A stretch of DNA of 64,000 bases from an uncultured Clostridia bacterium (GTDB lineage: Bacteria; Bacillota; Clostridia; Oscillospirales; Acutalibacteraceae), in NCBI GenBank assembly GCA_947623175.1, contig CANQGK010000008.1, positions 1 through 64,000 on the forward strand, given 5' to 3'. Made by a program: the position numbers and the translations under genes. Of this stretch, positions 1-64,000 are shown piece after piece. A model generated the notes under the pieces. The model worked only from the letters and a program-made list of their open reading frames with translations, was not told the DNA's origin and did no database searches. Within the stretch, counting starts at the first letter, position 1; the number at the start of each line of letters is the position of its first letter.

Positions 1-33
1 CATGGGAATTTTTGTCATTTGTACAAATTTCAT
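1..33 (-). CDS. Leader upstream ORF, copy 1 (partial, runs off left edge)
   Basis: ATG at 33 on the minus strand sits 8 nt behind a perfect AGGAGG (42-47). The eleven visible codons read MKFVQMTKIPM and match the start of the leader ORF at 27621-27731 (MKNAQLTKIPM) and, more loosely, 43003-43089. The window ends just where the other two copies enter a poly-G tract. By analogy a SipW-type surface-protein gene should lie to the left of the window. Translation of the peptide is inferred, not shown. Confidence 0.45.
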   Translation of the reverse strand, partial: MKFVQMTKIPM

Positions 34-222
34 AGAGGAAGCCTCCTTTCTGTGTGTTTTTTCTTTAGCTTCATATCGACTTTACCTTTTCTCTCCCCTC
101 GTCTTTTGCAGAGCAAGGTCTGCAAAAGCCACCCCCCCTCGGCAGATGGGGGCAAGGCGCGCAAGCGCGCGCGGGGGAAATTCGGATATTTCGAATATAA
201 AGCTTATTTCCGCCTTTCGGCA

Positions 223-260
223 ATTCAAAAGCACGAAACCAAGCGCTCATGCCCTTGAAT
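223..260 (-). promoter_or_regulatory. Leader hairpin, copy 1
   Basis: Stem arms at 223-233 and 250-260 give 11 pairs (two G-U). The matching hairpin in leader copy 2 (28042-28088) keeps the stem although bases differ: one G-U here is G-C there, a small covariation sign for a structured RNA. Confidence 0.45.
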
Positions 261-322
261 CCCCGCCCGCATATTTTATGCGGCAACCGCTTTTTTATAA
301 TAGTGACCGATATACACAATAA

Positions 323-351
323 ATATTAGCATATCATTCCCGATTTTTCAA
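323..351 (-). promoter_or_regulatory. Promoter of leader copy 1
   Basis: On the minus strand TTGAAA (351-346), 17 bases, then TAATAT (328-323), with TG one base upstream of the -10 (extended -10). The same arrangement and surrounding bases recur at 28151-28179 and 43225-43253, upstream of two SipW-type genes. It should drive a gene lying left of the window. Confidence 0.6.
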
Positions 352-1310
352 TATTTTTTTGAAAAAAATACTTGTAAACCTTTTTGAAAAAATACTTGTA
401 AACCTGCACAAAATCGACGGATTTCTCTTTTTTGCCCTTTTCCCCACCATTTTCAAGCGGCGCCCGCCGCATATTATAAAGCCTCCCTTGCCTAAAGGGA
501 GGTGGCTTTTGCAGAGCTTTAGCTTCTGCAAAAGTCGGAGGGATTAACGGCGCTAAAGCAGAACTCTCAGCTTCGCGGGTAATCGGTAAAGTACCCTTAA
601 GTCGACCGCAGTCGACAGCCCCAATGTGCGCTTTGCGCACAAGGTAATAAGTAATATCGAATAGTGAAGAGGTGAATACAAGCGAAGCAGCATTGTTTTA
701 TAAGACTTTAGTACCTTCGCGGCTTTAGCCCCGTTAATCCCACCACCAACTAACGTTGGTCCCCCTCCCTTTAGGCAAGGGAGGCTTTGCGCAAAGCGAG
801 CTCATTATATCCGAATCTCCCTGCGCGCGTTTAGCGCGCCCTGCCTCCACCTGACGGGGGAGGTGGATTTTGCCGTAGGCAAAAGACGGAAGGAGAGAAA
901 AGGTAAATCTTGGAAGAAACTAAAATTTAAATTCAGCGTATCTGTAGCCTTTCTCTCCCTCAGTCGGCTACGCCGACAGCTCCCTCGTAAGCTGAGCCAA
1001 GGGCAGATCAAGCTTTTGCACCTCGGCATGAGAATATAACTTGTATTAAAATCGCAAACCATAAGCCTTTACTTTTTTTATTCGTCCGCAAAGCGGACAC
1101 CGAAATGTCTCGCGCAAGCGAGTGCTTCATTCTTCATGGCGCATAGCGCCGCTTCATGGTGCGCTCTGCGCACCGCTTCATTTTACATTGCGCCCTTGCC
1201 TCCACCTGACGGGGGAGGTGGCTTTGCCGTAGGCAAAGACGGAGGGAGAGAAAAAGTAAAGCCAAAATGCAACTAAAGTTTATAAGAAGAAGCTAAAGCT
1301 TTATAAAATA

Positions 1311-1341
1311 ATGCCGTGGCAAACAAAAATTGCCGCGGCAT
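1311..1341 (-). terminator. Rho-independent terminator of rny
   Basis: Arms 1311-1322 and 1330-1341 pair over 12 bp with one wobble around a short A/T loop. On the minus strand the stem is followed by a T-rich stretch, 9 bases past the rny stop codon. Confidence 0.75.
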
Positions 1342-1350
1342 TCGGTGATA

Positions 1351-2919
1351 TTATTTTGCATAATCAACCGCGCGGTTTTCGCGGATGACGTTTACTTTGA
1401 TTTGACCGGGATACTCCAGCTCGTTTTCGATGCGTTCGGCGATTTTATGAGACATAAGCACCATTTCATCATCGGAAACCTCGTCGGGATTAACTACGAT
1501 GCGAATTTCTCTGCCCGCCTGTATGGCGAAGGAGTTCTCGACTCCGCTGAAGGAATTGGCGATTTCCTCAAGCTTTTCGAGTCGCTTGATGTAGCTTTCG
1601 ATATTTTCTCTGCGCGCTCCGGGGCGGGCGGCGGAAATGGCGTCTGCCGCCTGTACGATAAAGGCGATGAGCGTTTTGGGCTCGGCGTCGCCGTGATGCG
1701 CCTGGATGGCGTTGACGATAATATCGTTCTCGTGATATTTTTTGGCAACCTCGACGCCGAGCTGAATATGCGAGCCCTCCTGCTCGTGGTCAAGCGCTTT
1801 GCCGATATCGTGCAAAAGTCCTGCGCGCTTTGCCATGGTGACGTCGGCGCCCATCTCGGCGGCAAGCAAGCCCGAAAGCTGGCAAACCTCCAAGGAATGG
1901 TTAAGCACGTTTTGACCGAAGCTCGTGCGATAACGCAGCTTACCGATAAGCTTTACGATTTCGGGGTGCAGGTTGTGAATGCCCGACTCGATCATCGCGC
2001 GCTCGCCCTCCTGCTTAATGGTAGCTTCGACCTCGGCGGTGGCTTTTGCCACAGTATCTTCAATTCTGCCCGGATGAATACGGCCGTCAAGTATCAATTT
2101 TTCGAGCGATAAGCGGGCGATCTCGCGCCTTACCGGATCAAAGCTCGAAATTGCGATAGCCTCGGGTGTATCGTCGATGATAAGATCAACGCCCGTCGCT
2201 ACCGAGAGCGCCCGTATGTTGCGGCCCTCACGACCGATTATTCTGCCCTTCATTTCGTCATTCGGCAGCGGTACCACCGAGACGGTTATTTCGGAAGAAT
2301 GATCCGCGGCACAGCGCTGAATTGCCTGGCCCAATATATTTTTGGCGATACGATCGGAATCTTCCTTTATTTGCTGCTCGTAATCCAAAATTTTAACGGC
2401 TTTTTCGTGGGTAAGCTCACCGTCGAGCAGATCCAGCAGGTGAGCCTTTGCCTGGTCCTTGGTAAAACCGGAAATTTTTTCAAGCAGATCCATCTGGCTT
2501 TGCTTGAGACGGTCGCATTCGTTTAATCTTTCGTCGATCTCCTTGGTTTTGGCGGTCAATTTTTCTTCTTTTGCTTCTAAGTTGTCGGTTTTTCGGTCAA
2601 GAGTTTCTTCCTTTTGCTGAATACGGTGCTCCTGACGCTGAATTTCCGAACGGCGTTCGCGGAGCTCCTTTTCGGTCTCCTGACGCAATTGGTGAATTTC
2701 ATCCTTTGCTTCGAGCAAAGCTTCTTTTTTTCTTGATTCGGCGGTTTTCATAGCGTCGCTTAAAATCCGTCTTGCTTCCTCCTCGGCAGAACCTATTGCG
2801 GACTCCGCCGATTTACGGCGATGTACGGAACCGGCGACAAAGCCGACTACCGCAAACAAGATCGCGACCACTCCGCCTACAATGTAGGGAATAAATGTGT
2901 AGGGAATAAATGGCTGCAT
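1351..2919 (-). CDS. rny: Ribonuclease Y
   Basis: Membrane-anchored endoribonuclease that starts mRNA turnover in Firmicutes. The protein has an N-terminal membrane helix (about residues 5-27), a long charged coiled coil (about 30-200), a KH domain with [10 protein letters not shown], and an HD hydrolase domain with the metal-binding LLHDIGKA motif. The ATG at 2919 gives 522 residues, the usual family length, and follows GGAGG by 6 bases. An upstream in-frame extension to 3009 is rejected because it would translate the structured leader. The gene lies alone between a terminator and a leader with possible pseudoknot (2941-2998). Family assignment is very secure. Confidence 0.97.
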
Positions 2920-2940
2920 AATGCACCTCCTGTATAATAA

Positions 2941-2998
2941 ACACGGATTAACCCTTGCTTTTTGAGCCAAGGGTAACGGGGTCCGTGCGTCGCCCCGT
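2941..2998 (-). promoter_or_regulatory. Structured 5' leader of rny, possible H-type pseudoknot
   Basis: On the minus strand ACGGGG (2997-2992) pairs with CCCCGT (2980-2975). The loop contains CACGGA (2986-2981), which is complementary to TCCGTG (2946-2941). A separate hairpin, with arms 2947-2956 and 2966-2975, sits in between. The last pseudoknot strand ends about 10 bases before the AGGAGG of rny, so folding could affect ribosome access. Pairing is read from the sequence; the regulatory role is inferred and I recognise no known riboswitch class. Confidence 0.45.
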
Positions 2999-3117
2999 GA
3001 TATAATCAACTCTATTTAAAAGCGGCTCGCCAAATCCGCTTATAAAACATAAGCTAATATACTATAGCCCAAAGTGAATTTATCGATACAATTTTACCAC
3101 CAAACGCAAAATATGTC

Positions 3118-3146
3118 AAGATGTATATATTCATATTATACATCTT
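3118..3146. promoter_or_regulatory. Perfect palindrome, possible operator
   Basis: AAGATGTATA (3118-3127) and TATACATCTT (3137-3146) are exact inverted repeats separated by 9 bases, in the non-coding gap between the clpE terminator and the rny leader. It could be an operator for the rny promoter or a weak hairpin; no gene reads through it. Confidence 0.35.
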
Positions 3147-3166
3147 GGGCATTTTATTATTTTATT

Positions 3167-3211
3167 AAAAGCGAAGCCTTCACTCAAATACGCCGTGGAG
3201 GCTTCGCTTTT
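3167..3211 (-). terminator. Terminator after clpE
   Basis: A perfect 12-bp stem (3167-3178 with 3200-3211). On the minus strand it is followed by TTTT and more A/T. It lies directly after the clpE stop codon (3214) and would end the long ruvC-to-clpE transcript. Confidence 0.85.
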
Positions 3212-3213
3212 AA

Positions 3214-5526
3214 TTATGATCCGATAAAGTTTATTATGACCTCATCGTCCGCCGATATAAGGACGGTTTTTATACTGCCCTCGCTGTTTTCGACTATATA
3301 ATTGACTACTTTATCCTCGATTTCGCGGCGGATGGTGCTTCGAAGCTCTCTCGCGCCGCGTTTTTTGCCGGTGCATTTTTCGGCAAGCCGGCGGCAAACC
3401 TTTTCGTCGTACCTGACTTCGATAAGCCTTTCCGCCAAAGCATCCTTTAATTCGTCGAGCATCAAGGCGGCGATTTTCGCCATCGCTTCCTCGTCCAGCG
3501 GATTAAATACCACGATTTCGTCCACGCGGGCGATAAATTCGGGGCGCAAAAATTCCTCGAGCGCCTTAAGCGCCTTTTCCTTTGAAGCGTCCGCAACGGT
3601 TTTGCCGAAGCCCAAAAGGTTATCGCTCCGGTCGCTTCCCGCGTTGGAGGTCATAACCACTATCGTGTTTTCGAAATTGACTGTCCGCCCCTGCGCGTCG
3701 GTAATTCTGCCGTCGTCAAGAATTTGCAGTAAAATATTGAGCACGTCCGGGTGCGCCTTTTCGATTTCGTCGAAAAGTATTACCGAATAGGGCTTTCTGC
3801 GCACCTTTTCGGTAAGCTGGCCCGCCTCGTCGTAGCCGACGTATCCGGGAGGGGCGCCTATAATGCGCGATACCGAATGCTTCTCCATAAATTCCGACAT
3901 ATCGAGCCTTATGAGTGTCTCGGGAGTATCGAAAAGCTGCTCCGAAAGCACCTTTACAAGCTGGGTTTTACCCACGCCGGTAGGCCCTACGAAAATAAAC
4001 GAGGCGGGGCGGCGGATATTTCCGGTTTTTACCCGCGAACGCTTAACGGCGGACGCCACAAGTCGCGTCGCCTCGGTTTGACCTATGATCTTTTCGTTAA
4101 GCCGCGACTCCAATTCCGAAAGCTTCTTAAGATCGCTTTCTCTGACCTTAGCCGCCGGAATACCCGTCCACAGCTCTATTACCTTAGCTACGTCGGCGTC
4201 GGTGACGGGCTTGCCCATAACGGACGGGGAAAGCTCCCGAGACTGCTTTTCGAGCTTTTGAATTTCGGATTTTATTATAGCCTGCTTTTCGTAGTCGGGG
4301 TTTTCGATATCCGACTCCAAATTTTCCAATTCCTTTGAATATTCGTTAAGCTTTTTGTTGGCGGTATAAAGCTCGTCTGCCTTCTTATTTTCAAGACTCG
4401 CATAGGTGCACGCCTCGTCGAGCAGGTCGATAGCCTTATCGGGCAGATAACGGTCGGTAACGTATCTTTCCGAAAGCAAAACCACCTTTTTGATAATACT
4501 GTCGGGAACGGACACCTTATGATAATTTTCGTAACTGCTCTTGACGCCGAGCAGCATCTCCTCCGTCTCGCTTACGGAGGGCTCCTCTACGGTTACGGGC
4601 TGAAAACGCCTCTCGAGGGCGGCGTCTTTTTCGATATATTTGCGGTATTCCTTAAACGTAGTGGCGCCTATGACCTGAATTTCTCCGCGGGAAAGCGCCG
4701 GCTTCAAGATATTGGCGGCGTTCATGGAGCCCTCGGCGGAATCGCCCGCTCCCACGAGATTGTGGATTTCGTCGATAAAGAGTATTATGTTTCCCGCATG
4801 CTTTACTTCTTCCACCAATCCCTTTACCCGACTTTCAAACTGCCCCCTGAACTGCGTGCCGGCGACAAGCCCCGTAAGGTCGAGCAAGTAAATTTCCTTA
4901 TCGAGCAGTCTCGCGGGCGCGCTGCCGGTTGCGATTTTAAACGCCAAGCCCTCCGCAATGGCGGTTTTGCCGACGCCCGGCTCGCCTATAAGGCAGGGGT
5001 TGTTTTTGGTTCTGCGGGAAAGTATCTGTATAGTACGATAAAGCTCCTTTTCTCTGCCGATAATCGGGTCGATTTTGCCCGACGCCGCCTTTTCGTTTAA
5101 ATTGGTGCAATATTGCTCCAAAAATTTGCGGCGTTTCTTTTTGGATTTATCGCTCTTTTCACCTTTTTCGCCCTTCTCGCCTTTTTTGCCGGCAAAAACA
5201 TCGTCCTGCTCGCGCGACGGCTTTTCGCCGACGACGCTGTCGATCAATTTATTGAAAAACGGCATCGTGGGGGCGGAGGTAAAGTCGAGAGCCGCGTCGT
5301 TGTAAGGATCGTCGGTGTTCTCGTTTATGTACTCCGTAAACTGATCGCTCAATTGCTCGAGCTCCTCGTCGGATATATCCATTTTTTCAAGCAGATTGGT
5401 AATGGGCGTTACTCCCATTTCCTTTGCGCATATAATACAAAATCCCTCGGGATCCTTCTCCGGGTGTGCCATATCCGAAAGGAATACCACCGCGGGGCGC
5501 TTTTTACACTTTGAACAAAGTTGCAT
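3214..5526 (-). CDS. clpE: ClpE-type ATP-dependent Clp protease ATPase
   Basis: Hsp100 unfoldase expected to feed proteins to ClpP or to remodel aggregates. The N-terminus holds a zinc finger (Cys4, Cys7, Cys30, Cys33), the hallmark of ClpE rather than ClpC. An acidic region and a Lys/Glu/Gly-rich linker follow, then AAA module 1 (Walker A GEPGVGKT), a short coiled middle region, and AAA module 2 (GPTGVGKT, Walker B ILFDEIEKAH). There is no double Clp_N domain. The length of 770 residues is somewhat above typical ClpE. It sits 38 bases behind cvpA with a GAGGAG site. No CtsR operator was seen in that gap, so it is probably read through from upstream. Confidence 0.9.
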   Translation of the reverse strand: MQLCSKCKKRPAVVFLSDMAHPEKDPEGFCIICAKEMGVTPITNLLEKMDISDEELEQLSDQFTEYINENTDDPYNDAALDFTSAPTMPFFNKLIDSVVGEKPSREQDDVFAGKKGEKGEKGEKSDKSKKKRRKFLEQYCTNLNEKAASGKIDPIIGREKELYRTIQILSRRTKNNPCLIGEPGVGKTAIAEGLAFKIATGSAPARLLDKEIYLLDLTGLVAGTQFRGQFESRVKGLVEEVKHAGNIILFIDEIHNLVGAGDSAEGSMNAANILKPALSRGEIQVIGATTFKEYRKYIEKDAALERRFQPVTVEEPSVSETEEMLLGVKSSYENYHKVSVPDSIIKKVVLLSERYVTDRYLPDKAIDLLDEACTYASLENKKADELYTANKKLNEYSKELENLESDIENPDYEKQAIIKSEIQKLEKQSRELSPSVMGKPVTDADVAKVIELWTGIPAAKVRESDLKKLSELESRLNEKIIGQTEATRLVASAVKRSRVKTGNIRRPASFIFVGPTGVGKTQLVKVLSEQLFDTPETLIRLDMSEFMEKHSVSRIIGAPPGYVGYDEAGQLTEKVRRKPYSVILFDEIEKAHPDVLNILLQILDDGRITDAQGRTVNFENTIVVMTSNAGSDRSDNLLGFGKTVADASKEKALKALEEFLRPEFIARVDEIVVFNPLDEEAMAKIAALMLDELKDALAERLIEVRYDEKVCRRLAEKCTGKKRGARELRSTIRREIEDKVVNYIVENSEGSIKTVLISADDEVIINFIGS

Positions 5527-5564
5527 TTTTATAACTCCTCGGAAACTAATTTAAAATCTGAAAA

Positions 5565-6272
5565 TCAAAGGGCGGGAAAAAATTCAAACGGACTCGCTTG
5601 CGCAAAAAACTTAAAAATATACGACTGCGCGATATTTTCCCGGGTGAAGATCCAAAAACCGTCCTTTGTAAGGGTGATTATAACCGATATTACCGATACG
5701 AACAGGGCGGCGAACATTATTCCCTTTAAAAGACCTACCGCTCCGCCCAATATCCGGTTAAGGGTGCCGACAAGTCTGAAGCTGAACAATCGGTTCACAA
5801 GCCTTGCGATTATCCTCACGACGAAAAGCAGAACGGTGAGCATTATAAGCGCGTAACAAAGACTTATGAATTTTGATACCGCGGGCTTTATCGCGTTTTG
5901 TGATACGGCTTCGGCGGCAGCCTTCGAATATCCCGCCGCATCCCCGCCGCTCACGGCGTCGCCGAGGGCTTGCTTGGTTATGCCGAAGCTCTCCGCGTTG
6001 TTTACGATATAATCCGGCAGCGCATCCCAGGTTTTATCGACAAAATCGTTTATATTTTCTATTCCGCCGTTTTGCGCCGCCTGTAAAATCGGCGGCTCAA
6101 TTATTTTATCATAAGTCAGCTTACCTAATGGTGTACTAATTGTAAACGATAACGCAATTGCCAAAATATATCCGGCAAATTCTATTACCGTCCGCACAAA
6201 ACCGCGCCTTGCCGAAAGAAAAACAAACAAAACGATAATAAGTATAATTATCAAATCAAGAAGGTAATACAT
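5565..6272 (-). CDS. CvpA-family membrane protein
   Basis: 235 residues with four hydrophobic segments: two at the N-terminus (about 1-50) and two in the C-terminal half (about 135-200), separated by a soluble loop. The start MYYLLDLIIILIIV and the RRGFVR motif are typical of the CvpA (colicin V production) family. The biochemical role of this family is unsettled. It starts 3 bases after the DUF5711 gene, which often accompanies CvpA genes in Clostridia, suggesting a joint envelope function. Confidence 0.85.
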   Translation of the reverse strand: MYYLLDLIIILIIVLFVFLSARRGFVRTVIEFAGYILAIALSFTISTPLGKLTYDKIIEPPILQAAQNGGIENINDFVDKTWDALPDYIVNNAESFGITKQALGDAVSGGDAAGYSKAAAEAVSQNAIKPAVSKFISLCYALIMLTVLLFVVRIIARLVNRLFSFRLVGTLNRILGGAVGLLKGIMFAALFVSVISVIITLTKDGFWIFTRENIAQSYIFKFFAQASPFEFFPAL

Positions 6273-6275
6273 AAT

Positions 6276-7553
6276 TTACTCCGATTTTAATTTTATTTTT
6301 TCGATTCTGTTGTCGGTAATGACCGCCACGGTGCTGTCGGCGGTTACGATTATCCGCACGGCGCCGAACCCGCAGGAGGCCTTTTTTAAAACCGCTCCGT
6401 CTCTCCCCAATACCATAAGGTCGGTATCGCTCATACAATATATGCTGCCGCCGTGTGAAGCAAGGTCGGTTACCGTTCCCTTAAAGGCGGCTTCGTACTG
6501 CTTTTGACCGGTTTTCGAAAAAACGGCTATGCGGTTGTCGGTTTTATCGTTTTTGCGGTTGAATACCGCGACGAAATTATTTTTATCCGCTCTGAAAATC
6601 GAGAGCGAGTAATCGTTTTTGTATTCGCTTTTTTTATAGTCGGACCATTTTATAAACTCTATCGAATTTTCCGTAGCCGCGGTAAATACCCTCTTAGCCG
6701 TGCTGTCGATGTTGTAAATAAGCGTATTGTCCAAATCTTCCGAGTATTCGGGCGTGGCGGATTTAAAGCTTAACACGCTCAAATTCGATTTGTATTTGCC
6801 GTTTTCCGATTTAAAGGAGGATATCGCCATTTTTTTGCCGTTTGGCGATAAGGCGACATTGTTTACGATATTTTCCGCCGAGTACCATTCGTAAAGCATT
6901 TTGCCGTTTTTGGCGTATACCGTGACCTCGCAGGTGTATTTTTCCGACCGCGTCGCAAAGGCGTAAGCCCCTGAATCGGAAATGTTTGCGGTTATAATGT
7001 TTTTTTCGGTATCGATGCTCTCCTTCAGCCCTCCGAGGGTAAAAATCATAGCCTTTGTGCCGTTTTGCTCAAAGACCAGGGCGCGCGACGCCGAGGTTTT
7101 GATTATCGGATTTTCAAAGCCGTGCGGATAGGAAAAAAGCGTTTTGCCCGCATTCGTATAGGCGCTTACGTAATTGTTGCCGAGCACGTACGTGTAGGCG
7201 CCGCGGTTTACGGCGTTAAGGGTTCGGTTTCCGTCAAGATCTATAGGATAGCTTCCCCCTCCCGCAAGGGATGCCGCGTTTGAAGCCCACTCAAAAACCC
7301 CCATCGGCAGCGCCAATTGCAAAATGCCGAAAATCAGCGCGGCGATAAGTATCACGCTCGCCCAAAGCCTTAAGCGTCTCACCTTTTCAAAGCGCTTGCC
7401 CTTTACCACCTTCATATTCGTATTTACGGTGGTTTTACGGTATTTCTCGGCGGGAGTCATTTCGATATTTTCCTTTTGCTTTGCCGCTTTTTGCTTTTTC
7501 GGCTTCGGCGCCGACAGCGTTATGCCATGCTTTTTCTTTCTGTAATCGGGCAT
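6276..7553 (-). CDS. DUF5711-family membrane-anchored beta-propeller-like protein
   Basis: 425 residues. A basic cytoplasmic N-terminus (about 1-63) is followed by one membrane helix (about 64-90), then a large extracytoplasmic region of repeated short beta-strand units. Units such as YAKNGKMLYEW, FSKTGQKQYEA and LGRDGAVLKKA recall WD40/PQQ propeller blades. I recognise it as the DUF5711 type; no enzymatic motif is visible. It is tightly coupled to cvpA (3-base gap) and follows truA by 22 bases. Confidence 0.75.
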   Translation of the reverse strand: MPDYRKKKHGITLSAPKPKKQKAAKQKENIEMTPAEKYRKTTVNTNMKVVKGKRFEKVRRLRLWASVILIAALIFGILQLALPMGVFEWASNAASLAGGGSYPIDLDGNRTLNAVNRGAYTYVLGNNYVSAYTNAGKTLFSYPHGFENPIIKTSASRALVFEQNGTKAMIFTLGGLKESIDTEKNIITANISDSGAYAFATRSEKYTCEVTVYAKNGKMLYEWYSAENIVNNVALSPNGKKMAISSFKSENGKYKSNLSVLSFKSATPEYSEDLDNTLIYNIDSTAKRVFTAATENSIEFIKWSDYKKSEYKNDYSLSIFRADKNNFVAVFNRKNDKTDNRIAVFSKTGQKQYEAAFKGTVTDLASHGGSIYCMSDTDLMVLGRDGAVLKKASCGFGAVRIIVTADSTVAVITDNRIEKIKLKSE

Positions 7554-7575
7554 TGTATCACCTTGAAATTATATT

Positions 7576-8310
7576 TTAATAAAATACCTTTTCTAAAACA
7601 AGTCCTTTGGCGGGCGCGGTAATCCCCGCCTTGTCGCGGTTTTTCGACTCAAAAATCTCCCCCGTGCTTTCGGGAGCTATACTTCCGTCGGATACCCAAA
7701 CCGCCGTGCCGACGATTATTCTCACCATATTGTATAAAAATCCGTTTGCGGTAATGTAAAGCGAAATCATATCGCCTTTTTTTTCGACGTGACATTCGCT
7801 TACCGTGCGCACCGTGTCGGTAACGCTCCTTTTTGAGGACGAAAAGGCGGAAAAATCATGCGTGCCCACGATTTTTTTGCAAAATTCGTTCATTTTGCCG
7901 ACGTCAAGCTCCCGCTCGATCTGCCAAACGTAGCGGGATAAAAAGGGATCCTTCCTGCCGCCCGTCAAAATCCTGTAAACATAAGTTTTGCCCTTGGCGT
8001 CGTACCGGGCGTGAAAATCGGGAGGAACCTCTTTATAACCCGTCACCGCTATATCCTGCGGCAAAAGGGCGTTTAAGCCCTTTAAAAACGCCGAGGGCGG
8101 GATATTATCCCCGCAGTCCGCATGACAGCAAAATTCCTTCGCGTGGACGCCGGCGTCGGTGCGGCTGCAGCCGGTAACCGCAGTCTTTACGCCGAGCAAT
8201 TTTTCGAGCGAATTTGATAAAACCTGTTGGACGGTAACGCCGTTCGGCTGTATCTGCCAGCCGTGATAATCGGTGCCGTCGTAGCTTAAGGTAAGTAATA
8301 CTCTTTTCAT
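7576..8310 (-). CDS. truA: tRNA pseudouridine synthase A
   Basis: Converts uridines 38-40 of the tRNA anticodon arm to pseudouridine. The catalytic Asp is in CSRTDAGVHA, and the family motif DGTDYHGWQIQ is near the N-terminus. The ATG at 8310 gives 244 residues and overlaps the ecfT stop codon in an ATGA junction, implying translational coupling. The longer frame to 8343 is not needed. truA directly after ecfT is a common Firmicutes arrangement. Confidence 0.96.
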   Translation of the reverse strand: MKRVLLTLSYDGTDYHGWQIQPNGVTVQQVLSNSLEKLLGVKTAVTGCSRTDAGVHAKEFCCHADCGDNIPPSAFLKGLNALLPQDIAVTGYKEVPPDFHARYDAKGKTYVYRILTGGRKDPFLSRYVWQIERELDVGKMNEFCKKIVGTHDFSAFSSSKRSVTDTVRTVSECHVEKKGDMISLYITANGFLYNMVRIIVGTAVWVSDGSIAPESTGEIFESKNRDKAGITAPAKGLVLEKVFY

Positions 8311-9116
8311 ATTAAAACGTTCAACAATATAATTCCGGCACAAAGTATAGCGGAATATATGCTCATCCGCAAATCAATAACCGACAGCTTCATCCGTTTC
8401 ATACGGGTTTTGCCCTCTCCGCCGTTGTAACAGCGGCACTCCATAGCCTCCGCCAATTCGTAAGCCCGCCTCACCGACGACATAAGCAGCGGAATAAGTA
8501 TCGGCACAAGCGCTTTTACCCGTTCTATCAAATTTCCGCTCTCGATATCCGCTCCGCGCGCCTTTTGGGCGTTCATTATTTTTTCGGCTTCCTCGATGAG
8601 GGTGGGGATAAACCTTAAAGCTATCGTCATCATCATAGCGAGGGTATGCACCGCGGATTTAAGCCCTATATATTTAAGCGGCGAGCAAAGGCTCTCAATA
8701 GCGTCGGTCAGATCGTTGGGAGTGGTGGTGTAGGTAAGCACCGAGCTTATTAAAATAAGCAGAATGATCCTAAGCGAGGTAAATACCGCCCGGTAAACCC
8801 CCGCCGTGGTTATGCTTATTTTCCAAAAGGAAAGCAAAACCGTACCCTTACTGCTGTAAAAAAGATTGATCACCGCCGTAAAAATGAGGATCGGCAAAAT
8901 CGCCTTCATATTTTTAAGATACATCTTTAAGGGAACGCGCGACACCAAAAGCACCGCCAAAACCGACAGCGCGGAAAATATAAGCGCGTAGATGTTGTTC
9001 GACAGAAAAATAAATACTATCAAAATAAAGGTCAAAACTATTTTTACCCGCGGGTCGGTACGGTGTATCGGCGAACGGCTTTCGTAATACTGACCGAAGG
9101 TTATGTCGTTAAGCAT
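8307..9116 (-). CDS. ecfT: Energy-coupling factor transporter transmembrane protein EcfT
   Basis: Membrane scaffold of group II ECF vitamin/metal importers; it couples the two ATPases to exchangeable substrate-binding S components. 269 residues, about five or six hydrophobic segments. The two cytoplasmic coupling motifs are visible: QKARGAD (about residue 185) and the ECRCYNGGEGKTR region near the C-terminus. It overlaps ecfA2 by 8 bases and truA by 4. No S component is encoded nearby, consistent with a shared module serving S proteins elsewhere. Confidence 0.95.
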   Translation of the reverse strand: MLNDITFGQYYESRSPIHRTDPRVKIVLTFILIVFIFLSNNIYALIFSALSVLAVLLVSRVPLKMYLKNMKAILPILIFTAVINLFYSSKGTVLLSFWKISITTAGVYRAVFTSLRIILLILISSVLTYTTTPNDLTDAIESLCSPLKYIGLKSAVHTLAMMMTIALRFIPTLIEEAEKIMNAQKARGADIESGNLIERVKALVPILIPLLMSSVRRAYELAEAMECRCYNGGEGKTRMKRMKLSVIDLRMSIYSAILCAGIILLNVLI

Positions 9117-9972
9117 TGCCGTCCTCCTCCTTCAGCTTTTTAAGCGCTTCTACCGCCGCTTCCACGGTAAATACGTTTTCGGGCAGGTTTATTCCGCGCC
9201 TTATAAGCTCCGCAAAAATCCGCGTGACTATGGGAACGTTAAGCCCCATAGCGCGCAGGCGCTCGCCCTGCGAAAATACGTTTTCTACGGTGTCGAACAG
9301 CTCGAGCTTTCCCTTGTTCATAACAAGTATTTTGTCCGCCAAAGCCGCCATGTCCTCCATGCTGTGGGAAATTATTATCACCGTGGCGTCGGAGGCTTCA
9401 CGGTAATTTTTAATTATATTCATAACGTCCTCCCTGCCGCGCGGGTCAAGCCCTGCGGTAGGCTCGTCAAAAACTATAACCTCCGGCTTCATCGCCATAA
9501 CGCCGGCGATAGCCACGCGCCGTTTTTCGCCGCCCGACAAATCAAAGGGCGATTTTTCGAGATACTCGTCCTTGATACCTATAATATTGCATATTTCTCT
9601 GACTCTGCCGTCCAGCTCGTCGCCCGAAACTCCCATGTTCTTGGGGCCGAAGGCGATATCGGCATAAACCGTTTCTTCAAACAACTGATACTCGGGATAT
9701 TGAAAAACCAAGCCCACCTTTGAGCGGATCTTCCGTATTTCCTTGGGATTTTTCCATATGTCCTCGTCCTTGAAAAGCACGGTGCCCGCCGTAGGCTTGA
9801 GCAGTCCGTTAAGATGCTGTACCAGAGTGGATTTTCCCGAGCCGGTATGTCCTATTATGCCTATTATTTCGCCCTTTTCAATACCGAAGCTTACGTCGTT
9901 TACGGCGTCTGTAACGGCGGCGGAGCTTTCGCTGTAGGTGTGCGTGAGCCCCTTTACCTCTAAAATCGTCAA
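9109..9972 (-). CDS. ecfA2: ECF transporter ATPase EcfA2
   Basis: ABC ATPase with Walker [11 protein letters not shown]-loop [10 protein letters not shown], signature LSGGEKRR and Walker [14 protein letters not shown]. 287 residues. The first codon is TTG at 9972, overlapping the ecfA1 stop in TTGA, so its translation is probably coupled. Assignment as A2 rather than A1 rests on gene order and on the [15 protein letters not shown] motifs. It forms the heterodimer that powers EcfT. Confidence 0.94.
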
Positions 9973-10820
9973 TCTTTTTTATCCTCCAAAGCTGCGGCGA
10001 TCGCGGCAGCGGTATCCTCCACCGAAATAACGTTTGTATCCACCTTAAAGCCGTTTTGATTTAAGGCGTACAAAAGCTCGGTGGTCTGCGGAACGTCGAG
10101 CCCCACCTCTTTAAGCCGTTTTACGTTTTTAAAAACGGTTTTAGGTGTGCCGTCGTCGATTATTTCCCCGTCGTTCATAACTATAACGCGGTCTGCGGTT
10201 TCCGCTTCCTCCATGTAATGCGTTATTAAAATAACGGTAATTTTTTTATCCTTGTTTAAGTGAATAAGCGTGTTTATTATCTCGCTTCTCCCCTTGGGGT
10301 CGAGCATGGCGGTAGGCTCGTCGAGCACGATGCACGAAGGCGTCATCGCGATAATTCCCGCTATCGCCACCCGCTGTTTTTGTCCTCCCGAAAGCTTATG
10401 CGGAGCGGACTTGCGAAATTCGTACATTCCCACCGATTTAAGCGCGTCGTCAACCCTTTTTCGTATCTCCTGCGGCTCTATACCTAAATTTTCGGGCCCA
10501 AAGGCGACGTCCTCCTCTACAACCGAGGCTATAAGCTGATTGTCGGGGTTCTGAAAAACCATCCCCACTCTTCGCTTTATCTCAAGCTCGTACTTTTCGT
10601 CCTTCGTATTTATGCCGTCGACGATAACTTCGCCCTCGGTAGGCTTGTTAAGTCCGTTAAGCAGCTTTGCGAGTGTCGATTTACCCGAGCCGTTATGCCC
10701 CAAAATCACCGTAAAACTGCCGCGCTCTATATTAAGGCTTACACGGTTTACGGCGGCGACGGTTTTATCCTCGTCGGTATACTTGTAGGTGACGTTCTTT
10801 ATCTCAATTATATTATCCAT
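9969..10820 (-). CDS. ecfA1: ECF transporter ATPase EcfA1
   Basis: ABC ATPase with Walker [11 protein letters not shown]-loop VFQNPDNQL, signature LSGGQKQR and Walker [14 protein letters not shown]. 283 residues. It precedes ecfA2 with a 4-base overlap and starts inside the methyltransferase gene (8-base overlap). Together with EcfA2 and EcfT it makes the energising module for micronutrient uptake. Confidence 0.94.
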
Positions 10821-11685
10821 TCTCGTTTATCCAGACAGTCGTATTGCCGCAGGGAAGACTTATCCCCTTGGCGGTTATGTTAAGCCCGATTTCATCGGTA
10901 AATATCTTTCCTTTGCGGTTTTTTACCGCGTAATTTTTAAGCATGAAGTTTAAAATCGTGGGAGAAAGTCCGCCCGTATATGAATTAAGCAGGAAAAACA
11001 GCGCGTCGTCCGACAAAAGCTTTCCCGTCTCGCAAAGCAGCTCGGCAAGCTGCTGTTCGAGCTTCCACACCTCTCCGTCGGGCCCTCTGCCGTAGGATGG
11101 CGGGTCGGCAATGACGGCGTCGTACCTTTTTCCCCTGCGTATTTCCCTCTTTACAAACTTTAAGCAGTCGTCCACTATCCAGCGTACCTTTTTATCCGCC
11201 ACGGCCGAAGCGACAGCGTTTTCCTTAGCCCACTGTACCATACCCTTTGAAGCGTCGACGTGGGTTACCGCGGCTCCCGCTTTAAGGCAGGCTATCGTGG
11301 CGCCGCCCGTGTAGGCGAAAAGGTTCAGCACCGACACTTCGCGCCCCGCTTCCTTTATAAGCCGGCTTGCCAGATCCCAATTGACCGCCTGCTCGGGAAA
11401 GAGCCCCGTATGCTTAAAGCCCATCGGCTTTAAGCGGAAGGTAAGCTCCTTGTAATTTATGCTCCAGACGTCCGGCACCCGCCGCAGCGTCTCCCAATAG
11501 CCGCCTCCGCTGTTTGAACGGTGATATACGGCGTCCGCGCTTTTCCAGCGCGGATCCCTTTTCGTACCGCTCCATATCACCTGCGGGTCGGGGCGTATCA
11601 AAATAACCTCGCCCCAGCGCTCCAGCCTTTCGCCAGAATCGGCGTCCAACAGCTCGTAATCGTTAAATCCTTCTACCGTTCTCAT
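10813..11685 (-). CDS. Class I SAM-dependent methyltransferase (RlmI-like, PF10672 type)
   Basis: 290 residues. The Rossmann SAM site includes [13 protein letters not shown], followed by [18 protein letters not shown]. The catalytic-loop motif ADPPSYGRG resembles rRNA/RNA base methyltransferases of the RlmI/RlmK group. There is no PUA domain in front, unlike full RlmI. The target is unknown; a 23S rRNA base is the best guess. It lies between ruvB (9 bases away) and ecfA1 (8-base overlap), so it is cotranscribed with both. Confidence 0.8.
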
Positions 11686-11694
11686 AAAAAATCC

Positions 11695-12741
11695 TTAAAA
11701 AATAGATTGCTGACCGCCGTCCTTGCCGTTAAAGGGGATCCCCAAATGCTCGAAGGCAAGCTTCGTAACACAGCGGCCTCTCGCGGTGCGGGTCAAAAAT
11801 CCTATCTGCAGCAGATACGGCTCGTAAACGTCCTCTATAGTTATCGCTTCCTCGCCGATAGCCGCCGCCAGGGTATCGAGCCCTACCGGCCCGCCGTTGT
11901 AATTGGTTATAATAGTTTCGAGCATCCTGCGGTCAAAATCGTCCAGCCCCAGCTCGTCTATTTCGAAAAGCGAGAGCGCCGCCGACGCCGTTTTTTCGTT
12001 TATAACTCCGTCGAAGCGCACCTGCGCGATATCCCTCACCCGCTTTAAAAGCCGGTTTGCGATACGCGGTGTGCCCCTCGAGCGGGAGGCGATCTCCAAA
12101 GCGCCGTCGCGGTCTATTGCTATACCGAGTATACCGGCGGAGCGCATAACTATCTGCGCCAATTGCTCGGGGGTATACAATTCGAGCCTCAGCAGTACGC
12201 CGAAGCGGTCGCGCAGCGGCGCGGTAAGCTGGCCCGAGCGGGTGGTGGCGCCCACAAGCGTAAAGTGCGGAACGTCAAGCCGTATCGACCTCGCCGAGGG
12301 CCCCTTGCCGATAATGATATCGAGCGAAAAATCCTCCATCGCGGGGTAGAGTATCTCCTCGACGTTGCGCGAAAGGCGGTGAATTTCGTCTATAAACAAA
12401 ACGTCGCCCTCCTCAAGCGAGGTAAGTATCGCCACCAGATCGCCCTGCTTTTCGATAGCGGGGCCCGAGGTAACCCGCAGATTTACCCCCATTTCGCGGG
12501 CGATAATTCCCGCAAGGGTGGTTTTGCCCAATCCCGGAGGGCCGTACAAAAGCACATGGTCAAGGCTCTCGCCGCGCTGTTTTGCCGCGGTTATATATAT
12601 ATTGAGATTTTCCTTCGCCTTGTCCTGACCTATATATTCCGTAAGCGATTTCGGGCGAAGAGTCAGCTCCGCCTCGTCCTGCGCGCCGTTAAAATCGGGC
12701 GAGACTATCCGGTTCTCAAAATCCATTTCCTGTTCTATCAA
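11695..12741 (-). CDS. ruvB: Holliday junction branch-migration helicase RuvB
   Basis: Hexameric AAA+ motor that, with RuvA, drives branch migration. Walker [11 protein letters not shown], Walker B FIDEIHRL, sensor region [18 protein letters not shown], and a C-terminal winged helix ending [14 protein letters not shown]. The start is TTG at 12741: AAGGAGG lies 9 bases upstream of it, whereas the ATG at 12726 would be far too distant. 348 residues, normal for the family. It follows ruvA by 3 bases. Confidence 0.97.
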
Positions 12742-12744
12742 GGC

Positions 12745-13347
12745 TTATAACCTCCTTGTCAAAGCTTTGAGCGCCTGTTTTACAAGCTCATCCGACGTAA
12801 GAGCGGGATCGAGCCTTGCCACCGCGGACGCCGCCTCGCTTTTCGAATAGCCGAGGGAAACGAGCGCCTCTATAGCGTCGGCGGTCGAGGAGCTTGCCGC
12901 GGCGTTCTGCACCGAACGTATTTCGGTATCGTTGCCCAAATCTACGCTTCCGACCTTTTCCTTAAGCTCCAGCACGATCCTCTGAGCAAGCTTTAAGCCC
13001 ACCCCCGACGCCGCGGTAAGGGTTTTCGGGTCGTTGCTTGCGATGCTCAGCATTATCTGCGAAGCCGGAAGATCCGAAAGCAGTGAAATTCCGATCTTTG
13101 CCCCCACCCCGTTCACCGAGGTGATAAGCTTGAATACCTCCAGCTCCTCCTTGTCGATAAAACCGTAAAGATCGAGCGCGTCCTCCCTCACCGACATAAA
13201 GGTGTGCAGAAAGACCTCCTCGCCGACGTTCGGCAATTTGTTTAAGGTGTTTCGCGTGACAAAGCACTTAAATCCCACCCCGCCGCACTCTATCACGGCG
13301 CAGAGGGTATCCGAATATAAAAGTTTTCCTCTGAGCGTTGCTATCAT
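12745..13347 (-). CDS. ruvA: Holliday junction DNA-binding protein RuvA
   Basis: Tetrameric junction-recognition subunit of RuvABC. 200 residues from the ATG at 13347, beginning MIATLRGKLL, with the OB fold first, then helix-hairpin-helix motifs (VNGVGAKIGISLLSDL and ASGVGLKLAQRIVLEL) and a C-terminal domain that contacts RuvB (ALVSLGYSKSEA). The start overlaps the ruvC stop as ATGA; the longer frame to 13404 is rejected for that reason. Confidence 0.96.
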   Translation of the reverse strand: MIATLRGKLLYSDTLCAVIECGGVGFKCFVTRNTLNKLPNVGEEVFLHTFMSVREDALDLYGFIDKEELEVFKLITSVNGVGAKIGISLLSDLPASQIMLSIASNDPKTLTAASGVGLKLAQRIVLELKEKVGSVDLGNDTEIRSVQNAAASSSTADAIEALVSLGYSKSEAASAVARLDPALTSDELVKQALKALTRRL

Positions 13348-13850
13348 CGTTTTGCCCCCATATAAATTCTCGAATAGGTTGACGCCGAGTAATGCGCATG
13401 GCAAATAGCCAAAGCCAATGCGTCGGCGGTATCGTCGGGCTTCGGCACCGTTTTCAGCTTAAGCAGACTTTTTACCATTTCCATAACCTGATTTTTTTCC
13501 GCCCTGCCGTACCCCGTAACCGACTGCTTCACCTGCAAGGGCGTGTATTCGTTAACCGTGATTTCGCTGTTTTCGGCGGCAAGAATTATAACCCCGCGCG
13601 CCTGCGCCACATCTATGGCGGTGGTGGTGTTGGTATTAAAATAAAGCCGCTCTACGGACATACACTCCGGCTTGTACTTGTTTATCAAAAAGGTCAAATC
13701 GTCGTAAATCGCCTTGAGCCTTTTCGGAAATTCCTCGTCCGCGGCGGTAGTTATCGCGCCGTGGCTTACAACCGAAAAGCTTCCGCCGTTATAATCTATT
13801 ATTCCGTAGCCCACTATCGCGTAACCGGGGTCTATTCCTAAAATACGCAC
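13344..13850 (-). CDS. ruvC: Crossover junction endodeoxyribonuclease RuvC
   Basis: RNase H-fold resolvase that cuts Holliday junctions. The acidic catalytic residues are visible in GIDPG (Asp7), SVERLYF (Glu) and KPDDTADALALAICH (Asp pair). 168 residues; GTG start at 13850 with a purine-rich upstream. It is the first gene of the minus-strand housekeeping run and has a good sigma-A promoter at 13897-13925. Confidence 0.96.
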   Translation of the reverse strand: MRILGIDPGYAIVGYGIIDYNGGSFSVVSHGAITTAADEEFPKRLKAIYDDLTFLINKYKPECMSVERLYFNTNTTTAIDVAQARGVIILAAENSEITVNEYTPLQVKQSVTGYGRAEKNQVMEMVKSLLKLKTVPKPDDTADALALAICHAHYSASTYSRIYMGAKR

Positions 13851-13896
13851 CTTTTCGCCGCCTTTCTCCGCCGTTTAAAACATACTTATTCAATAT

Positions 13897-13925
13897 ATTT
13901 TATCATATAAGCGCGTATATATCAA
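13897..13925 (-). promoter_or_regulatory. Promoter of the ruvC operon
   Basis: Minus strand TTGATA (13925-13920), 17 bases, TAAAAT (13902-13897), about 40 bases before the ruvC start codon. No other good promoter was noticed before clpE, so this may feed the whole eleven-gene run. Confidence 0.7.
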
Positions 13926-13997
13926 CATTTTATTTAAAAAAATTTGCCGTAAGCGGCTTACTTTTCCGTGAATTTATCCTTTTTAAAAAAATTGAGG

Positions 13998-14028
13998 AAA
14001 TGCGAGTAATTTTGCGTAAATGCGAGTA
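13998..14028 (+). promoter_or_regulatory. Direct repeats upstream of potA
   Basis: AAATGCGAGTA occurs at 13998-14008 and again at 14018-14028, exactly 20 bases (two helical turns) apart and about 70 bases upstream of the -35. Such spacing suits a dimeric regulator or activator, but no regulator gene is adjacent. Confidence 0.35.
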
Positions 14029-14094
14029 TTTAAGAGTTTTTCAAAAATAGCTTCCGATATTTTGCGGAAAATGTTGAAAAAACGCAAAATATCC

Positions 14095-14123
14095 TTGACA
14101 TTTTTCGGGTTTTCATGTATATT
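14095..14123 (+). promoter_or_regulatory. Promoter of potABCD
   Basis: TTGACA (14095-14100), 17-base spacer, TATATT (14118-14123). A start near 14130 leaves a leader of about 65 bases before the AGGGAGA site of potA. Confidence 0.8.
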
Positions 14124-14196
14124 TTATACTAAACATGCACGGCTTAAAAATCCGCCTGTTTCTTTGATTTTTTATGAGACAAAAGGGAGACAGCTT

Positions 14197-15330
14197 ATGA
14201 AAAACGAAAATATTGTTGAGCTTAAGGGCATTTCGGTAGCCTTCGGCGGTGAAAAGGTTCTTGACGATTTCAACCTCGAAATAAAGGATAAGGAGTTCGT
14301 CACCCTGCTCGGCCCCTCGGGCTGCGGCAAAACCACCACCTTACGGCTTATAGCGGGCTTTTTGGAGCCGGACGGCGGCGACGTCATATTCGAGGGCAGG
14401 CGAATAAACGACCTGCCCGGATACAAAAGACATGTAAATACCATTTTTCAGCGTTACGCGCTTTTCCCCCACCTTAACGTTTACGAAAACGTCGCGTTCG
14501 GGCTGAGAATAAAGAAGCTTCCCGAAAAGGAAATCAAGGCAAAGGTAACCGAAATGCTTGCGCTTGTAAACCTTTCCGGGCTTGAAAAGCGCAATATAGA
14601 TACCCTCTCGGGCGGTCAGCAGCAGCGCGTCGCCATCGCGCGCGCCATCGCCAACCACCCGCGCGTGCTTCTGCTCGACGAGCCGCTGGCGGCGCTCGAT
14701 TTAAAGCTTCGTAAGGATATGCAGAAGGAGCTTAAAAAGATGCAGGAGCAGCTCGGCATAACCTTCATTTTCGTAACCCACGACCAGGAGGAGGCGCTTA
14801 CCATGTCCGACCGCGTTGTGGTTATGAACAACGGCAAAATCCAACAGGTAGGCACCCCACAGGATATATACAACGAACCGCTCAACGCCTTTGTCGCCGA
14901 CTTTATAGGCGAGTCCAACATCGTCGACGGTAAAATGCTTCGCGACTTTTACGTCGAATTTTCGGGTCAGCGCTTCGACTGCCTGGATAAGGGCTTTGAG
15001 CCGGACGAGCCCGTAGACGTCGTGGTGCGCCCCGAGGACGTCGATATCGTTGCGCCCGATAAGGGAATGCTTACGGGAGTGGTTACGTCGGTGGCGTTTT
15101 TGGGCGTGCATTACGAAATAATCGTCGATATCGGCGGATTTAAGTGGATGATACAGACCACCGACGAGCATTTTGAGGGCGACAGGGTAGGTCTTTATAT
15201 CGAGCCCGACGCAATTCATATTATGAAAAAATCCGAGTATTCGGGGCTTTACGGCGACTATTCGAGCTACAGCGAGGAAATAGATCACCTTTCGGATGCG
15301 GATTACGGGGAGGAAGACGGCGGTGAATAA
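14197..15330 (+). CDS. potA: Spermidine/putrescine ABC transporter ATPase PotA
   Basis: ATPase of the polyamine importer. Walker [10 protein letters not shown], signature LSGGQQQR, Walker [13 protein letters not shown] and an H-loop in VTHDQ, followed by a C-terminal TOBE-like regulatory domain (about residues 240-350). 377 residues from ATG 14197, which follows AGGGAGA by a normal distance. The longer frame to 14020 would include the promoter. The last 20 or so residues are acidic and unusual. The gene overlaps potB by 8 bases. Confidence 0.95.
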
Positions 15331-16150
15331 AAAATCTCTCGGAAACAAGCTTATAACCTCTCCCTATATAGTATGGGCGGCAATATTTATAGTGGTTCCG
15401 CTTGTGATCATGCTCTATTTCGCCTTTACCGATCCCTCGGGCGCCTTTACCGCGGAAAATCTGTCACACCTCGGCAAGTACAAAAAGGCGTTCGGGCTTT
15501 CCATCCTTTACGCCGCGATAGCCACCGTAATTACGCTCGTGCTCGCCTATCCTATGGCATATTTTATGACCAAGCTTAAAATAAGCTCTCAGCGGATGCT
15601 TTTGCTTGTGGTAATGCTGCCTATGTGGATGAACTTTCTCATACGCACCTATTCATGGATTACAATTCTTGCTAACACCGGTATTATAAACACCCTTTTG
15701 GGCAAATTCGGGATAGGCCCCGTAAAGCTTATGTACACCCCCGGCGCGGTTATATTGGGTATGGTGTACGATTTTATCCCTTATATGATTTTGCCGATAT
15801 ATTCGGTAATGTCAAAGCTCGATAAATCCCTGCTCGAGGCGGCGGAGGATTTGGGCTCCAACTCCTTTACGAAGTTTAAGCGGGTTATTTTGCCCTTGAG
15901 CCGCCCCGGCGTCATTTCGGGTATAACGATGGTTTTCGTGCCGAGCGTCAGCACCTTTTACATTTCGCAGAAATTGGGCGGAAACAAAACCCTGCTTATC
16001 GGCGACGCTATCGAATATCTCTTTAATTTGGGGCCCGATTATTACAACGTCGCCTCGGCGCTTTCGATGGTGCTTATGGTGATGATTTTGATTTGCATGT
16101 TCATTATGAACCGCTTCAGCGACGATGACGACGGAGGTGTGATCATATGA
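15323..16150 (+). CDS. potB: Spermidine/putrescine ABC transporter permease PotB
   Basis: Inner-membrane channel subunit. 275 residues with about six transmembrane helices and the EAA coupling loop [20 protein letters not shown]. The GTG at 15323 is preferred over ATG 15296: it follows GGGGAGG at good spacing and overlaps the potA stop as GTGAATAA. It shares an ATGA junction with potC. Confidence 0.93.
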
Positions 16151-16956
16151 AGGCTTTGGCGCGTCTTTACGTGGCGCTTATCATATTTTTTCTCTACGCG
16201 CCCGTGCTTGTCATGATTTTCTTTTCCTTTAACGAATCAAGCAGCGTCTGGGTTTTCACCGGCTTTTCGTTTGATTGGTATACGGGGCTTGCCACCGACG
16301 TCACTATGCTAAACGCCCTGAAGCACACCCTTATCGTCGCGGTGCTGTCGGCGGTGATATCTACCGTTTTGGGCACGGCGGCAGCGGTCGGAATTACGGC
16401 ATTACGCAACAAGTTTTCCAAAAAAATAATCATGTCGGTGACACAGATCCCTATGATGAACGCGGATATCGTTACGGGTATATCCCTTATGCTTTTGTTC
16501 ATATTTATAGGCAAGCTTTTGGGGCTTCGCGAGTCGCTGGGATTTTTAACCGTTTTGACGGCGCATATCACCTTTAACCTGCCTTACGTTATTCTCTCGG
16601 TACTGCCTAAGCTTCGCCAGACCGACGCGAGCCTCAGAGAGGCGGCGCTCGATCTCGGCTGTACGCCGCTGCAGGCGTTTTTTAAGGTGATAATGCCCGC
16701 GATTTCCACCGGAATTATTACGGGATTTATTATGGCATTTACCCTGTCTCTTGACGATTTTGTAATAAGCTATTTTACATGCGGCCATTATCAGACGCTC
16801 CCGATAATAATTTACAATATGACCAAAAAGTCGGTAACGCCCGATACCTACGCTCTTTCAACCATTATATTCGCCTGCGTCTTCGCGCTGCTTATTATGT
16901 ACAATATGCTTCAAACCAAAAGCGAAAGCAAAAAAGCGGCAAAAGCACAGCCTTAA
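16147..16956 (+). CDS. potC: Spermidine/putrescine ABC transporter permease PotC
   Basis: Second channel subunit, 269 residues with about six transmembrane helices and the EAA loop REAALDLGCTPLQAFFKVIMP. FNESSSVWVFTGFSFDWY after the first helix is characteristic of PotC. It overlaps potB by 4 bases and is followed 25 bases later by potD. Confidence 0.94.
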   Translation: MKALARLYVALIIFFLYAPVLVMIFFSFNESSSVWVFTGFSFDWYTGLATDVTMLNALKHTLIVAVLSAVISTVLGTAAAVGITALRNKFSKKIIMSVTQIPMMNADIVTGISLMLLFIFIGKLLGLRESLGFLTVLTAHITFNLPYVILSVLPKLRQTDASLREAALDLGCTPLQAFFKVIMPAISTGIITGFIMAFTLSLDDFVISYFTCGHYQTLPIIIYNMTKKSVTPDTYALSTIIFACVFALLIMYNMLQTKSESKKAAKAQP

Positions 16957-16981
16957 TTTCGATTGCGAAAGGATTTGAAAA

Positions 16982-18085
16982 ATGAAAAAAACAACGGCTT
17001 TGGTTTTATCTGCGGCTCTTTTTCTTTGCCTTATCCTGTCGGGATGCGGCTACGAGTACGCAGAGCTTGACTTAAGAAGCGAATTTTCGAGAGAGCTTGC
17101 CGGAACCACCCTTACGGTATACAATTGGGGCGAGTATATTTCGGACGGCTCCGAGGGCTCCATAGACGTAAACCGCGAATTTGAAAAGCTTACGGGAATA
17201 AAGGTAAACTACCTTACCTTCGAAAGCAACGAAACCATGTATTCGCAGATCAAAAACGGCGGCGTCAATTACGATATAATAATCCCCTCCGACTATATGA
17301 TAGAGCGCCTCATCCGCGAGGATATGCTGGCAAAAATCGATACCTCCACCCTTTCCAACTACGACCTTATCGAAAAAAAGTACAAAAACGTCTACTTCGA
17401 TCCCGAAAACGAATACAGCGTTCCTTATAACGTGGGCCTTGTGGGGGTTATATACAACAGCGCGCAGATAGGCGAGGTCGAGCCCAGCTGGAAATCGCTT
17501 TGGAACGAAAAGTATAAGGATATGGCGCTTAATTTCGATAACCCGCGCGACGCGTTTATGACCGCGCAAATGATTTTGGGGCAGGACCTCAACACCACAA
17601 ATCCCGACGATTGGGAGGCGGCGGCGGAGCTTCTTAAAAAAGGAAAAGCCAATTTGCAGGCCTACGTTATGGACGAGGTCTACGGCAAAATGGAAACGGG
17701 CGAGGCTTCCATAGCGCCCTACTACGCGGGGGATTATCTTACGATGGCGGAAACCAACCCCGACCTTAAGTTCTACTACCCGACAGAGGGAACCAACATA
17801 TTTATGGACTCGGTCTGCGTTATGAAAAACGCGCGCAATTACGAGGCGGCGATTATGTATATAAACTTCCTTTTGGAGCCGGATATCGCCACCGCAAACG
17901 CCGAATATATAGGCTACGCTTCGCCGAATACCGCGGTTATCAACAACGAGGATTACTGTTACTACCAAAACGAAATTTTATACCCCGACGAAGAGGACAC
18001 CCCGCCGGTACAGTATTATCACGATATCGACGACGAAATACGAAAAAAATACGAAATGCTTTGGATAGACATTAAACTATATTGA
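16982..18085 (+). CDS. potD: Spermidine/putrescine-binding lipoprotein PotD
   Basis: Extracellular polyamine-binding lipoprotein. A signal peptide ends in the lipobox LSGC (Cys22), so it is lipid-anchored. The mature part begins with TLTVYNWGEYIS, the classic PotD/PotF motif, and contains DIIIPSDYMIERL and the C-terminal IYINFLLEPDIA region. 367 residues. It closes the operon and is followed at once by a terminator. Confidence 0.95.
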   Translation: MKKTTALVLSAALFLCLILSGCGYEYAELDLRSEFSRELAGTTLTVYNWGEYISDGSEGSIDVNREFEKLTGIKVNYLTFESNETMYSQIKNGGVNYDIIIPSDYMIERLIREDMLAKIDTSTLSNYDLIEKKYKNVYFDPENEYSVPYNVGLVGVIYNSAQIGEVEPSWKSLWNEKYKDMALNFDNPRDAFMTAQMILGQDLNTTNPDDWEAAAELLKKGKANLQAYVMDEVYGKMETGEASIAPYYAGDYLTMAETNPDLKFYYPTEGTNIFMDSVCVMKNARNYEAAIMYINFLLEPDIATANAEYIGYASPNTAVINNEDYCYYQNEILYPDEEDTPPVQYYHDIDDEIRKKYEMLWIDIKLY

Positions 18086-18093
18086 CTTTTTTA

Positions 18094-18138
18094 TCCCCGA
18101 GGGCTTGCGGATACCCGTTGCCCGCTGGGATTTTTTTT
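18094..18138 (+). terminator. Terminator of potABCD
   Basis: An imperfect GC-rich stem (TCCC...GGGA plus GGGC...GCCC) followed by eight T residues at 18131-18138, just after the potD stop. Confidence 0.7.
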
Positions 18139-18164
18139 ACCTTTATAAAAATTTTATTTAGGTA

Positions 18165-18193
18165 TTGACAGCGGCAAAAAATAGTGTTACAAT
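18165..18193 (+). promoter_or_regulatory. Promoter of the dockerin protein gene
   Basis: TTGACA (18165-18170), 17 bases, TACAAT (18188-18193). The transcript would carry a roughly 130-base A/T-rich leader before AAAGGAG and the GTG start codon. Confidence 0.75.
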
Positions 18194-18327
18194 AACAATA
18201 CATAGTCAAATTGTATAATTTTTGTCGAAATATGAATTGTTCTTTTGTCATTTTATACAATTTTTACCTATAGTTATTCTATATTTACCTTTTTGCGATT
18301 TTACATCATTTAAAGGAGTTGTTTTAA

Positions 18328-21300
18328 GTGAAAAACATCAAAAAAATGCTGGCAGTATTTCTTACGGTTGCGTTGCTCTTTTGCTCCGTGCCGATCATGA
18401 CGGCTTTTGCGGCGGCGCCGACGATCCCGAAGTTGTCGACCGAGGATAGGAGTGTCCTCGCGTCTATAGAGCGCAGACTCGCCTATAAAACGGTTCCCGC
18501 GGGTGTGGATATGAACACCAGCACCTTATACCGCATGCAGTATCAATTCCCGAAAACCGTTTCGGTCACGGGCGAGATTATCGACAAAACCGAGTATTTT
18601 GAAATGGACGTTTACGTAAGCGTCGACCTGCCCGAGGATACCGACGCCAAAATGTGGATTTCAAACTATTCCAACCGCAACTCCGTTCGCGGTTATATTC
18701 CGATGAACTCTTTCTCGCTTAAGGCGGGCTGGAACCACATAGTTGCAGACGTAACCGCCATAGAGGGAATTAACGGATTTAATTTTAAAACCTCCGACGA
18801 GATTAACTACGTATATTGGGAGGGCGTTCTCAGCAAGGATAATCCGGTCGAAATCGCATACGGCAACATTGCCTTTACTTATAAGGAGCATCCCGAGGAT
18901 GTGCCCGCTCCCGAATACACCCAAAAAGTAATCAAATCCACGACCTCCGACCTCAAAGGTGAAAAGGACGAGACGGCGGGCGACGGCTTTTTCGCCGCCG
19001 AGACCTACTATGACGCCTTTGCGGATATGGCGGGTAATCCTTTTAATCTTACCGTCGGCGAAAATCTCGAATTTTCGATCTTTACCGACACTGCCGACAG
19101 CTTCGATATAGCGCTCGGCTCGGGAAACGAATTTCTCGATAGCCTTTCAAAAACCAAAAACATAACTCTTAAAATAGGCTGGAACTTTATCGTCCTTCCG
19201 ATAACCGACGAATTTAAAACGGCGGTTGACGTATCGTCCGATTACGATCCGACGGCGGTGAGCGGTATAGTTATAAAGGGGGCAAAGGGCGGATATATTC
19301 GCCTTACCAATATTGCTTTGACCCGCGAAGCGCCCTTGGCCGAGGATACTTACGAAAACGAACTTATCGATTATTCGGAAACTATCACCGAAAAGACATG
19401 GGCGGGCTCGCAGGAGGGCGATATTTACTCCTCAAATAACAATCAGGACCGTCTGTTTATATCCCTCGGCAAGACTATCGATATTACCGAGGCCGATTCC
19501 GTCGAATTCGATATCTACGTAAGCGCCAAAATGCAGGACCTAACCATGTGGATCTGCAATGATTTTGACGCCACCGGCCGTATAGCCTACATAGTTCCCT
19601 TCAGCGGCGCCAAAATCGGCTGGAATCACTTTGTAATCAATCTTTCCGCCTTTTCTGCTACCGATGGCGATATGGACAAAACGAATTGGACCGGCATATT
19701 CTTCGGCGGAGATCCGAACGCCGCCGGCGTTGAGCTTACCGTAAAGCTTACGAATATAGGCGCTTCTAAAACCTGTCCGGATATGCATAATACCTATATC
19801 CCCGTCGACGACCACCCGCTTGAGGGCGTGCAATCGGTAGGCACGTCTACCACCGTACCCGCGGGCGCGGACCTTTACCCCACCTATCAGATGTGGAAAC
19901 AGGGATTTAACATGGACGTTTCCAAAGCCGAGTATATTGAGCTTGATATTTACGTATCAAACGATACCGAAAATACGTTGTCCATGTGGACCGCTACCGA
20001 CGGCGCCGCCGACCGAGGACGATATACGATTCCGATCCTTAAAAAGGGCTGGAATCACGTCGTAATAGACCTTGCGCTCGATTTGGCTTGGTCAAACGGT
20101 TCTTGGTCAAAGGATACCTTCAAAACCTGGAGCGGCTTCTTTTTTCAGGGTACTCCGAGCCAAACGTCCGAAGTTACCTTTAAATTTGCAAACATAGCCG
20201 TCACTACCGACGAATATCTTTACAACGCCCCGCATACCGTTTATATTCCGGTAGACGAACCCTTAAGCGGCGCGCAGAAATTGGGTACCCCCTCCACCGT
20301 ACCCGTCGGCGCGGGCCTTTACCCCACCTATCAGATGTGGAAACAGGGATTTAACATGGACGTTTCCAAAGCCGAGTATATTGAGCTTGATATTTACGCG
20401 TCGGAGGCTACCGAGAACGAAATCGGCATCTGGACCGCTACCGACGGCACCGTCGATCGTGCGAAATATCGCATACCGATACTCGAAAAGGGCTGGAATC
20501 ACGTCGTAGTAGACCTCGCAAAAGACCTGCTGACTTCAAACGGCTCCTGGAGCAGAGCGGCCTTCACCACCTGGCGCGGATTCTTCTTTGAGGGTACCCC
20601 GAGCACAACAAATACTGTCACCTTTAAGGTTGCCAACCTGACCGCTACCAAATTCCCGCCCGATCCCGCAAACGAGCACACCGCGATTTTCGACTGCACC
20701 GAAATTTACAGCAACAGAGATTACGCCGAAGGTTCGTTTGACACGGGCTATATGGAATTTGCCGACAGCCTTAATTTCAACAAAGCGGATAACGTCGAGT
20801 TCCATATTTATATCCAAACGAACATTACCGACGATATCACGGTAACAATCAAGGGCGCGCGCTCCTCGAGCACGGCGACGGCGGTTATTTCTCCCGAAAA
20901 ATACGCTCTTAAAGCCGGCTGGCAGCATATTGTACTGCCGATATCCGAATTTACCCTCGGCGACGGCATGAGCCTCGGCGCGGTTAAGAGCATTGCCTTC
21001 AGCGGCAGCTTTGACACGGAAAAGGGCGAAATTTTCAAATTCGCGGCGGCAAACCTCGCCCTTACCGTTATCGAGTCCGCAAAAGAGGAAATGACCTACA
21101 ATGGCGTCGTTTTAAGCAAATATGAAGCTTACGAAAACGAGATCATCCCCGCGGCGGAGGATTTGGCAAATACCCTTACTCCCATCTCGCTCGATCCCGT
21201 TACCCTGCCCACCAAGGTAGATCTCGACAGCGTAGATTATATCGAAATGAATCTTTACGTGACCTCCAAATGCGATCTCACCTTTAAGTTCAACTCCACC

Positions 21301-21720
21301 GACCTTGCGGAGGATACGATTTACGAGGAAGCCGACGCCTACTATACCCTTAAAGACCTTAAATACGGCTGGAACAAGATATGCATTCCCAAGGAGTCGC
21401 TGATTGCCAACAGCTGGTTTAATCCTTCCGCCGTAAATTACCTCTACTTCTCCGGCGTTCCGGCGGCGGCTTACGATGTTACCCTCACCGTAGAGGACCT
21501 GGCGCTCACCTCGGCAACCCGAACTGCCGCCGTTATAGCCGGCGACTACAACGACGACGGCGCGGTTGATATAAGAGACGTTATCCGTACCCGCAAATAT
21601 CAGCTTGAGGGCGAAAACGAATGGTTCTTAAACGCCGCCGAGGTTGACGGCGCGCAAAACGGCGTTATCGATTCGCTGGATATCGTAGCTCTGAAAAAGC
21701 TTTTGTTTACGGTGTTTTGA
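18328..21720 (+). CDS. Large secreted multi-module protein with C-terminal dockerin
   Basis: 1130 residues with GTG start behind AAAGGAG. A signal peptide (about 1-29) is followed by about seven modules of 130-150 residues, each with a GWN(H/F/K)(I/V)hh turn and a strand ending near FANIAhT or similar. They look like carbohydrate-binding-type beta-sandwiches. Modules 4 and 5 (about 491-640 and 641-785) are a recent duplication: the DNA repeats at an offset of 444 bases with long identical stretches. The last 60 residues form a type I dockerin, with two Ca-binding repeats (DYNDDGAVDIRDV and VDGAQNGVIDSLDIV). No catalytic domain or cohesin is seen. It probably binds glycans or joins a surface complex; the function is inferred. 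Confidence 0.8.
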   Translation: MKNIKKMLAVFLTVALLFCSVPIMTAFAAAPTIPKLSTEDRSVLASIERRLAYKTVPAGVDMNTSTLYRMQYQFPKTVSVTGEIIDKTEYFEMDVYVSVDLPEDTDAKMWISNYSNRNSVRGYIPMNSFSLKAGWNHIVADVTAIEGINGFNFKTSDEINYVYWEGVLSKDNPVEIAYGNIAFTYKEHPEDVPAPEYTQKVIKSTTSDLKGEKDETAGDGFFAAETYYDAFADMAGNPFNLTVGENLEFSIFTDTADSFDIALGSGNEFLDSLSKTKNITLKIGWNFIVLPITDEFKTAVDVSSDYDPTAVSGIVIKGAKGGYIRLTNIALTREAPLAEDTYENELIDYSETITEKTWAGSQEGDIYSSNNNQDRLFISLGKTIDITEADSVEFDIYVSAKMQDLTMWICNDFDATGRIAYIVPFSGAKIGWNHFVINLSAFSATDGDMDKTNWTGIFFGGDPNAAGVELTVKLTNIGASKTCPDMHNTYIPVDDHPLEGVQSVGTSTTVPAGADLYPTYQMWKQGFNMDVSKAEYIELDIYVSNDTENTLSMWTATDGAADRGRYTIPILKKGWNHVVIDLALDLAWSNGSWSKDTFKTWSGFFFQGTPSQTSEVTFKFANIAVTTDEYLYNAPHTVYIPVDEPLSGAQKLGTPSTVPVGAGLYPTYQMWKQGFNMDVSKAEYIELDIYASEATENEIGIWTATDGTVDRAKYRIPILEKGWNHVVVDLAKDLLTSNGSWSRAAFTTWRGFFFEGTPSTTNTVTFKVANLTATKFPPDPANEHTAIFDCTEIYSNRDYAEGSFDTGYMEFADSLNFNKADNVEFHIYIQTNITDDITVTIKGARSSSTATAVISPEKYALKAGWQHIVLPISEFTLGDGMSLGAVKSIAFSGSFDTEKGEIFKFAAANLALTVIESAKEEMTYNGVVLSKYEAYENEIIPAAEDLANTLTPISLDPVTLPTKVDLDSVDYIEMNLYVTSKCDLTFKFNSTDLAEDTIYEEADAYYTLKDLKYGWNKICIPKESLIANSWFNPSAVNYLYFSGVPAAAYDVTLTVEDLALTSATRTAAVIAGDYNDDGAVDIRDVIRTRKYQLEGENEWFLNAAEVDGAQNGVIDSLDIVALKKLLFTVF

Positions 21721-21842
21721 TAATTCAATAATTCTTTGATTTGCGGCATTCGCGCAAATTTCGGCGAAAGCCGACTTTAAATTCCGATTTCTCCTTTTTA
21801 ACAGTCGGTGTAATCATATTACATTGACTACCCCCCTTTCCG

Positions 21843-21888
21843 AAAGCGACTGCAAGCCAACCTTAAACGGACGGCTTGCAGTCGTTTT
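21843..21888 (+). terminator. Terminator after dockerin gene
   Basis: A 16-bp stem (21843-21858 with 21873-21888, one G-U) whose 3' arm ends in TTTT, followed by further T-rich sequence. It separates the dockerin gene from the next promoter at 21914. Confidence 0.85.
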
Positions 21889-21913
21889 CGTATTCTTTTC
21901 ATATTCTTTTTTA

Positions 21914-21941
21914 TTGACAATTTCGCTAAATAGAGTATAAT
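21914..21941 (+). promoter_or_regulatory. Promoter of the DHS-like/kinase/phosphatase operon
   Basis: TTGACA (21914-21919), 16 bases, perfect TATAAT (21936-21941). Transcription would begin near 21948, which excludes a TTG at 21946 as the first codon. Confidence 0.8.
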
Positions 21942-21984
21942 TAATTTGTTGACTTTATTTAATGCAAATTCGGAGGTAGATACT

Positions 21985-22950
21985 GTGTTTGAACCAAAAT
22001 CGTTGGATTTTTCGGGAATAAAAACCTTCAGCGCAAAGGGGCGGCATAATCTGGTACTTGTGGACGAACTGCGCGTTCCCTTCGCTTGTGACGACCGATT
22101 ATCGGACGTAAAGGAGCTCGAGATTCTCGCGCAGAAAATGCTCGCGGCGCGTAAATCGGGCAAGGGCATAACCTGCTTTATAGGCGCGCACGTTATAAAG
22201 TGCGGGCTCAGCCGTTACCTTATCTGGCTTATGGAAAACGGCTTCATAACCCACCTTGCGTCTAACGGAGCCGGCTCAATACACGACTTTGAATTGGCGT
22301 ATCTCGGCGGCACCTCGGAGCATGTGCCCACCGCTATCGAGGACGGAAGCTTCGGCATGTGGGAGGAAACCGGCGGCTGGATGAACGAAGCTGTAAAGGC
22401 GGGCGACAAATCGGGCTTCGGCTACGGTCAGAGCCTTGCGGAGTACGTGGACGCTCACCCCGACCGCTTCCCCTACCGCGACAGCTGTGTTTTTTACAAC
22501 GCCTTTAAGCTCGGTATTCCCGCAACCTACCACATAACCATGGGCACCGACATAATCCACCAGCACCCCACGGCCGATTTCGGCGCCCTCGGACGGACGA
22601 GCGGCAGAGATTTCCACTACTTCTGCCATTCGCTTACCGCGCTCGACGAGGACGGCGTACATCTCAATATAGGCTCGGCGGTAACCGGCGCGGAGGTGTT
22701 TTTAAAAGCGCTTTCAATCTGCCGCAACCTCGGAATAGGACTGCACAAGATCACCACGGCGAATTTCGACATCGTTCCCCTCGGGGATTATAAAACCGAC
22801 GTGGGCAAGGATACCTTCGAATACTACTACCGCCCGCGCAAAAACATAATAAACCGCCCGGTATCGCTCGGCGGAACGGGGCTTTATATCTGCGAAAACC
22901 ACCAAAAATCCGTGCCCACGCTGTGCGCACTGCTTAAAGAGGGAATGTAA
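21985..22950 (+). CDS. Deoxyhypusine-synthase-like protein of unknown function
   Basis: 321 residues from GTG 21985, which follows GGAGG by 8 bases. Two stretches recall deoxyhypusine synthase: FIGAHVIKCGLSRYLIWLME followed by a GxGS turn (residues about 64-95), and VFYNAFKLGIPATYHITMG (about 172-190). Deoxyhypusine synthase uses NAD and spermidine to modify eIF5A, which bacteria lack, and its catalytic lysine region is not recognisable here. The reaction is therefore unknown. It is translationally coupled to the kinase gene (1-base overlap), suggesting it acts on a sugar or polyol derivative. The fold assignment is my recognition, not a search result. Confidence 0.55.
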   Translation: MFEPKSLDFSGIKTFSAKGRHNLVLVDELRVPFACDDRLSDVKELEILAQKMLAARKSGKGITCFIGAHVIKCGLSRYLIWLMENGFITHLASNGAGSIHDFELAYLGGTSEHVPTAIEDGSFGMWEETGGWMNEAVKAGDKSGFGYGQSLAEYVDAHPDRFPYRDSCVFYNAFKLGIPATYHITMGTDIIHQHPTADFGALGRTSGRDFHYFCHSLTALDEDGVHLNIGSAVTGAEVFLKALSICRNLGIGLHKITTANFDIVPLGDYKTDVGKDTFEYYYRPRKNIINRPVSLGGTGLYICENHQKSVPTLCALLKEGM

Positions 22951-23981
22951 TGCTTGAAGTAAATTTAACCGAAGAACGACTCGAAAGTATATCCGATAAG
23001 ATAAGCGACGTAAAGGTTTGCGTAGTGGGCGACGTCTGTATGGACGTTTATTGGCAGGCGGACCTTACCAAAAGCCGCATATCGCGTGAGACGCCCCACT
23101 TCCCGCTGCCCGTAGTAAGGGAAACCTTTTCGCCGGGCGCCGGCGGTAACGTAATGCAAAACGTCAAGGCCCTGGAGCCGGGCGAGCTTTTATGCGTTTC
23201 CGCCGCGAGCGACGATTGGCGCGGTATGCTCCTGCGCTCATGGTTTTCAAAAAACGGCATAGACGACGGCAAAATAATAACCCGCACCCGCGGTATAACT
23301 CCCGCCTATTGTAAGCCCCTGCGAAAGGGTATATCCGACCTTGTTTACGAGGACCCGCGCATAGATTTTGAGAATTTCGAGCCGCTCTGCCGCGAGGACG
23401 AGGACGCTTTGCTCGCGGCTCTCGACGAAGCGGCGGCAGGGGCGGATATTTTGGCGGTATCGGATCAATTTGATTTCGGCGTAATAACCCCGCGGGTACG
23501 CGAGCGGATTTTAGAGCTTGCAAAGGATATGCCCGTCGTGGCGGACAGCCGTGAAAACGCCTTAAAATACCCCGGCTGTATAATAAAGCCGAATGAGGTC
23601 GAGTCCGCGCGGGCGGTGGGCGTTGAACCGAACGAATACCTAAGCCTTGACGATTACTGCGAGATAACCCGCAAGCTTCAAAAGCAGAACGGCGCCCCCG
23701 TTATCGTGACCCTCGGCAGCGCGGGATCCCTCTGGTGCGACGGCAATACCCTTTTACACGCGCCTGCCGCCGACGCAAAACCGCCGGTAGATACCGTGGG
23801 CGCGGGCGACACCTTTTTGTCGGCGTTTTGCTGTGCATACGCCGCATGCCGCGACGGCGGACTTGCCTGCGCTTATGCCAACCTCGCGTCGGGCGTTACC
23901 ATTAAAAAAATCGGCACTACGGGAACCGCCACGAGGGCGGAAATTGCCGAAAAACGGAGGGAAAGCGCTTATGAACTTTAA
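22950..23981 (+). CDS. PfkB-family carbohydrate kinase (RfaE/HldE kinase-like)
   Basis: 343 residues. The ribokinase-family ATP/active-site motif DTVGAGDTF (catalytic Asp) is near residue 270, and the N-terminal motif GDVCMDVYW plus SPGAGGNVMQNV resemble the heptose-7-phosphate kinase domain of HldE. There is no cytidylyl/adenylyltransferase domain, so it is not the bifunctional enzyme. No GmhA isomerase is nearby, so heptose synthesis is uncertain. It overlaps the upstream gene by 1 base and the HAD gene by 11. Confidence 0.85.
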   Translation: MLEVNLTEERLESISDKISDVKVCVVGDVCMDVYWQADLTKSRISRETPHFPLPVVRETFSPGAGGNVMQNVKALEPGELLCVSAASDDWRGMLLRSWFSKNGIDDGKIITRTRGITPAYCKPLRKGISDLVYEDPRIDFENFEPLCREDEDALLAALDEAAAGADILAVSDQFDFGVITPRVRERILELAKDMPVVADSRENALKYPGCIIKPNEVESARAVGVEPNEYLSLDDYCEITRKLQKQNGAPVIVTLGSAGSLWCDGNTLLHAPAADAKPPVDTVGAGDTFLSAFCCAYAACRDGGLACAYANLASGVTIKKIGTTGTATRAEIAEKRRESAYEL

Positions 23982-24792
23982 AAATATCGAAATTCTTAAC
24001 CCGGAGCGCATACCGAAACGTACCGTAAAGGCGGCGGTTTTCGATTTTGACGGCACGATCTCAACCCTTCGCTGCGGCTGGGAGCAGGTGATGAAGCCGC
24101 TTATGCTCGAGTATATATATGCGGGAAAAATCACCCCCGAAACCGAAAAAGCGGTCGACGATTACATCGACGCCTCTACCGGCATACAGACCATTTACCA
24201 AATGGAGTGGCTTAAAGGACAGGCGGATAAATCGGGTAACTCCGACCCCTCGCACGACGCGTGGTGGTATAAGGACCGCTACAACGAGCGGCTTATGGAG
24301 CAGGTGAACGCCCGACTTTTAAAGCTCGAATCGGGCGAGGAACGGGCGGAAAACTTCCTTATAAAAGGCGCGAAAGAGTTTTTAAAAGCGCTTAAAGCCG
24401 CCGGCGTAGAGCTGTATCTTGCCAGCGGAACCGATGACCGCGACGTCCATCGCGAAGCGGCGGCGCTCGGCGTAGCGGATTATTTCTCGCAGATAAAGGG
24501 CGCGCCGGAGCGAAAAGCCGACTGCTCCAAGGAAGCCGTGCTTAAGGATATTATCGAAACCCGCGGACTTTTGGGCGAGGAGCTTTTGGTTGTGGGCGAC
24601 GGCAAGGTGGAGATCGCCCTCGGCGCACAGCGCGGCGCCTTCACCATCGGTACCGCCACGGACGAGCAAGCCCTTTTCGGGGTAAACCCCGTAAAACGCG
24701 AACGCCTCTTGCAGGCGGGAGCCGACGCGATAATCGGCGATTTCGAGGATACCGAAGAGCTTGCAAGCCTGCTTTCCCTGCCCATAGCTTGA
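23971..24792 (+). CDS. HAD-superfamily hydrolase (sugar phosphatase-like)
   Basis: 273 residues from ATG 23971, behind GGAGG. Motif I is FDFDGTI (nucleophile Asp plus Asp general acid), motif II is LASGTDD, and motif IV is VVGDGKVEIALG. The large helical cap between motifs I and II suggests a small-molecule phosphatase or phosphonatase-like enzyme. It ends the three-gene operon. Paired with a sugar kinase, it probably works on a related phosphorylated intermediate, as GmhB does in heptose pathways, but no direct evidence shows this. Confidence 0.8.
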   Translation: MNFKNIEILNPERIPKRTVKAAVFDFDGTISTLRCGWEQVMKPLMLEYIYAGKITPETEKAVDDYIDASTGIQTIYQMEWLKGQADKSGNSDPSHDAWWYKDRYNERLMEQVNARLLKLESGEERAENFLIKGAKEFLKALKAAGVELYLASGTDDRDVHREAAALGVADYFSQIKGAPERKADCSKEAVLKDIIETRGLLGEELLVVGDGKVEIALGAQRGAFTIGTATDEQALFGVNPVKRERLLQAGADAIIGDFEDTEELASLLSLPIA

Positions 24793-24913
24793 CACAGATT
24801 TATGTATTTCGGATAAAATCCCGATTTTTCCGATAATTCGGGTGAATTTTTCACAAAATACGGAAATTTTTTCGTTCTTTAAGCCGATTTTAGTTACAAA
24901 GCTTATACCGGCG

Positions 24914-24941
24914 TTGACTTTTTCGGAAAAAGCGGTATAAT
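24914..24941 (+). promoter_or_regulatory. Promoter of small membrane protein gene
   Basis: TTGACT (24914-24919), 16 bases, TATAAT (24936-24941), about 45 bases before the start codon. Confidence 0.75.
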
Positions 24942-24986
24942 ATATTACAGATACCGCATTATCTCTTTTGAAAAGGAGCAGCAAAG

Positions 24987-25163
24987 ATGAAAAAAATTTT
25001 TAAAGCCTTTATCGCCGTTATGGCATTTTTAGGTACGGCTTTCGGCGCCCTTTTAATTTTTGATAAAATCGCAAATAAAAACCGCATCAAGGGCGATTAC
25101 CTCGAATGCGAAGCCGAAGACGCCGACCCCGACTACCCCGATTCCCCGGACGATCCCCAATAA
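24987..25163 (+). CDS. Small single-pass membrane protein with acidic tail
   Basis: 58 residues: a Lys-rich start (MKKIFKAF), one membrane helix (about 7-27), then a basic stretch and a strongly acidic, Pro-rich C-terminus (CEAEDADPDYPDSPDDPQ). It has its own promoter, a GGAG site 8 bases before ATG, and its own terminator, so it is a real gene despite its length. The family is unknown to me. The single Cys sits in the tail after the helix. It could be a regulatory membrane peptide. Confidence 0.75.
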   Translation: MKKIFKAFIAVMAFLGTAFGALLIFDKIANKNRIKGDYLECEAEDADPDYPDSPDDPQ

Positions 25164-25168
25164 CCCAC

Positions 25169-25200
25169 AAAAGCGACGCTCCCAAAGCGCCGCTTTTTTA
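25169..25200 (+). terminator. Terminator of small membrane protein gene
   Basis: Stem AAAGCG-a-CGCT paired with AGCG-c-CGCTTT followed by a T run, 6 bases after the stop codon. Confidence 0.75.
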
Positions 25201-25209
25201 TTTTCCTTT

Positions 25210-25910
25210 TTTAAGACTATAAAACAAAAGCCTCCATTGCCTAAAGGGAGGCTTTTTGGGATTGTAGCCGTAAATTCTGCTTGAAAGTTTAAATTCGGCG
25301 TGCTTTACCTTTTCTCTCCCCCTGTCTTTTGCTGCGCAAAATCCACCCCCCTCGTCAGATGGGGGCAAGGCGCGCACGTCGCGCAGGATAATTTTAAAAT
25401 CATCTGCAAACTACGCATTTCTCAAATGTAAAGCTTAAAAAGCAAAATTTAATTCATTAATTCTTGGCTCAGCTTACGAGGGAGCTGTCAGCGCAGCTGA
25501 CTGAGGGAGAGAAAAGGTAAAGCATAGAAGAAACTAAAATTCCAATTCATCGCCGTCTACGGCCTTTCTCTCCCTTCGTCTTTGCCTACGGCAAATCCAC
25601 CTCCCCCGTCAGGTGAAGGCAAGGCGCTGTCGCGCAGGATAATTTTAAAATCATCTGCAAACTACGCATTTCTCAAATGTAAAGCTTAAAAAGCAAAATT
25701 TAGTTCATTAATTCTTGGCTCCATCTGACGAGGGAGCTGTCAGCGCAGCTGACTGAGGGAGAGAAAAACTAAAGACGACGATGAATTTAAAAACTTTTAA
25801 TCTTTATTAAATTTCGGCAACTTGAAGCCTCCCTTGCCTAAAGGGAGGAAAACACAAATCGCAGCTTATGCTCTCGAATCGCCGCCCTCCCAGATGGGAG
25901 GGCGACGAAT
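25210..25910. repeat. Intergenic repeat cluster 2
   Basis: No gene. Solo family-A ends lie at 25231-25254 and 25827-25848. A complete family-B element spans 25301-25524, with inverted ends TGCTTTACC and GGTAAAGCA. A second family-B element lies at about 25563-25769. Both B elements share a nearly identical A/T-rich core of about 90 bases (25380-25470 and 25632-25722). A GC hairpin at 25883-25908 sits just before the stop of the next gene and may help end its transcript, though it lacks a T run on that strand. Confidence 0.85.
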
Positions 25911-25914
25911 AAAA

Positions 25915-27528
25915 TTATTCAAATGTTACTTCTACTTCACTGCCGTCAACGTAAACGGTGGTATTGGCATTATCTGTTTTTTCCAAAATATCTATGACAT
26001 TTTCGGCTGTAATGCTTGTTCCGTCTGCCTTTTTGCAGCCGTTAACGTTGATCTCAACGGGGTTATTGGCAGCACCATACCAGAAGTCGGTATCAAAGGT
26101 ACAATTGCTAAATGTTGTATTAGCGTATCCACGAACATTGTTATTACTGTTGCTTGTTCCCTTTGAGAATGTAACATTTTCAAAGGTCGCACCCTTGCAG
26201 GCGCCGCCATACGAAGTCCAGCCGTGGAGCTTGCTGTCCTTAACGGTAAGCGTTCCGGAGCAACCGTCAAAGTTTACGGGATAGGTTGCGTCGATGTCGC
26301 AGTTCTCAACGATAACGTTAGCGGAACAGCTTTCGGCTATAATGGCACGGAATCCGCCGCTTATCTTGGAATTGCGGACAACCAATTCGGTAGCTTTTGA
26401 GGTCACCTGAATGCTTGCTCCCCAAGTATCTGTTCCGCCGCCGTAAATTTCAACGTTGTCAAAGACCGCACTGCCCGAAGTAATATTCAACAGCTTGGTA
26501 CCGTCGTGTTTATGAACGTCGGAGCCGTCGATTTTCAGATTGCTGAAGTTAATGGATTTATCTTCGCCGGGGTTAAAGGAGTAAGGCTTGTCCAAATCGA
26601 TAACCGTTTCCTCCGGGCCGTTTCCGACGATAGCAACGTCAGCCGGAACAGATTCCGGAAGTGTAAATGTACCTGAAGAAAGCTCTACCGTATCGCCGGA
26701 TTTGGCTTCTGTCAAAGCATCATTAAAATCTTCCTGCGAAGCAACGTAAAAATCGGCAGCGGCGTCGGCGTCGTATTGATCGTTGAAGCTGTCTTCCTCA
26801 TACGGAGTCTGGGTAGCCTTGAGATTCAGTCCGAGGTAAATTTCGGGAGCGGTTTCGTCGGTTGCTATTTTCGCGCCGATCCAATTGGCGTCGTTGTCAA
26901 CCGTAGTGGGCATATAAACTGCCAAAGTAAAGGTTTTTTCGCTGTCTCCGGCTCCGCTTTTTGCGGGATAGAGAACCTTTCCGTCGGTTTTAAGGCTGTT
27001 GAGCTTGCCCATTGCCGCCTTTTCTGCGTCGGCGTCGGAAATCCAGAGAGAGTCGCGGTCTGTAACTTCCTTTGTGCCTTCGATCACGTTGAACACGAGG
27101 AACTGCGAGAGCTTAACTTGATTGCCCTTCATGTTGGTATACGTAGCTTCCGGCGTTTTTCCGTCTTCACTGCCGTAAACGGCGGCGCTCAAGCCATATT
27201 CCAGCGCCAAACTGCCGGCGTTGCGAACGCGCAGGTAAACATACTCGGTGTGGCCCGGCTCCCAGAGAGCGTCTTTAAAGAGGCTCGGAGTAGCGGCGTC
27301 TACCGTATGCCAATCCCCATCGGCAATTGTACCGTCTGCCGCTACTGTGGTTCCTGCGGCGGCATACTCTAACTCAACGTCCAAATTACCCGCGGTGATT
27401 TTATTCATGCCGCTCGTAACCGAATCGGTGAACCATGCGAATGTAGAACCTACAAGCATTGCTATACAAATAAGCATGGAAAGCATGCTCATAAGCAAAG
27501 CCTTTTTGGTAGCTTTAGTTTTGTTCAT
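25915..27528 (-). CDS. SipW-type signal peptide protein with beta-helix C-terminus (TasA-like)
   Basis: 537 residues. The N-terminus has a signal peptide running directly into STFAWFTDSVTSG and then NKITAGNLDVEL, the hallmark of proteins cleaved by the SipW signal peptidase, such as biofilm fibre protein TasA and camelysin. Residues about 35-285 form the TasA/camelysin-like domain. The C-terminal half (about 285-520) has the short repeating strands and SNCTF/ENCDI turns of a right-handed parallel beta-helix. It is probably a surface fibre or adhesin. No sipW gene is in the window. The ATG is 12 bases behind GGAG. It is transcribed through a long conserved leader (27529-28180). Confidence 0.85.
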   Translation of the reverse strand: MNKTKATKKALLMSMLSMLICIAMLVGSTFAWFTDSVTSGMNKITAGNLDVELEYAAAGTTVAADGTIADGDWHTVDAATPSLFKDALWEPGHTEYVYLRVRNAGSLALEYGLSAAVYGSEDGKTPEATYTNMKGNQVKLSQFLVFNVIEGTKEVTDRDSLWISDADAEKAAMGKLNSLKTDGKVLYPAKSGAGDSEKTFTLAVYMPTTVDNDANWIGAKIATDETAPEIYLGLNLKATQTPYEEDSFNDQYDADAAADFYVASQEDFNDALTEAKSGDTVELSSGTFTLPESVPADVAIVGNGPEETVIDLDKPYSFNPGEDKSINFSNLKIDGSDVHKHDGTKLLNITSGSAVFDNVEIYGGGTDTWGASIQVTSKATELVVRNSKISGGFRAIIAESCSANVIVENCDIDATYPVNFDGCSGTLTVKDSKLHGWTSYGGACKGATFENVTFSKGTSNSNNNVRGYANTTFSNCTFDTDFWYGAANNPVEINVNGCKKADGTSITAENVIDILEKTDNANTTVYVDGSEVEVTFE

Positions 27529-27620
27529 GTGTATAACACACTCCTTATTTAATTTTGCGGCATTTTTAATATTCGGGGCTCGGACGAAACCCCGATAATG
27601 CCGTCAAAATCGGAGTGCGT

Positions 27621-27731
27621 CTATCTGGTGATTAAGGTGCGGCTTCCCCTACGGAAGTCCGTCAATTTGCCTAATAAGGCGGGCCTTTGCCCCCCCCCCA
27701 TGGGAATTTTTGTCAATTGTGCGTTTTTCAT
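27621..27731 (-). CDS. Leader upstream ORF, copy 2
   Basis: 36 codons from ATG 27731, 9 bases behind a perfect AGGAGG. It starts MKNAQLTKIPMGGG, with the glycines encoded by the ten-G tract, and its TAG stop lies in the conserved box shared with copy 3. Any change in G-tract length would alter the C-terminal frame. It could be a leader peptide whose translation controls the downstream gene, or a chance ORF in a structured RNA. Confidence 0.4.
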   Translation of the reverse strand: MKNAQLTKIPMGGGQRPALLGKLTDFRRGSRTLITR

Positions 27732-28150
27732 AAGAGGAAGCCTCCTTTCTTTTTTTATATTTTCGCCGGTCGGCAATCAAAAGACATAAACCGTCGCTTA
27801 TGTCCTTTGATTCCCGGCTCCATCTGACGAGGGAGCTGTCAGCGTAGCTGACTGAGGGAGAGATTTTTTATTTTAATTTCCTTTTATTTTTTGGTTTTAT
27901 CTCGGCTATACTTTTCCTCTCCCCTCGTCTTTTGCTCCGCAAAAGCCACCCCCCTCGGCAGATGGGGGCAAGGCGCGCCAAGCGCGCAGTTGGGAAAATT
28001 TTGGAAATTTCGGATATAAAGCTTATTTTCGCCGGTCGGCAATTCAAAGGCACGAAAACCTACTGTGCAAACGCTCATGCCCTTGAATCCCCGCCCGTAT
28101 ATTTCATGCGGCAGCCGCTTTTTTATAATAGCGACCGATATACACAATAA

Positions 28151-28179
28151 ATTTTAGCATATCATCCCCGATTTTTCAA
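28151..28179 (-). promoter_or_regulatory. Promoter of the first SipW-type gene
   Basis: Minus strand TTGAAA (28179-28174), 17 bases ending in TGC (extended -10), TAAAAT (28156-28151). Conserved in all three leader copies. Confidence 0.7.
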
Positions 28180-28249
28180 TAGTTTTTTGCAAAAATTCGT
28201 CAAATTCGTCAAATCGGCATAAAAAATCGCCGAAATTTAATAAATGCCA

Positions 28250-29160
28250 AAAAATTTCAATTCAGCGCCGTCTGTGGTTTTTTCTCTCCCTCAGTCGGCA
28301 TACGCTGACAGCTCCCTCGTAAGCTGAGCCAAGGATTAATGATCTAAATCCTGTTTTTTAAGCTACAGATTTGATAAATGCTTAATTTTCAAAAGATTTT
28401 AAATTTATCCTGCGCGCTTGCGCGCCTTGCTCCCATCTGACGAGGGGGGTGGATTTTGCGCAGCAAAAGACAGGGGGAGAGAAAAAGTAAAACCGAGATG
28501 CAACTAAAGATTATAAAAAAGCCTCCCTTGCCTAAAGGGAGGTGGCGGCGTAGCCGACGGAGGGATTAACGGCACTAAAGCAAAACTCTCAGCCTCACGG
28601 GTAAGCAGATATCCCACCACCAACTAACGTTGGTCCCCCTCCCTTTAGGCAAGGGAGGCTTTTCGGGATTGTTGCTTTTCACACTGCTTGAAAGTTTAAA
28701 TTCAGCATATCTGTACCTTTTCTCTCCCTCAGTCGGCTACGCCGACAGCTCCCTCGTCAGATGGAGCCAAGAATAGGTCAAGCTTTTTGAACCTCTGCAT
28801 GAAAATATAGCTTTTAATGTTGCTAAAACTTGTAAAGTCTATTGTAGCGATTTTTTTAACTATAAAATTTCAGAAAATGCTTAATTTTCAGAAGATTTTA
28901 AATTTATCCTGCGCGCGTGCGCGCCTTGCCTCCACCTGACGGGGGAGGTGGATTTGCCGTAGGCAAAGACGGAGGGAGAGAAAAGGTAAAGCCTTAAGAA
29001 GAAACTAAAAAATCATCCTGCGCGCGTGCGCGCCTTGCCCCCATCTGACGAGGGGGGTGGCTTTTGCGCAGCAAAAGACAGGGGGAGAGAAAAAGTAAAG
29101 CATAGAAGAACCTAAAATTATTTTTAATTTTTTACAATTCGTCCGCGAAGCGGACACCGC
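28250..29160. repeat. Intergenic repeat cluster 3
   Basis: No gene. Two reverse-oriented family-B elements lie at about 28277-28490 and 28715-28990, with a complete family-A element (28521-28659, 139 bp, inverted ends) between them. A family-B half follows (about 29010-29100), then the short GTCCGC...GCGGAC palindrome near 29141. The cluster separates the SipW-type leader from the lipoprotein gene. Confidence 0.85.
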
Positions 29161-29673
29161 TCATTTTTCATTCTTTTTCATTCCGGCGTTATTTATGATC
29201 ACCGTATCTTTATCGTCGAATATGATTTTCAGCGGGAGTCCGGTGCTTCCGAGGCAGAGCTTGTATTTGCGGGAATTTAGGCGTCCCTCGATAAAAAATT
29301 CGTCGTTTTTCGATATTACCCGCGGCCGACTGCTTTGAACGTCCGCAAATACGGCGCAGACGCGGTTTACAAACGAGCTTTTGGGCAGGGCGTCAAGTGT
29401 CGTTTTATAGTCGATATCCTTATAGCTCACCGTAAGGCTTGAGCCGGAAATTTCGAGACTTAAATCCTTGAGGCTTTCGGGCTCCAAGATATCTGCGATA
29501 AAGATATCGCGCTCGGGTATTTGTGCGTAAAAGCTGTAATTTTGCCCGTTTTGCTCAATCTCCGCCGTAAATTCGAGCCCCTCGGTGATCGCCGTCACTT
29601 CGGGGCTTTTGGTTTTGCACCCGCAAAGGGTAATAAGGATAATACAAATAATCGCACAAAACAGTTTTTTCAC
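29161..29673 (-). CDS. Predicted lipoprotein of unknown function
   Basis: 170 residues with GTG start. The signal peptide ends in a lipobox-like TLCGC (Cys19), so it is probably lipid-anchored outside the membrane. The mature part is rich in predicted beta strands and resembles small LolA/DUF-type lipoproteins only loosely; I cannot name a family. It lies 26 bases after the NAD(P)HX repair gene and is probably cotranscribed. Its stop codon lies directly beside repeat cluster 3. Confidence 0.7.
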   Translation of the reverse strand: MKKLFCAIICIILITLCGCKTKSPEVTAITEGLEFTAEIEQNGQNYSFYAQIPERDIFIADILEPESLKDLSLEISGSSLTVSYKDIDYKTTLDALPKSSFVNRVCAVFADVQSSRPRVISKNDEFFIEGRLNSRKYKLCLGSTGLPLKIIFDDKDTVIINNAGMKKNEK

Positions 29674-29699
29674 AAGCAGGCGTCCTTTTAAAAGCCGGA

Positions 29700-31145
29700 T
29701 TAAAGCTCCTCGATAATATCGCTCGGCAGCATTGCGCGCTCGCCGCGTTTCCGCGCCGCCTTATCCCCCGCCGTCGAATGCAGATACACCGCCGCTTTGG
29801 CGGCTTTAAGGGGTTCGAGCCCCTGCGCCAAGAGGGATACGCATATCCCCGCTAATACGTCGCCGCTGCCGCCCTTTGCCATACCGGGATTGCCGGGCAG
29901 ATTAAAGCTTATCTCTCCGTCGGGAGAGGCGACAATGGTGTCAGCGCCCTTTAAAACCACGATGCAATTATATTCTTGCGCAAAGCTTCGGGCGGTATTT
30001 ATGCGGTCGGACTCGACCTCCGCCGTCGTTTTGCCGACAAGCCGAGCCATTTCGCCAGGATGCGGGGTAATTATTATCGGAGCATTGCTTTTCTTTAGTA
30101 ATTCTATGCCGGAAGCCAGGGCATTTATGCCGTCCGCATCCAAAACCAGCGGCAAATCGGCAGAAATTATTAATTTTTCCAAAAGCGCTTTTATATTTTC
30201 GCCCTTGCCTACCCCACAGCCGAAAAGCACCGCGTCGGCGCCTTTTAAATATTCGTCCGCTAAGATACCGTCGGCAAAGGTTCCGTTTTCGGACTGCTTT
30301 ACGGGCAGGCAGACCGCTTCGGGCACCGCGGCGGTAAAGGCGGGGTAAATCCCGTCGCACAAAACGCACTTCGCTATCCCCACTCCCGAGCGCAGCGCCG
30401 CGCGGCAGGCAAGTATCGCGGCGCCCGCCATACCGTAGCTTCCGCAGACGAGCAGTGCCGTACCGTAACTGCCCTTATGGGAATTATGCCGTCTTTTGGG
30501 AAATTCGGGCGCTTCTGTGACGTAATAATCCTTTTCCACGGGGGTTACCCCTATATCCGCCGTAATCACCCTGCCGCAGTAATCCGACGCCGGCGGCAGT
30601 ACAAAACAGGGCTTTAAGGCTATAAAGGTCACGGTAAGCTCGGCGTCAAAGGCGGCGCCCAATACCCTGCCCGAGTCCGCATGTACGCCGGAGGGCAGGT
30701 CTATGGCTATCCGTACCGCGTCGGCTTGATTTACCCTTTCTATAAGGGATATAAGCTCGGCGGACATTTCGCGGTTTAAGCCTATGCCGAAAAGCGCGTC
30801 GATTATGATATCAAACTCGCCCTCAAAGGTATCGGTAATCCTTATGCCGTCAAGCTTTTCATAATAAAAAAGGGCGTTTTCCGTCGCGGGCTTGCCGCAG
30901 GGGGTTATTACGGTGACGTCGGCGCCGTATTCAAAAAGCCGACGCGCGGTCACAAAACCGTCGCCCCCGTTGTTGCCGCTCCCGCAAAGCAGGGCTATTT
31001 TTTTATTTTCGACGGCATACTCCCGCATTATTATTTCCGCGGCGCGGTTTCCCGCGTTTTCCATCAATTCTCTAAAAGAAAAAGCGCCGCTTTGCACAGC
31101 GTTTTTCTCCGACTCCTCAACAGAATTCTTTGTCAACACTCTCAT
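29700..31145 (-). CDS. nnr: Bifunctional NAD(P)H-hydrate epimerase / ADP-dependent dehydratase
   Basis: Repairs hydrated, inactive NAD(P)H. The N-terminal epimerase domain (about 1-205) carries CGSGNNGGDGFV and DALFGIGL. The C-terminal ribokinase-like dehydratase domain (about 215-475) has HKGSYGTALLVCGS, ITPHPGEMARL and the active-site NPGMAKGGSGDVLAG. 481 residues from ATG 31145, which follows GAGG by 7 bases; the TTG at 31160 is a weaker choice. Lies 18 bases after the DUF6106-like gene. Confidence 0.95.
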   Translation of the reverse strand: MRVLTKNSVEESEKNAVQSGAFSFRELMENAGNRAAEIIMREYAVENKKIALLCGSGNNGGDGFVTARRLFEYGADVTVITPCGKPATENALFYYEKLDGIRITDTFEGEFDIIIDALFGIGLNREMSAELISLIERVNQADAVRIAIDLPSGVHADSGRVLGAAFDAELTVTFIALKPCFVLPPASDYCGRVITADIGVTPVEKDYYVTEAPEFPKRRHNSHKGSYGTALLVCGSYGMAGAAILACRAALRSGVGIAKCVLCDGIYPAFTAAVPEAVCLPVKQSENGTFADGILADEYLKGADAVLFGCGVGKGENIKALLEKLIISADLPLVLDADGINALASGIELLKKSNAPIIITPHPGEMARLVGKTTAEVESDRINTARSFAQEYNCIVVLKGADTIVASPDGEISFNLPGNPGMAKGGSGDVLAGICVSLLAQGLEPLKAAKAAVYLHSTAGDKAARKRGERAMLPSDIIEEL

Positions 31146-31163
31146 AGCGGCGCCTCGCAAATT

Positions 31164-31673
31164 TTATTTAAAAGCGCTGTTCGCGATATATTTGGGAACG
31201 AATTTCTTTACCGCGGTCTGCAGCCGCTCCTCGGGGGCAAAAACAAGATAGCTTGAAGGCTTGCCCTCTTTTTCGGCGACCAGCAGATAAGCGTTTTCGT
31301 CGCCCGGGTTGCATGCAAAGGTAACGTCCTTGCCGTTTATCGAATTAAGCATCGACGGGTTGTATTTTTCGAGCCGCGAAACGCCGCCGAGCTCGAAGGA
31401 CAGTATGCGCTTTCTCGAGCTTTTGTTTATTATTTTGTCTATATCCAAAGTGCCGTTGGTAATAATATACTCGTACTCGACATTAAAGCGCGTGGAAAGC
31501 CAAAATGCGCCGTACATTATACCGAAAATCAGGATAATGTTGAACACCGGAATAGGGTTGAAAATAATCAACAGCGCCGTAAGAATAATCGCCAAAAGCC
31601 AAATTCCGATAACGGCAAGCACAGCCTTTCCGCTCTTTTTTATACTTACGATTTGTTCAAAAAAAGTATCCAT
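31164..31673 (-). CDS. Small membrane protein (DUF6106-like)
   Basis: 169 residues. Two adjacent membrane helices (about 18-60) are followed by a cytoplasmic beta-rich domain (about 65-165), similar to bacterial PH-like modules. The phrase YEYIITNGTLDIDKIINKSSRKRI is typical of the group annotated DUF6106 in Clostridia. The function is unknown. The start follows AAGGAG. It heads the nnr-lipoprotein operon. Confidence 0.75.
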   Translation of the reverse strand: MDTFFEQIVSIKKSGKAVLAVIGIWLLAIILTALLIIFNPIPVFNIILIFGIMYGAFWLSTRFNVEYEYIITNGTLDIDKIINKSSRKRILSFELGGVSRLEKYNPSMLNSINGKDVTFACNPGDENAYLLVAEKEGKPSSYLVFAPEERLQTAVKKFVPKYIANSAFK

Positions 31674-31713
31674 ATCATATCTCCTTAACGCAGATAATAT
31701 TTATATTAAATAC

Positions 31714-31743
31714 ATTATACACCATAACCCGTTATACTTGCAA
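31714..31743 (-). promoter_or_regulatory. Promoter of the DUF6106/nnr operon
   Basis: Minus strand TTGCAA (31743-31738), 18 bases ending in TGTG, TATAAT (31719-31714). The -35 hexamer is self-complementary and is the same one used by the divergent promoter at 31738-31766. Confidence 0.6.
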
Positions 31744-31766
31744 TATTTTTTATTATGGTATATAAT
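31738..31766 (+). promoter_or_regulatory. Promoter of the ABC exporter gene
   Basis: TTGCAA (31738-31743), 17 bases, TATAAT (31761-31766). It shares its -35 with the divergent promoter, so the two should compete for RNA polymerase. Confidence 0.65.
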
Positions 31767-31849
31767 ATTTTTAACATTTTCTTAAAAAAGCAAAGAAAGA
31801 GGAGCCTGCAAAAGCCGAAACGGTTAAGTTTTCGCGGGCGCTGTGAAAA

Positions 31850-33532
31850 ATGAAATCATCGAATAAACCAAAACGCGAAGGCAACGGCGCGACGCTCAGG
31901 TGGATTTTTAAATGCACAAAAAAATATCTGCCGGCGGTGGCGCTCATATCTCTTTTCTCGATTATCGTGTCGTTAAGCTCGGTGGAGCTTGCCCTGCTCT
32001 CGAAAAAGGTGCTCGAAATCGCCACGGGCGACGCCGAGGGGGAGCTTATGTCCTGCGCGCTCGGACTTGTGGGCATAGTTATATTGCAAATCCTCTTATC
32101 CGGAGCGGATACCGTCTTAAAAGCCTACGCCGGCGGAAAGCTCACCATTTCGGTGAGAAATTACCTGTTCGGCGTACTTAACCGCAAAAAATACTCAAAG
32201 CTGTATTTTTACCATTCGGGCGACCTCTTAAACCGCTTCACCTCCGACGCCGACGTTGTGATAAACAGCATCATATCCGTGATACCCGGCGTCGCGTCCA
32301 TGACAGCCCAATTGGTAGGCGGCATAACGGCAATTTTACTGCTCGACAGTAAGCTGGCGTTTATAGTGCTGTTTGCCGGAATAGCCGTGCCCGCCTTCGG
32401 CAGGCTAATAAGCCGCAAATACAAGCGACTGCACAAGGAAGTTCAGCAAACCGAGGGCAAAGCCCGCTCCTTTATGCAGGAATGTTTCGAAAACGTGATC
32501 GTGCTTAAGGCCTTCGGCAGTGTAAAGCCCTTTGCAAAAAAGCTCAATCAATATATGAAGCGCAATTTCAGCATTAAAATCAAGCGAAGCTACATGTCAT
32601 CCGTTATGCATTTAAGCCTTTATTCCTTCTTTACGGTGGGCTATTACGCGATTTTGATTTGGGGAGCCGGCGAAATATCCCAAAAAAAGATCACCTACGG
32701 TATGTTAATGGCGTTTTTGCAATTGGTTTCCCAGCTTCGTATGCCGCTTCAGAACATTTCGGGCATTTTTCCGCAATATTATTCCGCGATAGCCTCCGCC
32801 GAGCGGCTTATGGAGATCGAAAACGGCGAGGAGGACAAGCCCCTGCTCGACGACGCGGAGCTTAATGACGTCATTAAAAGCTTCGGCGGCATCGAGTTTA
32901 AAAACGTAAGCTTTGCCTATGACGGGGAGGAAATCCTTAAAAATTGCAGCTTCACGGTGCCGAAGGGCAAGATAACCGCCCTTACCGGCGAATCGGGAAG
33001 CGGCAAAAGCACGGTATTTAAGATAATCTTGGGGCTTTACGACGCAAAATCGGGCGATATTACCGTAAACGGCGGCAGAAAGCTCGATCCGTCGCTTAGG
33101 GGGCTTTTTGCCTACGTTCCGCAGGGTAATATGGTGCTTTCCGGAACCATAAGGGAAAACATCACCCTTTGCAACGACAACGTCAACGAAAAACGGCTTA
33201 TAGAGGCGGCAAAAGCGGCGGAAATATACGATTTTATAAGCAGTATGCCGGCGGGCTTTGAAACCGTTTTGGCGGAGCGCGGCGCCGGACTTTCCGAGGG
33301 GCAGATACAGCGCATTTCGATAGCCCGCGCACTGCTTACCGACGCTCCGGTATTACTGCTCGACGAAGCCACCTCCGCGCTCGACGAGGCCACCGAAACC
33401 CGCCTGCTTAACAATATTCGGGCTTTAAAAGACAAAACCGTCCTGTTCGTAACCCACAGAAACACAAGCCTCGGCGCATGCGACAGAATTATTCATATTG
33501 AAAACAAGCAATTCTCGGTTGTAAAGGAATAA
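31850..33532 (+). CDS. ABC transporter, fused permease and ATPase (exporter type)
   Basis: 560 residues. A six-helix type-1 exporter membrane domain (about 25-310) is followed by the ATPase domain: Walker A GESGSGKST, Q-loop YVPQGN, signature LSEGQIQR, Walker B VLLLDEATSALDE and H-loop VTHR. A half-transporter of the MsbA/LmrA class; a homodimer is likely because no partner gene is adjacent. The substrate is unknown. The start ATG is the first possible one after an in-frame stop, and its ribosome site is weak. Confidence 0.88.
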   Translation: MKSSNKPKREGNGATLRWIFKCTKKYLPAVALISLFSIIVSLSSVELALLSKKVLEIATGDAEGELMSCALGLVGIVILQILLSGADTVLKAYAGGKLTISVRNYLFGVLNRKKYSKLYFYHSGDLLNRFTSDADVVINSIISVIPGVASMTAQLVGGITAILLLDSKLAFIVLFAGIAVPAFGRLISRKYKRLHKEVQQTEGKARSFMQECFENVIVLKAFGSVKPFAKKLNQYMKRNFSIKIKRSYMSSVMHLSLYSFFTVGYYAILIWGAGEISQKKITYGMLMAFLQLVSQLRMPLQNISGIFPQYYSAIASAERLMEIENGEEDKPLLDDAELNDVIKSFGGIEFKNVSFAYDGEEILKNCSFTVPKGKITALTGESGSGKSTVFKIILGLYDAKSGDITVNGGRKLDPSLRGLFAYVPQGNMVLSGTIRENITLCNDNVNEKRLIEAAKAAEIYDFISSMPAGFETVLAERGAGLSEGQIQRISIARALLTDAPVLLLDEATSALDEATETRLLNNIRALKDKTVLFVTHRNTSLGACDRIIHIENKQFSVVKE

Positions 33533-33547
33533 ACTGAAAAAGATTTA

Positions 33548-33579
33548 GAGGCTGCGGTAAAAATTTTGCCGCAGCCTTA
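33548..33579. terminator. Hairpin between convergent genes
   Basis: Stem AGGCTGCGG / CCGCAGCCT (9 bp) with an A/T loop, between the ends of the ABC exporter and the cardiolipin synthase genes. Likely a shared terminator, although the T runs are short. Confidence 0.55.
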
Positions 33580-33591
33580 AATTACGCTCAA

Positions 33592-35124
33592 TTACATAAA
33601 CGGAGCGAAAACGTGTAAAACCGATTGCTTTATTCGGTCGATCAAGCGCCGTTTTTTCCAATCCTTAAGGGTTATTTCCTCGCTCTTTTTTAAGACGTCG
33701 TCAAAAAATTCCTTTACCGTAAAGACGGTATGGTTATCGCACATCCATGCGCCGCATTCAAAATGAAAAACAAAGCTGCGGTAATCCATATTTACCGAAC
33801 CCACCGTCGCGATTTTATCGTCCGAGAGGAAAATCTTGGAATGAATAAAGCCGGGAGTATATTCGTATATTTTGATACCCGCCTCCAAAAGCTCCTGATA
33901 GTTATATTGAGTGACCGGATGAACGTACCACTTGTCCGGAATGTGGGGCGTTATAATTCTTACGTCTATACCCGATTTTGCCGCCATACACAGGGCGGTT
34001 TTCATATTATTGTCGATTATAAGATACGGAGTGGTTATATACACGTATTGCTGGGCGGTGTTGAGGATCTGCATATAAATACCCTCGGCGGGGTTTTTAT
34101 AGTTTAAGGGCCCGTCGCAATACGGAATGACAAACCCATCGTTTTCGAAGGATTTATCGGCTATATGCGAGTTTAAATCGATCTGTTTTCCGTTTATAAA
34201 TTCCCACATACAGCAAAACATTACCAAAAAGCTCGTCACGGCTTTGCCCTTTATGAGGATGGCGCTGTCGAGCCAATGTCCGAACCGCTTTTTGACGTTG
34301 ATATACTCGTCGCCTATGTTTACCCCGCCGGTAAAGGCGGTCTCTCCGTCGATCACCACTATTTTCCGGTGATTGCGGTTGTTCATAAATATATTCATGA
34401 TGGGATTTATCGGGTTAAATACCGAAACCTCGATCCCCTCCGAGCGAAGCTTTGTGAGAAATCCCTTGTGCTGGCGGTTTATGGAACCGAAATCGTCGAA
34501 GATCACCTTTACTTCCACACCCGACGCCGCTTTCGCTTTGAGGATATCGTGAATTTTATCCCACATGACGCCTTCCGCCAAAATGAAAAATTCCAGATAT
34601 ATATATTTTTGTGCCGAGTTCAATTCCTCGAGCAAACCTGCCAAAAATTCCTCACCCGAAGGATAAAACTTCGTAAAGGTATGGTCGTACAAGGGATAAC
34701 CGCTTTCTCCCATCAAAAAATCCGCCTGACGGGAATGTATCAAGTCGTAATATTTAAGCCGGTCGCGCACAAAAGAATCGGTATTGAGAGCGGGCAAATA
34801 CCGCGCCTCGGCGTTATGCATTTTTTTCCGTATATGCGGAATCTGTAAGCCGCCGCCCCACAGCAGATATACCGTTATACCGAAAATCGGGAAAATGAGA
34901 ATAAATATTATCCAGGCCATTTTATGGTCGGGATTACCGCGGCGGTTGATAATGGCTATAACGACAAACACGCCGACTATCATCGAAAGGACGTATGCCA
35001 TAGCCGATTTTTGGGTAACGTCGTAAACCGCCAGGAACAAAAAGGCAATTTGAATAAGCAGCAGCACTGCCGAGGTAAATATGCGCATAGGTATACGCAA
35101 ACCGCGTTTCTTTTTCTTTTTCAT
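33592..35124 (-). CDS. cls: Cardiolipin synthase
   Basis: Membrane enzyme that condenses two phosphatidylglycerols into cardiolipin. 510 residues: two N-terminal membrane helices (about 12-75), then two phospholipase D domains with HKD motifs, HRKIVVIDGETAFTGG (about residue 255) and HSKIFLSDDKIATVGS (about 430). The start lies behind GGGGTGAGGG. Monocistronic, with a promoter at 35160-35188. Confidence 0.95.
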   Translation of the reverse strand: MKKKKKRGLRIPMRIFTSAVLLLIQIAFLFLAVYDVTQKSAMAYVLSMIVGVFVVIAIINRRGNPDHKMAWIIFILIFPIFGITVYLLWGGGLQIPHIRKKMHNAEARYLPALNTDSFVRDRLKYYDLIHSRQADFLMGESGYPLYDHTFTKFYPSGEEFLAGLLEELNSAQKYIYLEFFILAEGVMWDKIHDILKAKAASGVEVKVIFDDFGSINRQHKGFLTKLRSEGIEVSVFNPINPIMNIFMNNRNHRKIVVIDGETAFTGGVNIGDEYINVKKRFGHWLDSAILIKGKAVTSFLVMFCCMWEFINGKQIDLNSHIADKSFENDGFVIPYCDGPLNYKNPAEGIYMQILNTAQQYVYITTPYLIIDNNMKTALCMAAKSGIDVRIITPHIPDKWYVHPVTQYNYQELLEAGIKIYEYTPGFIHSKIFLSDDKIATVGSVNMDYRSFVFHFECGAWMCDNHTVFTVKEFFDDVLKKSEEITLKDWKKRRLIDRIKQSVLHVFAPFM

Positions 35125-35159
35125 TCCCTCACCCCTATGGAATATTATATTTTACCTTT

Positions 35160-35188
35160 ATTTTACCATACTTTCAAAGCAATTGCAA
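35160..35188 (-). promoter_or_regulatory. Promoter of cls
   Basis: Minus strand TTGCAA (35188-35183), 17 bases, TAAAAT (35165-35160). Just upstream lies a 22-base imperfect tandem repeat (about 35195-35238, TTTATAAGTCGT...CTTCATT twice). Confidence 0.55.
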
Positions 35189-35239
35189 TTCCATTTTATA
35201 AGTCGTTAGCTTCATTTTTATAAGTCGTCAACTTCATTT

Positions 35240-35750
35240 CGGCTTTACCTTTTCTCTCCCCAAATGTGCGCTTTGCGCACAAGGTAATTAGTAAGAAGTA
35301 AGAGTGAAGAGGTGCGGTGTCCGCTTTGCGGACGGATTGTAAAAAAGTAAAAATTTTAGTTTCTTCTCGGCTTTAGCGCCGTTAATCCCTCCGTCGGCTA
35401 CGCCGCCACCTCCCTTTAGGCAAGGGAGGCTAAGGTGAGGCGCGATACATTGTTTTATAAAGCTTTAGTTTCTTCTCAAGCTTATTTTTTCTCTCCCTCA
35501 GTCGGCATACGCCGACAGCTCCCTCGTCTGATGGAGCCAAGGGTAGATAAAGCTTTTACCTCTCGGCACGAGAATATAACTTGTATTAAAATCGCAAACC
35601 ATAAGCCTTTACGTTTTTTATTCGTCCGCGAAGCGGACACCGAAACGTCTCGCGCAAGCGAGCGCTTCATGCTTCATGGCGCATAGCGCCGCTTCATGGT
35701 GCGCTCTGCGCACCGCTTCATTTTACATTGCGCCTTGCACAAAGGTAGGC
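35240..35750. repeat. Intergenic repeat cluster 4
   Basis: No gene. Holds the right half of a family-A element (about 35265-35430), a family-B half (about 35485-35540), and the family-C block (about 35555-35740) that nearly duplicates 1012-1190. Confidence 0.8.
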
Positions 35751-35759
35751 AATAACCAA

Positions 35760-35972
35760 TCAAAGCGAAAAATCCTCGGGGGTATAGTCGGTCGGTAATT
35801 TCGCGGTTTCGGGAACGCGCTTAAGCGGATCGTATTTGTATTTGCGGCAGGCGTCCTTTGAGTCGGTGACTCCGTGTTTTCGGCAGAGCGTTTTATTTTC
35901 CGACAGTCGTTCGCCGTAAACGCAATATTCGCAGCGGTGAGAGAGATTTTTGTTAAATGCTTTTTCCGACAT
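35760..35972 (-). CDS. Small Cys-containing protein, function unknown
   Basis: 70 residues with Cys14 and Cys17 (CEYC), plus Cys30 and Cys42, a spacing that could bind a metal. The start ATG is preceded by AAGGAAATG-type sequence. I recognise the general look of short clostridial proteins ending PxDYTPEDFSL but no function. It stands alone between a repeat cluster and the ylbJ-like gene. Confidence 0.65.
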   Translation of the reverse strand: MSEKAFNKNLSHRCEYCVYGERLSENKTLCRKHGVTDSKDACRKYKYDPLKRVPETAKLPTDYTPEDFSL

Positions 35973-36051
35973 ATTTTCATTTCCTTACAACATAATCTAT
36001 GCTTATAATATAATCAAATCGCAAAATATGCAAGCCTATTTCCGCATATAA

Positions 36052-37110
36052 TCAAAAAATTTCTTCCAAAATTTTGTCGGCGTATTTTCGGGAGCTCAGC
36101 GATATTATAAAGGTGAGCCCCAGCACAAAAAGCGAAATTCCCACCGCCGCCGTGGAATAAAAGCCGAAACAGCCGCGCGGCGCCGAGGTGGAAAAGGCAG
36201 GCAGTGCCTGCGGAAAAAGCTTAAGCAATATCGCGGTTATACCGGCGCTTAATGCCCCGTGCAAAACGCGGAACAATATAAATCGCGGATAATTTATCGC
36301 GACGTTCGAGCAGACCGCCAGCGCCTGGCACCATACCGAAATGCCGCCGAATCCCAAAAGGAAGGAGATTAAATATACGTTCGAGCTTTTGCTTACCGCG
36401 TTCGTCACCTCGAGCGGCAGCGCCAATATTTTTAAAATTTCATATTTTTCGCCGTAATAATCCATATACGCGCTTATCACCGAAAACAAAATCACAAATC
36501 CGCAAATTTTTACCGTCGCGCCCGCCGCCTCCGCCACGGAATAAACGAAATTATCGGCAGGGCTTAAAGCGTCTAAGCTTTTTTCCGACTCGGAGGTCTC
36601 AAATTTTTCGAACCGTCGGGAGATAAAGCAGAGCAAAATCCCCGCCGCGATATTGGCGCACAGCAATATCACGCCCGTTTTTTTCGAGCCCAAAATTCCG
36701 CTTCCCACCGCGGAAATTATAAACGCCGGCCCCGCGTTGATGCAGAAATTAAGCATTACGCCCGCCCGATTTGCCGTCAAAACGCCGTTTTTCACCGCAT
36801 TGCTCAAAAGCTTTGCGCCTATGGGGTAGCCGCCCGTAAAGGAGAGCAGTACCAACGTAAAAACTTCCGCCGAAAATCCCGTCAGGCGGCGTATCGCCGG
36901 GTTTAAATATTCGAGCAATTTTACCGCGCGGGAATTTATTATAAACATAACGCAGACGCCGAAGGGAAAAAGCGAAGGAATTATCACCCTGCCGCAAAGC
37001 AAAATCCCCGATACCGCCCCCGTTTTGCAAATATCGGGCATTGTGATTAGAAGAATCACAAAAACAAGCAAAATCCCGCATACCGTAAAATCAAAAATTT
37101 TATTTTTCAT
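36052..37110 (-). CDS. Sporulation integral membrane protein YlbJ-like
   Basis: 352 residues with about eight hydrophobic helices and the Gate (nucleoside-recognition) domain pattern: GGYPIGAKL near the N-terminal third and SFLLGFGGISVWCQ near the C-terminus. In Bacillus, YlbJ is needed for spore coat formation. The ATG at 37110 is preferred, as it follows GGGTGAG, although an upstream ATG at 37140 is possible. Divergent from yqfCD, so both units lie in one sporulation region. Confidence 0.8.
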   Translation of the reverse strand: MKNKIFDFTVCGILLVFVILLITMPDICKTGAVSGILLCGRVIIPSLFPFGVCVMFIINSRAVKLLEYLNPAIRRLTGFSAEVFTLVLLSFTGGYPIGAKLLSNAVKNGVLTANRAGVMLNFCINAGPAFIISAVGSGILGSKKTGVILLCANIAAGILLCFISRRFEKFETSESEKSLDALSPADNFVYSVAEAAGATVKICGFVILFSVISAYMDYYGEKYEILKILALPLEVTNAVSKSSNVYLISFLLGFGGISVWCQALAVCSNVAINYPRFILFRVLHGALSAGITAILLKLFPQALPAFSTSAPRGCFGFYSTAAVGISLFVLGLTFIISLSSRKYADKILEEIF

Positions 37111-37153
37111 AATCTCACCCGCCATTAAGCTTAATTTCATTCTATGCTTTTGC

Positions 37154-37182
37154 GAATTATTCTAATCCGGGCAACATAAAAT
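37154..37182 (+). promoter_or_regulatory. Possible sigma-E-type promoter of yqfCD
   Basis: GAATTATT (37154-37161), 13 bases, CATAAAAT (37175-37182). This resembles the mother-cell sigma-E pattern, a CATA-type -10 with a -35 ending in ATATT/TATT. yqfC is a sigma-E gene in Bacillus. The match is by eye and imperfect. Confidence 0.35.
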
Positions 37183-37207
37183 TTATTGAGAACGGAGGCG
37201 ACTTCAT

Positions 37208-37507
37208 TTGGCGAAAAAACTTAAAATCGAAAAGCGCAGAAAAAAAAGAAGCTGGCATATTTTCGGCTACGGCGAGGAGCTTTTTGACAAGGATATGATA
37301 ACGGGCGCCCACACCGAAATTTTCGGCAACGGCAAAATCAACGTCGAAGGATGCCTCGGAGTTTTCGAGTACACCGACACCTATCTTAAATTAAAGCTTC
37401 AAAAGGGAGCTTTGATCCTCTGCGGCGCCGATTTTGACATATTGCTTTTCGAGGAAAAGCTGATTACCGTAAGCGGTAAAATATCGTCGGTGGAATTTTG
37501 CGTATAA
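37208..37507 (+). CDS. yqfC: Sporulation protein YqfC (YabP/YqfC family)
   Basis: 99 residues from TTG 37208, about 10 bases behind GGAGG. The HTEIFGNGKINVEGCLGVFEY core is characteristic of the YabP/YqfC family. In Bacillus it is a mother-cell sporulation protein. It overlaps yqfD by 10 bases, as usual for this pair. Confidence 0.88.
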   Translation: MAKKLKIEKRRKKRSWHIFGYGEELFDKDMITGAHTEIFGNGKINVEGCLGVFEYTDTYLKLKLQKGALILCGADFDILLFEEKLITVSGKISSVEFCV

Positions 37508-38691
37508 CGGGTGATTTTGTGGTTTGGTTTTTAAGATTTTTGCAGGGCTTCGTACGCGTCCGCTTAAGCGGAAAAACTCCGGAAAAAATTTTGAACGCGG
37601 CGTCCGAAAGCCGCATTTATTTATGGGATTCGCGCATAACGCCCGAGGGCATAGAAAGCTTCGTTTCGGTAAAGGATTTTAAAGCCCTGCGGTCTGTTTT
37701 GCAGGGCAGCGGGGCAAAAATTCATATACTTAAAAAATGCGGCATGCCCTTTAAAATTTACAAAAACCGCAAACGAGCGGGCATAGCCGCGGGACTTGCG
37801 ATTTTTTTGATTTTTTTAAAATTCATGTCGGGCTTCATCTGGATAATAGAGGTCACGGGCAACACCGCCACAAGCACGGACGAAATCATATCCGCCGCCG
37901 AAAAAATCGGAATACACGAGGGGCTTCGCCGGTCGGATACCGATCCCAAAGCCCGCCGCGAAAAGCTGCTTTTGCAGATAAATACCCTCGCCTGGGCGTC
38001 GCTTAACGTCGAAGGCTGTCGACTCACCGTGAACGTGAGCGAAATCAAAAATTCGCCCTCGCAAAAAGATTCCGCTTCCAACCTCAAAGCCGCGGCGGAC
38101 GGAATCATTACGAAAATCGACGTCAATTCGGGCGACTGCCTCGTCAAAACGGGAGACACGGTAAAAAAGGGAGATATACTCGTATCGGGAATAACCGAGC
38201 GCGACGGCGGCACCGAATTTGTGCGCTCGTCGGGTTCGATTACCGCCGTTACCGGGCGCAGCGTTACCGTAAGCGGAAAATACCGTCAAACGGAAATGGT
38301 CAAAACCGGAGAAAAGCGTAAAAAAACCGTTTTGGAGCTCTTCGGAGCTAAAATTCCGCTGTACCTCGGAAAGGAAACGCGGAAATACGATTTTGAGCTA
38401 AATTCATATATTTTATCTGTTTTCGGGCAGAAAATGCCGATAAAAGCTCATACAAAGACCTTTTATTATCTCGAAGAGCATGATGTAAACTATTCGGAAG
38501 AAGCGCTGTGCGAAAAATTACAAAAGGAAATCGACGGTATTTTAAAAAAAGAAAAGGTCGAAAACTACACGATTGAAAACCGAGAAATCGAAGCCATACC
38601 CGACGGCATTTCACTGACTCTTTTTGTAACCGCCGAAGAAAACATCGCCCTGCCAGAACCCATCATTGTCGCGCAAAGCGCGCCAAGGTAA
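37498..38691 (+). CDS. yqfD: Sporulation protein YqfD; C-terminus provided by a repeat
   Basis: 397 residues, with one membrane helix near residues 85-110 followed by a large extracytoplasmic region (WIIEVTGNTATS onward), as in YqfD/SpoIV-type sporulation proteins. The start is TTG 37498 or GTG 37519; neither is decisive. The last codons and the TAA stop (about 38671-38691) lie inside a family-A-derived repeat, so the native tail has been replaced or trimmed. phoH, which usually follows yqfD in Firmicutes, is absent and repeats follow instead. Confidence 0.85.
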   Translation: MRITGDFVVWFLRFLQGFVRVRLSGKTPEKILNAASESRIYLWDSRITPEGIESFVSVKDFKALRSVLQGSGAKIHILKKCGMPFKIYKNRKRAGIAAGLAIFLIFLKFMSGFIWIIEVTGNTATSTDEIISAAEKIGIHEGLRRSDTDPKARREKLLLQINTLAWASLNVEGCRLTVNVSEIKNSPSQKDSASNLKAAADGIITKIDVNSGDCLVKTGDTVKKGDILVSGITERDGGTEFVRSSGSITAVTGRSVTVSGKYRQTEMVKTGEKRKKTVLELFGAKIPLYLGKETRKYDFELNSYILSVFGQKMPIKAHTKTFYYLEEHDVNYSEEALCEKLQKEIDGILKKEKVENYTIENREIEAIPDGISLTLFVTAEENIALPEPIIVAQSAPR

Positions 38692-40040
38692 TATGTAAGA
38701 AGTAAGAGTGAATCGGTGTCCGCTTCGCGGACGAATTGTAAAAAAGTAAAAATAATTTAGCTTCTTCTGAGCTTTAGCCCCGTTAATCCCTCCGTCGGCT
38801 ACGCCGCCACCTCCCTTTAGGCAAGGGAGGCTTTTGGTTCGTAATTTTTAGTTTCTTCTTATAATCTTTAGCTTCTGCTCGGCTTTACCTTTCCTCTCCC
38901 CTCGTCTTTTGCTACGCAAAATCCACCCCCCTCGGCAGATGGGGGCAAGGCGCGCACGACGCGCGGGATATTTTTAAAATCATCTGCAAACTAAGCATTT
39001 CTCAAATTTGAAGCTTAAAAAGCATAATTTAGATCATTAATCCTTGGCTCAGCTTACGAGGGAGCTGTCGGCGTAGCCGACTGAGGGAGAGAAAAGGTAA
39101 AGATACGCCGAATTTAAACTTTCAAGCAGTGTGAAGCGCCTTAATCCCGCAAAGCCTCCCTTGCCTAAAGGGAGGGGAACCAACGTTAGTTGGTGGTGGG
39201 ATTAACGGGGCTAAAACCGCGAAGATACTAAAATCTTATAAAACAATGCTGCGTACCTTCACTATTCGATATTACTTATTACCTTGTGCGCAAAGCGCAC
39301 ATTGAGGCTGTCAACCGCAACCGACTTAATGGTACTTTATCTATTACCCGTGAAGCTGAGAGTTCTGCTTTAGTGCCGTTAATCCCTCCGTCTTGCCTAC
39401 GGCAAGCCACCTCCCTTTAGGCAAGGGAGGCTTTTTTTCGTCTTTACAAACTTTAGCAACAGAAAAGTTATATTTTCGTACCGAAGTGCAAAAGCTTGAT
39501 CCACCCTTGGCTCCATCTGACGAGGGAGCTGTCAGCGTAGCTGACTGAGGGAGAGAAAAGGTAAAGATACGCCGAATTTAAACTTTCAAGCAGTGTGAAG
39601 CGCCTTAATCCCGCAAAGCCTCCCTTGCCTAAAGGGAGGGGGACCAACGTTAGTTGGTGGGGGGATTTACGGGGCTAAAGCCGAGAAGATACTAAAGTCT
39701 TATAAAACAATGCCGCCTGCTCGTATACTTTTTCACTATTCGATATTACTTATTACCTTGTGCGCAAAGCGCACATTGGGGCTGCCGATCGTAGTCGACT
39801 TAAGGATACTTTATCGATTACCCGTGAAGCTGAGAGTTTTGCTTCAGCCCCGTTAATCCCTCCGTCGGCTACGCCGCCACCTCCCTTTAGGCAAGGGAGG
39901 CTTTTTTTCGTCTTTACAAGTTTTAGCAACAGTAAAAGTCATATTCTCGTGCCGAAGTGCAAAAGCTTGAACCTACCCTTGGCTCCATCTGACGAGGGAG
40001 CTGTCGGCGTATGCCGACTGAGGGAGAGAAAGGTTGCAGA
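38670..40040. repeat. Intergenic repeat cluster 5 with 464-base tandem duplication
   Basis: Begins with a family-A right half (38670-38831) that includes the end of yqfD. A family-B element follows (38883-39102). Then a composite block (family A plus a B half) appears twice in tandem: the A elements are 39154-39431 and 39618-39901, exactly 464 bases apart, each followed by a B half (about 39505-39566 and 39980-40034). No credible gene inside. Confidence 0.85.
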
Positions 40041-40071
40041 CAGCGATGAATTTAAACTTTATCTGCACTTT

Positions 40072-40419
40072 CTATTCTCTCGCGGAAGAAACGCCTTTCC
40101 AAATACAGCCTTTAATAAATTCGTTCAGCGTTTCGTGATTTGAATGTGCGGCAATAGCGGCCTGCCTGTGAAGCTCCGGATCAAGCCTTATGCTGATAGC
40201 TCCCTTGTAGTATTTTTCGGGCTCGACGCCATCCGCTTCGCACATTTCAAGATAACTGTCGACCGCTTCTTCAAAATCCGCTTTAAGCTCATCGATACTC
40301 TTACCTTCGTATGAAATAAGCCCGCTTATACCGATAACCGAACCGAATAAAACATCGTCCTCGGCAGAATAATCAACCGAACCGTAATAACCTTTATATT
40401 CTATGATATTGTTTTTCAT
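40072..40419 (-). CDS. hicB: HicB-family antitoxin
   Basis: 115 residues. The N-terminal HicB domain (YKGYYGSVDYSAEDDVLFGSV, about 7-60) neutralises HicA, and a C-terminal ribbon-helix-helix (AISIRLDPELHRQAAIAAHSN, about 75-105) should bind the operator. It overlaps hicA by 4 bases (ATGA). Its stop codon lies about 35 bases from repeat cluster 5. Confidence 0.9.
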   Translation of the reverse strand: MKNNIIEYKGYYGSVDYSAEDDVLFGSVIGISGLISYEGKSIDELKADFEEAVDSYLEMCEADGVEPEKYYKGAISIRLDPELHRQAAIAAHSNHETLNEFIKGCIWKGVSSARE

Positions 40420-40667
40420 ATAAGCCCCTCCCTCGTTAAGGTATTTATAATTTGCTTCACCTGATAATCCAAAAGCTCCTTTCGCGGATGAGGCTTGTGG
40501 AGAATAATCGGAATACCTTCTTTGCGAAACATCACTCTTGAACCGCTTGTTTTGCCCTTGTTATAGCGAACAAAACCAAGTGCGGTAAGCAAAGTTTCCA
40601 TTTCCTCAAAAGTAAAATCTTTTGGATTTGATTTTAACTTTTCAATAAGCTTATCTTTTTTACCCAT
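40416..40667 (-). CDS. hicA: HicA-family mRNA interferase toxin
   Basis: 83 residues with the double-stranded-RNA-binding-like HicA fold. The catalytic His is probably that in IILHKPHPRKELLDYQVKQII. The toxin cleaves mRNA and causes growth arrest unless HicB is present. The toxin gene is first in the operon, as is usual for hicAB. Confidence 0.9.
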   Translation of the reverse strand: MGKKDKLIEKLKSNPKDFTFEEMETLLTALGFVRYNKGKTSGSRVMFRKEGIPIILHKPHPRKELLDYQVKQIINTLTREGLI

Positions 40668-40704
40668 TTATTTTATCCGAACCTGTCTTTTGTATACATT
40701 ATTC

Positions 40705-40725
40705 TGTCGCCATTTTTTGGTGACA
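40705..40725. promoter_or_regulatory. Predicted HicB operator
   Basis: TGTCGCCA (40705-40712) and TGGTGACA (40718-40725) form an inverted repeat with one mismatch and a 5-base spacer. It starts 6 bases downstream of the -10 and covers the expected transcription start, as expected for autorepression. Confidence 0.6.
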
Positions 40726-40730
40726 ACTAT

Positions 40731-40759
40731 ATTATATTATATATTTTCGCTTTTGTCAA
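40731..40759 (-). promoter_or_regulatory. hicAB promoter, perfect consensus
   Basis: Minus strand TTGACA (40759-40754), 17 bases, TATAAT (40736-40731): an exact sigma-A consensus, consistent with a strong promoter held down by repression. Confidence 0.85.
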
Positions 40760-41021
40760 ATGTTTTCAAAAAATTTTTGATCCGAATTAATTTTATTTGC
40801 AGAACAATCTATAGTTAATGCAAATCCGTAATTATACATTGGAAGCGGTTTTGCAGCTTTTAATACCGTAACTTGCACAATTGATTTCTCGCCCCCAGAC
40901 GGCTTAGCCGACTGAGGGCGAGATTTTTATTTTTCTATTATTTCTTTTAGCTTCTGCTCAGCTACCGCGCAAGTGCGCAGTTGGAGGCGGCTTAAAAATT
41001 TTAATTTTTATAATGCTGTAA
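40760..41021. other. Intergenic stretch with a repeat-derived hairpin
   Basis: No gene. A strong stem at about 40886-40933 (CTCGCCC...GGGCGAG, with an inner CGGCT...AGCCG) is a degenerate family-B end followed by T-rich sequence on the plus strand. It may act as the terminator region of the second SipW-type gene. The rest is A/T-rich without clear signals. Confidence 0.5.
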
Positions 41022-42887
41022 TCAGCCCGCTGTTACAACCCAATAGTCGCCGTCTTTAACAGCTTTGCTGTCTTTGGCAAGATATTTTTCCGGATCAAAT
41101 GAATATTTACCGGAAACGATAGTAACACGACCGTCACCTGAAACCGTAAGGTCTTTATATGTTGTCCTTCCAGTGGTGTTCGTATCGTTTGTAACTGTGC
41201 AGTCGGTAAGAGTTACCGATGTATTACCCTCAACATTCAGTCCGGCAGACAATACACTGCCCGTAATGTTAACAACGCCGGCGTCTTCCAAACGAACCTG
41301 CTTGTTTGTAACGGTGGTATTCTTAATAGCTACCTCATGACTGCCGCCTTGACCGGTAATATAAAGCGCTTCGGGATCCGCTTTTTTAGTTCCGTTCTTA
41401 TAAACCGGACCAACGCTTCCCGTAAATACGCAGCCGTCGATCAAAACCGTGCTGTTAAAAGGCTTAATGCGGTTTGCACCGCCATAAGTCTTAACGTTTT
41501 TAATAGTGATGCTGCCCTCCGCTGTCTCATTCATAAAAATCTTAATCGGACTGCAATAACCGTATATTTGAGGACCGGCTCCTGTATAGTTACCGGAAGG
41601 AGCCCAAGTGTCTTTTCCGGGATCGGCGTAATTATCATCTTTATCTACCCAATCGCCATTTTTGAAAGTGCCAAGGGTTAGATTATCGAGCAATACATTT
41701 TTCGCTCCGTATACGTCAACGTCGCAGTAGTGAGAATAAAATGAGTTCATCACACCGTTGCGCAATTCAAAATCAAAGCCCGAGCCATATAGATTTTGCG
41801 CCTTCATAAGGATCCAATTGGCAGTAGCGGTATGTCCGTTCAGATCTAAACAGTAAATACCGTTATCTTTGCCTATGCCTTCGATGCCCTTATATCCTTC
41901 CGTACCGATGCTGTCAAAATTATAATCACTTGTTAAAACGCCCGGCGTACCGTCGGCAGGAAGACGTTCAAGTATACTAACCTGACGTCCACCCTCTTTT
42001 GATTGAAAATACTCAACCTCATCCCCGTCGCCGATTCGGAAGGGATAGCCGGCTGCGGCTTTTTCTTCATCCTCTTTAATTCTTGCCGCTTTCTTTTCCG
42101 CTTTTAAGAAGGGCTTATTGTCGTAATTCTTGTCAAAGGAGTCAAATTCAAACGGAACCTGTGCGGCGTCTAAGTTAACCGAAAGGTCTATGCTGAGCGC
42201 ACCCGGTTTTGCGTCTTCGTCCTTTACGTCGTCGGCGTACGCTCCGTTTTTAAGGTTGTAAAGATCGTCGTCGGCGCCGGGCTCCCAATAAAGCACAACG
42301 GTGAAGGCTTCTTCTACCGAATTCCAACCCTCTTCGCCGGCGGGAGCGGTCGCATCCTCGGGTAAAAGCTTACCGGATTTTACCGTTTCGGCGCTTACGT
42401 AATCCTTTAAGGGAATCATATCGTCCTTAACAGCTTCGATCATTGCGTCGCGCGAAGCGTAGGCAGCGGTTTCAACGAGGGCGATTTTCAGCACGTCCGC
42501 AAGGGTTCTTTCGGTTGCGGTACCGTCGGCGGTAACCACGTGATTTGCCGCGTCGGTGGTGATGGCGAGCTCGTACTTAAGCGCCAGCGTGCCTTCGTTT
42601 TTAACGGTGAAATCCTCGTAAGCCACAACGCCCGGCTCCCATTTTATAGGTTGACCCTTGGCGTCTACAAACAAATCTGCGGCTTTGTCAACGCTCGTCG
42701 CTTTTTCAACAAAAGCGTTGGTATGGTAAAGCTCAACGTCCAAATTACCGGCGACTATCTTATTTTGACCGCTCGTCACACTGTCGGTAAACCATGCGAA
42801 GGTGGAGCCCACGAGCATTGCAACACACAGAAGCAGTGAAATCGCGCTTGTAAGGAGCGCTCTTTTGGTATTTTTGCTGTTTGTCAT
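41022..42887 (-). CDS. Second SipW-type signal peptide protein with beta-helix C-terminus
   Basis: 621 residues from ATG 42887 (AGGAG 8 bases upstream; the GTG at 42896 is less likely). The N-terminus closely matches the protein at 25915-27528: signal peptide, STFAWFTDSVTSGQNKIVAGNLDVEL, then a TasA/camelysin-like domain (about 35-275) rich in Lys and Asp. The C-terminal region (about 290-615) differs in sequence but again looks like a parallel beta-helix (NGVMNSFYSHYCDVDVYGAK, IKNVKTYGGANRIKP). Paralogues sharing leader and N-terminus but with different tails suggest a variable surface-protein family. Confidence 0.85.
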   Translation of the reverse strand: MTNSKNTKRALLTSAISLLLCVAMLVGSTFAWFTDSVTSGQNKIVAGNLDVELYHTNAFVEKATSVDKAADLFVDAKGQPIKWEPGVVAYEDFTVKNEGTLALKYELAITTDAANHVVTADGTATERTLADVLKIALVETAAYASRDAMIEAVKDDMIPLKDYVSAETVKSGKLLPEDATAPAGEEGWNSVEEAFTVVLYWEPGADDDLYNLKNGAYADDVKDEDAKPGALSIDLSVNLDAAQVPFEFDSFDKNYDNKPFLKAEKKAARIKEDEEKAAAGYPFRIGDGDEVEYFQSKEGGRQVSILERLPADGTPGVLTSDYNFDSIGTEGYKGIEGIGKDNGIYCLDLNGHTATANWILMKAQNLYGSGFDFELRNGVMNSFYSHYCDVDVYGAKNVLLDNLTLGTFKNGDWVDKDDNYADPGKDTWAPSGNYTGAGPQIYGYCSPIKIFMNETAEGSITIKNVKTYGGANRIKPFNSTVLIDGCVFTGSVGPVYKNGTKKADPEALYITGQGGSHEVAIKNTTVTNKQVRLEDAGVVNITGSVLSAGLNVEGNTSVTLTDCTVTNDTNTTGRTTYKDLTVSGDGRVTIVSGKYSFDPEKYLAKDSKAVKDGDYWVVTAG

Positions 42888-43002
42888 AATTTTCACTCCT
42901 AATTAGTTTTAGGCATTTGGAGTCAATTTACGGGTTCGCCGCTTAAAGGCGCGCCCGCAAATGCCGTTAAAACCGGAGCGCGTCTATGCTGTTATAATTC
43001 GG

Positions 43003-43089
43003 CTAACCCTTAAGTGTTTGGCTATTTTGCTGAATAGGGCGGATCGGTGCCCCCCCCCATGCGCATTTTTTCGTTTGTGCAATTTTCAT
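43003..43089 (-). CDS. Leader upstream ORF, copy 3
   Basis: 28 codons from ATG 43089 behind AGGAGG (9-base spacing). It starts MKIAQTKKCAWGG. The first codons resemble copies 1 and 2 (MKxxQxTK or similar), but a one-base indel before the G tract and a nine- rather than ten-G tract put it in another frame. Translation unproven. Confidence 0.35.
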   Translation of the reverse strand: MKIAQTKKCAWGGAPIRPIQQNSQTLKG

Positions 43090-43224
43090 AAGGGAAGCCC
43101 TCCTTTCGTCTGTTTGATTTCAGATTATCGCGTATATCGGCACAAAAACGGCATAATTCGGATCTTCCAAAGCTCCACCCGCCGAATTTTACGGGCGACC
43201 GCCCCTTACCTATATACACGATAA

Positions 43225-43253
43225 ATTTTAGCACATACTTTCCGATTTTTCAA
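43225..43253 (-). promoter_or_regulatory. Promoter of the second SipW-type gene
   Basis: Minus strand TTGAAA (43253-43248), 17 bases ending in TGC, TAAAAT (43230-43225). Same pattern as at 28151-28179. Confidence 0.7.
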
Positions 43254-43364
43254 TAGCTTTTTATAAAAAATCCCCGTAAACCTGCACAAAAAACTCCGAA
43301 AAACTCTGAAATCCTCTTTTTCGACTCTTTCCCCACCATTTTAAGCGGCACCCGCCGCATAAAA

Positions 43365-43915
43365 AGCCTCCCTTGCCGAAGTTTAATAAAGATTAAAAAA
43401 TTTAAATTCAGCGCCGTCTGTAGCTTTTTCTCTCCTTCCGTCTTTGCCTACGGCAAATCCACCTCCCCCGTCAGGTGGAGGCAAGGCGCGCATGGCGCGC
43501 GGGAAATTTTAAAATCATCTGAAAGCTAAGCATTTCTCAAATTTGAAGCTTAAAAAGCAGAATTTACAGCCTTATTTTGGCTCCATCTGACGAGGGAGCT
43601 GTCAGCGTAGCTGACTGAGGGAGAGAAAAGGTAAAGCCAAGCAAAAGCTAAAGATTATAAGAAGAAACTAAAAATTATAAAACAAAAGCCTCCCTTGCCT
43701 AAAGGGAGGTGGCGGCGTAGCCGACGGAGGGATTAACGGGGCTAAAGCCGAGAAGCAGCTAAAATTTTAAATCCACTTCTTCACTATTACTTTTTACATA
43801 TCACTTGGAGCGACAGCGACTCTGTATCCCACCACCAACTAACGTTGGTCCCCCTCCCTTTAGGCAAGGGAAGCTTTGCGCACACGGTAATAAGTAATAT
43901 CGAATAGTCAAGAAG
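43365..43915. repeat. Intergenic repeat cluster 6
   Basis: No gene. Holds a degenerate family-A end near 43370, a family-B element (about 43425-43636) and a complete family-A element (43688-43874) with inverted ends. It abuts the tRNA-Ser terminator. Confidence 0.85.
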
Positions 43916-43917
43916 TG

Positions 43918-43957
43918 AAAAAATCGGCAAGCTTTTAAAGTCGCTTGCCGATTTTTT
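43918..43957 (-). terminator. Terminator of tRNA-Ser
   Basis: Stem AATCGGCAAGC / GCTTGCCGATT flanked by A and T runs, directly after the CCA end on the minus strand. Confidence 0.85.
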
Positions 43958-44048
43958 GGCGGAGAGAGGGGGATTCGAACCCCCGAACGGGTATTAGCCG
44001 TTACACGATTTCCAATCGTGCGCCTTAGGCCAGCTCAGCCATCTCTCC
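43957..44048 (-). tRNA. tRNA-Ser (anticodon GGA)
   Basis: Acceptor stem GGAGAGA / TCTCTCC, D arm GGCTGAGCTGGCC, anticodon stem CACGATT with loop TTGGAAA (anticodon GGA, reading UCC/UCU), a long class-II variable arm (TAACGGCTAATACCCGTTC region) and a T arm with GGTTCGAATCC. CCA is encoded (44-strand positions 43959-43957). Its length of 92 nt fits tRNA-Ser. Confidence 0.97.
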
Positions 44049-44074
44049 GTGTATTTTATTGATATAGTAAATTG

Positions 44075-44103
44075 ATTATACCACGTTCTCCGCAAAAAAT
44101 CAA
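44075..44103 (-). promoter_or_regulatory. Promoter of tRNA-Ser
   Basis: Minus strand TTGATT (44103-44098), 17 bases, TATAAT (44080-44075), 27 bases before the mature tRNA 5' end. Confidence 0.75.
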
Positions 44104-44234
44104 GAGTTTTTTGAAAGGATAGAAGAAAAGATAGAAAAATGAAGTGCCGCTTCTTGGACGAATTAAAAAACATAAAAATTATTATTGCGAACGAAGTAAG
44201 CTGCATCAATAAAAAATTTTTCCAAACTCTCCAA

Positions 44235-44269
44235 AATAGGTTGAATTTATCCTACCTATTGTGTATAAT
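44235..44269 (+). promoter_or_regulatory. phd-doc promoter with embedded operator
   Basis: TTGAAT (44241-44246), 17 bases, TATAAT (44264-44269). An exact inverted repeat, AATAGGT (44235-44241) and ACCTATT (44254-44260), overlaps the -35 and spacer, a suitable place for autorepression by the Phd antitoxin. Confidence 0.65.
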
Positions 44270-44289
44270 AAATACGGAGGTGCATACAA

Positions 44290-44532
44290 ATGACAATTAA
44301 CACGAACACGCTGGTTTCCATTACGGAAGCCAATCAAAACTTTTCCCGAGTTGCCCGGCTCGTTGACGAAAACGGCGCCGCGGTTATCCTTAAAAACAAC
44401 GTGCCACGCTATCTTATCGTAGAGTTCGGTCAGGCGGAGTCCGAACAGCTTGCCGCCGACGAGGACGTTGCAACGATTTCCGACCGCCTGATCAAAAAAA
44501 ATCGTCAGGCATATGAGGTACTTGCAAAATGA
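44290..44532 (+). CDS. phd: Phd/YefM-family antitoxin
   Basis: 80 residues. The N-terminal Phd/YefM DNA-binding domain (VSITEANQNFSRVARLVDENGAAVILKNNVPRYLIV is its usual layout, about 9-45) is followed by a C-terminal helix that would block the toxin active site. Start behind GGAGG. It overlaps doc by 4 bases (ATGA). Confidence 0.88.
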   Translation: MTINTNTLVSITEANQNFSRVARLVDENGAAVILKNNVPRYLIVEFGQAESEQLAADEDVATISDRLIKKNRQAYEVLAK

Positions 44533-44906
44533 AGCGGCTGACGAAAGAGCAGGTTCTTTTGCTCCACAGCATCTTAATACGGGAGACGGGTGGAACCGAC
44601 GGACTGCGCGACGAGGGGCTTCTGGAGTCTGCCTTAGAGGCACCGTTTCAGAGCTTCGGGGAAACCGACGCTTATCCGTCAATACAGCAAAAGGCCGCGC
44701 GGTTGGGATTCGGTTTTATTCGCAATCACGCCTTTATTGACGGTAACAAGCGGATCGGCGCGCACGCGATGCTTGTGTTTTTGTCGCTCAACGGAATTGA
44801 ACTGACCTATACGCAGTCCGAGCTTTCCGATATGATTCTTGCTGTTGCCGCCGGTGCGCAAAACTTTGACGATATGGTAATATGGGTGATTGAACATCAG
44901 GAATGA
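44529..44906 (+). CDS. doc: Doc toxin (Fic/DOC family)
   Basis: 125 residues with the Fic-fold motif HAFIDGNKRIG (about residues 66-76), where His and Asp are catalytic. The Doc form lacks the second Gly/Arg of AMPylating Fic enzymes, and Doc proteins phosphorylate EF-Tu. With the upstream Phd antitoxin it forms a complete module between tRNA-Ser and the polysaccharide locus. Confidence 0.9.
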   Translation: MKRLTKEQVLLLHSILIRETGGTDGLRDEGLLESALEAPFQSFGETDAYPSIQQKAARLGFGFIRNHAFIDGNKRIGAHAMLVFLSLNGIELTYTQSELSDMILAVAAGAQNFDDMVIWVIEHQE

Positions 44907-45016
44907 ACCCAAGCGCAGCTGTGTGAGACTCCTCAAAATTTTATAAAACAGCGATAAATGAAATTCCTTCCCTTAAAATCCTCGTAAGAGAAAATCTTTT
45001 TACCGTCTCTAAACAA

Positions 45017-45047
45017 AAGGGCGATTGCGAAAGCAACCGCCCTTTTT
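45017..45047. terminator. Bidirectional terminator
   Basis: Stem AAGGGCG-a-TTGC with a GAAA tetraloop and GCAA-c-CGCCCTT, then T's on the plus strand; on the minus strand TTTT also follows. It serves phd-doc and the convergent GH43 gene. Confidence 0.85.
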
Positions 45048-45077
45048 CTAATGCTGTTTGCCCTATCTGGCGAAACA

Positions 45078-45941
45078 TCATTTTATACAGTATCCTTCTT
45101 CGCTTTTTACGATATCGAACACGGCGAGTCGTTCGTGGGGGGCATCGTTGGGGCGGTGCAGTACGTAGCGGAGCTTTCCGTCGAACGAACGAAATATCAT
45201 GCCGTGCCCTCCGCCGTCTTCAAAAAGCGGTTTTTTAAAATGCGTCCAGGCGCCGTGTATTTTACCGCTTGCGCTGTGAGCGGCGCCCACCGCGTACTTG
45301 CCCTTATAAAAACTTGACCAAAATAAGAAAATGCCGCGTTCGTCCTTTATGAGAAAGGGCCCGTCGGTGACGGTTCCTTTTAAATCCCCCGACCCGATTT
45401 CTTCCGCCCAGCCGCTTTCGCTCGCGCCGAAAAGCTTAAAAGGCTCACCACAGGCGCGGGAAAAATCGTCGTTAAGCTCCGCCGCGCATATTTCGCCGTC
45501 GCCGACTTGTACCCACTCGCGGCAATAGACGAGATACGGCTTTCCGTCCTCGTAATAGAGGGTTCCGTCAAGGCACATCTGATTTTCGGGCGTCAGCGGC
45601 TCCCCATGCGCCTTAAACGGGCCAGTGGGGCTGTCGGAGACGAGCGCCTGCGTCGCGCGCATTCTCCCATTTGCTATAAAGGACGCCAACATATAAAATT
45701 TCCCGTTATGTATATGCACCTCGGGCGCCCAAAAGTTTTTTTCGCCCCAAAAGCTCCCGTCCGGAGCAAAGCAGCAAACCGGATCCGACCAATTTTCCAA
45801 ATCCTCCGAAACGTAGCACAAAAATCCGCGCCCGTCATTTATATCGTCGTTTCCGGGAAGCCCCGTCGTGCCGTATAAATAGTATTTGTTGTCAAACGGC
45901 AAAATAAACGGATCCCGAATCCGTATTTCTTCACGTTTCAC
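45078..45941 (-). CDS. Glycoside hydrolase family 43-type enzyme
   Basis: 287 residues, five-bladed beta-propeller type. The base Asp is in IRDPFIL (about residue 9) and the second Asp in CLDGTLYY. The usual acid-Glu position reads VTDGPFLI, with Asp instead of Glu, as I recall for one GH43 subgroup. No signal peptide, so it acts in the cytoplasm on imported oligosaccharides. GTG start behind GGAG, 2 bases after the rhamnosidase gene. The activity is probably arabinosidase or xylosidase; the exact substrate is unknown. Confidence 0.82.
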   Translation of the reverse strand: MKREEIRIRDPFILPFDNKYYLYGTTGLPGNDDINDGRGFLCYVSEDLENWSDPVCCFAPDGSFWGEKNFWAPEVHIHNGKFYMLASFIANGRMRATQALVSDSPTGPFKAHGEPLTPENQMCLDGTLYYEDGKPYLVYCREWVQVGDGEICAAELNDDFSRACGEPFKLFGASESGWAEEIGSGDLKGTVTDGPFLIKDERGIFLFWSSFYKGKYAVGAAHSASGKIHGAWTHFKKPLFEDGGGHGMIFRSFDGKLRYVLHRPNDAPHERLAVFDIVKSEEGYCIK

Positions 45942-45943
45942 AC

Positions 45944-48196
45944 TTAAATCTCCTTTATTACGGTATACTCGCCCGACGCCGCCGCCTTTTTGCGGGTTTT
46001 GTCGTCAAAGGTATATCCGCTCGGCAAAATTATACTGCCCGTAAATTCGTTCGGTACGGTGAGCGAAAGCTTTATCACTTCGCCCTCTCTTTTCCAGGAG
46101 GACTCTATTTTACCGTAATTGCTTACGAAATAAGCCGACGCGTTGGGAAGCGCCTTTACAAAATTAGGAGCGATATTTACCTCTTTTAAATTATTGCCGG
46201 CGGGATTATAGCGAATACCCGCGAGGTATTTTATAAACCAGGCGCTCACACAGCCCCAGAAATGATGATTTTTGGAATAATCCCTTTCTTCCCTCACCAT
46301 TTTTTCCCAAAGCGAAGTGGCTCCGCGCTCTATCCAATTCCCGTAGGACGGGAAATCCGGACGGGTGATCATATGAAACGCCAGATCGCCGTATCCGAAT
46401 TCGAAAAGCACCTCAAAAAGCACCCTGTTTCCGATAACTCCGACGTCAAGATGATTGTTTTCACGCTCGATCATTTCCAAAAGTCGGGCAAAGGCTTCCG
46501 CCTTTTCGTCTTCCTCAAAAACGCCGTAGGCTATCGCCAGCGCCTGAGAGGTTTGGCAATCGCCGCAAACGGTAAAGGTCTTAAAATCGATAAGCTGTTT
46601 GCGAACTGCCGCCTTGTACCCCTCCGCAAGCCGCGCGGCGTACGCTTTTTTATCCTTCAAATCGACGGCGTCAAATAATGCCGCCGCCATATTTGCAATG
46701 TTAAGACAAACCAAGCTGTCTACAACTACAAGCGGCGCCTTGGGATCGTCCGCCTCGCGACCGACATGGCACCAATCGCCGAGGCCTATCGATATAAGTC
46801 CGTTATCCGCGGTTTGACTGTTTAAATATTTCAAATACCTTTCGATACTGTCTGCAGTATCGAGAATCATTTGCGTGTCTCCGCGGTAAATATAGGTAAA
46901 ATACGGGATATATACGATAGCCCTGTCGGACTCCGGGCCGTTGCCCCAATCATACCCCCAACCGGACGTGGGTACTATTCCCGTGAGCCTGCCGTCCGAT
47001 TTTTGCGACTTTACCATATTGCGCATCCATTCCTTAAAGCTTGCCTCGACCGTAAGATTTAAAAGAAACTGCTCGGCGGAAAGGGCGGCGTCTATCGTCC
47101 AACCGTTCTTTTCTCTGTGGGGGCAGTCGGTCGGGAAATAATGAAAATTGGATATATCGCTGCGCACCGTCATATCCTGCAAAGCCCGCGCCGTTTTGTG
47201 GCTTGTCGAAAATCCGCCGCACGGCTTTATATCCGAGTAAAGCACAACGCAGGTAAGCAGCTCGTCCGTCGCCTGCTCGGCGGTAATTCCGCTTACCTTC
47301 ACATAGCGAAAGCCGTGGTAGGTAAAGGCAGGCGTATAGCTTTCGGTTCCGCCGCCGCATATGTATACGTCCTTGTGCACGATATGCTTGTCGCGTTCCC
47401 AAAAGTCGCGCACAAACCAATCGGAGGCGATATCAAGGTCGCCGTCGATAAGCTGATCCGCATATCTCAGCGTTATTTTTTGCCCTTTATCCCCGTCTAT
47501 CGTAAGTCGGCACACGCCGGCGGCGCATATACCGAAATCGTATATATACGAGTCTCCGGCTCTTATGATATCGACGGGCTTAATTTCACCGTGACTTACT
47601 ATAGGCTCCGCTTCGCAGATGCGCGCTTCGCCCGCGGGCGTCGCCGCGATAAGCGGCTCTTGCCATTCAGAATCGTCAAACTCCGGCAGGTTCCAGCCGT
47701 CAAGCGTTTTATTTGCGTCGTAATACTCGCCGAAGCGGTAATCGTCAAAAATTATCGGTGAGGGAGCGGTCTTGAAATCCTTGCCGCTCTCGTATACCGT
47801 CTCCTTGCCGTTTTCGTCCGTGAACCGACAGGACAAGGCGAAGGAGGGCGCGCTTCGGAAATCCGCCGTATCAAAATCCCAAATATATCCGCCCGGATTA
47901 TTTTGAAAACCGTTCCCCAGCTGAACGGCGATCACATTTTCGCCCTTTCTCAGCGAAACGGTGTATTTATCGTAATAAAGCATATCGTCGGGATTGCTTA
48001 TATAGGGCGCAAAGCAGCCCTTGGTGATCCTTTCGCCGTTTATATACAATTCGTAAAAACCGCATGCCGTAATCAAAATTTCGGCGGGCGTTTGCTTTGA
48101 AACGGTGATTTTCTTTCGAAAATACGGCGCGGGAACCCAATTTTCAAAGGTGGAAAATTCTTCGGTTGCTTTTATGAATCTTTTCGGAAAAATCAT
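45944..48196 (-). CDS. GH78 alpha-L-rhamnosidase
   Basis: 750 residues, no signal peptide, so cytoplasmic. The N-terminal beta-sandwich domains (about 1-310) are followed by the (alpha/alpha)6 catalytic barrel, with the family motif FPTDCPHREKNGWTIDAAL (acidic residues of the active site) and, later, GNWIERGATSLWEKM, then a C-terminal beta domain. It removes terminal rhamnose from oligosaccharides, pointing to pectin (rhamnogalacturonan) or plant glycosides. Cotranscribed with the GH43 and SGNH genes. Confidence 0.93.
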   Translation of the reverse strand: MIFPKRFIKATEEFSTFENWVPAPYFRKKITVSKQTPAEILITACGFYELYINGERITKGCFAPYISNPDDMLYYDKYTVSLRKGENVIAVQLGNGFQNNPGGYIWDFDTADFRSAPSFALSCRFTDENGKETVYESGKDFKTAPSPIIFDDYRFGEYYDANKTLDGWNLPEFDDSEWQEPLIAATPAGEARICEAEPIVSHGEIKPVDIIRAGDSYIYDFGICAAGVCRLTIDGDKGQKITLRYADQLIDGDLDIASDWFVRDFWERDKHIVHKDVYICGGGTESYTPAFTYHGFRYVKVSGITAEQATDELLTCVVLYSDIKPCGGFSTSHKTARALQDMTVRSDISNFHYFPTDCPHREKNGWTIDAALSAEQFLLNLTVEASFKEWMRNMVKSQKSDGRLTGIVPTSGWGYDWGNGPESDRAIVYIPYFTYIYRGDTQMILDTADSIERYLKYLNSQTADNGLISIGLGDWCHVGREADDPKAPLVVVDSLVCLNIANMAAALFDAVDLKDKKAYAARLAEGYKAAVRKQLIDFKTFTVCGDCQTSQALAIAYGVFEEDEKAEAFARLLEMIERENNHLDVGVIGNRVLFEVLFEFGYGDLAFHMITRPDFPSYGNWIERGATSLWEKMVREERDYSKNHHFWGCVSAWFIKYLAGIRYNPAGNNLKEVNIAPNFVKALPNASAYFVSNYGKIESSWKREGEVIKLSLTVPNEFTGSIILPSGYTFDDKTRKKAAASGEYTVIKEI

Positions 48197-48248
48197 ATTC
48201 TTTCGTCCTTTTGTCCTTCTTTTTTTGAAAATATCGGCGGGTGAAATC

Positions 48249-48989
48249 TCAAACCCGCTCTTTTACTCTCCACATGCTGTCGATCTGAGCCTCGGTCATC
48301 TTTTCCACGCCCGGGAATATCAGATTAAAAAGGCTTTGCGCGAACAACTCGTGCATTTCCCTCGTCGGATGGTTTATTCGATTGGCGAGCAGCATCGTGG
48401 TATCTTCGGTTTTGGAAAGCTCCTTCCATTTCGAATAACAGTCGCACACCGAAACGCCCATATCCCGCGCCAAATCGCAGGCGGCGCCTATGTATTTATC
48501 CATTCTGCCGCCGCATTGAAACTCGGCGGTAACCGCCGCATATTCGCGCAGATCCGCTCTCGTATCGTCCGCCACATAGGTATTAAGCATATTCGGCGTA
48601 AGGAAAACCGTATCGATGCCCGCTTTTTTTGCTCTTTCGAATATTTGCTTCAGCGCGGAAAGGTATTCTTCGAGCCCGTCGTTTACGTCGTTAAGACCGA
48701 AGGCGACGATAAGCAAATCGGGATTGTGAGCGAATACCTGCTTTTCCATGCGTCCGAGCGACGAAGAGGCGGTCGTGGCGCCTATCGCAGAATTTATAAC
48801 GTTTATCGGGATATCCCGTCTTATATCATAAATTTTATCGCGCAGACGGTTCCAATAAACCGCCTCGTAATCCACCTCGTCTATGCCGAAGGCGCCGTAG
48901 GAAACGCTGTCGCCGAAAATCACTATTGTTATGGCGCCGTTTTCCAAAAAGCTTTCCCTGTCCATTTTGATTTTTTCTCTTATATTCAT
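48249..48989 (-). CDS. SGNH/GDSL-family hydrolase (esterase-like)
   Basis: 246 residues. Block I is IFGDSVSYG (nucleophile Ser), block III is FGLNDVND (Asn), and block V, RINHPTREMHELF, holds an aspartate/His region in which His is the catalytic base. No signal peptide. It probably deacetylates imported sugars; acetylated rhamnogalacturonan is a common target. Lies 52 bases before the rhamnosidase. Confidence 0.85.
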   Translation of the reverse strand: MNIREKIKMDRESFLENGAITIVIFGDSVSYGAFGIDEVDYEAVYWNRLRDKIYDIRRDIPINVINSAIGATTASSSLGRMEKQVFAHNPDLLIVAFGLNDVNDGLEEYLSALKQIFERAKKAGIDTVFLTPNMLNTYVADDTRADLREYAAVTAEFQCGGRMDKYIGAACDLARDMGVSVCDCYSKWKELSKTEDTTMLLANRINHPTREMHELFAQSLFNLIFPGVEKMTEAQIDSMWRVKERV

Positions 48990-49066
48990 AATTTATCACC
49001 GTTTTAAATCGGAAGTAATATAAAGCTTAAAGCCGCCCGGCTATCCGACCGCGCGGCCTTAAAATT

Positions 49067-50848
49067 TTACTTATTCTTTTTGAGCCAATTCTGCATTCTG
49101 GTATCTGCCGCCTGCTGAACCTCTTGAGCCGCGGTAGCTCCAAGCCGCGAAACCTCGTTGATATAGGTGCTCCATTCGCTGTTTATATTTTTCACGCCGT
49201 AAATGAAGTCGTACATCCATTCCACACGCACGTTTGTAAGGTTGCTCGATACGCTGTCGTTAAGCTTCTTTTTCTCCGCCGCGGTTTTGGGGGCGTTATA
49301 AGTAAGCCTGGGCTTTAATTTGCCGTAAATCGATTCAAATTCGGTGTTGAAAAGCGCGTTTGCCTTTGCGGTGTTCTGATTATTTGACTTGGCGTCGTTT
49401 TTAAAGAAGTTTTTGGATTGAAGCTCGGTGCTGATATAACGAGGTATAGCATGACCTAACCAGAAATCTCTCGGAGAGGTTCCGTTGTTGTTGAGCACCG
49501 GTTGGCCCTTGGAATTGTAATTCCAATAGGTGTTTTTGCCGTAAGGTCCGTAGTTGCCTACCGCCGAGCCCTCCAATGAATAGAAGTAGTCCATAAGCCG
49601 AACGGCAATTTCGGGATACTTGCAGGACTTCGGAATAATTCCCCAGCAGGGCCATACCATTTCTCTGTCCATATATGCCGGAACCTGTTCGCCCTTGCCG
49701 GTAGCGTCGATAATGGGCATAAGGGAGTAATGGTTGAGATAGGTTTCCGCGCTCATAAGTCCGCTGTAGCCGCCGTTGAACACACCGCTTATTACGCCCA
49801 CGGTCTTAACCGAAGCGTCCATAAGCGACTTGGCTTTGGTGGCGTTCATATTTCGCATTTCGTAATTGTAGAGGAGTCCCTCCGCGTAGTAATCGGATAA
49901 AACGGAAATGGCGTTCTTAAATTCGTTGGTGGTGTAAGCCATCTTGATTTTGTTATCCTTGGTTCTTGTAGTGTAGTCGTAGGTGGACATACCGAAGAAG
50001 CCGTACCAGCTTACGGGCATTTCATCTACAAACACCATCGGAATTTCGTCCTGCTTGCCGTTGCCGTTCGGATCGTCGTTCTTGAATTTACGAAGCACGT
50101 TGGTAAGATCGCCAATGGTTTTCGGCATTTTGAGTCCGAGCTTTTTAAGCCAGGTCTTGTTGATGTAGAACAGGTCGGTGTAAAGATCCGTGTCCTCACG
50201 GTAGAGCGGTACCGAATAAATTTTACCGTCCTCGGAGGTGCACAGATACTGCGCGTCCTTATGCTCGGCAAACATTTTATAGATATTCGGCGCATAGGAC
50301 TTGTAATCGTCGTAAGAATAAATTTTACCCGCCTTGACGTAGGACGAAAGCGCGGAAATATCGCCTAAATGCCCCATTCCCCAGAATATATCGGGAGTCT
50401 GACCGCTTGCAAAGGCAAGGGTGACCTTTTCGGAAACCTGAGCGACTTGGATGGTCTGGAATTTAAGCTCGACGTTGAACTTTTGGTTTATAAATTGGGC
50501 AAGCGCTCTCTTGTGCGGATCCGCGCCGTTCAGATCGTCGAACATCATAATGTTGATGTCAACCTTCTTCTTGGCGACCGGATAACCGGTAACGTAGCAG
50601 TTGTTGACTACCTTGGCGCCCTTACTCGATTGATCTATTATTTTATCGCCCGAAGTAACGTTTTCGCCCGTTTTGTCTTCGCCGGAAGTCGTGCCGCCTT
50701 GCGAGACCTCGCTGCCGTCAAGAATCTCTACACCCAGCGTTTCTTCGCTCGGCACAGAGGTGTCGTTGCCGTTTTTACATGCCGTAACCGTCGACAACAT
50801 CAATACCGCTAAAATAAACGATATAATTCTCATTAATTTTCTTTTCAT
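49067..50848 (-). CDS. Sugar-binding lipoprotein (ABC transporter, family 1)
   Basis: 593 residues, the large LplA/LipO-type of solute-binding protein. The signal peptide ends in a lipobox (VTAC, Cys24) followed by an acidic, Ser/Thr/Gly-rich linker (about 25-70) that lifts the domain from the membrane. The ligand domain begins with VDINIMMFDDLNGADPHK. It follows two permease genes (50961-52792), forming one importer. A short hairpin (TCGACTCTGTCGA, 50869-50881) before its ribosome site may stabilise its mRNA. Confidence 0.9.
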   Translation of the reverse strand: MKRKLMRIISFILAVLMLSTVTACKNGNDTSVPSEETLGVEILDGSEVSQGGTTSGEDKTGENVTSGDKIIDQSSKGAKVVNNCYVTGYPVAKKKVDINIMMFDDLNGADPHKRALAQFINQKFNVELKFQTIQVAQVSEKVTLAFASGQTPDIFWGMGHLGDISALSSYVKAGKIYSYDDYKSYAPNIYKMFAEHKDAQYLCTSEDGKIYSVPLYREDTDLYTDLFYINKTWLKKLGLKMPKTIGDLTNVLRKFKNDDPNGNGKQDEIPMVFVDEMPVSWYGFFGMSTYDYTTRTKDNKIKMAYTTNEFKNAISVLSDYYAEGLLYNYEMRNMNATKAKSLMDASVKTVGVISGVFNGGYSGLMSAETYLNHYSLMPIIDATGKGEQVPAYMDREMVWPCWGIIPKSCKYPEIAVRLMDYFYSLEGSAVGNYGPYGKNTYWNYNSKGQPVLNNNGTSPRDFWLGHAIPRYISTELQSKNFFKNDAKSNNQNTAKANALFNTEFESIYGKLKPRLTYNAPKTAAEKKKLNDSVSSNLTNVRVEWMYDFIYGVKNINSEWSTYINEVSRLGATAAQEVQQAADTRMQNWLKKNK

Positions 50849-50960
50849 GATTTTTCTCCTTTTTTATTCGACAGAGTCGATTATTTTTTATGATTTTAAA
50901 TATAGCCTTCCGAAGTCCTTCGGTAAAATAAGGAACCCGTAAGAGTCGCGCCGGAAAGCT

Positions 50961-51908
50961 TTATTCGCCCGTTATACCCGAGGTTTCTATTCCCTGCTTA
51001 AACTGCTTTTGGAATACGAAATAGAAAATTATGACCGGCAAAACTACCAAAAAGGTAGCCGCCATCGCAACGCCGGCGGTGTAAAGGTCGACGTTGCCGC
51101 CCTCTATCAATGCGTCGGCGGCGTTTCCGTCGCTTCCCATTGCGGAATAGATACTCGGCAGCAGCATAGGAAGCAGCTTTTGCGAGCTGTCGGTAAGGTA
51201 TATTCCCGGCTCGTAATAATCGTTCCAATGCCACACCACGCTTAAAACGGTGCTGACGACTATCGAAGAGGTCGAGGCGGGAAAGGCTATGCGGAAAAAG
51301 GTCATAAGCGGAGTACAGCCGTCGACCGCCGCCGCTTCTTCGAGCGAAGCCGGCAAGGACAAATAGTATTGTCTGAACAAAAATATAAACAGCGCGCCTC
51401 TGAGTCCGAATCCGAAAAAGGTAGGTATCACAAGCGGTCCGAAGCCGTTCGGCATACCGAGCGCGGAAAAGAGCAAATATTGCGGCACGATAATGGTCTG
51501 TATCGGAACGACCATAGAAAGCAGCAGCTGTAGGAAAAACAGCTTTTTGCCCTTGAAATTATATCTTGCAAATCCGTACCCGACAAAGGAGCAGACAAAA
51601 ACGTGCCCCACCGTCGATACAAGGCAGTAGATCACCGTCCTCAAAAGGCTCGGAATGTAATTGAGATTTTGATAGGCTATTTTGTAATTGTGAAAATAAA
51701 ACCGGTTGATAATCCATGTTATCGAGGGATCGTTTATGTCGGTCGGGGATTTGACCGAGGTTATAAGCATATATAAGAAAGGATACAAAAAAACCACGCA
51801 TAAATCCAATAAAAGTATATACATGACCGCGCGCAGCGCCTTATTTGTTATTACGCTTTTTTTGGCGACCAAATAGTTTTTTGCGGCGGCAAAGGATACG
51901 TTTTTCAA
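50961..51908 (-). CDS. Carbohydrate ABC transporter permease (LplC/MalG type)
   Basis: 315 residues with six membrane helices and the EAA loop EEAAAVDGCTPLMTFFRIAFP, which contacts the ATPase. TTG start behind AGGAGGG. Pairs with the next upstream permease (51920-52792). No ATPase gene is in the cluster; a shared MsmX-type ATPase elsewhere is expected. Confidence 0.93.
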   Translation of the reverse strand: MKNVSFAAAKNYLVAKKSVITNKALRAVMYILLLDLCVVFLYPFLYMLITSVKSPTDINDPSITWIINRFYFHNYKIAYQNLNYIPSLLRTVIYCLVSTVGHVFVCSFVGYGFARYNFKGKKLFFLQLLLSMVVPIQTIIVPQYLLFSALGMPNGFGPLVIPTFFGFGLRGALFIFLFRQYYLSLPASLEEAAAVDGCTPLMTFFRIAFPASTSSIVVSTVLSVVWHWNDYYEPGIYLTDSSQKLLPMLLPSIYSAMGSDGNAADALIEGGNVDLYTAGVAMAATFLVVLPVIIFYFVFQKQFKQGIETSGITGE

Positions 51909-51919
51909 AAAATCCCTCC

Positions 51920-52792
51920 TTATGTGTTGTCGTGCGTACGCTTAATAAACGGATTTAAAATCAAAAAGACGATTCCGAGCATAAACAGCACCGTTACGAA
52001 ATATATCCAGCCTATTGCGGCGGAATATTCGAATTTGTTTTCCGAAAACGCCTGTTGTATTATGTAATTCAAAAGATTGCTGTCCTCGAACGCAAACGAA
52101 ATTATGGTATAAACGGCGTTAAGCAATAAAATAGGCGTTATCATCGGCAGGGTGATTTTCCAGAAAATTTCCCATTCGCCGGCGCCGTCGATTTTGGACG
52201 CCTCGTATAAATTCGGGGAAATTCCCTGAAGCCCCGAAAGCGCCAAAACGATTTGAACTCCCGATTTCCACATAATGAGGGTTATACGGTTAAAAAATTC
52301 GTTTACGTATCCCGTGACGGTTTCGCCGATATATTCCCGAACGTTCGCGGGCAGCAGCATTCCTCTTGCAAGCTCCATCGAGCCGCTTTGTACGTCCTGA
52401 CCGAGCAGCTCCTTCATAACGTAGCCGGTGCCGAGAAGCACGGGCAGGAAAAACACTAACCGGAATAATCCCCTGCCCTTTATTTCACGGTTGAGCATGA
52501 TAGCCACAAGCAGAGAAAAGATAATGATCATTGGGGTATTTATCAGCATATCCGAAAGAGAGGAAAGCAGAAGTCCCAAAAACCGGTCGTCGATAACGAA
52601 GGCTTCCTTATAATTTTCTATCCCCGCAAAGGAGAGATTAAAGCCGCTTATGTCCTTCATTTCCCCGAAGCTTAATATCAAAGAATAAGCGATCGGGTAT
52701 GTAAGCAAAAACACGGAAGCGAAAATCCAGGGAGACAAAAACATGTATCCGGCGCGGCTTCTGCGCTTTTCAAAACTTGTAATTTTACGCAT
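51920..52792 (-). CDS. Carbohydrate ABC transporter permease (LplB/MalF type)
   Basis: 290 residues with six membrane helices and the EAA loop YEASKIDGAGEWEIFWKITLP. The N-terminus (SPWIFASVFLLTYPIAYSL) is typical of CUT1 permeases. ATG behind GGGGAG, 4 bases after the DUF5696 gene. Confidence 0.93.
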   Translation of the reverse strand: MRKITSFEKRRSRAGYMFLSPWIFASVFLLTYPIAYSLILSFGEMKDISGFNLSFAGIENYKEAFVIDDRFLGLLLSSLSDMLINTPMIIIFSLLVAIMLNREIKGRGLFRLVFFLPVLLGTGYVMKELLGQDVQSGSMELARGMLLPANVREYIGETVTGYVNEFFNRITLIMWKSGVQIVLALSGLQGISPNLYEASKIDGAGEWEIFWKITLPMITPILLLNAVYTIISFAFEDSNLLNYIIQQAFSENKFEYSAAIGWIYFVTVLFMLGIVFLILNPFIKRTHDNT

Positions 52793-52796
52793 GGCT

Positions 52797-54983
52797 TTAC
52801 TCCCCTACTATCAAGTAAGCTTTTCCTTCGACCTTTATTTTGCCGCTTTCAAAGCTTTGCTCATTATAATTTACGTATACCGACTTTCCGTTTGAATAGA
52901 CGACCTTAACGACGCCCTCTCGGAGCTTTTCGTGAGAAACAATGGTTTCGTCCGAAAAGTCTGCAAAATCGGCATTATACTTTTTATAGGTATCCGCTAT
53001 TTTCTCGTTCCAGACGGAAAATTCGGACGTGAAAACCTTGTCATACCCGGTTTCGAGTAATTTTCCCGTTTCCTCATAGGTCAGAATAAAGCTCGGAATA
53101 CTGCCCGTTTCGATCCATTCCAAAATACATCTGTCATAATCGTAATGGGTGTTGCCGACGGTGCCCGTATACGGGATATAGCCGTGAATTACCATTTGAT
53201 AGAACGGCACCGATTCCGAGGAGAAGGTATAGCCGCTGTCAGTCTGCGGCAGAGAATGTATGAAATCCGCATAGGGCAGAATATACGCGTTTCCGGTATC
53301 GGCGGACAGCACTATATTATCCTTTTTCGCCCTTTTCATAACCGAAACGTAGGCGTCGATAATTTCCTGCGTGGTGCAGACGTCCTTGTTATTATAATCG
53401 GGAAAAGCGAGCTCGCCGACGGTCAGCAGACTAAGTCCCGCCTTGGGATAATTTTTGCTGAATTTAGTATAAACGTTATCCATAACCCGAACGGCGTTTA
53501 AAATATACTTTTCTCCGGTTTTGTTTACAAAGAAATCGCCGAAATAATTCCTCACCGCGTTATTTCGCGCGTTAAACGAGCCGGTATTCGAATCGGCGAG
53601 TATGGCGTCGACCTCGAGAGAAAGATTTATATTGTTATTTTCACAGTATTTTTGCAGGCTCTTGAGTCCGGAGCTTCCGCCGAGCGCGCCGTCGGCTTTA
53701 ACCGCCGTCGGCAGGGTGTCCCAGCCGCCCTTTGACCAGCCGGAAAGGGTTATATCCGTATTTTTGACGCCGTTATCCGTAAACCACTCGGCTATTTTCT
53801 TTGCCTGCTCAAAGGTAGTCATTTTTTGAAGCGTCGTTCTGAAAATTCCGTTTTTCTGCACTCCGCACAGCAAATTAAGGGAGAGCGGAATATCGCCCTC
53901 GGGATTTTTATCGACTAATATGCCGTTATCCGTAAGATGCTTTCTGTAACGGTTAGCCATACCGCTGTAATTGTTTTTATCCGCCGAAAGCAAATAAAAA
54001 TAACATTTTCTGTCGACCTTTGTCCGCTCGTCGACAAGGGAGGAAATCGACGCCTTGTTAAATTCCGTAGTCGAGTAACTGCGATAATTATAGGTGATAT
54101 ATGCGCGGTACAAATCGGGTATCTGATATCCCGGCATCGCAAGATTTATTTTGGCGTCCGCGCTTCCGTCGGCGATAACCGCCAAAAAGCCGTCCTTTGT
54201 TTGAGCGACGCCGTAAACCGGCAATAACGCTCCGTAAATATTATCGTCGCGGTTTCTCTCAAGCTGGGCATAGGTGACGTCGCTGTTTCCGTATACGGAC
54301 AGCTGGTTAAGCGCGGAGCCGGCGTTATTCGATTTGCCGAATCTCACAAGACTGCCGCTTCCGTCCGGATAAAATATATATCCATTTTCGTCATTGCGGG
54401 AAGCGCCGAAATTTTGAAGTATCGAAAGCGATATAAGCTTGCCGCCCGCTTCGTTTATCTCCTTATCGGGAACATGATAATAAAATCCGTCCCCGTCGAT
54501 ACCGAAAATCAGCTTAAAGCTTAATTTGATTTCTTCGATATTAATATCCATCAGCAGCTGTTCATTTTCGATTTTACAGTCCGCGGTTATATCGGAATTG
54601 CCGCCGTCGTACAGGACGTATTCCTTTACGTTGCCCTCGTCGTCGCAGGCGCTTACGGACAGCAGCTGTGAGGAAACCGAAGGCGTCGGGGATTGCTGGC
54701 GATAATATTCCTCGCAAATTACGTTGGACCATACCTTGCCCGTATCGCTTACGACGTAAATATCCAAGCCCTCGGGATAAAAATACAGTTTAAGGTTTTC
54801 GTTTTCGGCGACGGTCTGCATATCCGAAAATTTCGGAGTGGCTAAAGATATATCCTCAACGGTATCGTCAAACAGGAACTCCGAAATATCAATATCGGAC
54901 GAGTATCCCTCTTGCGCGCTTGCAACGGTAAAAACCGACAAGGCGATAAGGCATGACAATAAAATACACTTGAGTCTTCGCAT
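52797..54983 (-). CDS. Secreted DUF5696-domain protein
   Basis: 728 residues from ATG 54983, behind AGGAGG; the longer frame to 55082 is rejected. A signal peptide (about 1-23) is followed by an all-beta N-terminal part (about 30-270) and a second half that looks like a TIM-barrel (WFTDNGVKNTDITLSGWSKGG; LLTVGELAFPDYNN). DUF5696 proteins accompany sugar ABC transporters in Firmicutes and may be unclassified glycoside hydrolases or binding proteins. The start overlaps the YIP1 stop by 1 base. Confidence 0.8.
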   Translation of the reverse strand: MRRLKCILLSCLIALSVFTVASAQEGYSSDIDISEFLFDDTVEDISLATPKFSDMQTVAENENLKLYFYPEGLDIYVVSDTGKVWSNVICEEYYRQQSPTPSVSSQLLSVSACDDEGNVKEYVLYDGGNSDITADCKIENEQLLMDINIEEIKLSFKLIFGIDGDGFYYHVPDKEINEAGGKLISLSILQNFGASRNDENGYIFYPDGSGSLVRFGKSNNAGSALNQLSVYGNSDVTYAQLERNRDDNIYGALLPVYGVAQTKDGFLAVIADGSADAKINLAMPGYQIPDLYRAYITYNYRSYSTTEFNKASISSLVDERTKVDRKCYFYLLSADKNNYSGMANRYRKHLTDNGILVDKNPEGDIPLSLNLLCGVQKNGIFRTTLQKMTTFEQAKKIAEWFTDNGVKNTDITLSGWSKGGWDTLPTAVKADGALGGSSGLKSLQKYCENNNINLSLEVDAILADSNTGSFNARNNAVRNYFGDFFVNKTGEKYILNAVRVMDNVYTKFSKNYPKAGLSLLTVGELAFPDYNNKDVCTTQEIIDAYVSVMKRAKKDNIVLSADTGNAYILPYADFIHSLPQTDSGYTFSSESVPFYQMVIHGYIPYTGTVGNTHYDYDRCILEWIETGSIPSFILTYEETGKLLETGYDKVFTSEFSVWNEKIADTYKKYNADFADFSDETIVSHEKLREGVVKVVYSNGKSVYVNYNEQSFESGKIKVEGKAYLIVGE

Positions 54984-55606
54984 CAAAAGCCTCCTAACTT
55001 GTACTCGATCTCTTTGAACAGATTGATCACCAAAGAAAACAGCTGTACCGTCAAAGCGTAAATGAGTAACAATACTGCCCACAAAATAACTATCGCGACC
55101 AATGAGAGCAAGGTAATACCCAAAGCTTTTGAAATGGAGTAATCGTTAAGCACGATAAGCGAGGTTATCAAAAGAATTATCATCCACAGTAAGCCGGCGT
55201 ACCGTATAACGCCGAAAAATCCGGCGGCGTCCATACTCATAAGCCTGGAAACCGGAATGGCGATAAGAGTAAATACGGTATAGGGTACGGTACAGTATGC
55301 CGAAACCGTAAATTGCGCGGAAAATGTGCTTTCGCCGTCGATAAGCGCCGTCAAAGCATAACTGCAAACCACCCATGAAAAGAGCGGAACTACGAAAACC
55401 GCCGTTTCCAACAGCAGATTTATACTGTCGTAACTCTTTGTCGCCAGCGGAAAATGAACGGTAAAATTATATAAGTAATCGGATAAAACGGCAAGCAGAT
55501 AAAATATTACCGGTATTCTCAGCTTAAATTTGTTTTCCCGTTTTATAATGTTCATGCAGTCTACCGGATAACAAATAATAAGCAGAATGTTTTTTAAGAC
55601 GTTCAT
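54983..55606 (-). CDS. YIP1-family membrane protein
   Basis: 207 residues with five hydrophobic helices and an early CYPVDCMNIIK motif, typical of bacterial YIP1 proteins. The bacterial function is unknown. It is fixed between the NHL-repeat gene (4-base overlap) and the DUF5696 gene (1-base overlap), so the three products probably form a unit in the envelope. Confidence 0.8.
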   Translation of the reverse strand: MNVLKNILLIICYPVDCMNIIKRENKFKLRIPVIFYLLAVLSDYLYNFTVHFPLATKSYDSINLLLETAVFVVPLFSWVVCSYALTALIDGESTFSAQFTVSAYCTVPYTVFTLIAIPVSRLMSMDAAGFFGVIRYAGLLWMIILLITSLIVLNDYSISKALGITLLSLVAIVILWAVLLLIYALTVQLFSLVINLFKEIEYKLGGF

Positions 55607-57036
55607 CTTTTCGCGCCTCCGGAATAAAAAATATCAAGCAGCTTTTTACCCTTTTTAAACATAATTTTGAGTATCGCGTATATGCCTATCACCAGGGCGG
55701 CAATTGCGGCGATTATCCAACCGAAATATTTTCTTAAGCATTCATGGCGGTATTTTGTAAAGGCCTTCGAATATCCCGCCTTGTCGTTGGCGTCCTTGTA
55801 ATAACCCATAGCCTGCTTGTATTCTTCCTGCTTATAAAGAATATTTCCCATAGCCGAATTTGCCAGCGAGCAGTTGATATTTATATCCAATACGTCGTTC
55901 CATTTTTGCATGGAAGCGTCGTATTTGCCGTCTTCGAAAAGCGTATACGCCTCCAAAATGCTGTTCATATAGCTTGTCGGTTCGAATTTATGTACGGTGC
56001 CGCTCGAAGAGTCGAGCACGTAAATTTCACCCTTGCTGTTAATATCCACGGCGACGGGATTCATAAATTTACCCTTGATACTGCCGATACCGCCGAAGGC
56101 GACTATCATATCGCCCTTGTGGGTATAGGTGTAAACTCTGCCGCTGTGCTTTTCCAGAGCGAAAACCGTACCGTTTTTATCGGCGCAGACGTCGATAAAT
56201 ATCGGATCTCTCGCCCAGGTGGATTTATCCTCTTCTATCCTCTCGCCATAGGAGCCCGAGGGAAAGAGGTTGTCGCCGTCGACGTTGAGTATTCTTATCT
56301 GATCCTTGGTATCGTTGGCAACGGCGTATATAAGCCCGTCGTCGCCTATGTGAAAGGAATTGTAAGTAGACGCCTGACCGGTTACCATCTTATTCTTTTG
56401 GATTTCGCTTCCGAAGGTTCTTATCAAAAATTCCTTTAAGCTGAAGGATATCTTGTTGGCGCCCACAAAGCCTTTAAATTCATTGTTGGCGTCGATCATC
56501 ATAAATTGCTGCGCGTGAACGATATATATAAGCCCCTGTTCGCTTATAGCGATTTTTTCTACGGCAAAATCCGAAATATTCGCCAAAAGCTCGCTGTCCG
56601 GCTTTACGAATTTTTCTATAAGCTTATCGTTTTTGTCAACGTGAACGATCTGTTCGTTGAGGGTGTCCGAGATAAAGATATCCCCGTTATCCGTAACGAA
56701 AACGCTCTTAGGCCCCGAAACGGTGCCGTTGTTGGTATAATCTCTTAAATATTTGCCGCTTGCGTCGAGCATGGCAATACGGTTGTTTTTGGTATCGGCG
56801 ATATAGATGTTATCGGTTTTATCAATAAAAATATCGGATGCGTCGATAAAAGTGCCGCCGTTATCCCCCAAATCGGAGATCACCTGCGTACAGGAATAAC
56901 ATATCGGTGTTTTTATATGTTCACCGTCTTCGAGGACGAGATTCATATCGGGAGTGGCGTATGCCGTGACCGAAAACAGAACGGCTGTTATTATCGATAT
57001 AAATACCGCCATAGTCCTCAATAAAAATTTTTTCAT
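55603..57036 (-). CDS. Secreted NHL-repeat beta-propeller with TPR and C-terminal anchor
   Basis: 477 residues. A signal peptide (about 1-27) is followed by a six-bladed NHL propeller (blade phrases such as DNIYIADTKNNRIAMLDASGK and GEIYVLDSSSGTVHKFEP, about 40-350), a short TPR-like stretch (about 365-430), then one membrane helix (about 443-465) and a basic tail. Topology: outside propeller, inside tail. It could be a glycan sensor or scaffold for the neighbouring transporter; that role is inferred. Confidence 0.82.
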   Translation of the reverse strand: MKKFLLRTMAVFISIITAVLFSVTAYATPDMNLVLEDGEHIKTPICYSCTQVISDLGDNGGTFIDASDIFIDKTDNIYIADTKNNRIAMLDASGKYLRDYTNNGTVSGPKSVFVTDNGDIFISDTLNEQIVHVDKNDKLIEKFVKPDSELLANISDFAVEKIAISEQGLIYIVHAQQFMMIDANNEFKGFVGANKISFSLKEFLIRTFGSEIQKNKMVTGQASTYNSFHIGDDGLIYAVANDTKDQIRILNVDGDNLFPSGSYGERIEEDKSTWARDPIFIDVCADKNGTVFALEKHSGRVYTYTHKGDMIVAFGGIGSIKGKFMNPVAVDINSKGEIYVLDSSSGTVHKFEPTSYMNSILEAYTLFEDGKYDASMQKWNDVLDININCSLANSAMGNILYKQEEYKQAMGYYKDANDKAGYSKAFTKYRHECLRKYFGWIIAAIAALVIGIYAILKIMFKKGKKLLDIFYSGGAKR

Positions 57037-57074
57037 CGCTTTCTCCTTAAGGCAGAAAAAATGTTTCGACCGTA

Positions 57075-57968
57075 CTATTTAATTCCGGAATAGGCCATCG
57101 TCGATAAAACCTTACTTTGCATAATCAAATAAACTATAATTACGGGAAGCGTCATAACAAAGGTCGACGCCGCAACCGAGCCCGCCGTCGTTATCGCCGC
57201 GGCGCCCGTTCCGCCGGAGATCATTTGCACGGCGAGGGGCAGGGTTTTAAGCGTTGCCTTGCTTGTGTATATGAGCGGCCCCAAATAGTCGTTCCAGCTT
57301 GAAATAAAGGAAAAAACTATCAAAGTAGCGCATGCGGGCTTCATCATCGGCATTATTATTTTTGCGTAGATGTAAAATTCGCCCGCCGCGTCTATGCGGG
57401 CGGCTTCAAGGTAAGCGTCCGGGATCTGCTCCATAAATTGCTTCATAAGGAAGAAATTAAAAGCAACCGCCACCTTGGTTATAATAAGCGCCCCGTAGCT
57501 GTTTAAAAGCCCCAATTCCTTTACAACAAGATAGCTCGGTATCTGCGTAACGGAGCCCGGAAACATAAGCGCCGCCAAAATAAAGGCAAATATCACGTTG
57601 CCGCCGCGCGGTCTTTGCTTTACGAGTCCGTATGCGCCGAGAGTCGAGATAAATACCGATATCGTAACCGAAATAACGGTTACAAACAGGCTGTTAAAGA
57701 CGTATCTCAAAAAAGGAACCTCACTGCCGCTTAAAGAGCTCAACAGCGATTTGAAATTGTTAAAGGAAGGCCTGCGCGTAAAGAACGTAGGCGGGAAAAG
57801 ATAAAGCTCGTCGATAGGCTTAAACGCCGTAACGGTAACGTATACGAGCGGCAGTGCCGTAAAGCATACCATCGCAAAAAGAAAAATAAAGCATATAATC
57901 TTCGGAGCGCTCAGTGAAAAGAGATATTTGCCCTTAAAACGAACGCCTCGACCCGATACCATTGCCAA
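57075..57968 (-). CDS. Carbohydrate ABC transporter permease (MalG type)
   Basis: 297 residues with six membrane helices and the EAA loop LEAARIDAAGEFYIYAKIIMP. TTG at 57968 behind GAGGTG, or the ATG two codons later. Partner of the permease at 57989-58888 (20-base gap). Confidence 0.92.
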   Translation of the reverse strand: MAMVSGRGVRFKGKYLFSLSAPKIICFIFLFAMVCFTALPLVYVTVTAFKPIDELYLFPPTFFTRRPSFNNFKSLLSSLSGSEVPFLRYVFNSLFVTVISVTISVFISTLGAYGLVKQRPRGGNVIFAFILAALMFPGSVTQIPSYLVVKELGLLNSYGALIITKVAVAFNFFLMKQFMEQIPDAYLEAARIDAAGEFYIYAKIIMPMMKPACATLIVFSFISSWNDYLGPLIYTSKATLKTLPLAVQMISGGTGAAAITTAGSVAASTFVMTLPVIIVYLIMQSKVLSTMAYSGIK

Positions 57969-57988
57969 AAATAATCACCTCTTTATAA

Positions 57989-58888
57989 TCAGTCGGACGC
58001 CAATACTTTGCGGATTATCGCGCCTACCGAATAGGTTATCGCAAAGAGCACGACGGCGACGCCCGACGCATATCCCATCTCAAATCTCGTGAAAGCGAAA
58101 TCGTAAAGGTGAGCGACAAGCGTATGCGCGCAATAGTCCACACTCGGGAAGCCGCCTACCGAAACGGCGATATCGAACACGCCGAAGGCGGCAACGATGG
58201 AATTTATGGCGCCGAATAACAGCTGGGGCTTCATCTGGGGAAGAATAATATAAACGAGCTCCTGCGTGGCATATCTGATACCGTCTATTCGCGCCGCTTC
58301 GCTTAATTCCTCGGACAGTCCCTGAAAGCCCGCGATAAAGGTCAAAAAGGAGGTGCCCATACCCATCCAGATCGATATGAATATTATAACGCCCAAAACG
58401 TATTTTGTATTAAGCGTCCACTGTATCGGTGAGGATATGACGCCGATATTCATCAAAAGATTGTTTATAAATCCGTAAGAGTCGGAGGAGAAAAAATAGA
58501 GCCATACCGTACTCATGGCGACGCCGCTGCAAATGGAGGGCGCGTAAAAAGCCAACGAAAAGAAATTCCTGAGCTTGCCCATACGGCAGATAAGCCAGGC
58601 AAACAAAAAGGACAGTATATAGGTGACGGGCCCCGATATGCAGGCAAAGGTCAGGGTATTTTTAAGCGCGATAAGGAAAATATCGTCCTCCAAAAACAGA
58701 TATGTATAATTCTCAAAACCGACAAATTTCGGCGTATTAAGCATATCGTAATCGGTAAAGCTTAAAAAGATTGACGCCAATACCGGCAAAATCGTAAACA
58801 GAAAGAACAAAATAAGATAGGGCGCCAGGCACAAATATCCTATTTTTGTATTATGATAACCCGTAGGACCCGATTTTTTTCGTATCAT
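57989..58888 (-). CDS. Carbohydrate ABC transporter permease (MalF type)
   Basis: 299 residues with six membrane helices and the EAA loop EAARIDGIRYATQELVYIILP. It follows the binding-protein gene by 29 bases. With 57075-57968 it forms a second CUT1 channel in the locus. Confidence 0.92.
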   Translation of the reverse strand: MIRKKSGPTGYHNTKIGYLCLAPYLILFFLFTILPVLASIFLSFTDYDMLNTPKFVGFENYTYLFLEDDIFLIALKNTLTFACISGPVTYILSFLFAWLICRMGKLRNFFSLAFYAPSICSGVAMSTVWLYFFSSDSYGFINNLLMNIGVISSPIQWTLNTKYVLGVIIFISIWMGMGTSFLTFIAGFQGLSEELSEAARIDGIRYATQELVYIILPQMKPQLLFGAINSIVAAFGVFDIAVSVGGFPSVDYCAHTLVAHLYDFAFTRFEMGYASGVAVVLFAITYSVGAIIRKVLASD

Positions 58889-58917
58889 ATTTCAATCACC
58901 AAATCAAATCAATTACA

Positions 58918-61836
58918 TTATTCCCCGGCTTTGTTTCTGCGGCGGGCAAGCTCGGAATTTATGGCGTCTACCGCCGTCTCCAAGGACGATCTCGCGTCTT
59001 CGTTCGAAATAGCCGTCTTATTGTAGGCGGTGTTTAAATAACGGTTTGTATAATATCCGCCCAAAACAATCGGAGTAGCCTTAATATTTTCGAAGCTTTG
59101 CTCTATAACCGAGAGATCCTCTTTGTTCCAAGCCATACCGAAAAAGGCGTCCTTGTCGGCGGAGTTCCATCTCGAAGCGGTTCCCATTTCCGCCTCTATG
59201 GTATATCCGAAGCTAAGCTGTATTTCGGTCGACATCCACCATTTTATAAACTGCCAGGACTCCTCGAGCAATAAATCGTCGTTTTTGATAATTACCGCGC
59301 TGGTTTCACTGCCGCCCACACGCGTATAATCGACGCTGCCGTCGGGTTTTACCGTGCCGGGTAGTCTCGCAATTCCCCACCTGCCCGCAATTTCCGGAGC
59401 CGCGGTGGCGATCTGCATATAGGTCGTCATATCCCCGAGCCCTATCGGCATTTCCCCGCTGCGGAAGCGGTTAAAAAAGCTCGCGCTTGTGGGAATGCCG
59501 TATTTGGTAACCAATTCGCAAAGCTCGACAAAAGCGTCGTAAGCCTCGGCGGAATCGAACGCGCTCTTTGTAAGCTCGTCGTTGTACACACTGCCGCCGT
59601 GCTGGAAAAGCAAGGTCTGATAAAGCCCCCAGCCCTCGCTTAAGGGGAGGTAGATTTCCATATTGTTCTGTAAAAGCACGGGAATGGTATTTTTGTAAAT
59701 ATCGTCCCAGGTTTTCGGCACCGACAAAGCGAGATCCGAAAAAATATCCTTGCGATATATCAGAACCGAAAAATTCATAGTCTCCGGTATGCCGTAAACC
59801 TTGTTCTTGTAGGTATTTGGAACGTACATTTCGGCGTAGGTGCGGTTTTTAAGCTCTTCGAAGCCGTCAAGCTCGCTTAAATCGATCAGCACGTTTCGCA
59901 TTGCAAATTCGCCCACCGAGCCTGTGGAAACGCCGAGGCAAACGTCCGGCGCCGTACCTGAGGCAATGGCAAGCATCAAGGTATTGACGGCTCCCGCGTT
60001 AAGCTGACCGGCGGGCACTATGTTCATCTTTACGTTGACGCCGTATTCCGGAGTAAATCCGCCGTCTATCAGCTTCTTTATCGCTTCGCCCCATGCCGTA
60101 CCGCGCGAAACCCATACCTCAACGGTTTTATTCGCGTTGCCGTCGACGATATTTGAAATATTATCGTAGTCCTTTGTAAAGGACAATACGAAGTTTACAA
60201 GCGTCGAGTAAATATTCTGAAATATATTTGAATGTCGGCTCTTAATTTCCTCATCCGGCGCGGCGACGGTTATGTAATCCATATCGAGCGGCGCCTCGTA
60301 AAATTGAGTTATCCAGGTGCTGTACTGCGATACTACGGTATCGAGATCTTTAAGCTTTCTCGGCAGCTTGAAAATATCGCCTTTGATAGCTTCAAGCTGC
60401 TTTATCATATTTTTAAGCTCGTTATATTTTGCGGTGTCCCGCTTTGCGGCGTCCTCGATCATTTCCATAAGCCGCCGCATATTTTCCGAAAGCCCGTCAA
60501 AGGTGTCGATAAGCGAGGGAATTTGCTTTGCCAATTGATAATCGTAATTGTAATCCGGATCCACACCGGTAATTTTTCTTATTTCGAGCAATAAATCGGA
60601 AAGCCTCTGCGAATCCGCATATAAAATATCGATAATCGGATTATATTTTCCCAACAGACTCGTAACGGTAAGGGTATGCTCCCCTTTTTCGAGGTAAATG
60701 AGATAAGGATTACCCTTATCATCCCCCAAAACCTCGGTACGCCAATAGTCGGAATTGTAAAAGCAATACTCTCGAAGCTCCTCGAAGGGCACCTTATCGT
60801 CTATTTCGATCTTTTTATAAGACGGCAGACCGTCGCGATAATTCTGACGGACTCTCGGGGCCAATTTATAATATCCGCTTTCCTCGACTTTAAAGCTGTA
60901 GGTCACGGAATTGCCGCACGCCTTGCCTCCGTCGGCGCCCACTATGTTCATGACGGTATAACCGCGGGATATCGGGGAACAGAGCGGATCCCCGTCGGAA
61001 GCCATTTTATAGGTGCTGTGATTTGAAAAGAATATAGAGTCCTCCGCTTCGAAGGTAATAGACTTTTCGGCGTTTTTAAAGCCTGCCTTATCCCACTCGG
61101 ATTTTACCTTTTCATAGCTTTCGGGAGCATCATAGGTATCGAGGAAAAAGGCGGCGATATACGCCTTCATGCTCAAAAACTCAAACTCAAACTTGTGAAC
61201 TCCCTTTTCGAGATAAACCTGAAACGGCTCGGAATTTTCTCCCGCGCTGTCATAAAGCTCTCTGTCCTGCCAAAGCTCCAGCTGCTTCATAAGCGGAGAT
61301 ACTTCGTCGCCCGCCGTATTTTTGACGGGCTCTCCGTCGGCTTTCCACATTCGCGGCAAAGCGATCGAGCTCGCCTGTTCAAAGGGCGCCTCGCCGTCGA
61401 TCAAAAGTGTTCGGGTGATCTCCGCGGCGGCTGTCGTCTCGGCGAAATATTTAAAGCCGAAGGTATAAAGCCCCGGGGCGGGAACGTTTACGGCACAGGA
61501 GCATTTTTCTATGCTCTCGTCCCAAAGAAACACGTTTTTCTCGCCGTTGTATGAAATAAATTCGGGCTTTGCACCCGCAAAGGAAAAATCGCTTGCGGGC
61601 ACCGCTATACGCTCGGTTATATCGGCGGCGGTATAGCCGCTTTCTTTATACGCCGAAAGCTTTTGCGAAAAATCCTCGGCATCGGGTTGATTAAATACTA
61701 CGGGTTCACCGGGGGAGACAACCATTTCCGCCAGGGTTTCGGCAGACGAAATCAGGGGAGAAACCCTTACCGACGTAAGGAGTATTGCGATCGTTAAAAT
61801 TAAATAGAGTAATTTTTTACAGCGTTTCATATACAT
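58918..61836 (-). CDS. Giant solute-binding protein with N-terminal CBM-like modules
   Basis: 972 residues, about twice the usual length. A signal peptide (about 1-31, no lipobox Cys) is followed by two CBM-like beta-sandwiches (about 35-250 and 255-410), each with a YxxxLEKGEHTLxV or YLEKGVHKFEF signature. A helical, coiled-coil-prone linker follows (about 415-520), and then a full family-1 solute-binding domain (about 560-960; ASGTAPDVCLGVS, GIPETMNFSVLIYRKD). It is probably a binding protein that grips the polymer through its modules. How it is held at the cell without a lipid anchor is not clear. Confidence 0.85.
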   Translation of the reverse strand: MYMKRCKKLLYLILTIAILLTSVRVSPLISSAETLAEMVVSPGEPVVFNQPDAEDFSQKLSAYKESGYTAADITERIAVPASDFSFAGAKPEFISYNGEKNVFLWDESIEKCSCAVNVPAPGLYTFGFKYFAETTAAAEITRTLLIDGEAPFEQASSIALPRMWKADGEPVKNTAGDEVSPLMKQLELWQDRELYDSAGENSEPFQVYLEKGVHKFEFEFLSMKAYIAAFFLDTYDAPESYEKVKSEWDKAGFKNAEKSITFEAEDSIFFSNHSTYKMASDGDPLCSPISRGYTVMNIVGADGGKACGNSVTYSFKVEESGYYKLAPRVRQNYRDGLPSYKKIEIDDKVPFEELREYCFYNSDYWRTEVLGDDKGNPYLIYLEKGEHTLTVTSLLGKYNPIIDILYADSQRLSDLLLEIRKITGVDPDYNYDYQLAKQIPSLIDTFDGLSENMRRLMEMIEDAAKRDTAKYNELKNMIKQLEAIKGDIFKLPRKLKDLDTVVSQYSTWITQFYEAPLDMDYITVAAPDEEIKSRHSNIFQNIYSTLVNFVLSFTKDYDNISNIVDGNANKTVEVWVSRGTAWGEAIKKLIDGGFTPEYGVNVKMNIVPAGQLNAGAVNTLMLAIASGTAPDVCLGVSTGSVGEFAMRNVLIDLSELDGFEELKNRTYAEMYVPNTYKNKVYGIPETMNFSVLIYRKDIFSDLALSVPKTWDDIYKNTIPVLLQNNMEIYLPLSEGWGLYQTLLFQHGGSVYNDELTKSAFDSAEAYDAFVELCELVTKYGIPTSASFFNRFRSGEMPIGLGDMTTYMQIATAAPEIAGRWGIARLPGTVKPDGSVDYTRVGGSETSAVIIKNDDLLLEESWQFIKWWMSTEIQLSFGYTIEAEMGTASRWNSADKDAFFGMAWNKEDLSVIEQSFENIKATPIVLGGYYTNRYLNTAYNKTAISNEDARSSLETAVDAINSELARRRNKAGE

Positions 61837-61860
61837 AGTTGTCTCCTGCGGATCTATCTG

Positions 61861-64000
61861 TCAGGCGGTGCGTTTCCTGCTTTTTCTTTTGATTTTTTTA
61901 ATAAGAAAGATAACCAAAACCGAACCTGCCGCGATTATCGCCACTCCGCCCGCTATCATTGCCGCTATCTCAAGCTTGGTAAAAATAATACCGTGAGCCG
62001 CGGATACCAGCCGGCGCTTTTTGACCTTTACCTTTTGGAGATAATCCAAAGGATCTATTTCCTCTACCTGCGTATCGATTTCCGGTTCGGTATCGATATA
62101 CGGGGAATCGTCGTTGATTTCGAAGTCGGTTTCGTCCTCGTCGTCGTTGCCCAGATTATCAAATTCCAGCTCAAAGCCGAAGTCGTCGTTCGAGCCCGAA
62201 CCGTTCGAGTCAAATCCGCCCTCGCCGTCCTCGCTCTGAATTGCGTCCGGTTTGTCTACTATCTTAAGCTCGGATACGCCGAGACAGGCTTGCCCGCCTA
62301 TGCAATAGCGCAGCTCTTCGCCGGCGTTGGCTTTCATAAATTGATTGAGGGTTGCGGAGATTTTATTCATAAGCATTCTGCCGTCTACGCAGAAGTACCA
62401 ATTGCCGTCGTCCTCGCTCTGCCTTACGTCGAAGACATGGCTTTTGCCGAACCAATCGAAATTAAATGCCGTGATAATCGTCGGCGTTGACGATTCGCCG
62501 TCCGCGCACCAATATTGGAATTGCGCCGAATCGCTTATCGGCACTACAATCAGCACGACGCGGTGAACCGAGTCGCCCTGCCCCCGCGGAAGAAAGCTTG
62601 TGCCGTTATGATAATCGTAATCGCTCTTAACCAGAGAGAAGTACAGCCAGCCGGCTACGTCGTTAACACGCAGGTTTACGGCGGTATTCGTTGCGTCGTA
62701 TAATTGATCCGAATAAACGAAGGTCTGGCAGTCTCTTTGCAGACTGTAGCCGTCCGTATCGTTTCCTTCAAGCGGTCCGCTGCCTATGGTTTTCGCATAC
62801 CAGGTTTCGGTATCGATATGAACGTTGGCGGGAGCCTGCTTAACAACGGCGATGCTCTGGGCATTCATAACGCCGAAGGCGCCTATGCCGTAGTACAAAG
62901 CCCTGCTCGGGTATTTGTCAAGAAAATGATTTAACAGCTCGCATTTTGCGTCCTTTATAACGACGTTGTCTACGCAGAAGTACCAATTGTTATCACTGCA
63001 AAGGCGCACGTCAAAGGTATGCGCCGCCGAAAAGTCGAAATCCAAGGTTGCCAAAAGCTTTTCATCGCCGGCGCCCGAGTCGTTGAAGCTGTAAACGGAC
63101 AGCTTATTACCGTCGAAATCCGGTTTCATACGAAAGGTGACCCTCTGTACGGTATCTATAGCGCCCTCCGGCGATACTTTGGTATCGTCAACTATGCTCG
63201 TCGCAGAAAGCGCAAAGTAAACAAACCGTTTGCCTGCCAATTCGTCAAGTTCGTTGATTTTGATTTTTACCGAAGTTTTGGTTATATCCTCGGTACCGTT
63301 TCTGAAGCAATAAACCGAGGATTTGAGCTGCGGATATGCGTAATCGCCGTCCTCGCCCTTTTCAAGCTGTGTTTTACCGTTGCTCGCGTAGGACGTCCAG
63401 CCCTCCTTTTCGACTAAGGGGAGGGATACCGGTTGGTTGATAAGCTTGAATAGCGAAATATCTATGCCGCTTTTGCCGCCGAAAATGTAGAAAAGCTCCT
63501 CATCCTCGTTGGCGGTCATAAAGTCGTTAAGCGCCTTCGACGAGACCTTATTAAGCGCGGCGCCGTCGATATAGAGATACCAATTGCCGTTCTCCGACTT
63601 GCGCACGTCAAAGGAATGCTTTCCCGTCCAATCAAATTCGACGGTATCAATAACGGTTTCGACCGGTTTAACGCCGTCGGCGCCGTAATAAGCAATGCGC
63701 GCTTTTGTATTGTTGTCGGTCGGGGTAATTACAAAACCGAAGCGATTGACCTTTTTCCCGTCGCCGCAAACATAAAAGCTTGTATCGGAGACGTCGGTAG
63801 TGGAAAGTGCGAAATAAACGGCGCCCTTTACGCTGTTGAGCCTTACGTTCAGAGCGTATAAATAGGGCTCATAAACCGTATTTGTCACAAGATAGGCTTC
63901 TTTTGAGGACTTTGCGGTATAGCCGCTTTCATCGTCGCCCTTTGCCGCGGATACCTTTTTATCGCTGTATACGCTGACGCCGGTAGGAATAACCGGACGG
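61861..64000 (-). CDS. Anchored surface protein with repeated glycan-binding-like modules (partial)
   Basis: The frame stays open to the right edge, so the N-terminus is missing; about 712 residues are visible. Three modules of about 170-185 residues each contain WYFCVDN or WYLYIDG-type strands and a (H/S)(V/F)FDVR motif, similar to concanavalin/laminin-G or CBM sandwiches. An Asp/Glu-rich linker (about 110 residues before the end) leads to one membrane helix (MIAGGVAIIAAGSVLVIFLI) and a basic tail. Probably captures polymers at the surface for the neighbouring importers. It lies 24 bases before the giant binding-protein gene. Confidence 0.8.
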   Translation of the reverse strand, partial: RPVIPTGVSVYSDKKVSAAKGDDESGYTAKSSKEAYLVTNTVYEPYLYALNVRLNSVKGAVYFALSTTDVSDTSFYVCGDGKKVNRFGFVITPTDNNTKARIAYYGADGVKPVETVIDTVEFDWTGKHSFDVRKSENGNWYLYIDGAALNKVSSKALNDFMTANEDEELFYIFGGKSGIDISLFKLINQPVSLPLVEKEGWTSYASNGKTQLEKGEDGDYAYPQLKSSVYCFRNGTEDITKTSVKIKINELDELAGKRFVYFALSATSIVDDTKVSPEGAIDTVQRVTFRMKPDFDGNKLSVYSFNDSGAGDEKLLATLDFDFSAAHTFDVRLCSDNNWYFCVDNVVIKDAKCELLNHFLDKYPSRALYYGIGAFGVMNAQSIAVVKQAPANVHIDTETWYAKTIGSGPLEGNDTDGYSLQRDCQTFVYSDQLYDATNTAVNLRVNDVAGWLYFSLVKSDYDYHNGTSFLPRGQGDSVHRVVLIVVPISDSAQFQYWCADGESSTPTIITAFNFDWFGKSHVFDVRQSEDDGNWYFCVDGRMLMNKISATLNQFMKANAGEELRYCIGGQACLGVSELKIVDKPDAIQSEDGEGGFDSNGSGSNDDFGFELEFDNLGNDDEDETDFEINDDSPYIDTEPEIDTQVEEIDPLDYLQKVKVKKRRLVSAAHGIIFTKLEIAAMIAGGVAIIAAGSVLVIFLIKKIKRKSRKRTA

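Follow-up and report, generated by a model that had tools for sequence, protein, structure and literature searches.

The leader in front of a SipW-type surface protein gene of an uncultured Clostridia bacterium is probably a phase-variable switch, in which slippage in a G-run sets whether a ribosome arrives at an RNA lock on the Shine-Dalgarno sequence (SD) of the surface gene, arrival being the ON state. The switch would have two parts: (i) a short ORF that has an SD of its own and contains about 10 consecutive G near codons 11-14, where replication slippage would alter the length of the run and hence the frame of the remaining leader ORF; (ii) the lock, i.e., a box at the leader stop that would pair with the surface-gene SD and hide it. 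In the right register, the ribosome would terminate at the stop adjoining the box and cover the stop codon and about 9 further bases, leaving the box unpaired and the SD free (ON). In a wrong register, the leader would end early and the lock would stay shut (OFF). The peptide itself seems irrelevant, selection acting presumably on the arrival of the ribosome. With at least 31 independent copies, cells of one clone would carry differing sets of surface proteins.

The window, i.e., the whole stretch of DNA that was analysed (64,000 bases, G000:C8:1-64000), belongs to a genome of 2.38 Mb in 54 contigs. It contains two complete leaders and one truncated by the contig end, all on the minus strand; copy 1 is cut within its leader ORF because the window begins at the contig end. 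The original prediction described three related minus-strand leaders with an extended −10 promoter (17-base spacing), a short ORF behind AGGAGG, a poly-G run and a conserved box. All three leaders were located, as were a promoter-like site at 28179-28151, the AGGAGG with its short ORF, the G-run and the box at 27624-27597. The features of the window copies are the following.

28151..28179, minus strand: promoter-like site of copy 2 (TTGAAA, 17 bases, TAAAAT preceded by TG; 10 of 12 matches)
28036..28092, minus strand: first copy of the 5' hairpin H0 (ATTCAAGGGCA ... TGCCTTTGAAT), predicted fold
27771..27813, minus strand: second copy of the 5' hairpin H0 (AATCAAAGGACAT ... ATGTCTTTTGATT), predicted fold
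27741..27745, minus strand: SD of the copy-2 leader ORF (GGAGG)
27621..27731, minus strand: leader ORF of copy 2, 36 codons and TAG (MKNAQLTKIPMGGGQRPALLGKLTDFRRGSRTLITR); as assembled, it is in register with the box stop
27690..27699, minus strand: G-run of 10 G within the copy-2 leader ORF, proposed slippage site
27621..27623, minus strand: stop codon (TAG) closing the copy-2 leader ORF, on the 5' border of the anti-SD arm
27611..27622, minus strand: putative anti-Shine-Dalgarno box (AGACGCACTCCG), partner of the surface-gene SD or alternatively of 27595-27583
27597..27610, minus strand: 5' arm of the supporting helix (ATTTTG.CGGCATT), from covariation
27583..27595, minus strand: SD-mimic segment, with which the box may pair instead (helix A)
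27552..27564, minus strand: 3' arm of the supporting helix (AATGCCG.CAAAAT), from covariation
27536..27544, minus strand: surface-gene SD (GGAGTGTGT), predicted by folding to be masked by the box
25915..27528, minus strand: SipW-type surface protein gene, 537 aa (TIGR04088, 27.7 bits for a cut-off of 19; PF12389, 23.7 bits for a cut-off of 22.5)
42984..43089, minus strand: copy-3 leader ORF as far as the box stop, containing a G-run of 9 (43058-43050); as assembled, it is not in register
42885..42987, minus strand: anti-SD hairpin of copy 3 (R1 56.2 bits, this copy being included in the alignment of the model)
41022..42887, minus strand: SipW-type surface protein gene downstream of the copy-3 leader, 621 aa (TIGR04088, 24.9 bits)
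261 to about 221, minus strand: H0 of copy 1, its arm matching exactly at 245-261
1..33, minus strand: start of the copy-1 leader ORF, cut by the contig end

From 5' to 3', the order is thus: SD of the leader ORF (SD1) with the leader start, G-run, stop, box, hairpin, surface-gene SD and surface-gene start. The «GC hairpin before the gene» of the prediction makes up the inner portion of a single long hairpin, the end of which lies on the SD. On its own, the promoter match of copy 2 is weak, since shuffles yield 1.4 such sites by chance; similar sites lie upstream in copies 1 and 3, by reading. The region upstream of SD1 is variable and contains intergenic repeats, with an H0-like arm in 18/31 own copies (a fuzzy match, counted without a chance control). 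The hairpin predicted as common to copies 1 and 2 is present, but H0 was rejected as a constant part of the leader. H0 is a hairpin of 15-20 bp (such as ATCAAAGGGCAT...), 5' of the leader ORF, with many compensating changes; H0-like hairpins also occur in relatives of other genera (L103 near 710-725; L145, L165, L169, L205). An H0-like arm, from 25880 to about 25815, directly follows the gene 25915-27528; next comes the dispersed CCTCCCTTTAGGCAAGGGAGGC repeat, which seems to break up the hairpin.

With the copy-2 leader as query, BLAST matched the genome 47 times: 34 leaders account for 35 rows, and the remaining 12 are short matches to the first 36 query bases, i.e., the H0 hairpin. The genome contains 31 complete leaders and at least three cut ones (C17:1, C8:1 and C49:8015); the count of three predicted earlier holds for the window and not for the genome. 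A covariance model of the region from box to start (R1, 88 positions) was built from 28 distinct own copies. Its hits were 31 full ones, the truncated copy at C17 and an artefact on the reverse strand; since the full hits include the sequences from which the model was built, this only shows that the genome has no further copies. More than 31 copies probably exist, because many contigs end inside SipW-type genes or leaders (C8:1, C17:1, C49:8015, C36:1, C44 end, C14:1, C24 end, C34 end). The mean DNA identity between own copies of the leader is 0.80. As these copies are paralogues, counts among them are not independent.

All 31 complete leaders sit before SipW-type genes, with a TIGR04088 match directly behind each. 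It should be noted that the script that collected the copies demanded a start codon and the TFAWF motif downstream; R1, which is blind to the gene, returned the identical set of 31 leaders. In the whole genome, TIGR04088 (SipW-type signal peptide) is above its curated cut-off at 39 places, i.e., 31 behind a complete leader, C49 with a leader end at the contig edge, and seven more. Among these seven places, five were read (C5, C47, C24, C34 and C14:22); C24, C34 and C14:22 are truncated by contig ends, and C44:14903 and C36:6 are, by their coordinates, about 5 bases from contig ends. C5 (L198, with ample upstream sequence) and C47 (L202, with a short stretch) look like a second class of SipW-type genes with another 5' region (AAATAAAAATTAAGGAGGTAAA...), which has neither leader ORF nor G-run. 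Both surface genes of the window exceed the TIGR04088 cut-off. The SipW signal peptidase (TIGR02228) is found at G000:C14:62315-62803 (L196), with 64.6 bits for a cut-off of 51.85. Its gene lies about 0.9 kb upstream of leader C14:61312, and that leader directly abuts another coding stretch. The surface proteins have a mean identity of 0.82 over their first 50 residues and of 0.30 over the remainder. The leader, at 0.80 DNA identity, is more conserved than these protein tails, as had been predicted.

The G-run is 9-13 bases long across the 31 own leaders (two runs are interrupted by T), with lengths clustering at 10. In the 225,619 bases around the copies, the runs of at least 8 G on either strand are all followed by a box within 170 bases (30/30). 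Exactly one register puts the first stop between −7 and +3 bases from the anti-SD arm in 31/31 own copies, while shuffling the letters between G-run and arm gives an expectation of 5.7/31. Excluded from this test and from the duplex search described below were L101 (no G-run), L105 and C17:1 (cut), the duplicates L118/L204, and L205, which was detected only afterwards. The frame of the box stop is open in 31/31 by construction, the stop having been so chosen, and this carries no evidential weight. Most own copies have TAG as the box stop; TAA occurs in C14_61312 and in RGIG1913_L154, and TGA in G205_L103.

As assembled, 22/31 own leader ORFs end within 4 bases of the arm start; one leader in register, C29_6951, ends one codon ahead of the usual stop. 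The other nine reach the arm (within 6 bases) only in a different register: six end 21-51 bases before it and three (C8_80188, C33_1803 and C6_84635) run into or through the lock, by 19, 19 and 61 bases. In 15/31 own copies, one wrong frame stays open to the box, ending 16-19 bases into the lock in 13 of them and 61-76 bases in 2. A ribosome in a wrong register that is open past the box may also unlock, i.e., in 13 to 15 of the 31 own copies.

The distance from the end of the G-run to the stop is 69, 63, 66, 75 or 144 bases, i.e., a multiple of 3, in 28/31 own copies; the exceptions are a divergent pair of copies with 59 and one copy with 68, which has an 11-G run. Indels past the G-run are almost all multiples of 3. 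In other words, when copies and species are compared, the length of the homopolymeric tract varies by frame-breaking units and the rest keeps the frame, as in a simple-sequence contingency (phase-variable) locus. The leader ORF at G000:C6:84438-84720 (L055) has 75 extra bases past the G-run and keeps its frame to the box stop. Pairs of own copies with at least 95% identity do not differ in G length (0/4), and 11/28 do at 90-95%; G-run lengths in metagenome assemblies can be wrong. Replication slippage in the G-run is suggested by these comparisons of paralogues and relatives. Two leaders have a T-interrupted run (GGGTGGGG...), in L058 (G000:C38) with boxes at 851 and 14802; both are in register and look, from their sequence, as if they were locked in one state.

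Long G-runs can cause polymerase slippage. The run could thus be a programmed slippage site of polymerase or ribosome, every copy giving a mixture of frames and a fixed intermediate level, with which the clustering of lengths at 10 is consistent. It is an improbable reading, since a fixed slippage site has no need of leaders out of register (9/31 own, 8/16 relatives), and the two T-interrupted runs in register are what is expected if the run is a liability that can be locked.

A duplex search of the region past the G-run against the SD region, with stop codons ignored, gave the box as the best 5' arm in 31/31 own copies. The conserved box of the original prediction is thus present and, judging from its complementarity, it is an anti-SD that pairs with the SD of the surface gene. 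The covariation alignment, fitted with R1, comprises 49 hits, 46 of them distinct; the pair counts retain L057:5234-5319:+ (alignment A2; the opposite strand of a real copy) and L101. In the anti-SD/SD helix 5/7 pairs are altered on both sides, and in the supporting helix 8/12. The covariation score of the whole structure is 0.208, vs. 0.092 (sd 0.007) when shuffled and at most 0.057 when slid; these figures lean upward because the alignment is fitted to the structure and its rows are related. The most telling cases of covariation are the changes of box/SD pairs between genera: CACTCC/GGAGTG in the own genome, CTTCTCC/GGAGAA in G205 and GCCTCC/GGAGGT in RGIG8618.

The own copies being paralogues with 80% leader identity, it might be proposed that the 5' sequence is conserved only through copying or gene conversion of the surface genes, and is structured without any switching. 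We consider this very unlikely: sequence-divergent relatives keep the geometry and compensate the pairs, and the indels past the run, nearly all multiples of 3, also argue against it.

The box has two possible partners, since the second helix, formed by the box and the SD-mimic in the adjacent loop, also covaries (0.205 vs. 0.130 shuffled and at most 0.075 slid), with pairs such as AGATGC/GCATCT in Lapin-012 and AACTGC/GCAGTT in RGIG8618. Because of this second covarying partner, the leader RNA may be a true two-state switch. Hairpin A was rejected as ground state: it folds less stably than the lock, and the box hairpin is in the best SD-free fold in only 6/46 sequences. It is thus kept as an alternative box partner only. 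A candidate pairing between SD1 and the distal leader ORF was also spotted by eye.

The release of the SD was predicted by folding the span from the stop codon to codon 11 of the surface gene in 46 sequences, the rest of the mRNA and the proteins being ignored. When 12 bases, counted from the stop codon, are kept unpaired as they would be beneath a terminating ribosome, the mean predicted probability of an open SD goes from 0.06 to 0.39; it is up by more than 0.1 in 40/46 and down by more than 0.1 in 1/46. The predicted cost of freeing the SD goes from 8.7 to 3.2 kcal/mol when the bases from the stop are covered. In these calculations the folds of G008_L072, L145b and L154 begin at a misplaced point, because the automatic arm fell elsewhere. 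From the fixed register of the box stop, the covarying lock and the predicted opening of the SD, we infer that a ribosome ending at the box would unlock the gene, release of the SD being ON.

The same slippage could act on transcription, the terminating ribosome blocking a terminator or the entry of Rho and the SD pairing being secondary. An untranslated leader could be accessible to Rho, and the pil1 precedent (see below) operates on transcription. This mode of action is rather unlikely: (i) no terminator-like site was found at 27500-28250, i.e., in copy 2, where shuffles yield 1.4; (ii) what comes after the copy-2 hairpin is A-rich sequence and then the SD, not a U-run; (iii) the SD is itself part of a covarying helix. 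An intrinsic terminator was rejected for the copy-2 leader, the stem of which ends on the SD.

The leader peptide has an MK..Q start and a GGG that are common to many copies, and its sequence varies otherwise. The pN/pS of the leader frame is 0.91 past the G-run and 1.02 ahead of it; the control frames have 1.14 and 0.96 past the run, and 4.30 and 0.76 ahead of it (the alignment is anchored at the 3' end and crude for copies with indels). As the control frames are not clearly unlike the leader frame, the test only fails to detect selection on the peptide. Among the own copies, pN/pS thus gives no sign of such selection, though indels preserve the frame. A functional leader peptide is unsupported, with pN/pS near 1. 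In erm- or tna-style attenuators, a signal makes the ribosome stall on its nascent leader peptide; if the leader were of this kind, the G-run would be only a part of the peptide. The MK..Q start and the GGG in many copies would agree with this (MK..Q is partly imposed by the search in relatives); the pN/pS near 1, the lack of C-terminal residues conserved between genera and the many copies out of register make it highly improbable. A conserved stalling peptide of the erm/cat type was not found among the own copies, given a pN/pS of about 1 and a variable peptide.

Searched against Rfam at gathering cut-offs, the whole window gave only a tRNA at 43960-44048 and nothing in the leader; at relaxed thresholds, nothing in the leader came near a curated cut-off. 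A riboswitch or another known RNA was therefore rejected. The original prediction of a regulatory RNA or leader-peptide system outside the known riboswitches agrees with the absence of an Rfam family at cut-off, with the covarying stems (0.208 vs. 0.092 shuffled) and with the position of all 31 leaders before SipW-type genes. The setting of the leader frame by the G-run and the leader stop that adjoins the box were no part of that prediction. The search that it proposed, of the whole genome and of relatives, gave these 31 complete own copies and the leader in nine other assemblies. The stems covary and 31/31 leaders are SipW-linked, so that scattered intergenic repeats unlinked to SipW-type genes and without covariation, given as the refutation, do not describe the data.

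The distribution of the leader is patchy. It is found in ten assemblies including the own one, RGIG8618, RGIG1913 and SI.A105 being the same sequences as G674, G177 and G205. R1 hits were obtained in 2/70 genus genomes (own and G008) and 3/200 family genomes (own, G086 and G205); across many genomes, R1 was run with stricter filters by which weak matches are lost. A first pattern scan of the family, whose pattern recovered only 3 own copies, gave 5/398 genomes: own, G205 and G215 are real, and the hits in G301 and G418 looked like chance. The scan of the order gave 3/394, i.e., own and G674 as real hits, and G556, rejected because it is within what reads as an ordinary gene. A second pattern gave 4/398 in the family (own, G205, G177 and G076). 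The scan of named genomes, which may omit the species of the window, gave 53 stretches; nine, from six assemblies (Lapin-020 bin111, Lapin-012 bin86, RGIG8618, RGIG1913, RGIG4637 and SI.A105), were judged to be a leader with gene. Forty-three others were judged not to be leaders (by script, five by reading), L150 and L175 being cut by contig ends; L169 resembles a leader but is cut. Among 15 stretches from a viral scan (11 judged by script, 4 read), none is a leader with a SipW-type gene, L181 being cut by the contig. A second assembly of one strain was sought among 118 relatives of G177, and only G177 itself and 22 bases in G091 were found. The MK..Q start is imposed in the scan-found relatives, because the order, named-genome and second-family patterns required it.

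Some of the nine other assemblies have the same plan with quite different box sequences. For 15 relatives, a register abutting the box was found by script in 11, vs. 3.3 expected from shuffles, and by eye in three more (G008_L072, Lapin012_L145b and RGIG1913_L154, where the automatic arm lies elsewhere). No register abuts the arm in G205_L102 and two do in Lapin020_L162. As assembled, 4/15 relatives are in register by script and 7/15 with the three by eye; G076, found later, is in register by eye. In G086 (L101), the lock precedes a SipW-type gene with neither leader ORF nor G-run, and a promoter-like stretch lies shortly upstream of it. The gene that follows the leader in G215 is not of SipW type: an ORF of 59 aa with a signal peptide is followed by BspA-type leucine-rich repeats (LRR_5, 334.6 bits), the gene being split between two frames as assembled (L107 1657-1836 and 1761-3089).

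We lean, if only slightly, towards a wider reading, taken as a whole: the G-run leader ORF and a two-state SD lock would form a portable cassette, copied before at least 31 genes and also before the unrelated BspA-type leucine-rich-repeat gene of G215, giving phase variation at the level of translation and a heritable yet reversible, combinatorial surface code.

Other G-runs were seen during the scans. In L178 at about 5567 (a Marvinbryantia formatexigens MAG), a 9-G run lies in an N-terminus (VKYTQIVKKLTGGGSHLTRLG) that resembles the leader peptide, yet is continuous with a long ORF. Five 9-G runs in a near-identical N-terminal stretch occur in Bacilli MAGs Lapin-026 and Lapin-027 (L133, L136, L142, L168 and L171); in the four copies that were read, the start frame stops shortly past the run, before a long stretch resembling a surface protein. 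In L137 at about 3548 (bacterium RGIG9312) and L159 at about 5037 (a Gastranaerophilales MAG), a pilin-like FTLAEVL.TLGIIG sequence is preceded by a short ORF with a G-run.

Several known systems share a part of this plan. In uof-fur of E. coli, the initiation region of a gene is opened when the small ORF ahead of it is translated, and in the same manner upstream translation would open the surface gene here; translationally coupled upstream ORFs are not known as phase-variable. In erm/cat-type translation attenuation, a leader ORF is likewise combined with a hairpin that sequesters the SD, and a drug induces stalling within the ORF. In contrast, the end point of the present leaders is set by the DNA.

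Compared by description, the closest known analogue is the transcriptional pil1/pil3 leader of Streptococcus gallolyticus. Changes in the GCAGA repeat of pil1 make its leader peptide longer, so that a transcription terminator is opened by the ribosome (Danne et al. 2014, PMC3894217). In both cases, repeat length in a short upstream ORF sets the frame before a surface gene (31/31 own copies here), and a ribosome ending at or inside the downstream stem-loop opens it, or would open it here, with the surface structure on. The pil1/pil3 system has pentanucleotide GCAGA repeats, a transcription terminator and two loci. The present leaders have a mononucleotide G-run instead of GCAGA tandem repeats, a putative SD-sequestering hairpin, a single stop that keeps its place at the lock, SipW-type genes and, in one genome, 31 complete copies; past the ORF of copy 2 (27500-28250) there is no terminator-like stem-loop and the stem ends on the SD. 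The leader would thus work like pil1 but, differing in the repeat and in the step targeted, it is not a member of the pil1 type. In the pilus genes of Bifidobacterium breve, G-tracts of about 10-12 set the expression of surface appendages (PMC9187656). G-tract length would control surface structures of gut bacteria in both cases; the B. breve tract is inside the pilus gene, where in-frame lengths fuse two ORF halves, whereas the present G-run is in a separate leader ORF that encodes no part of the surface protein. A literature search on SipW, or on leader peptides or upstream ORFs, with phase variation found no such system, in a coverage that is thin for subscription journals and preprints.

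If the proposed switch is true, an uncultured gut-type lineage of Clostridia runs at least 31 independent random switches on its surface proteins of SipW type, and a count of Gs in the DNA would tell the state of every switch. The surface heterogeneity of uncultured bacteria would then be measurable in long-read metagenomes. Slippage would be placed in a disposable leader ORF, which leaves the protein free to vary, and the unit made of G-run leader and lock could precede unrelated genes.
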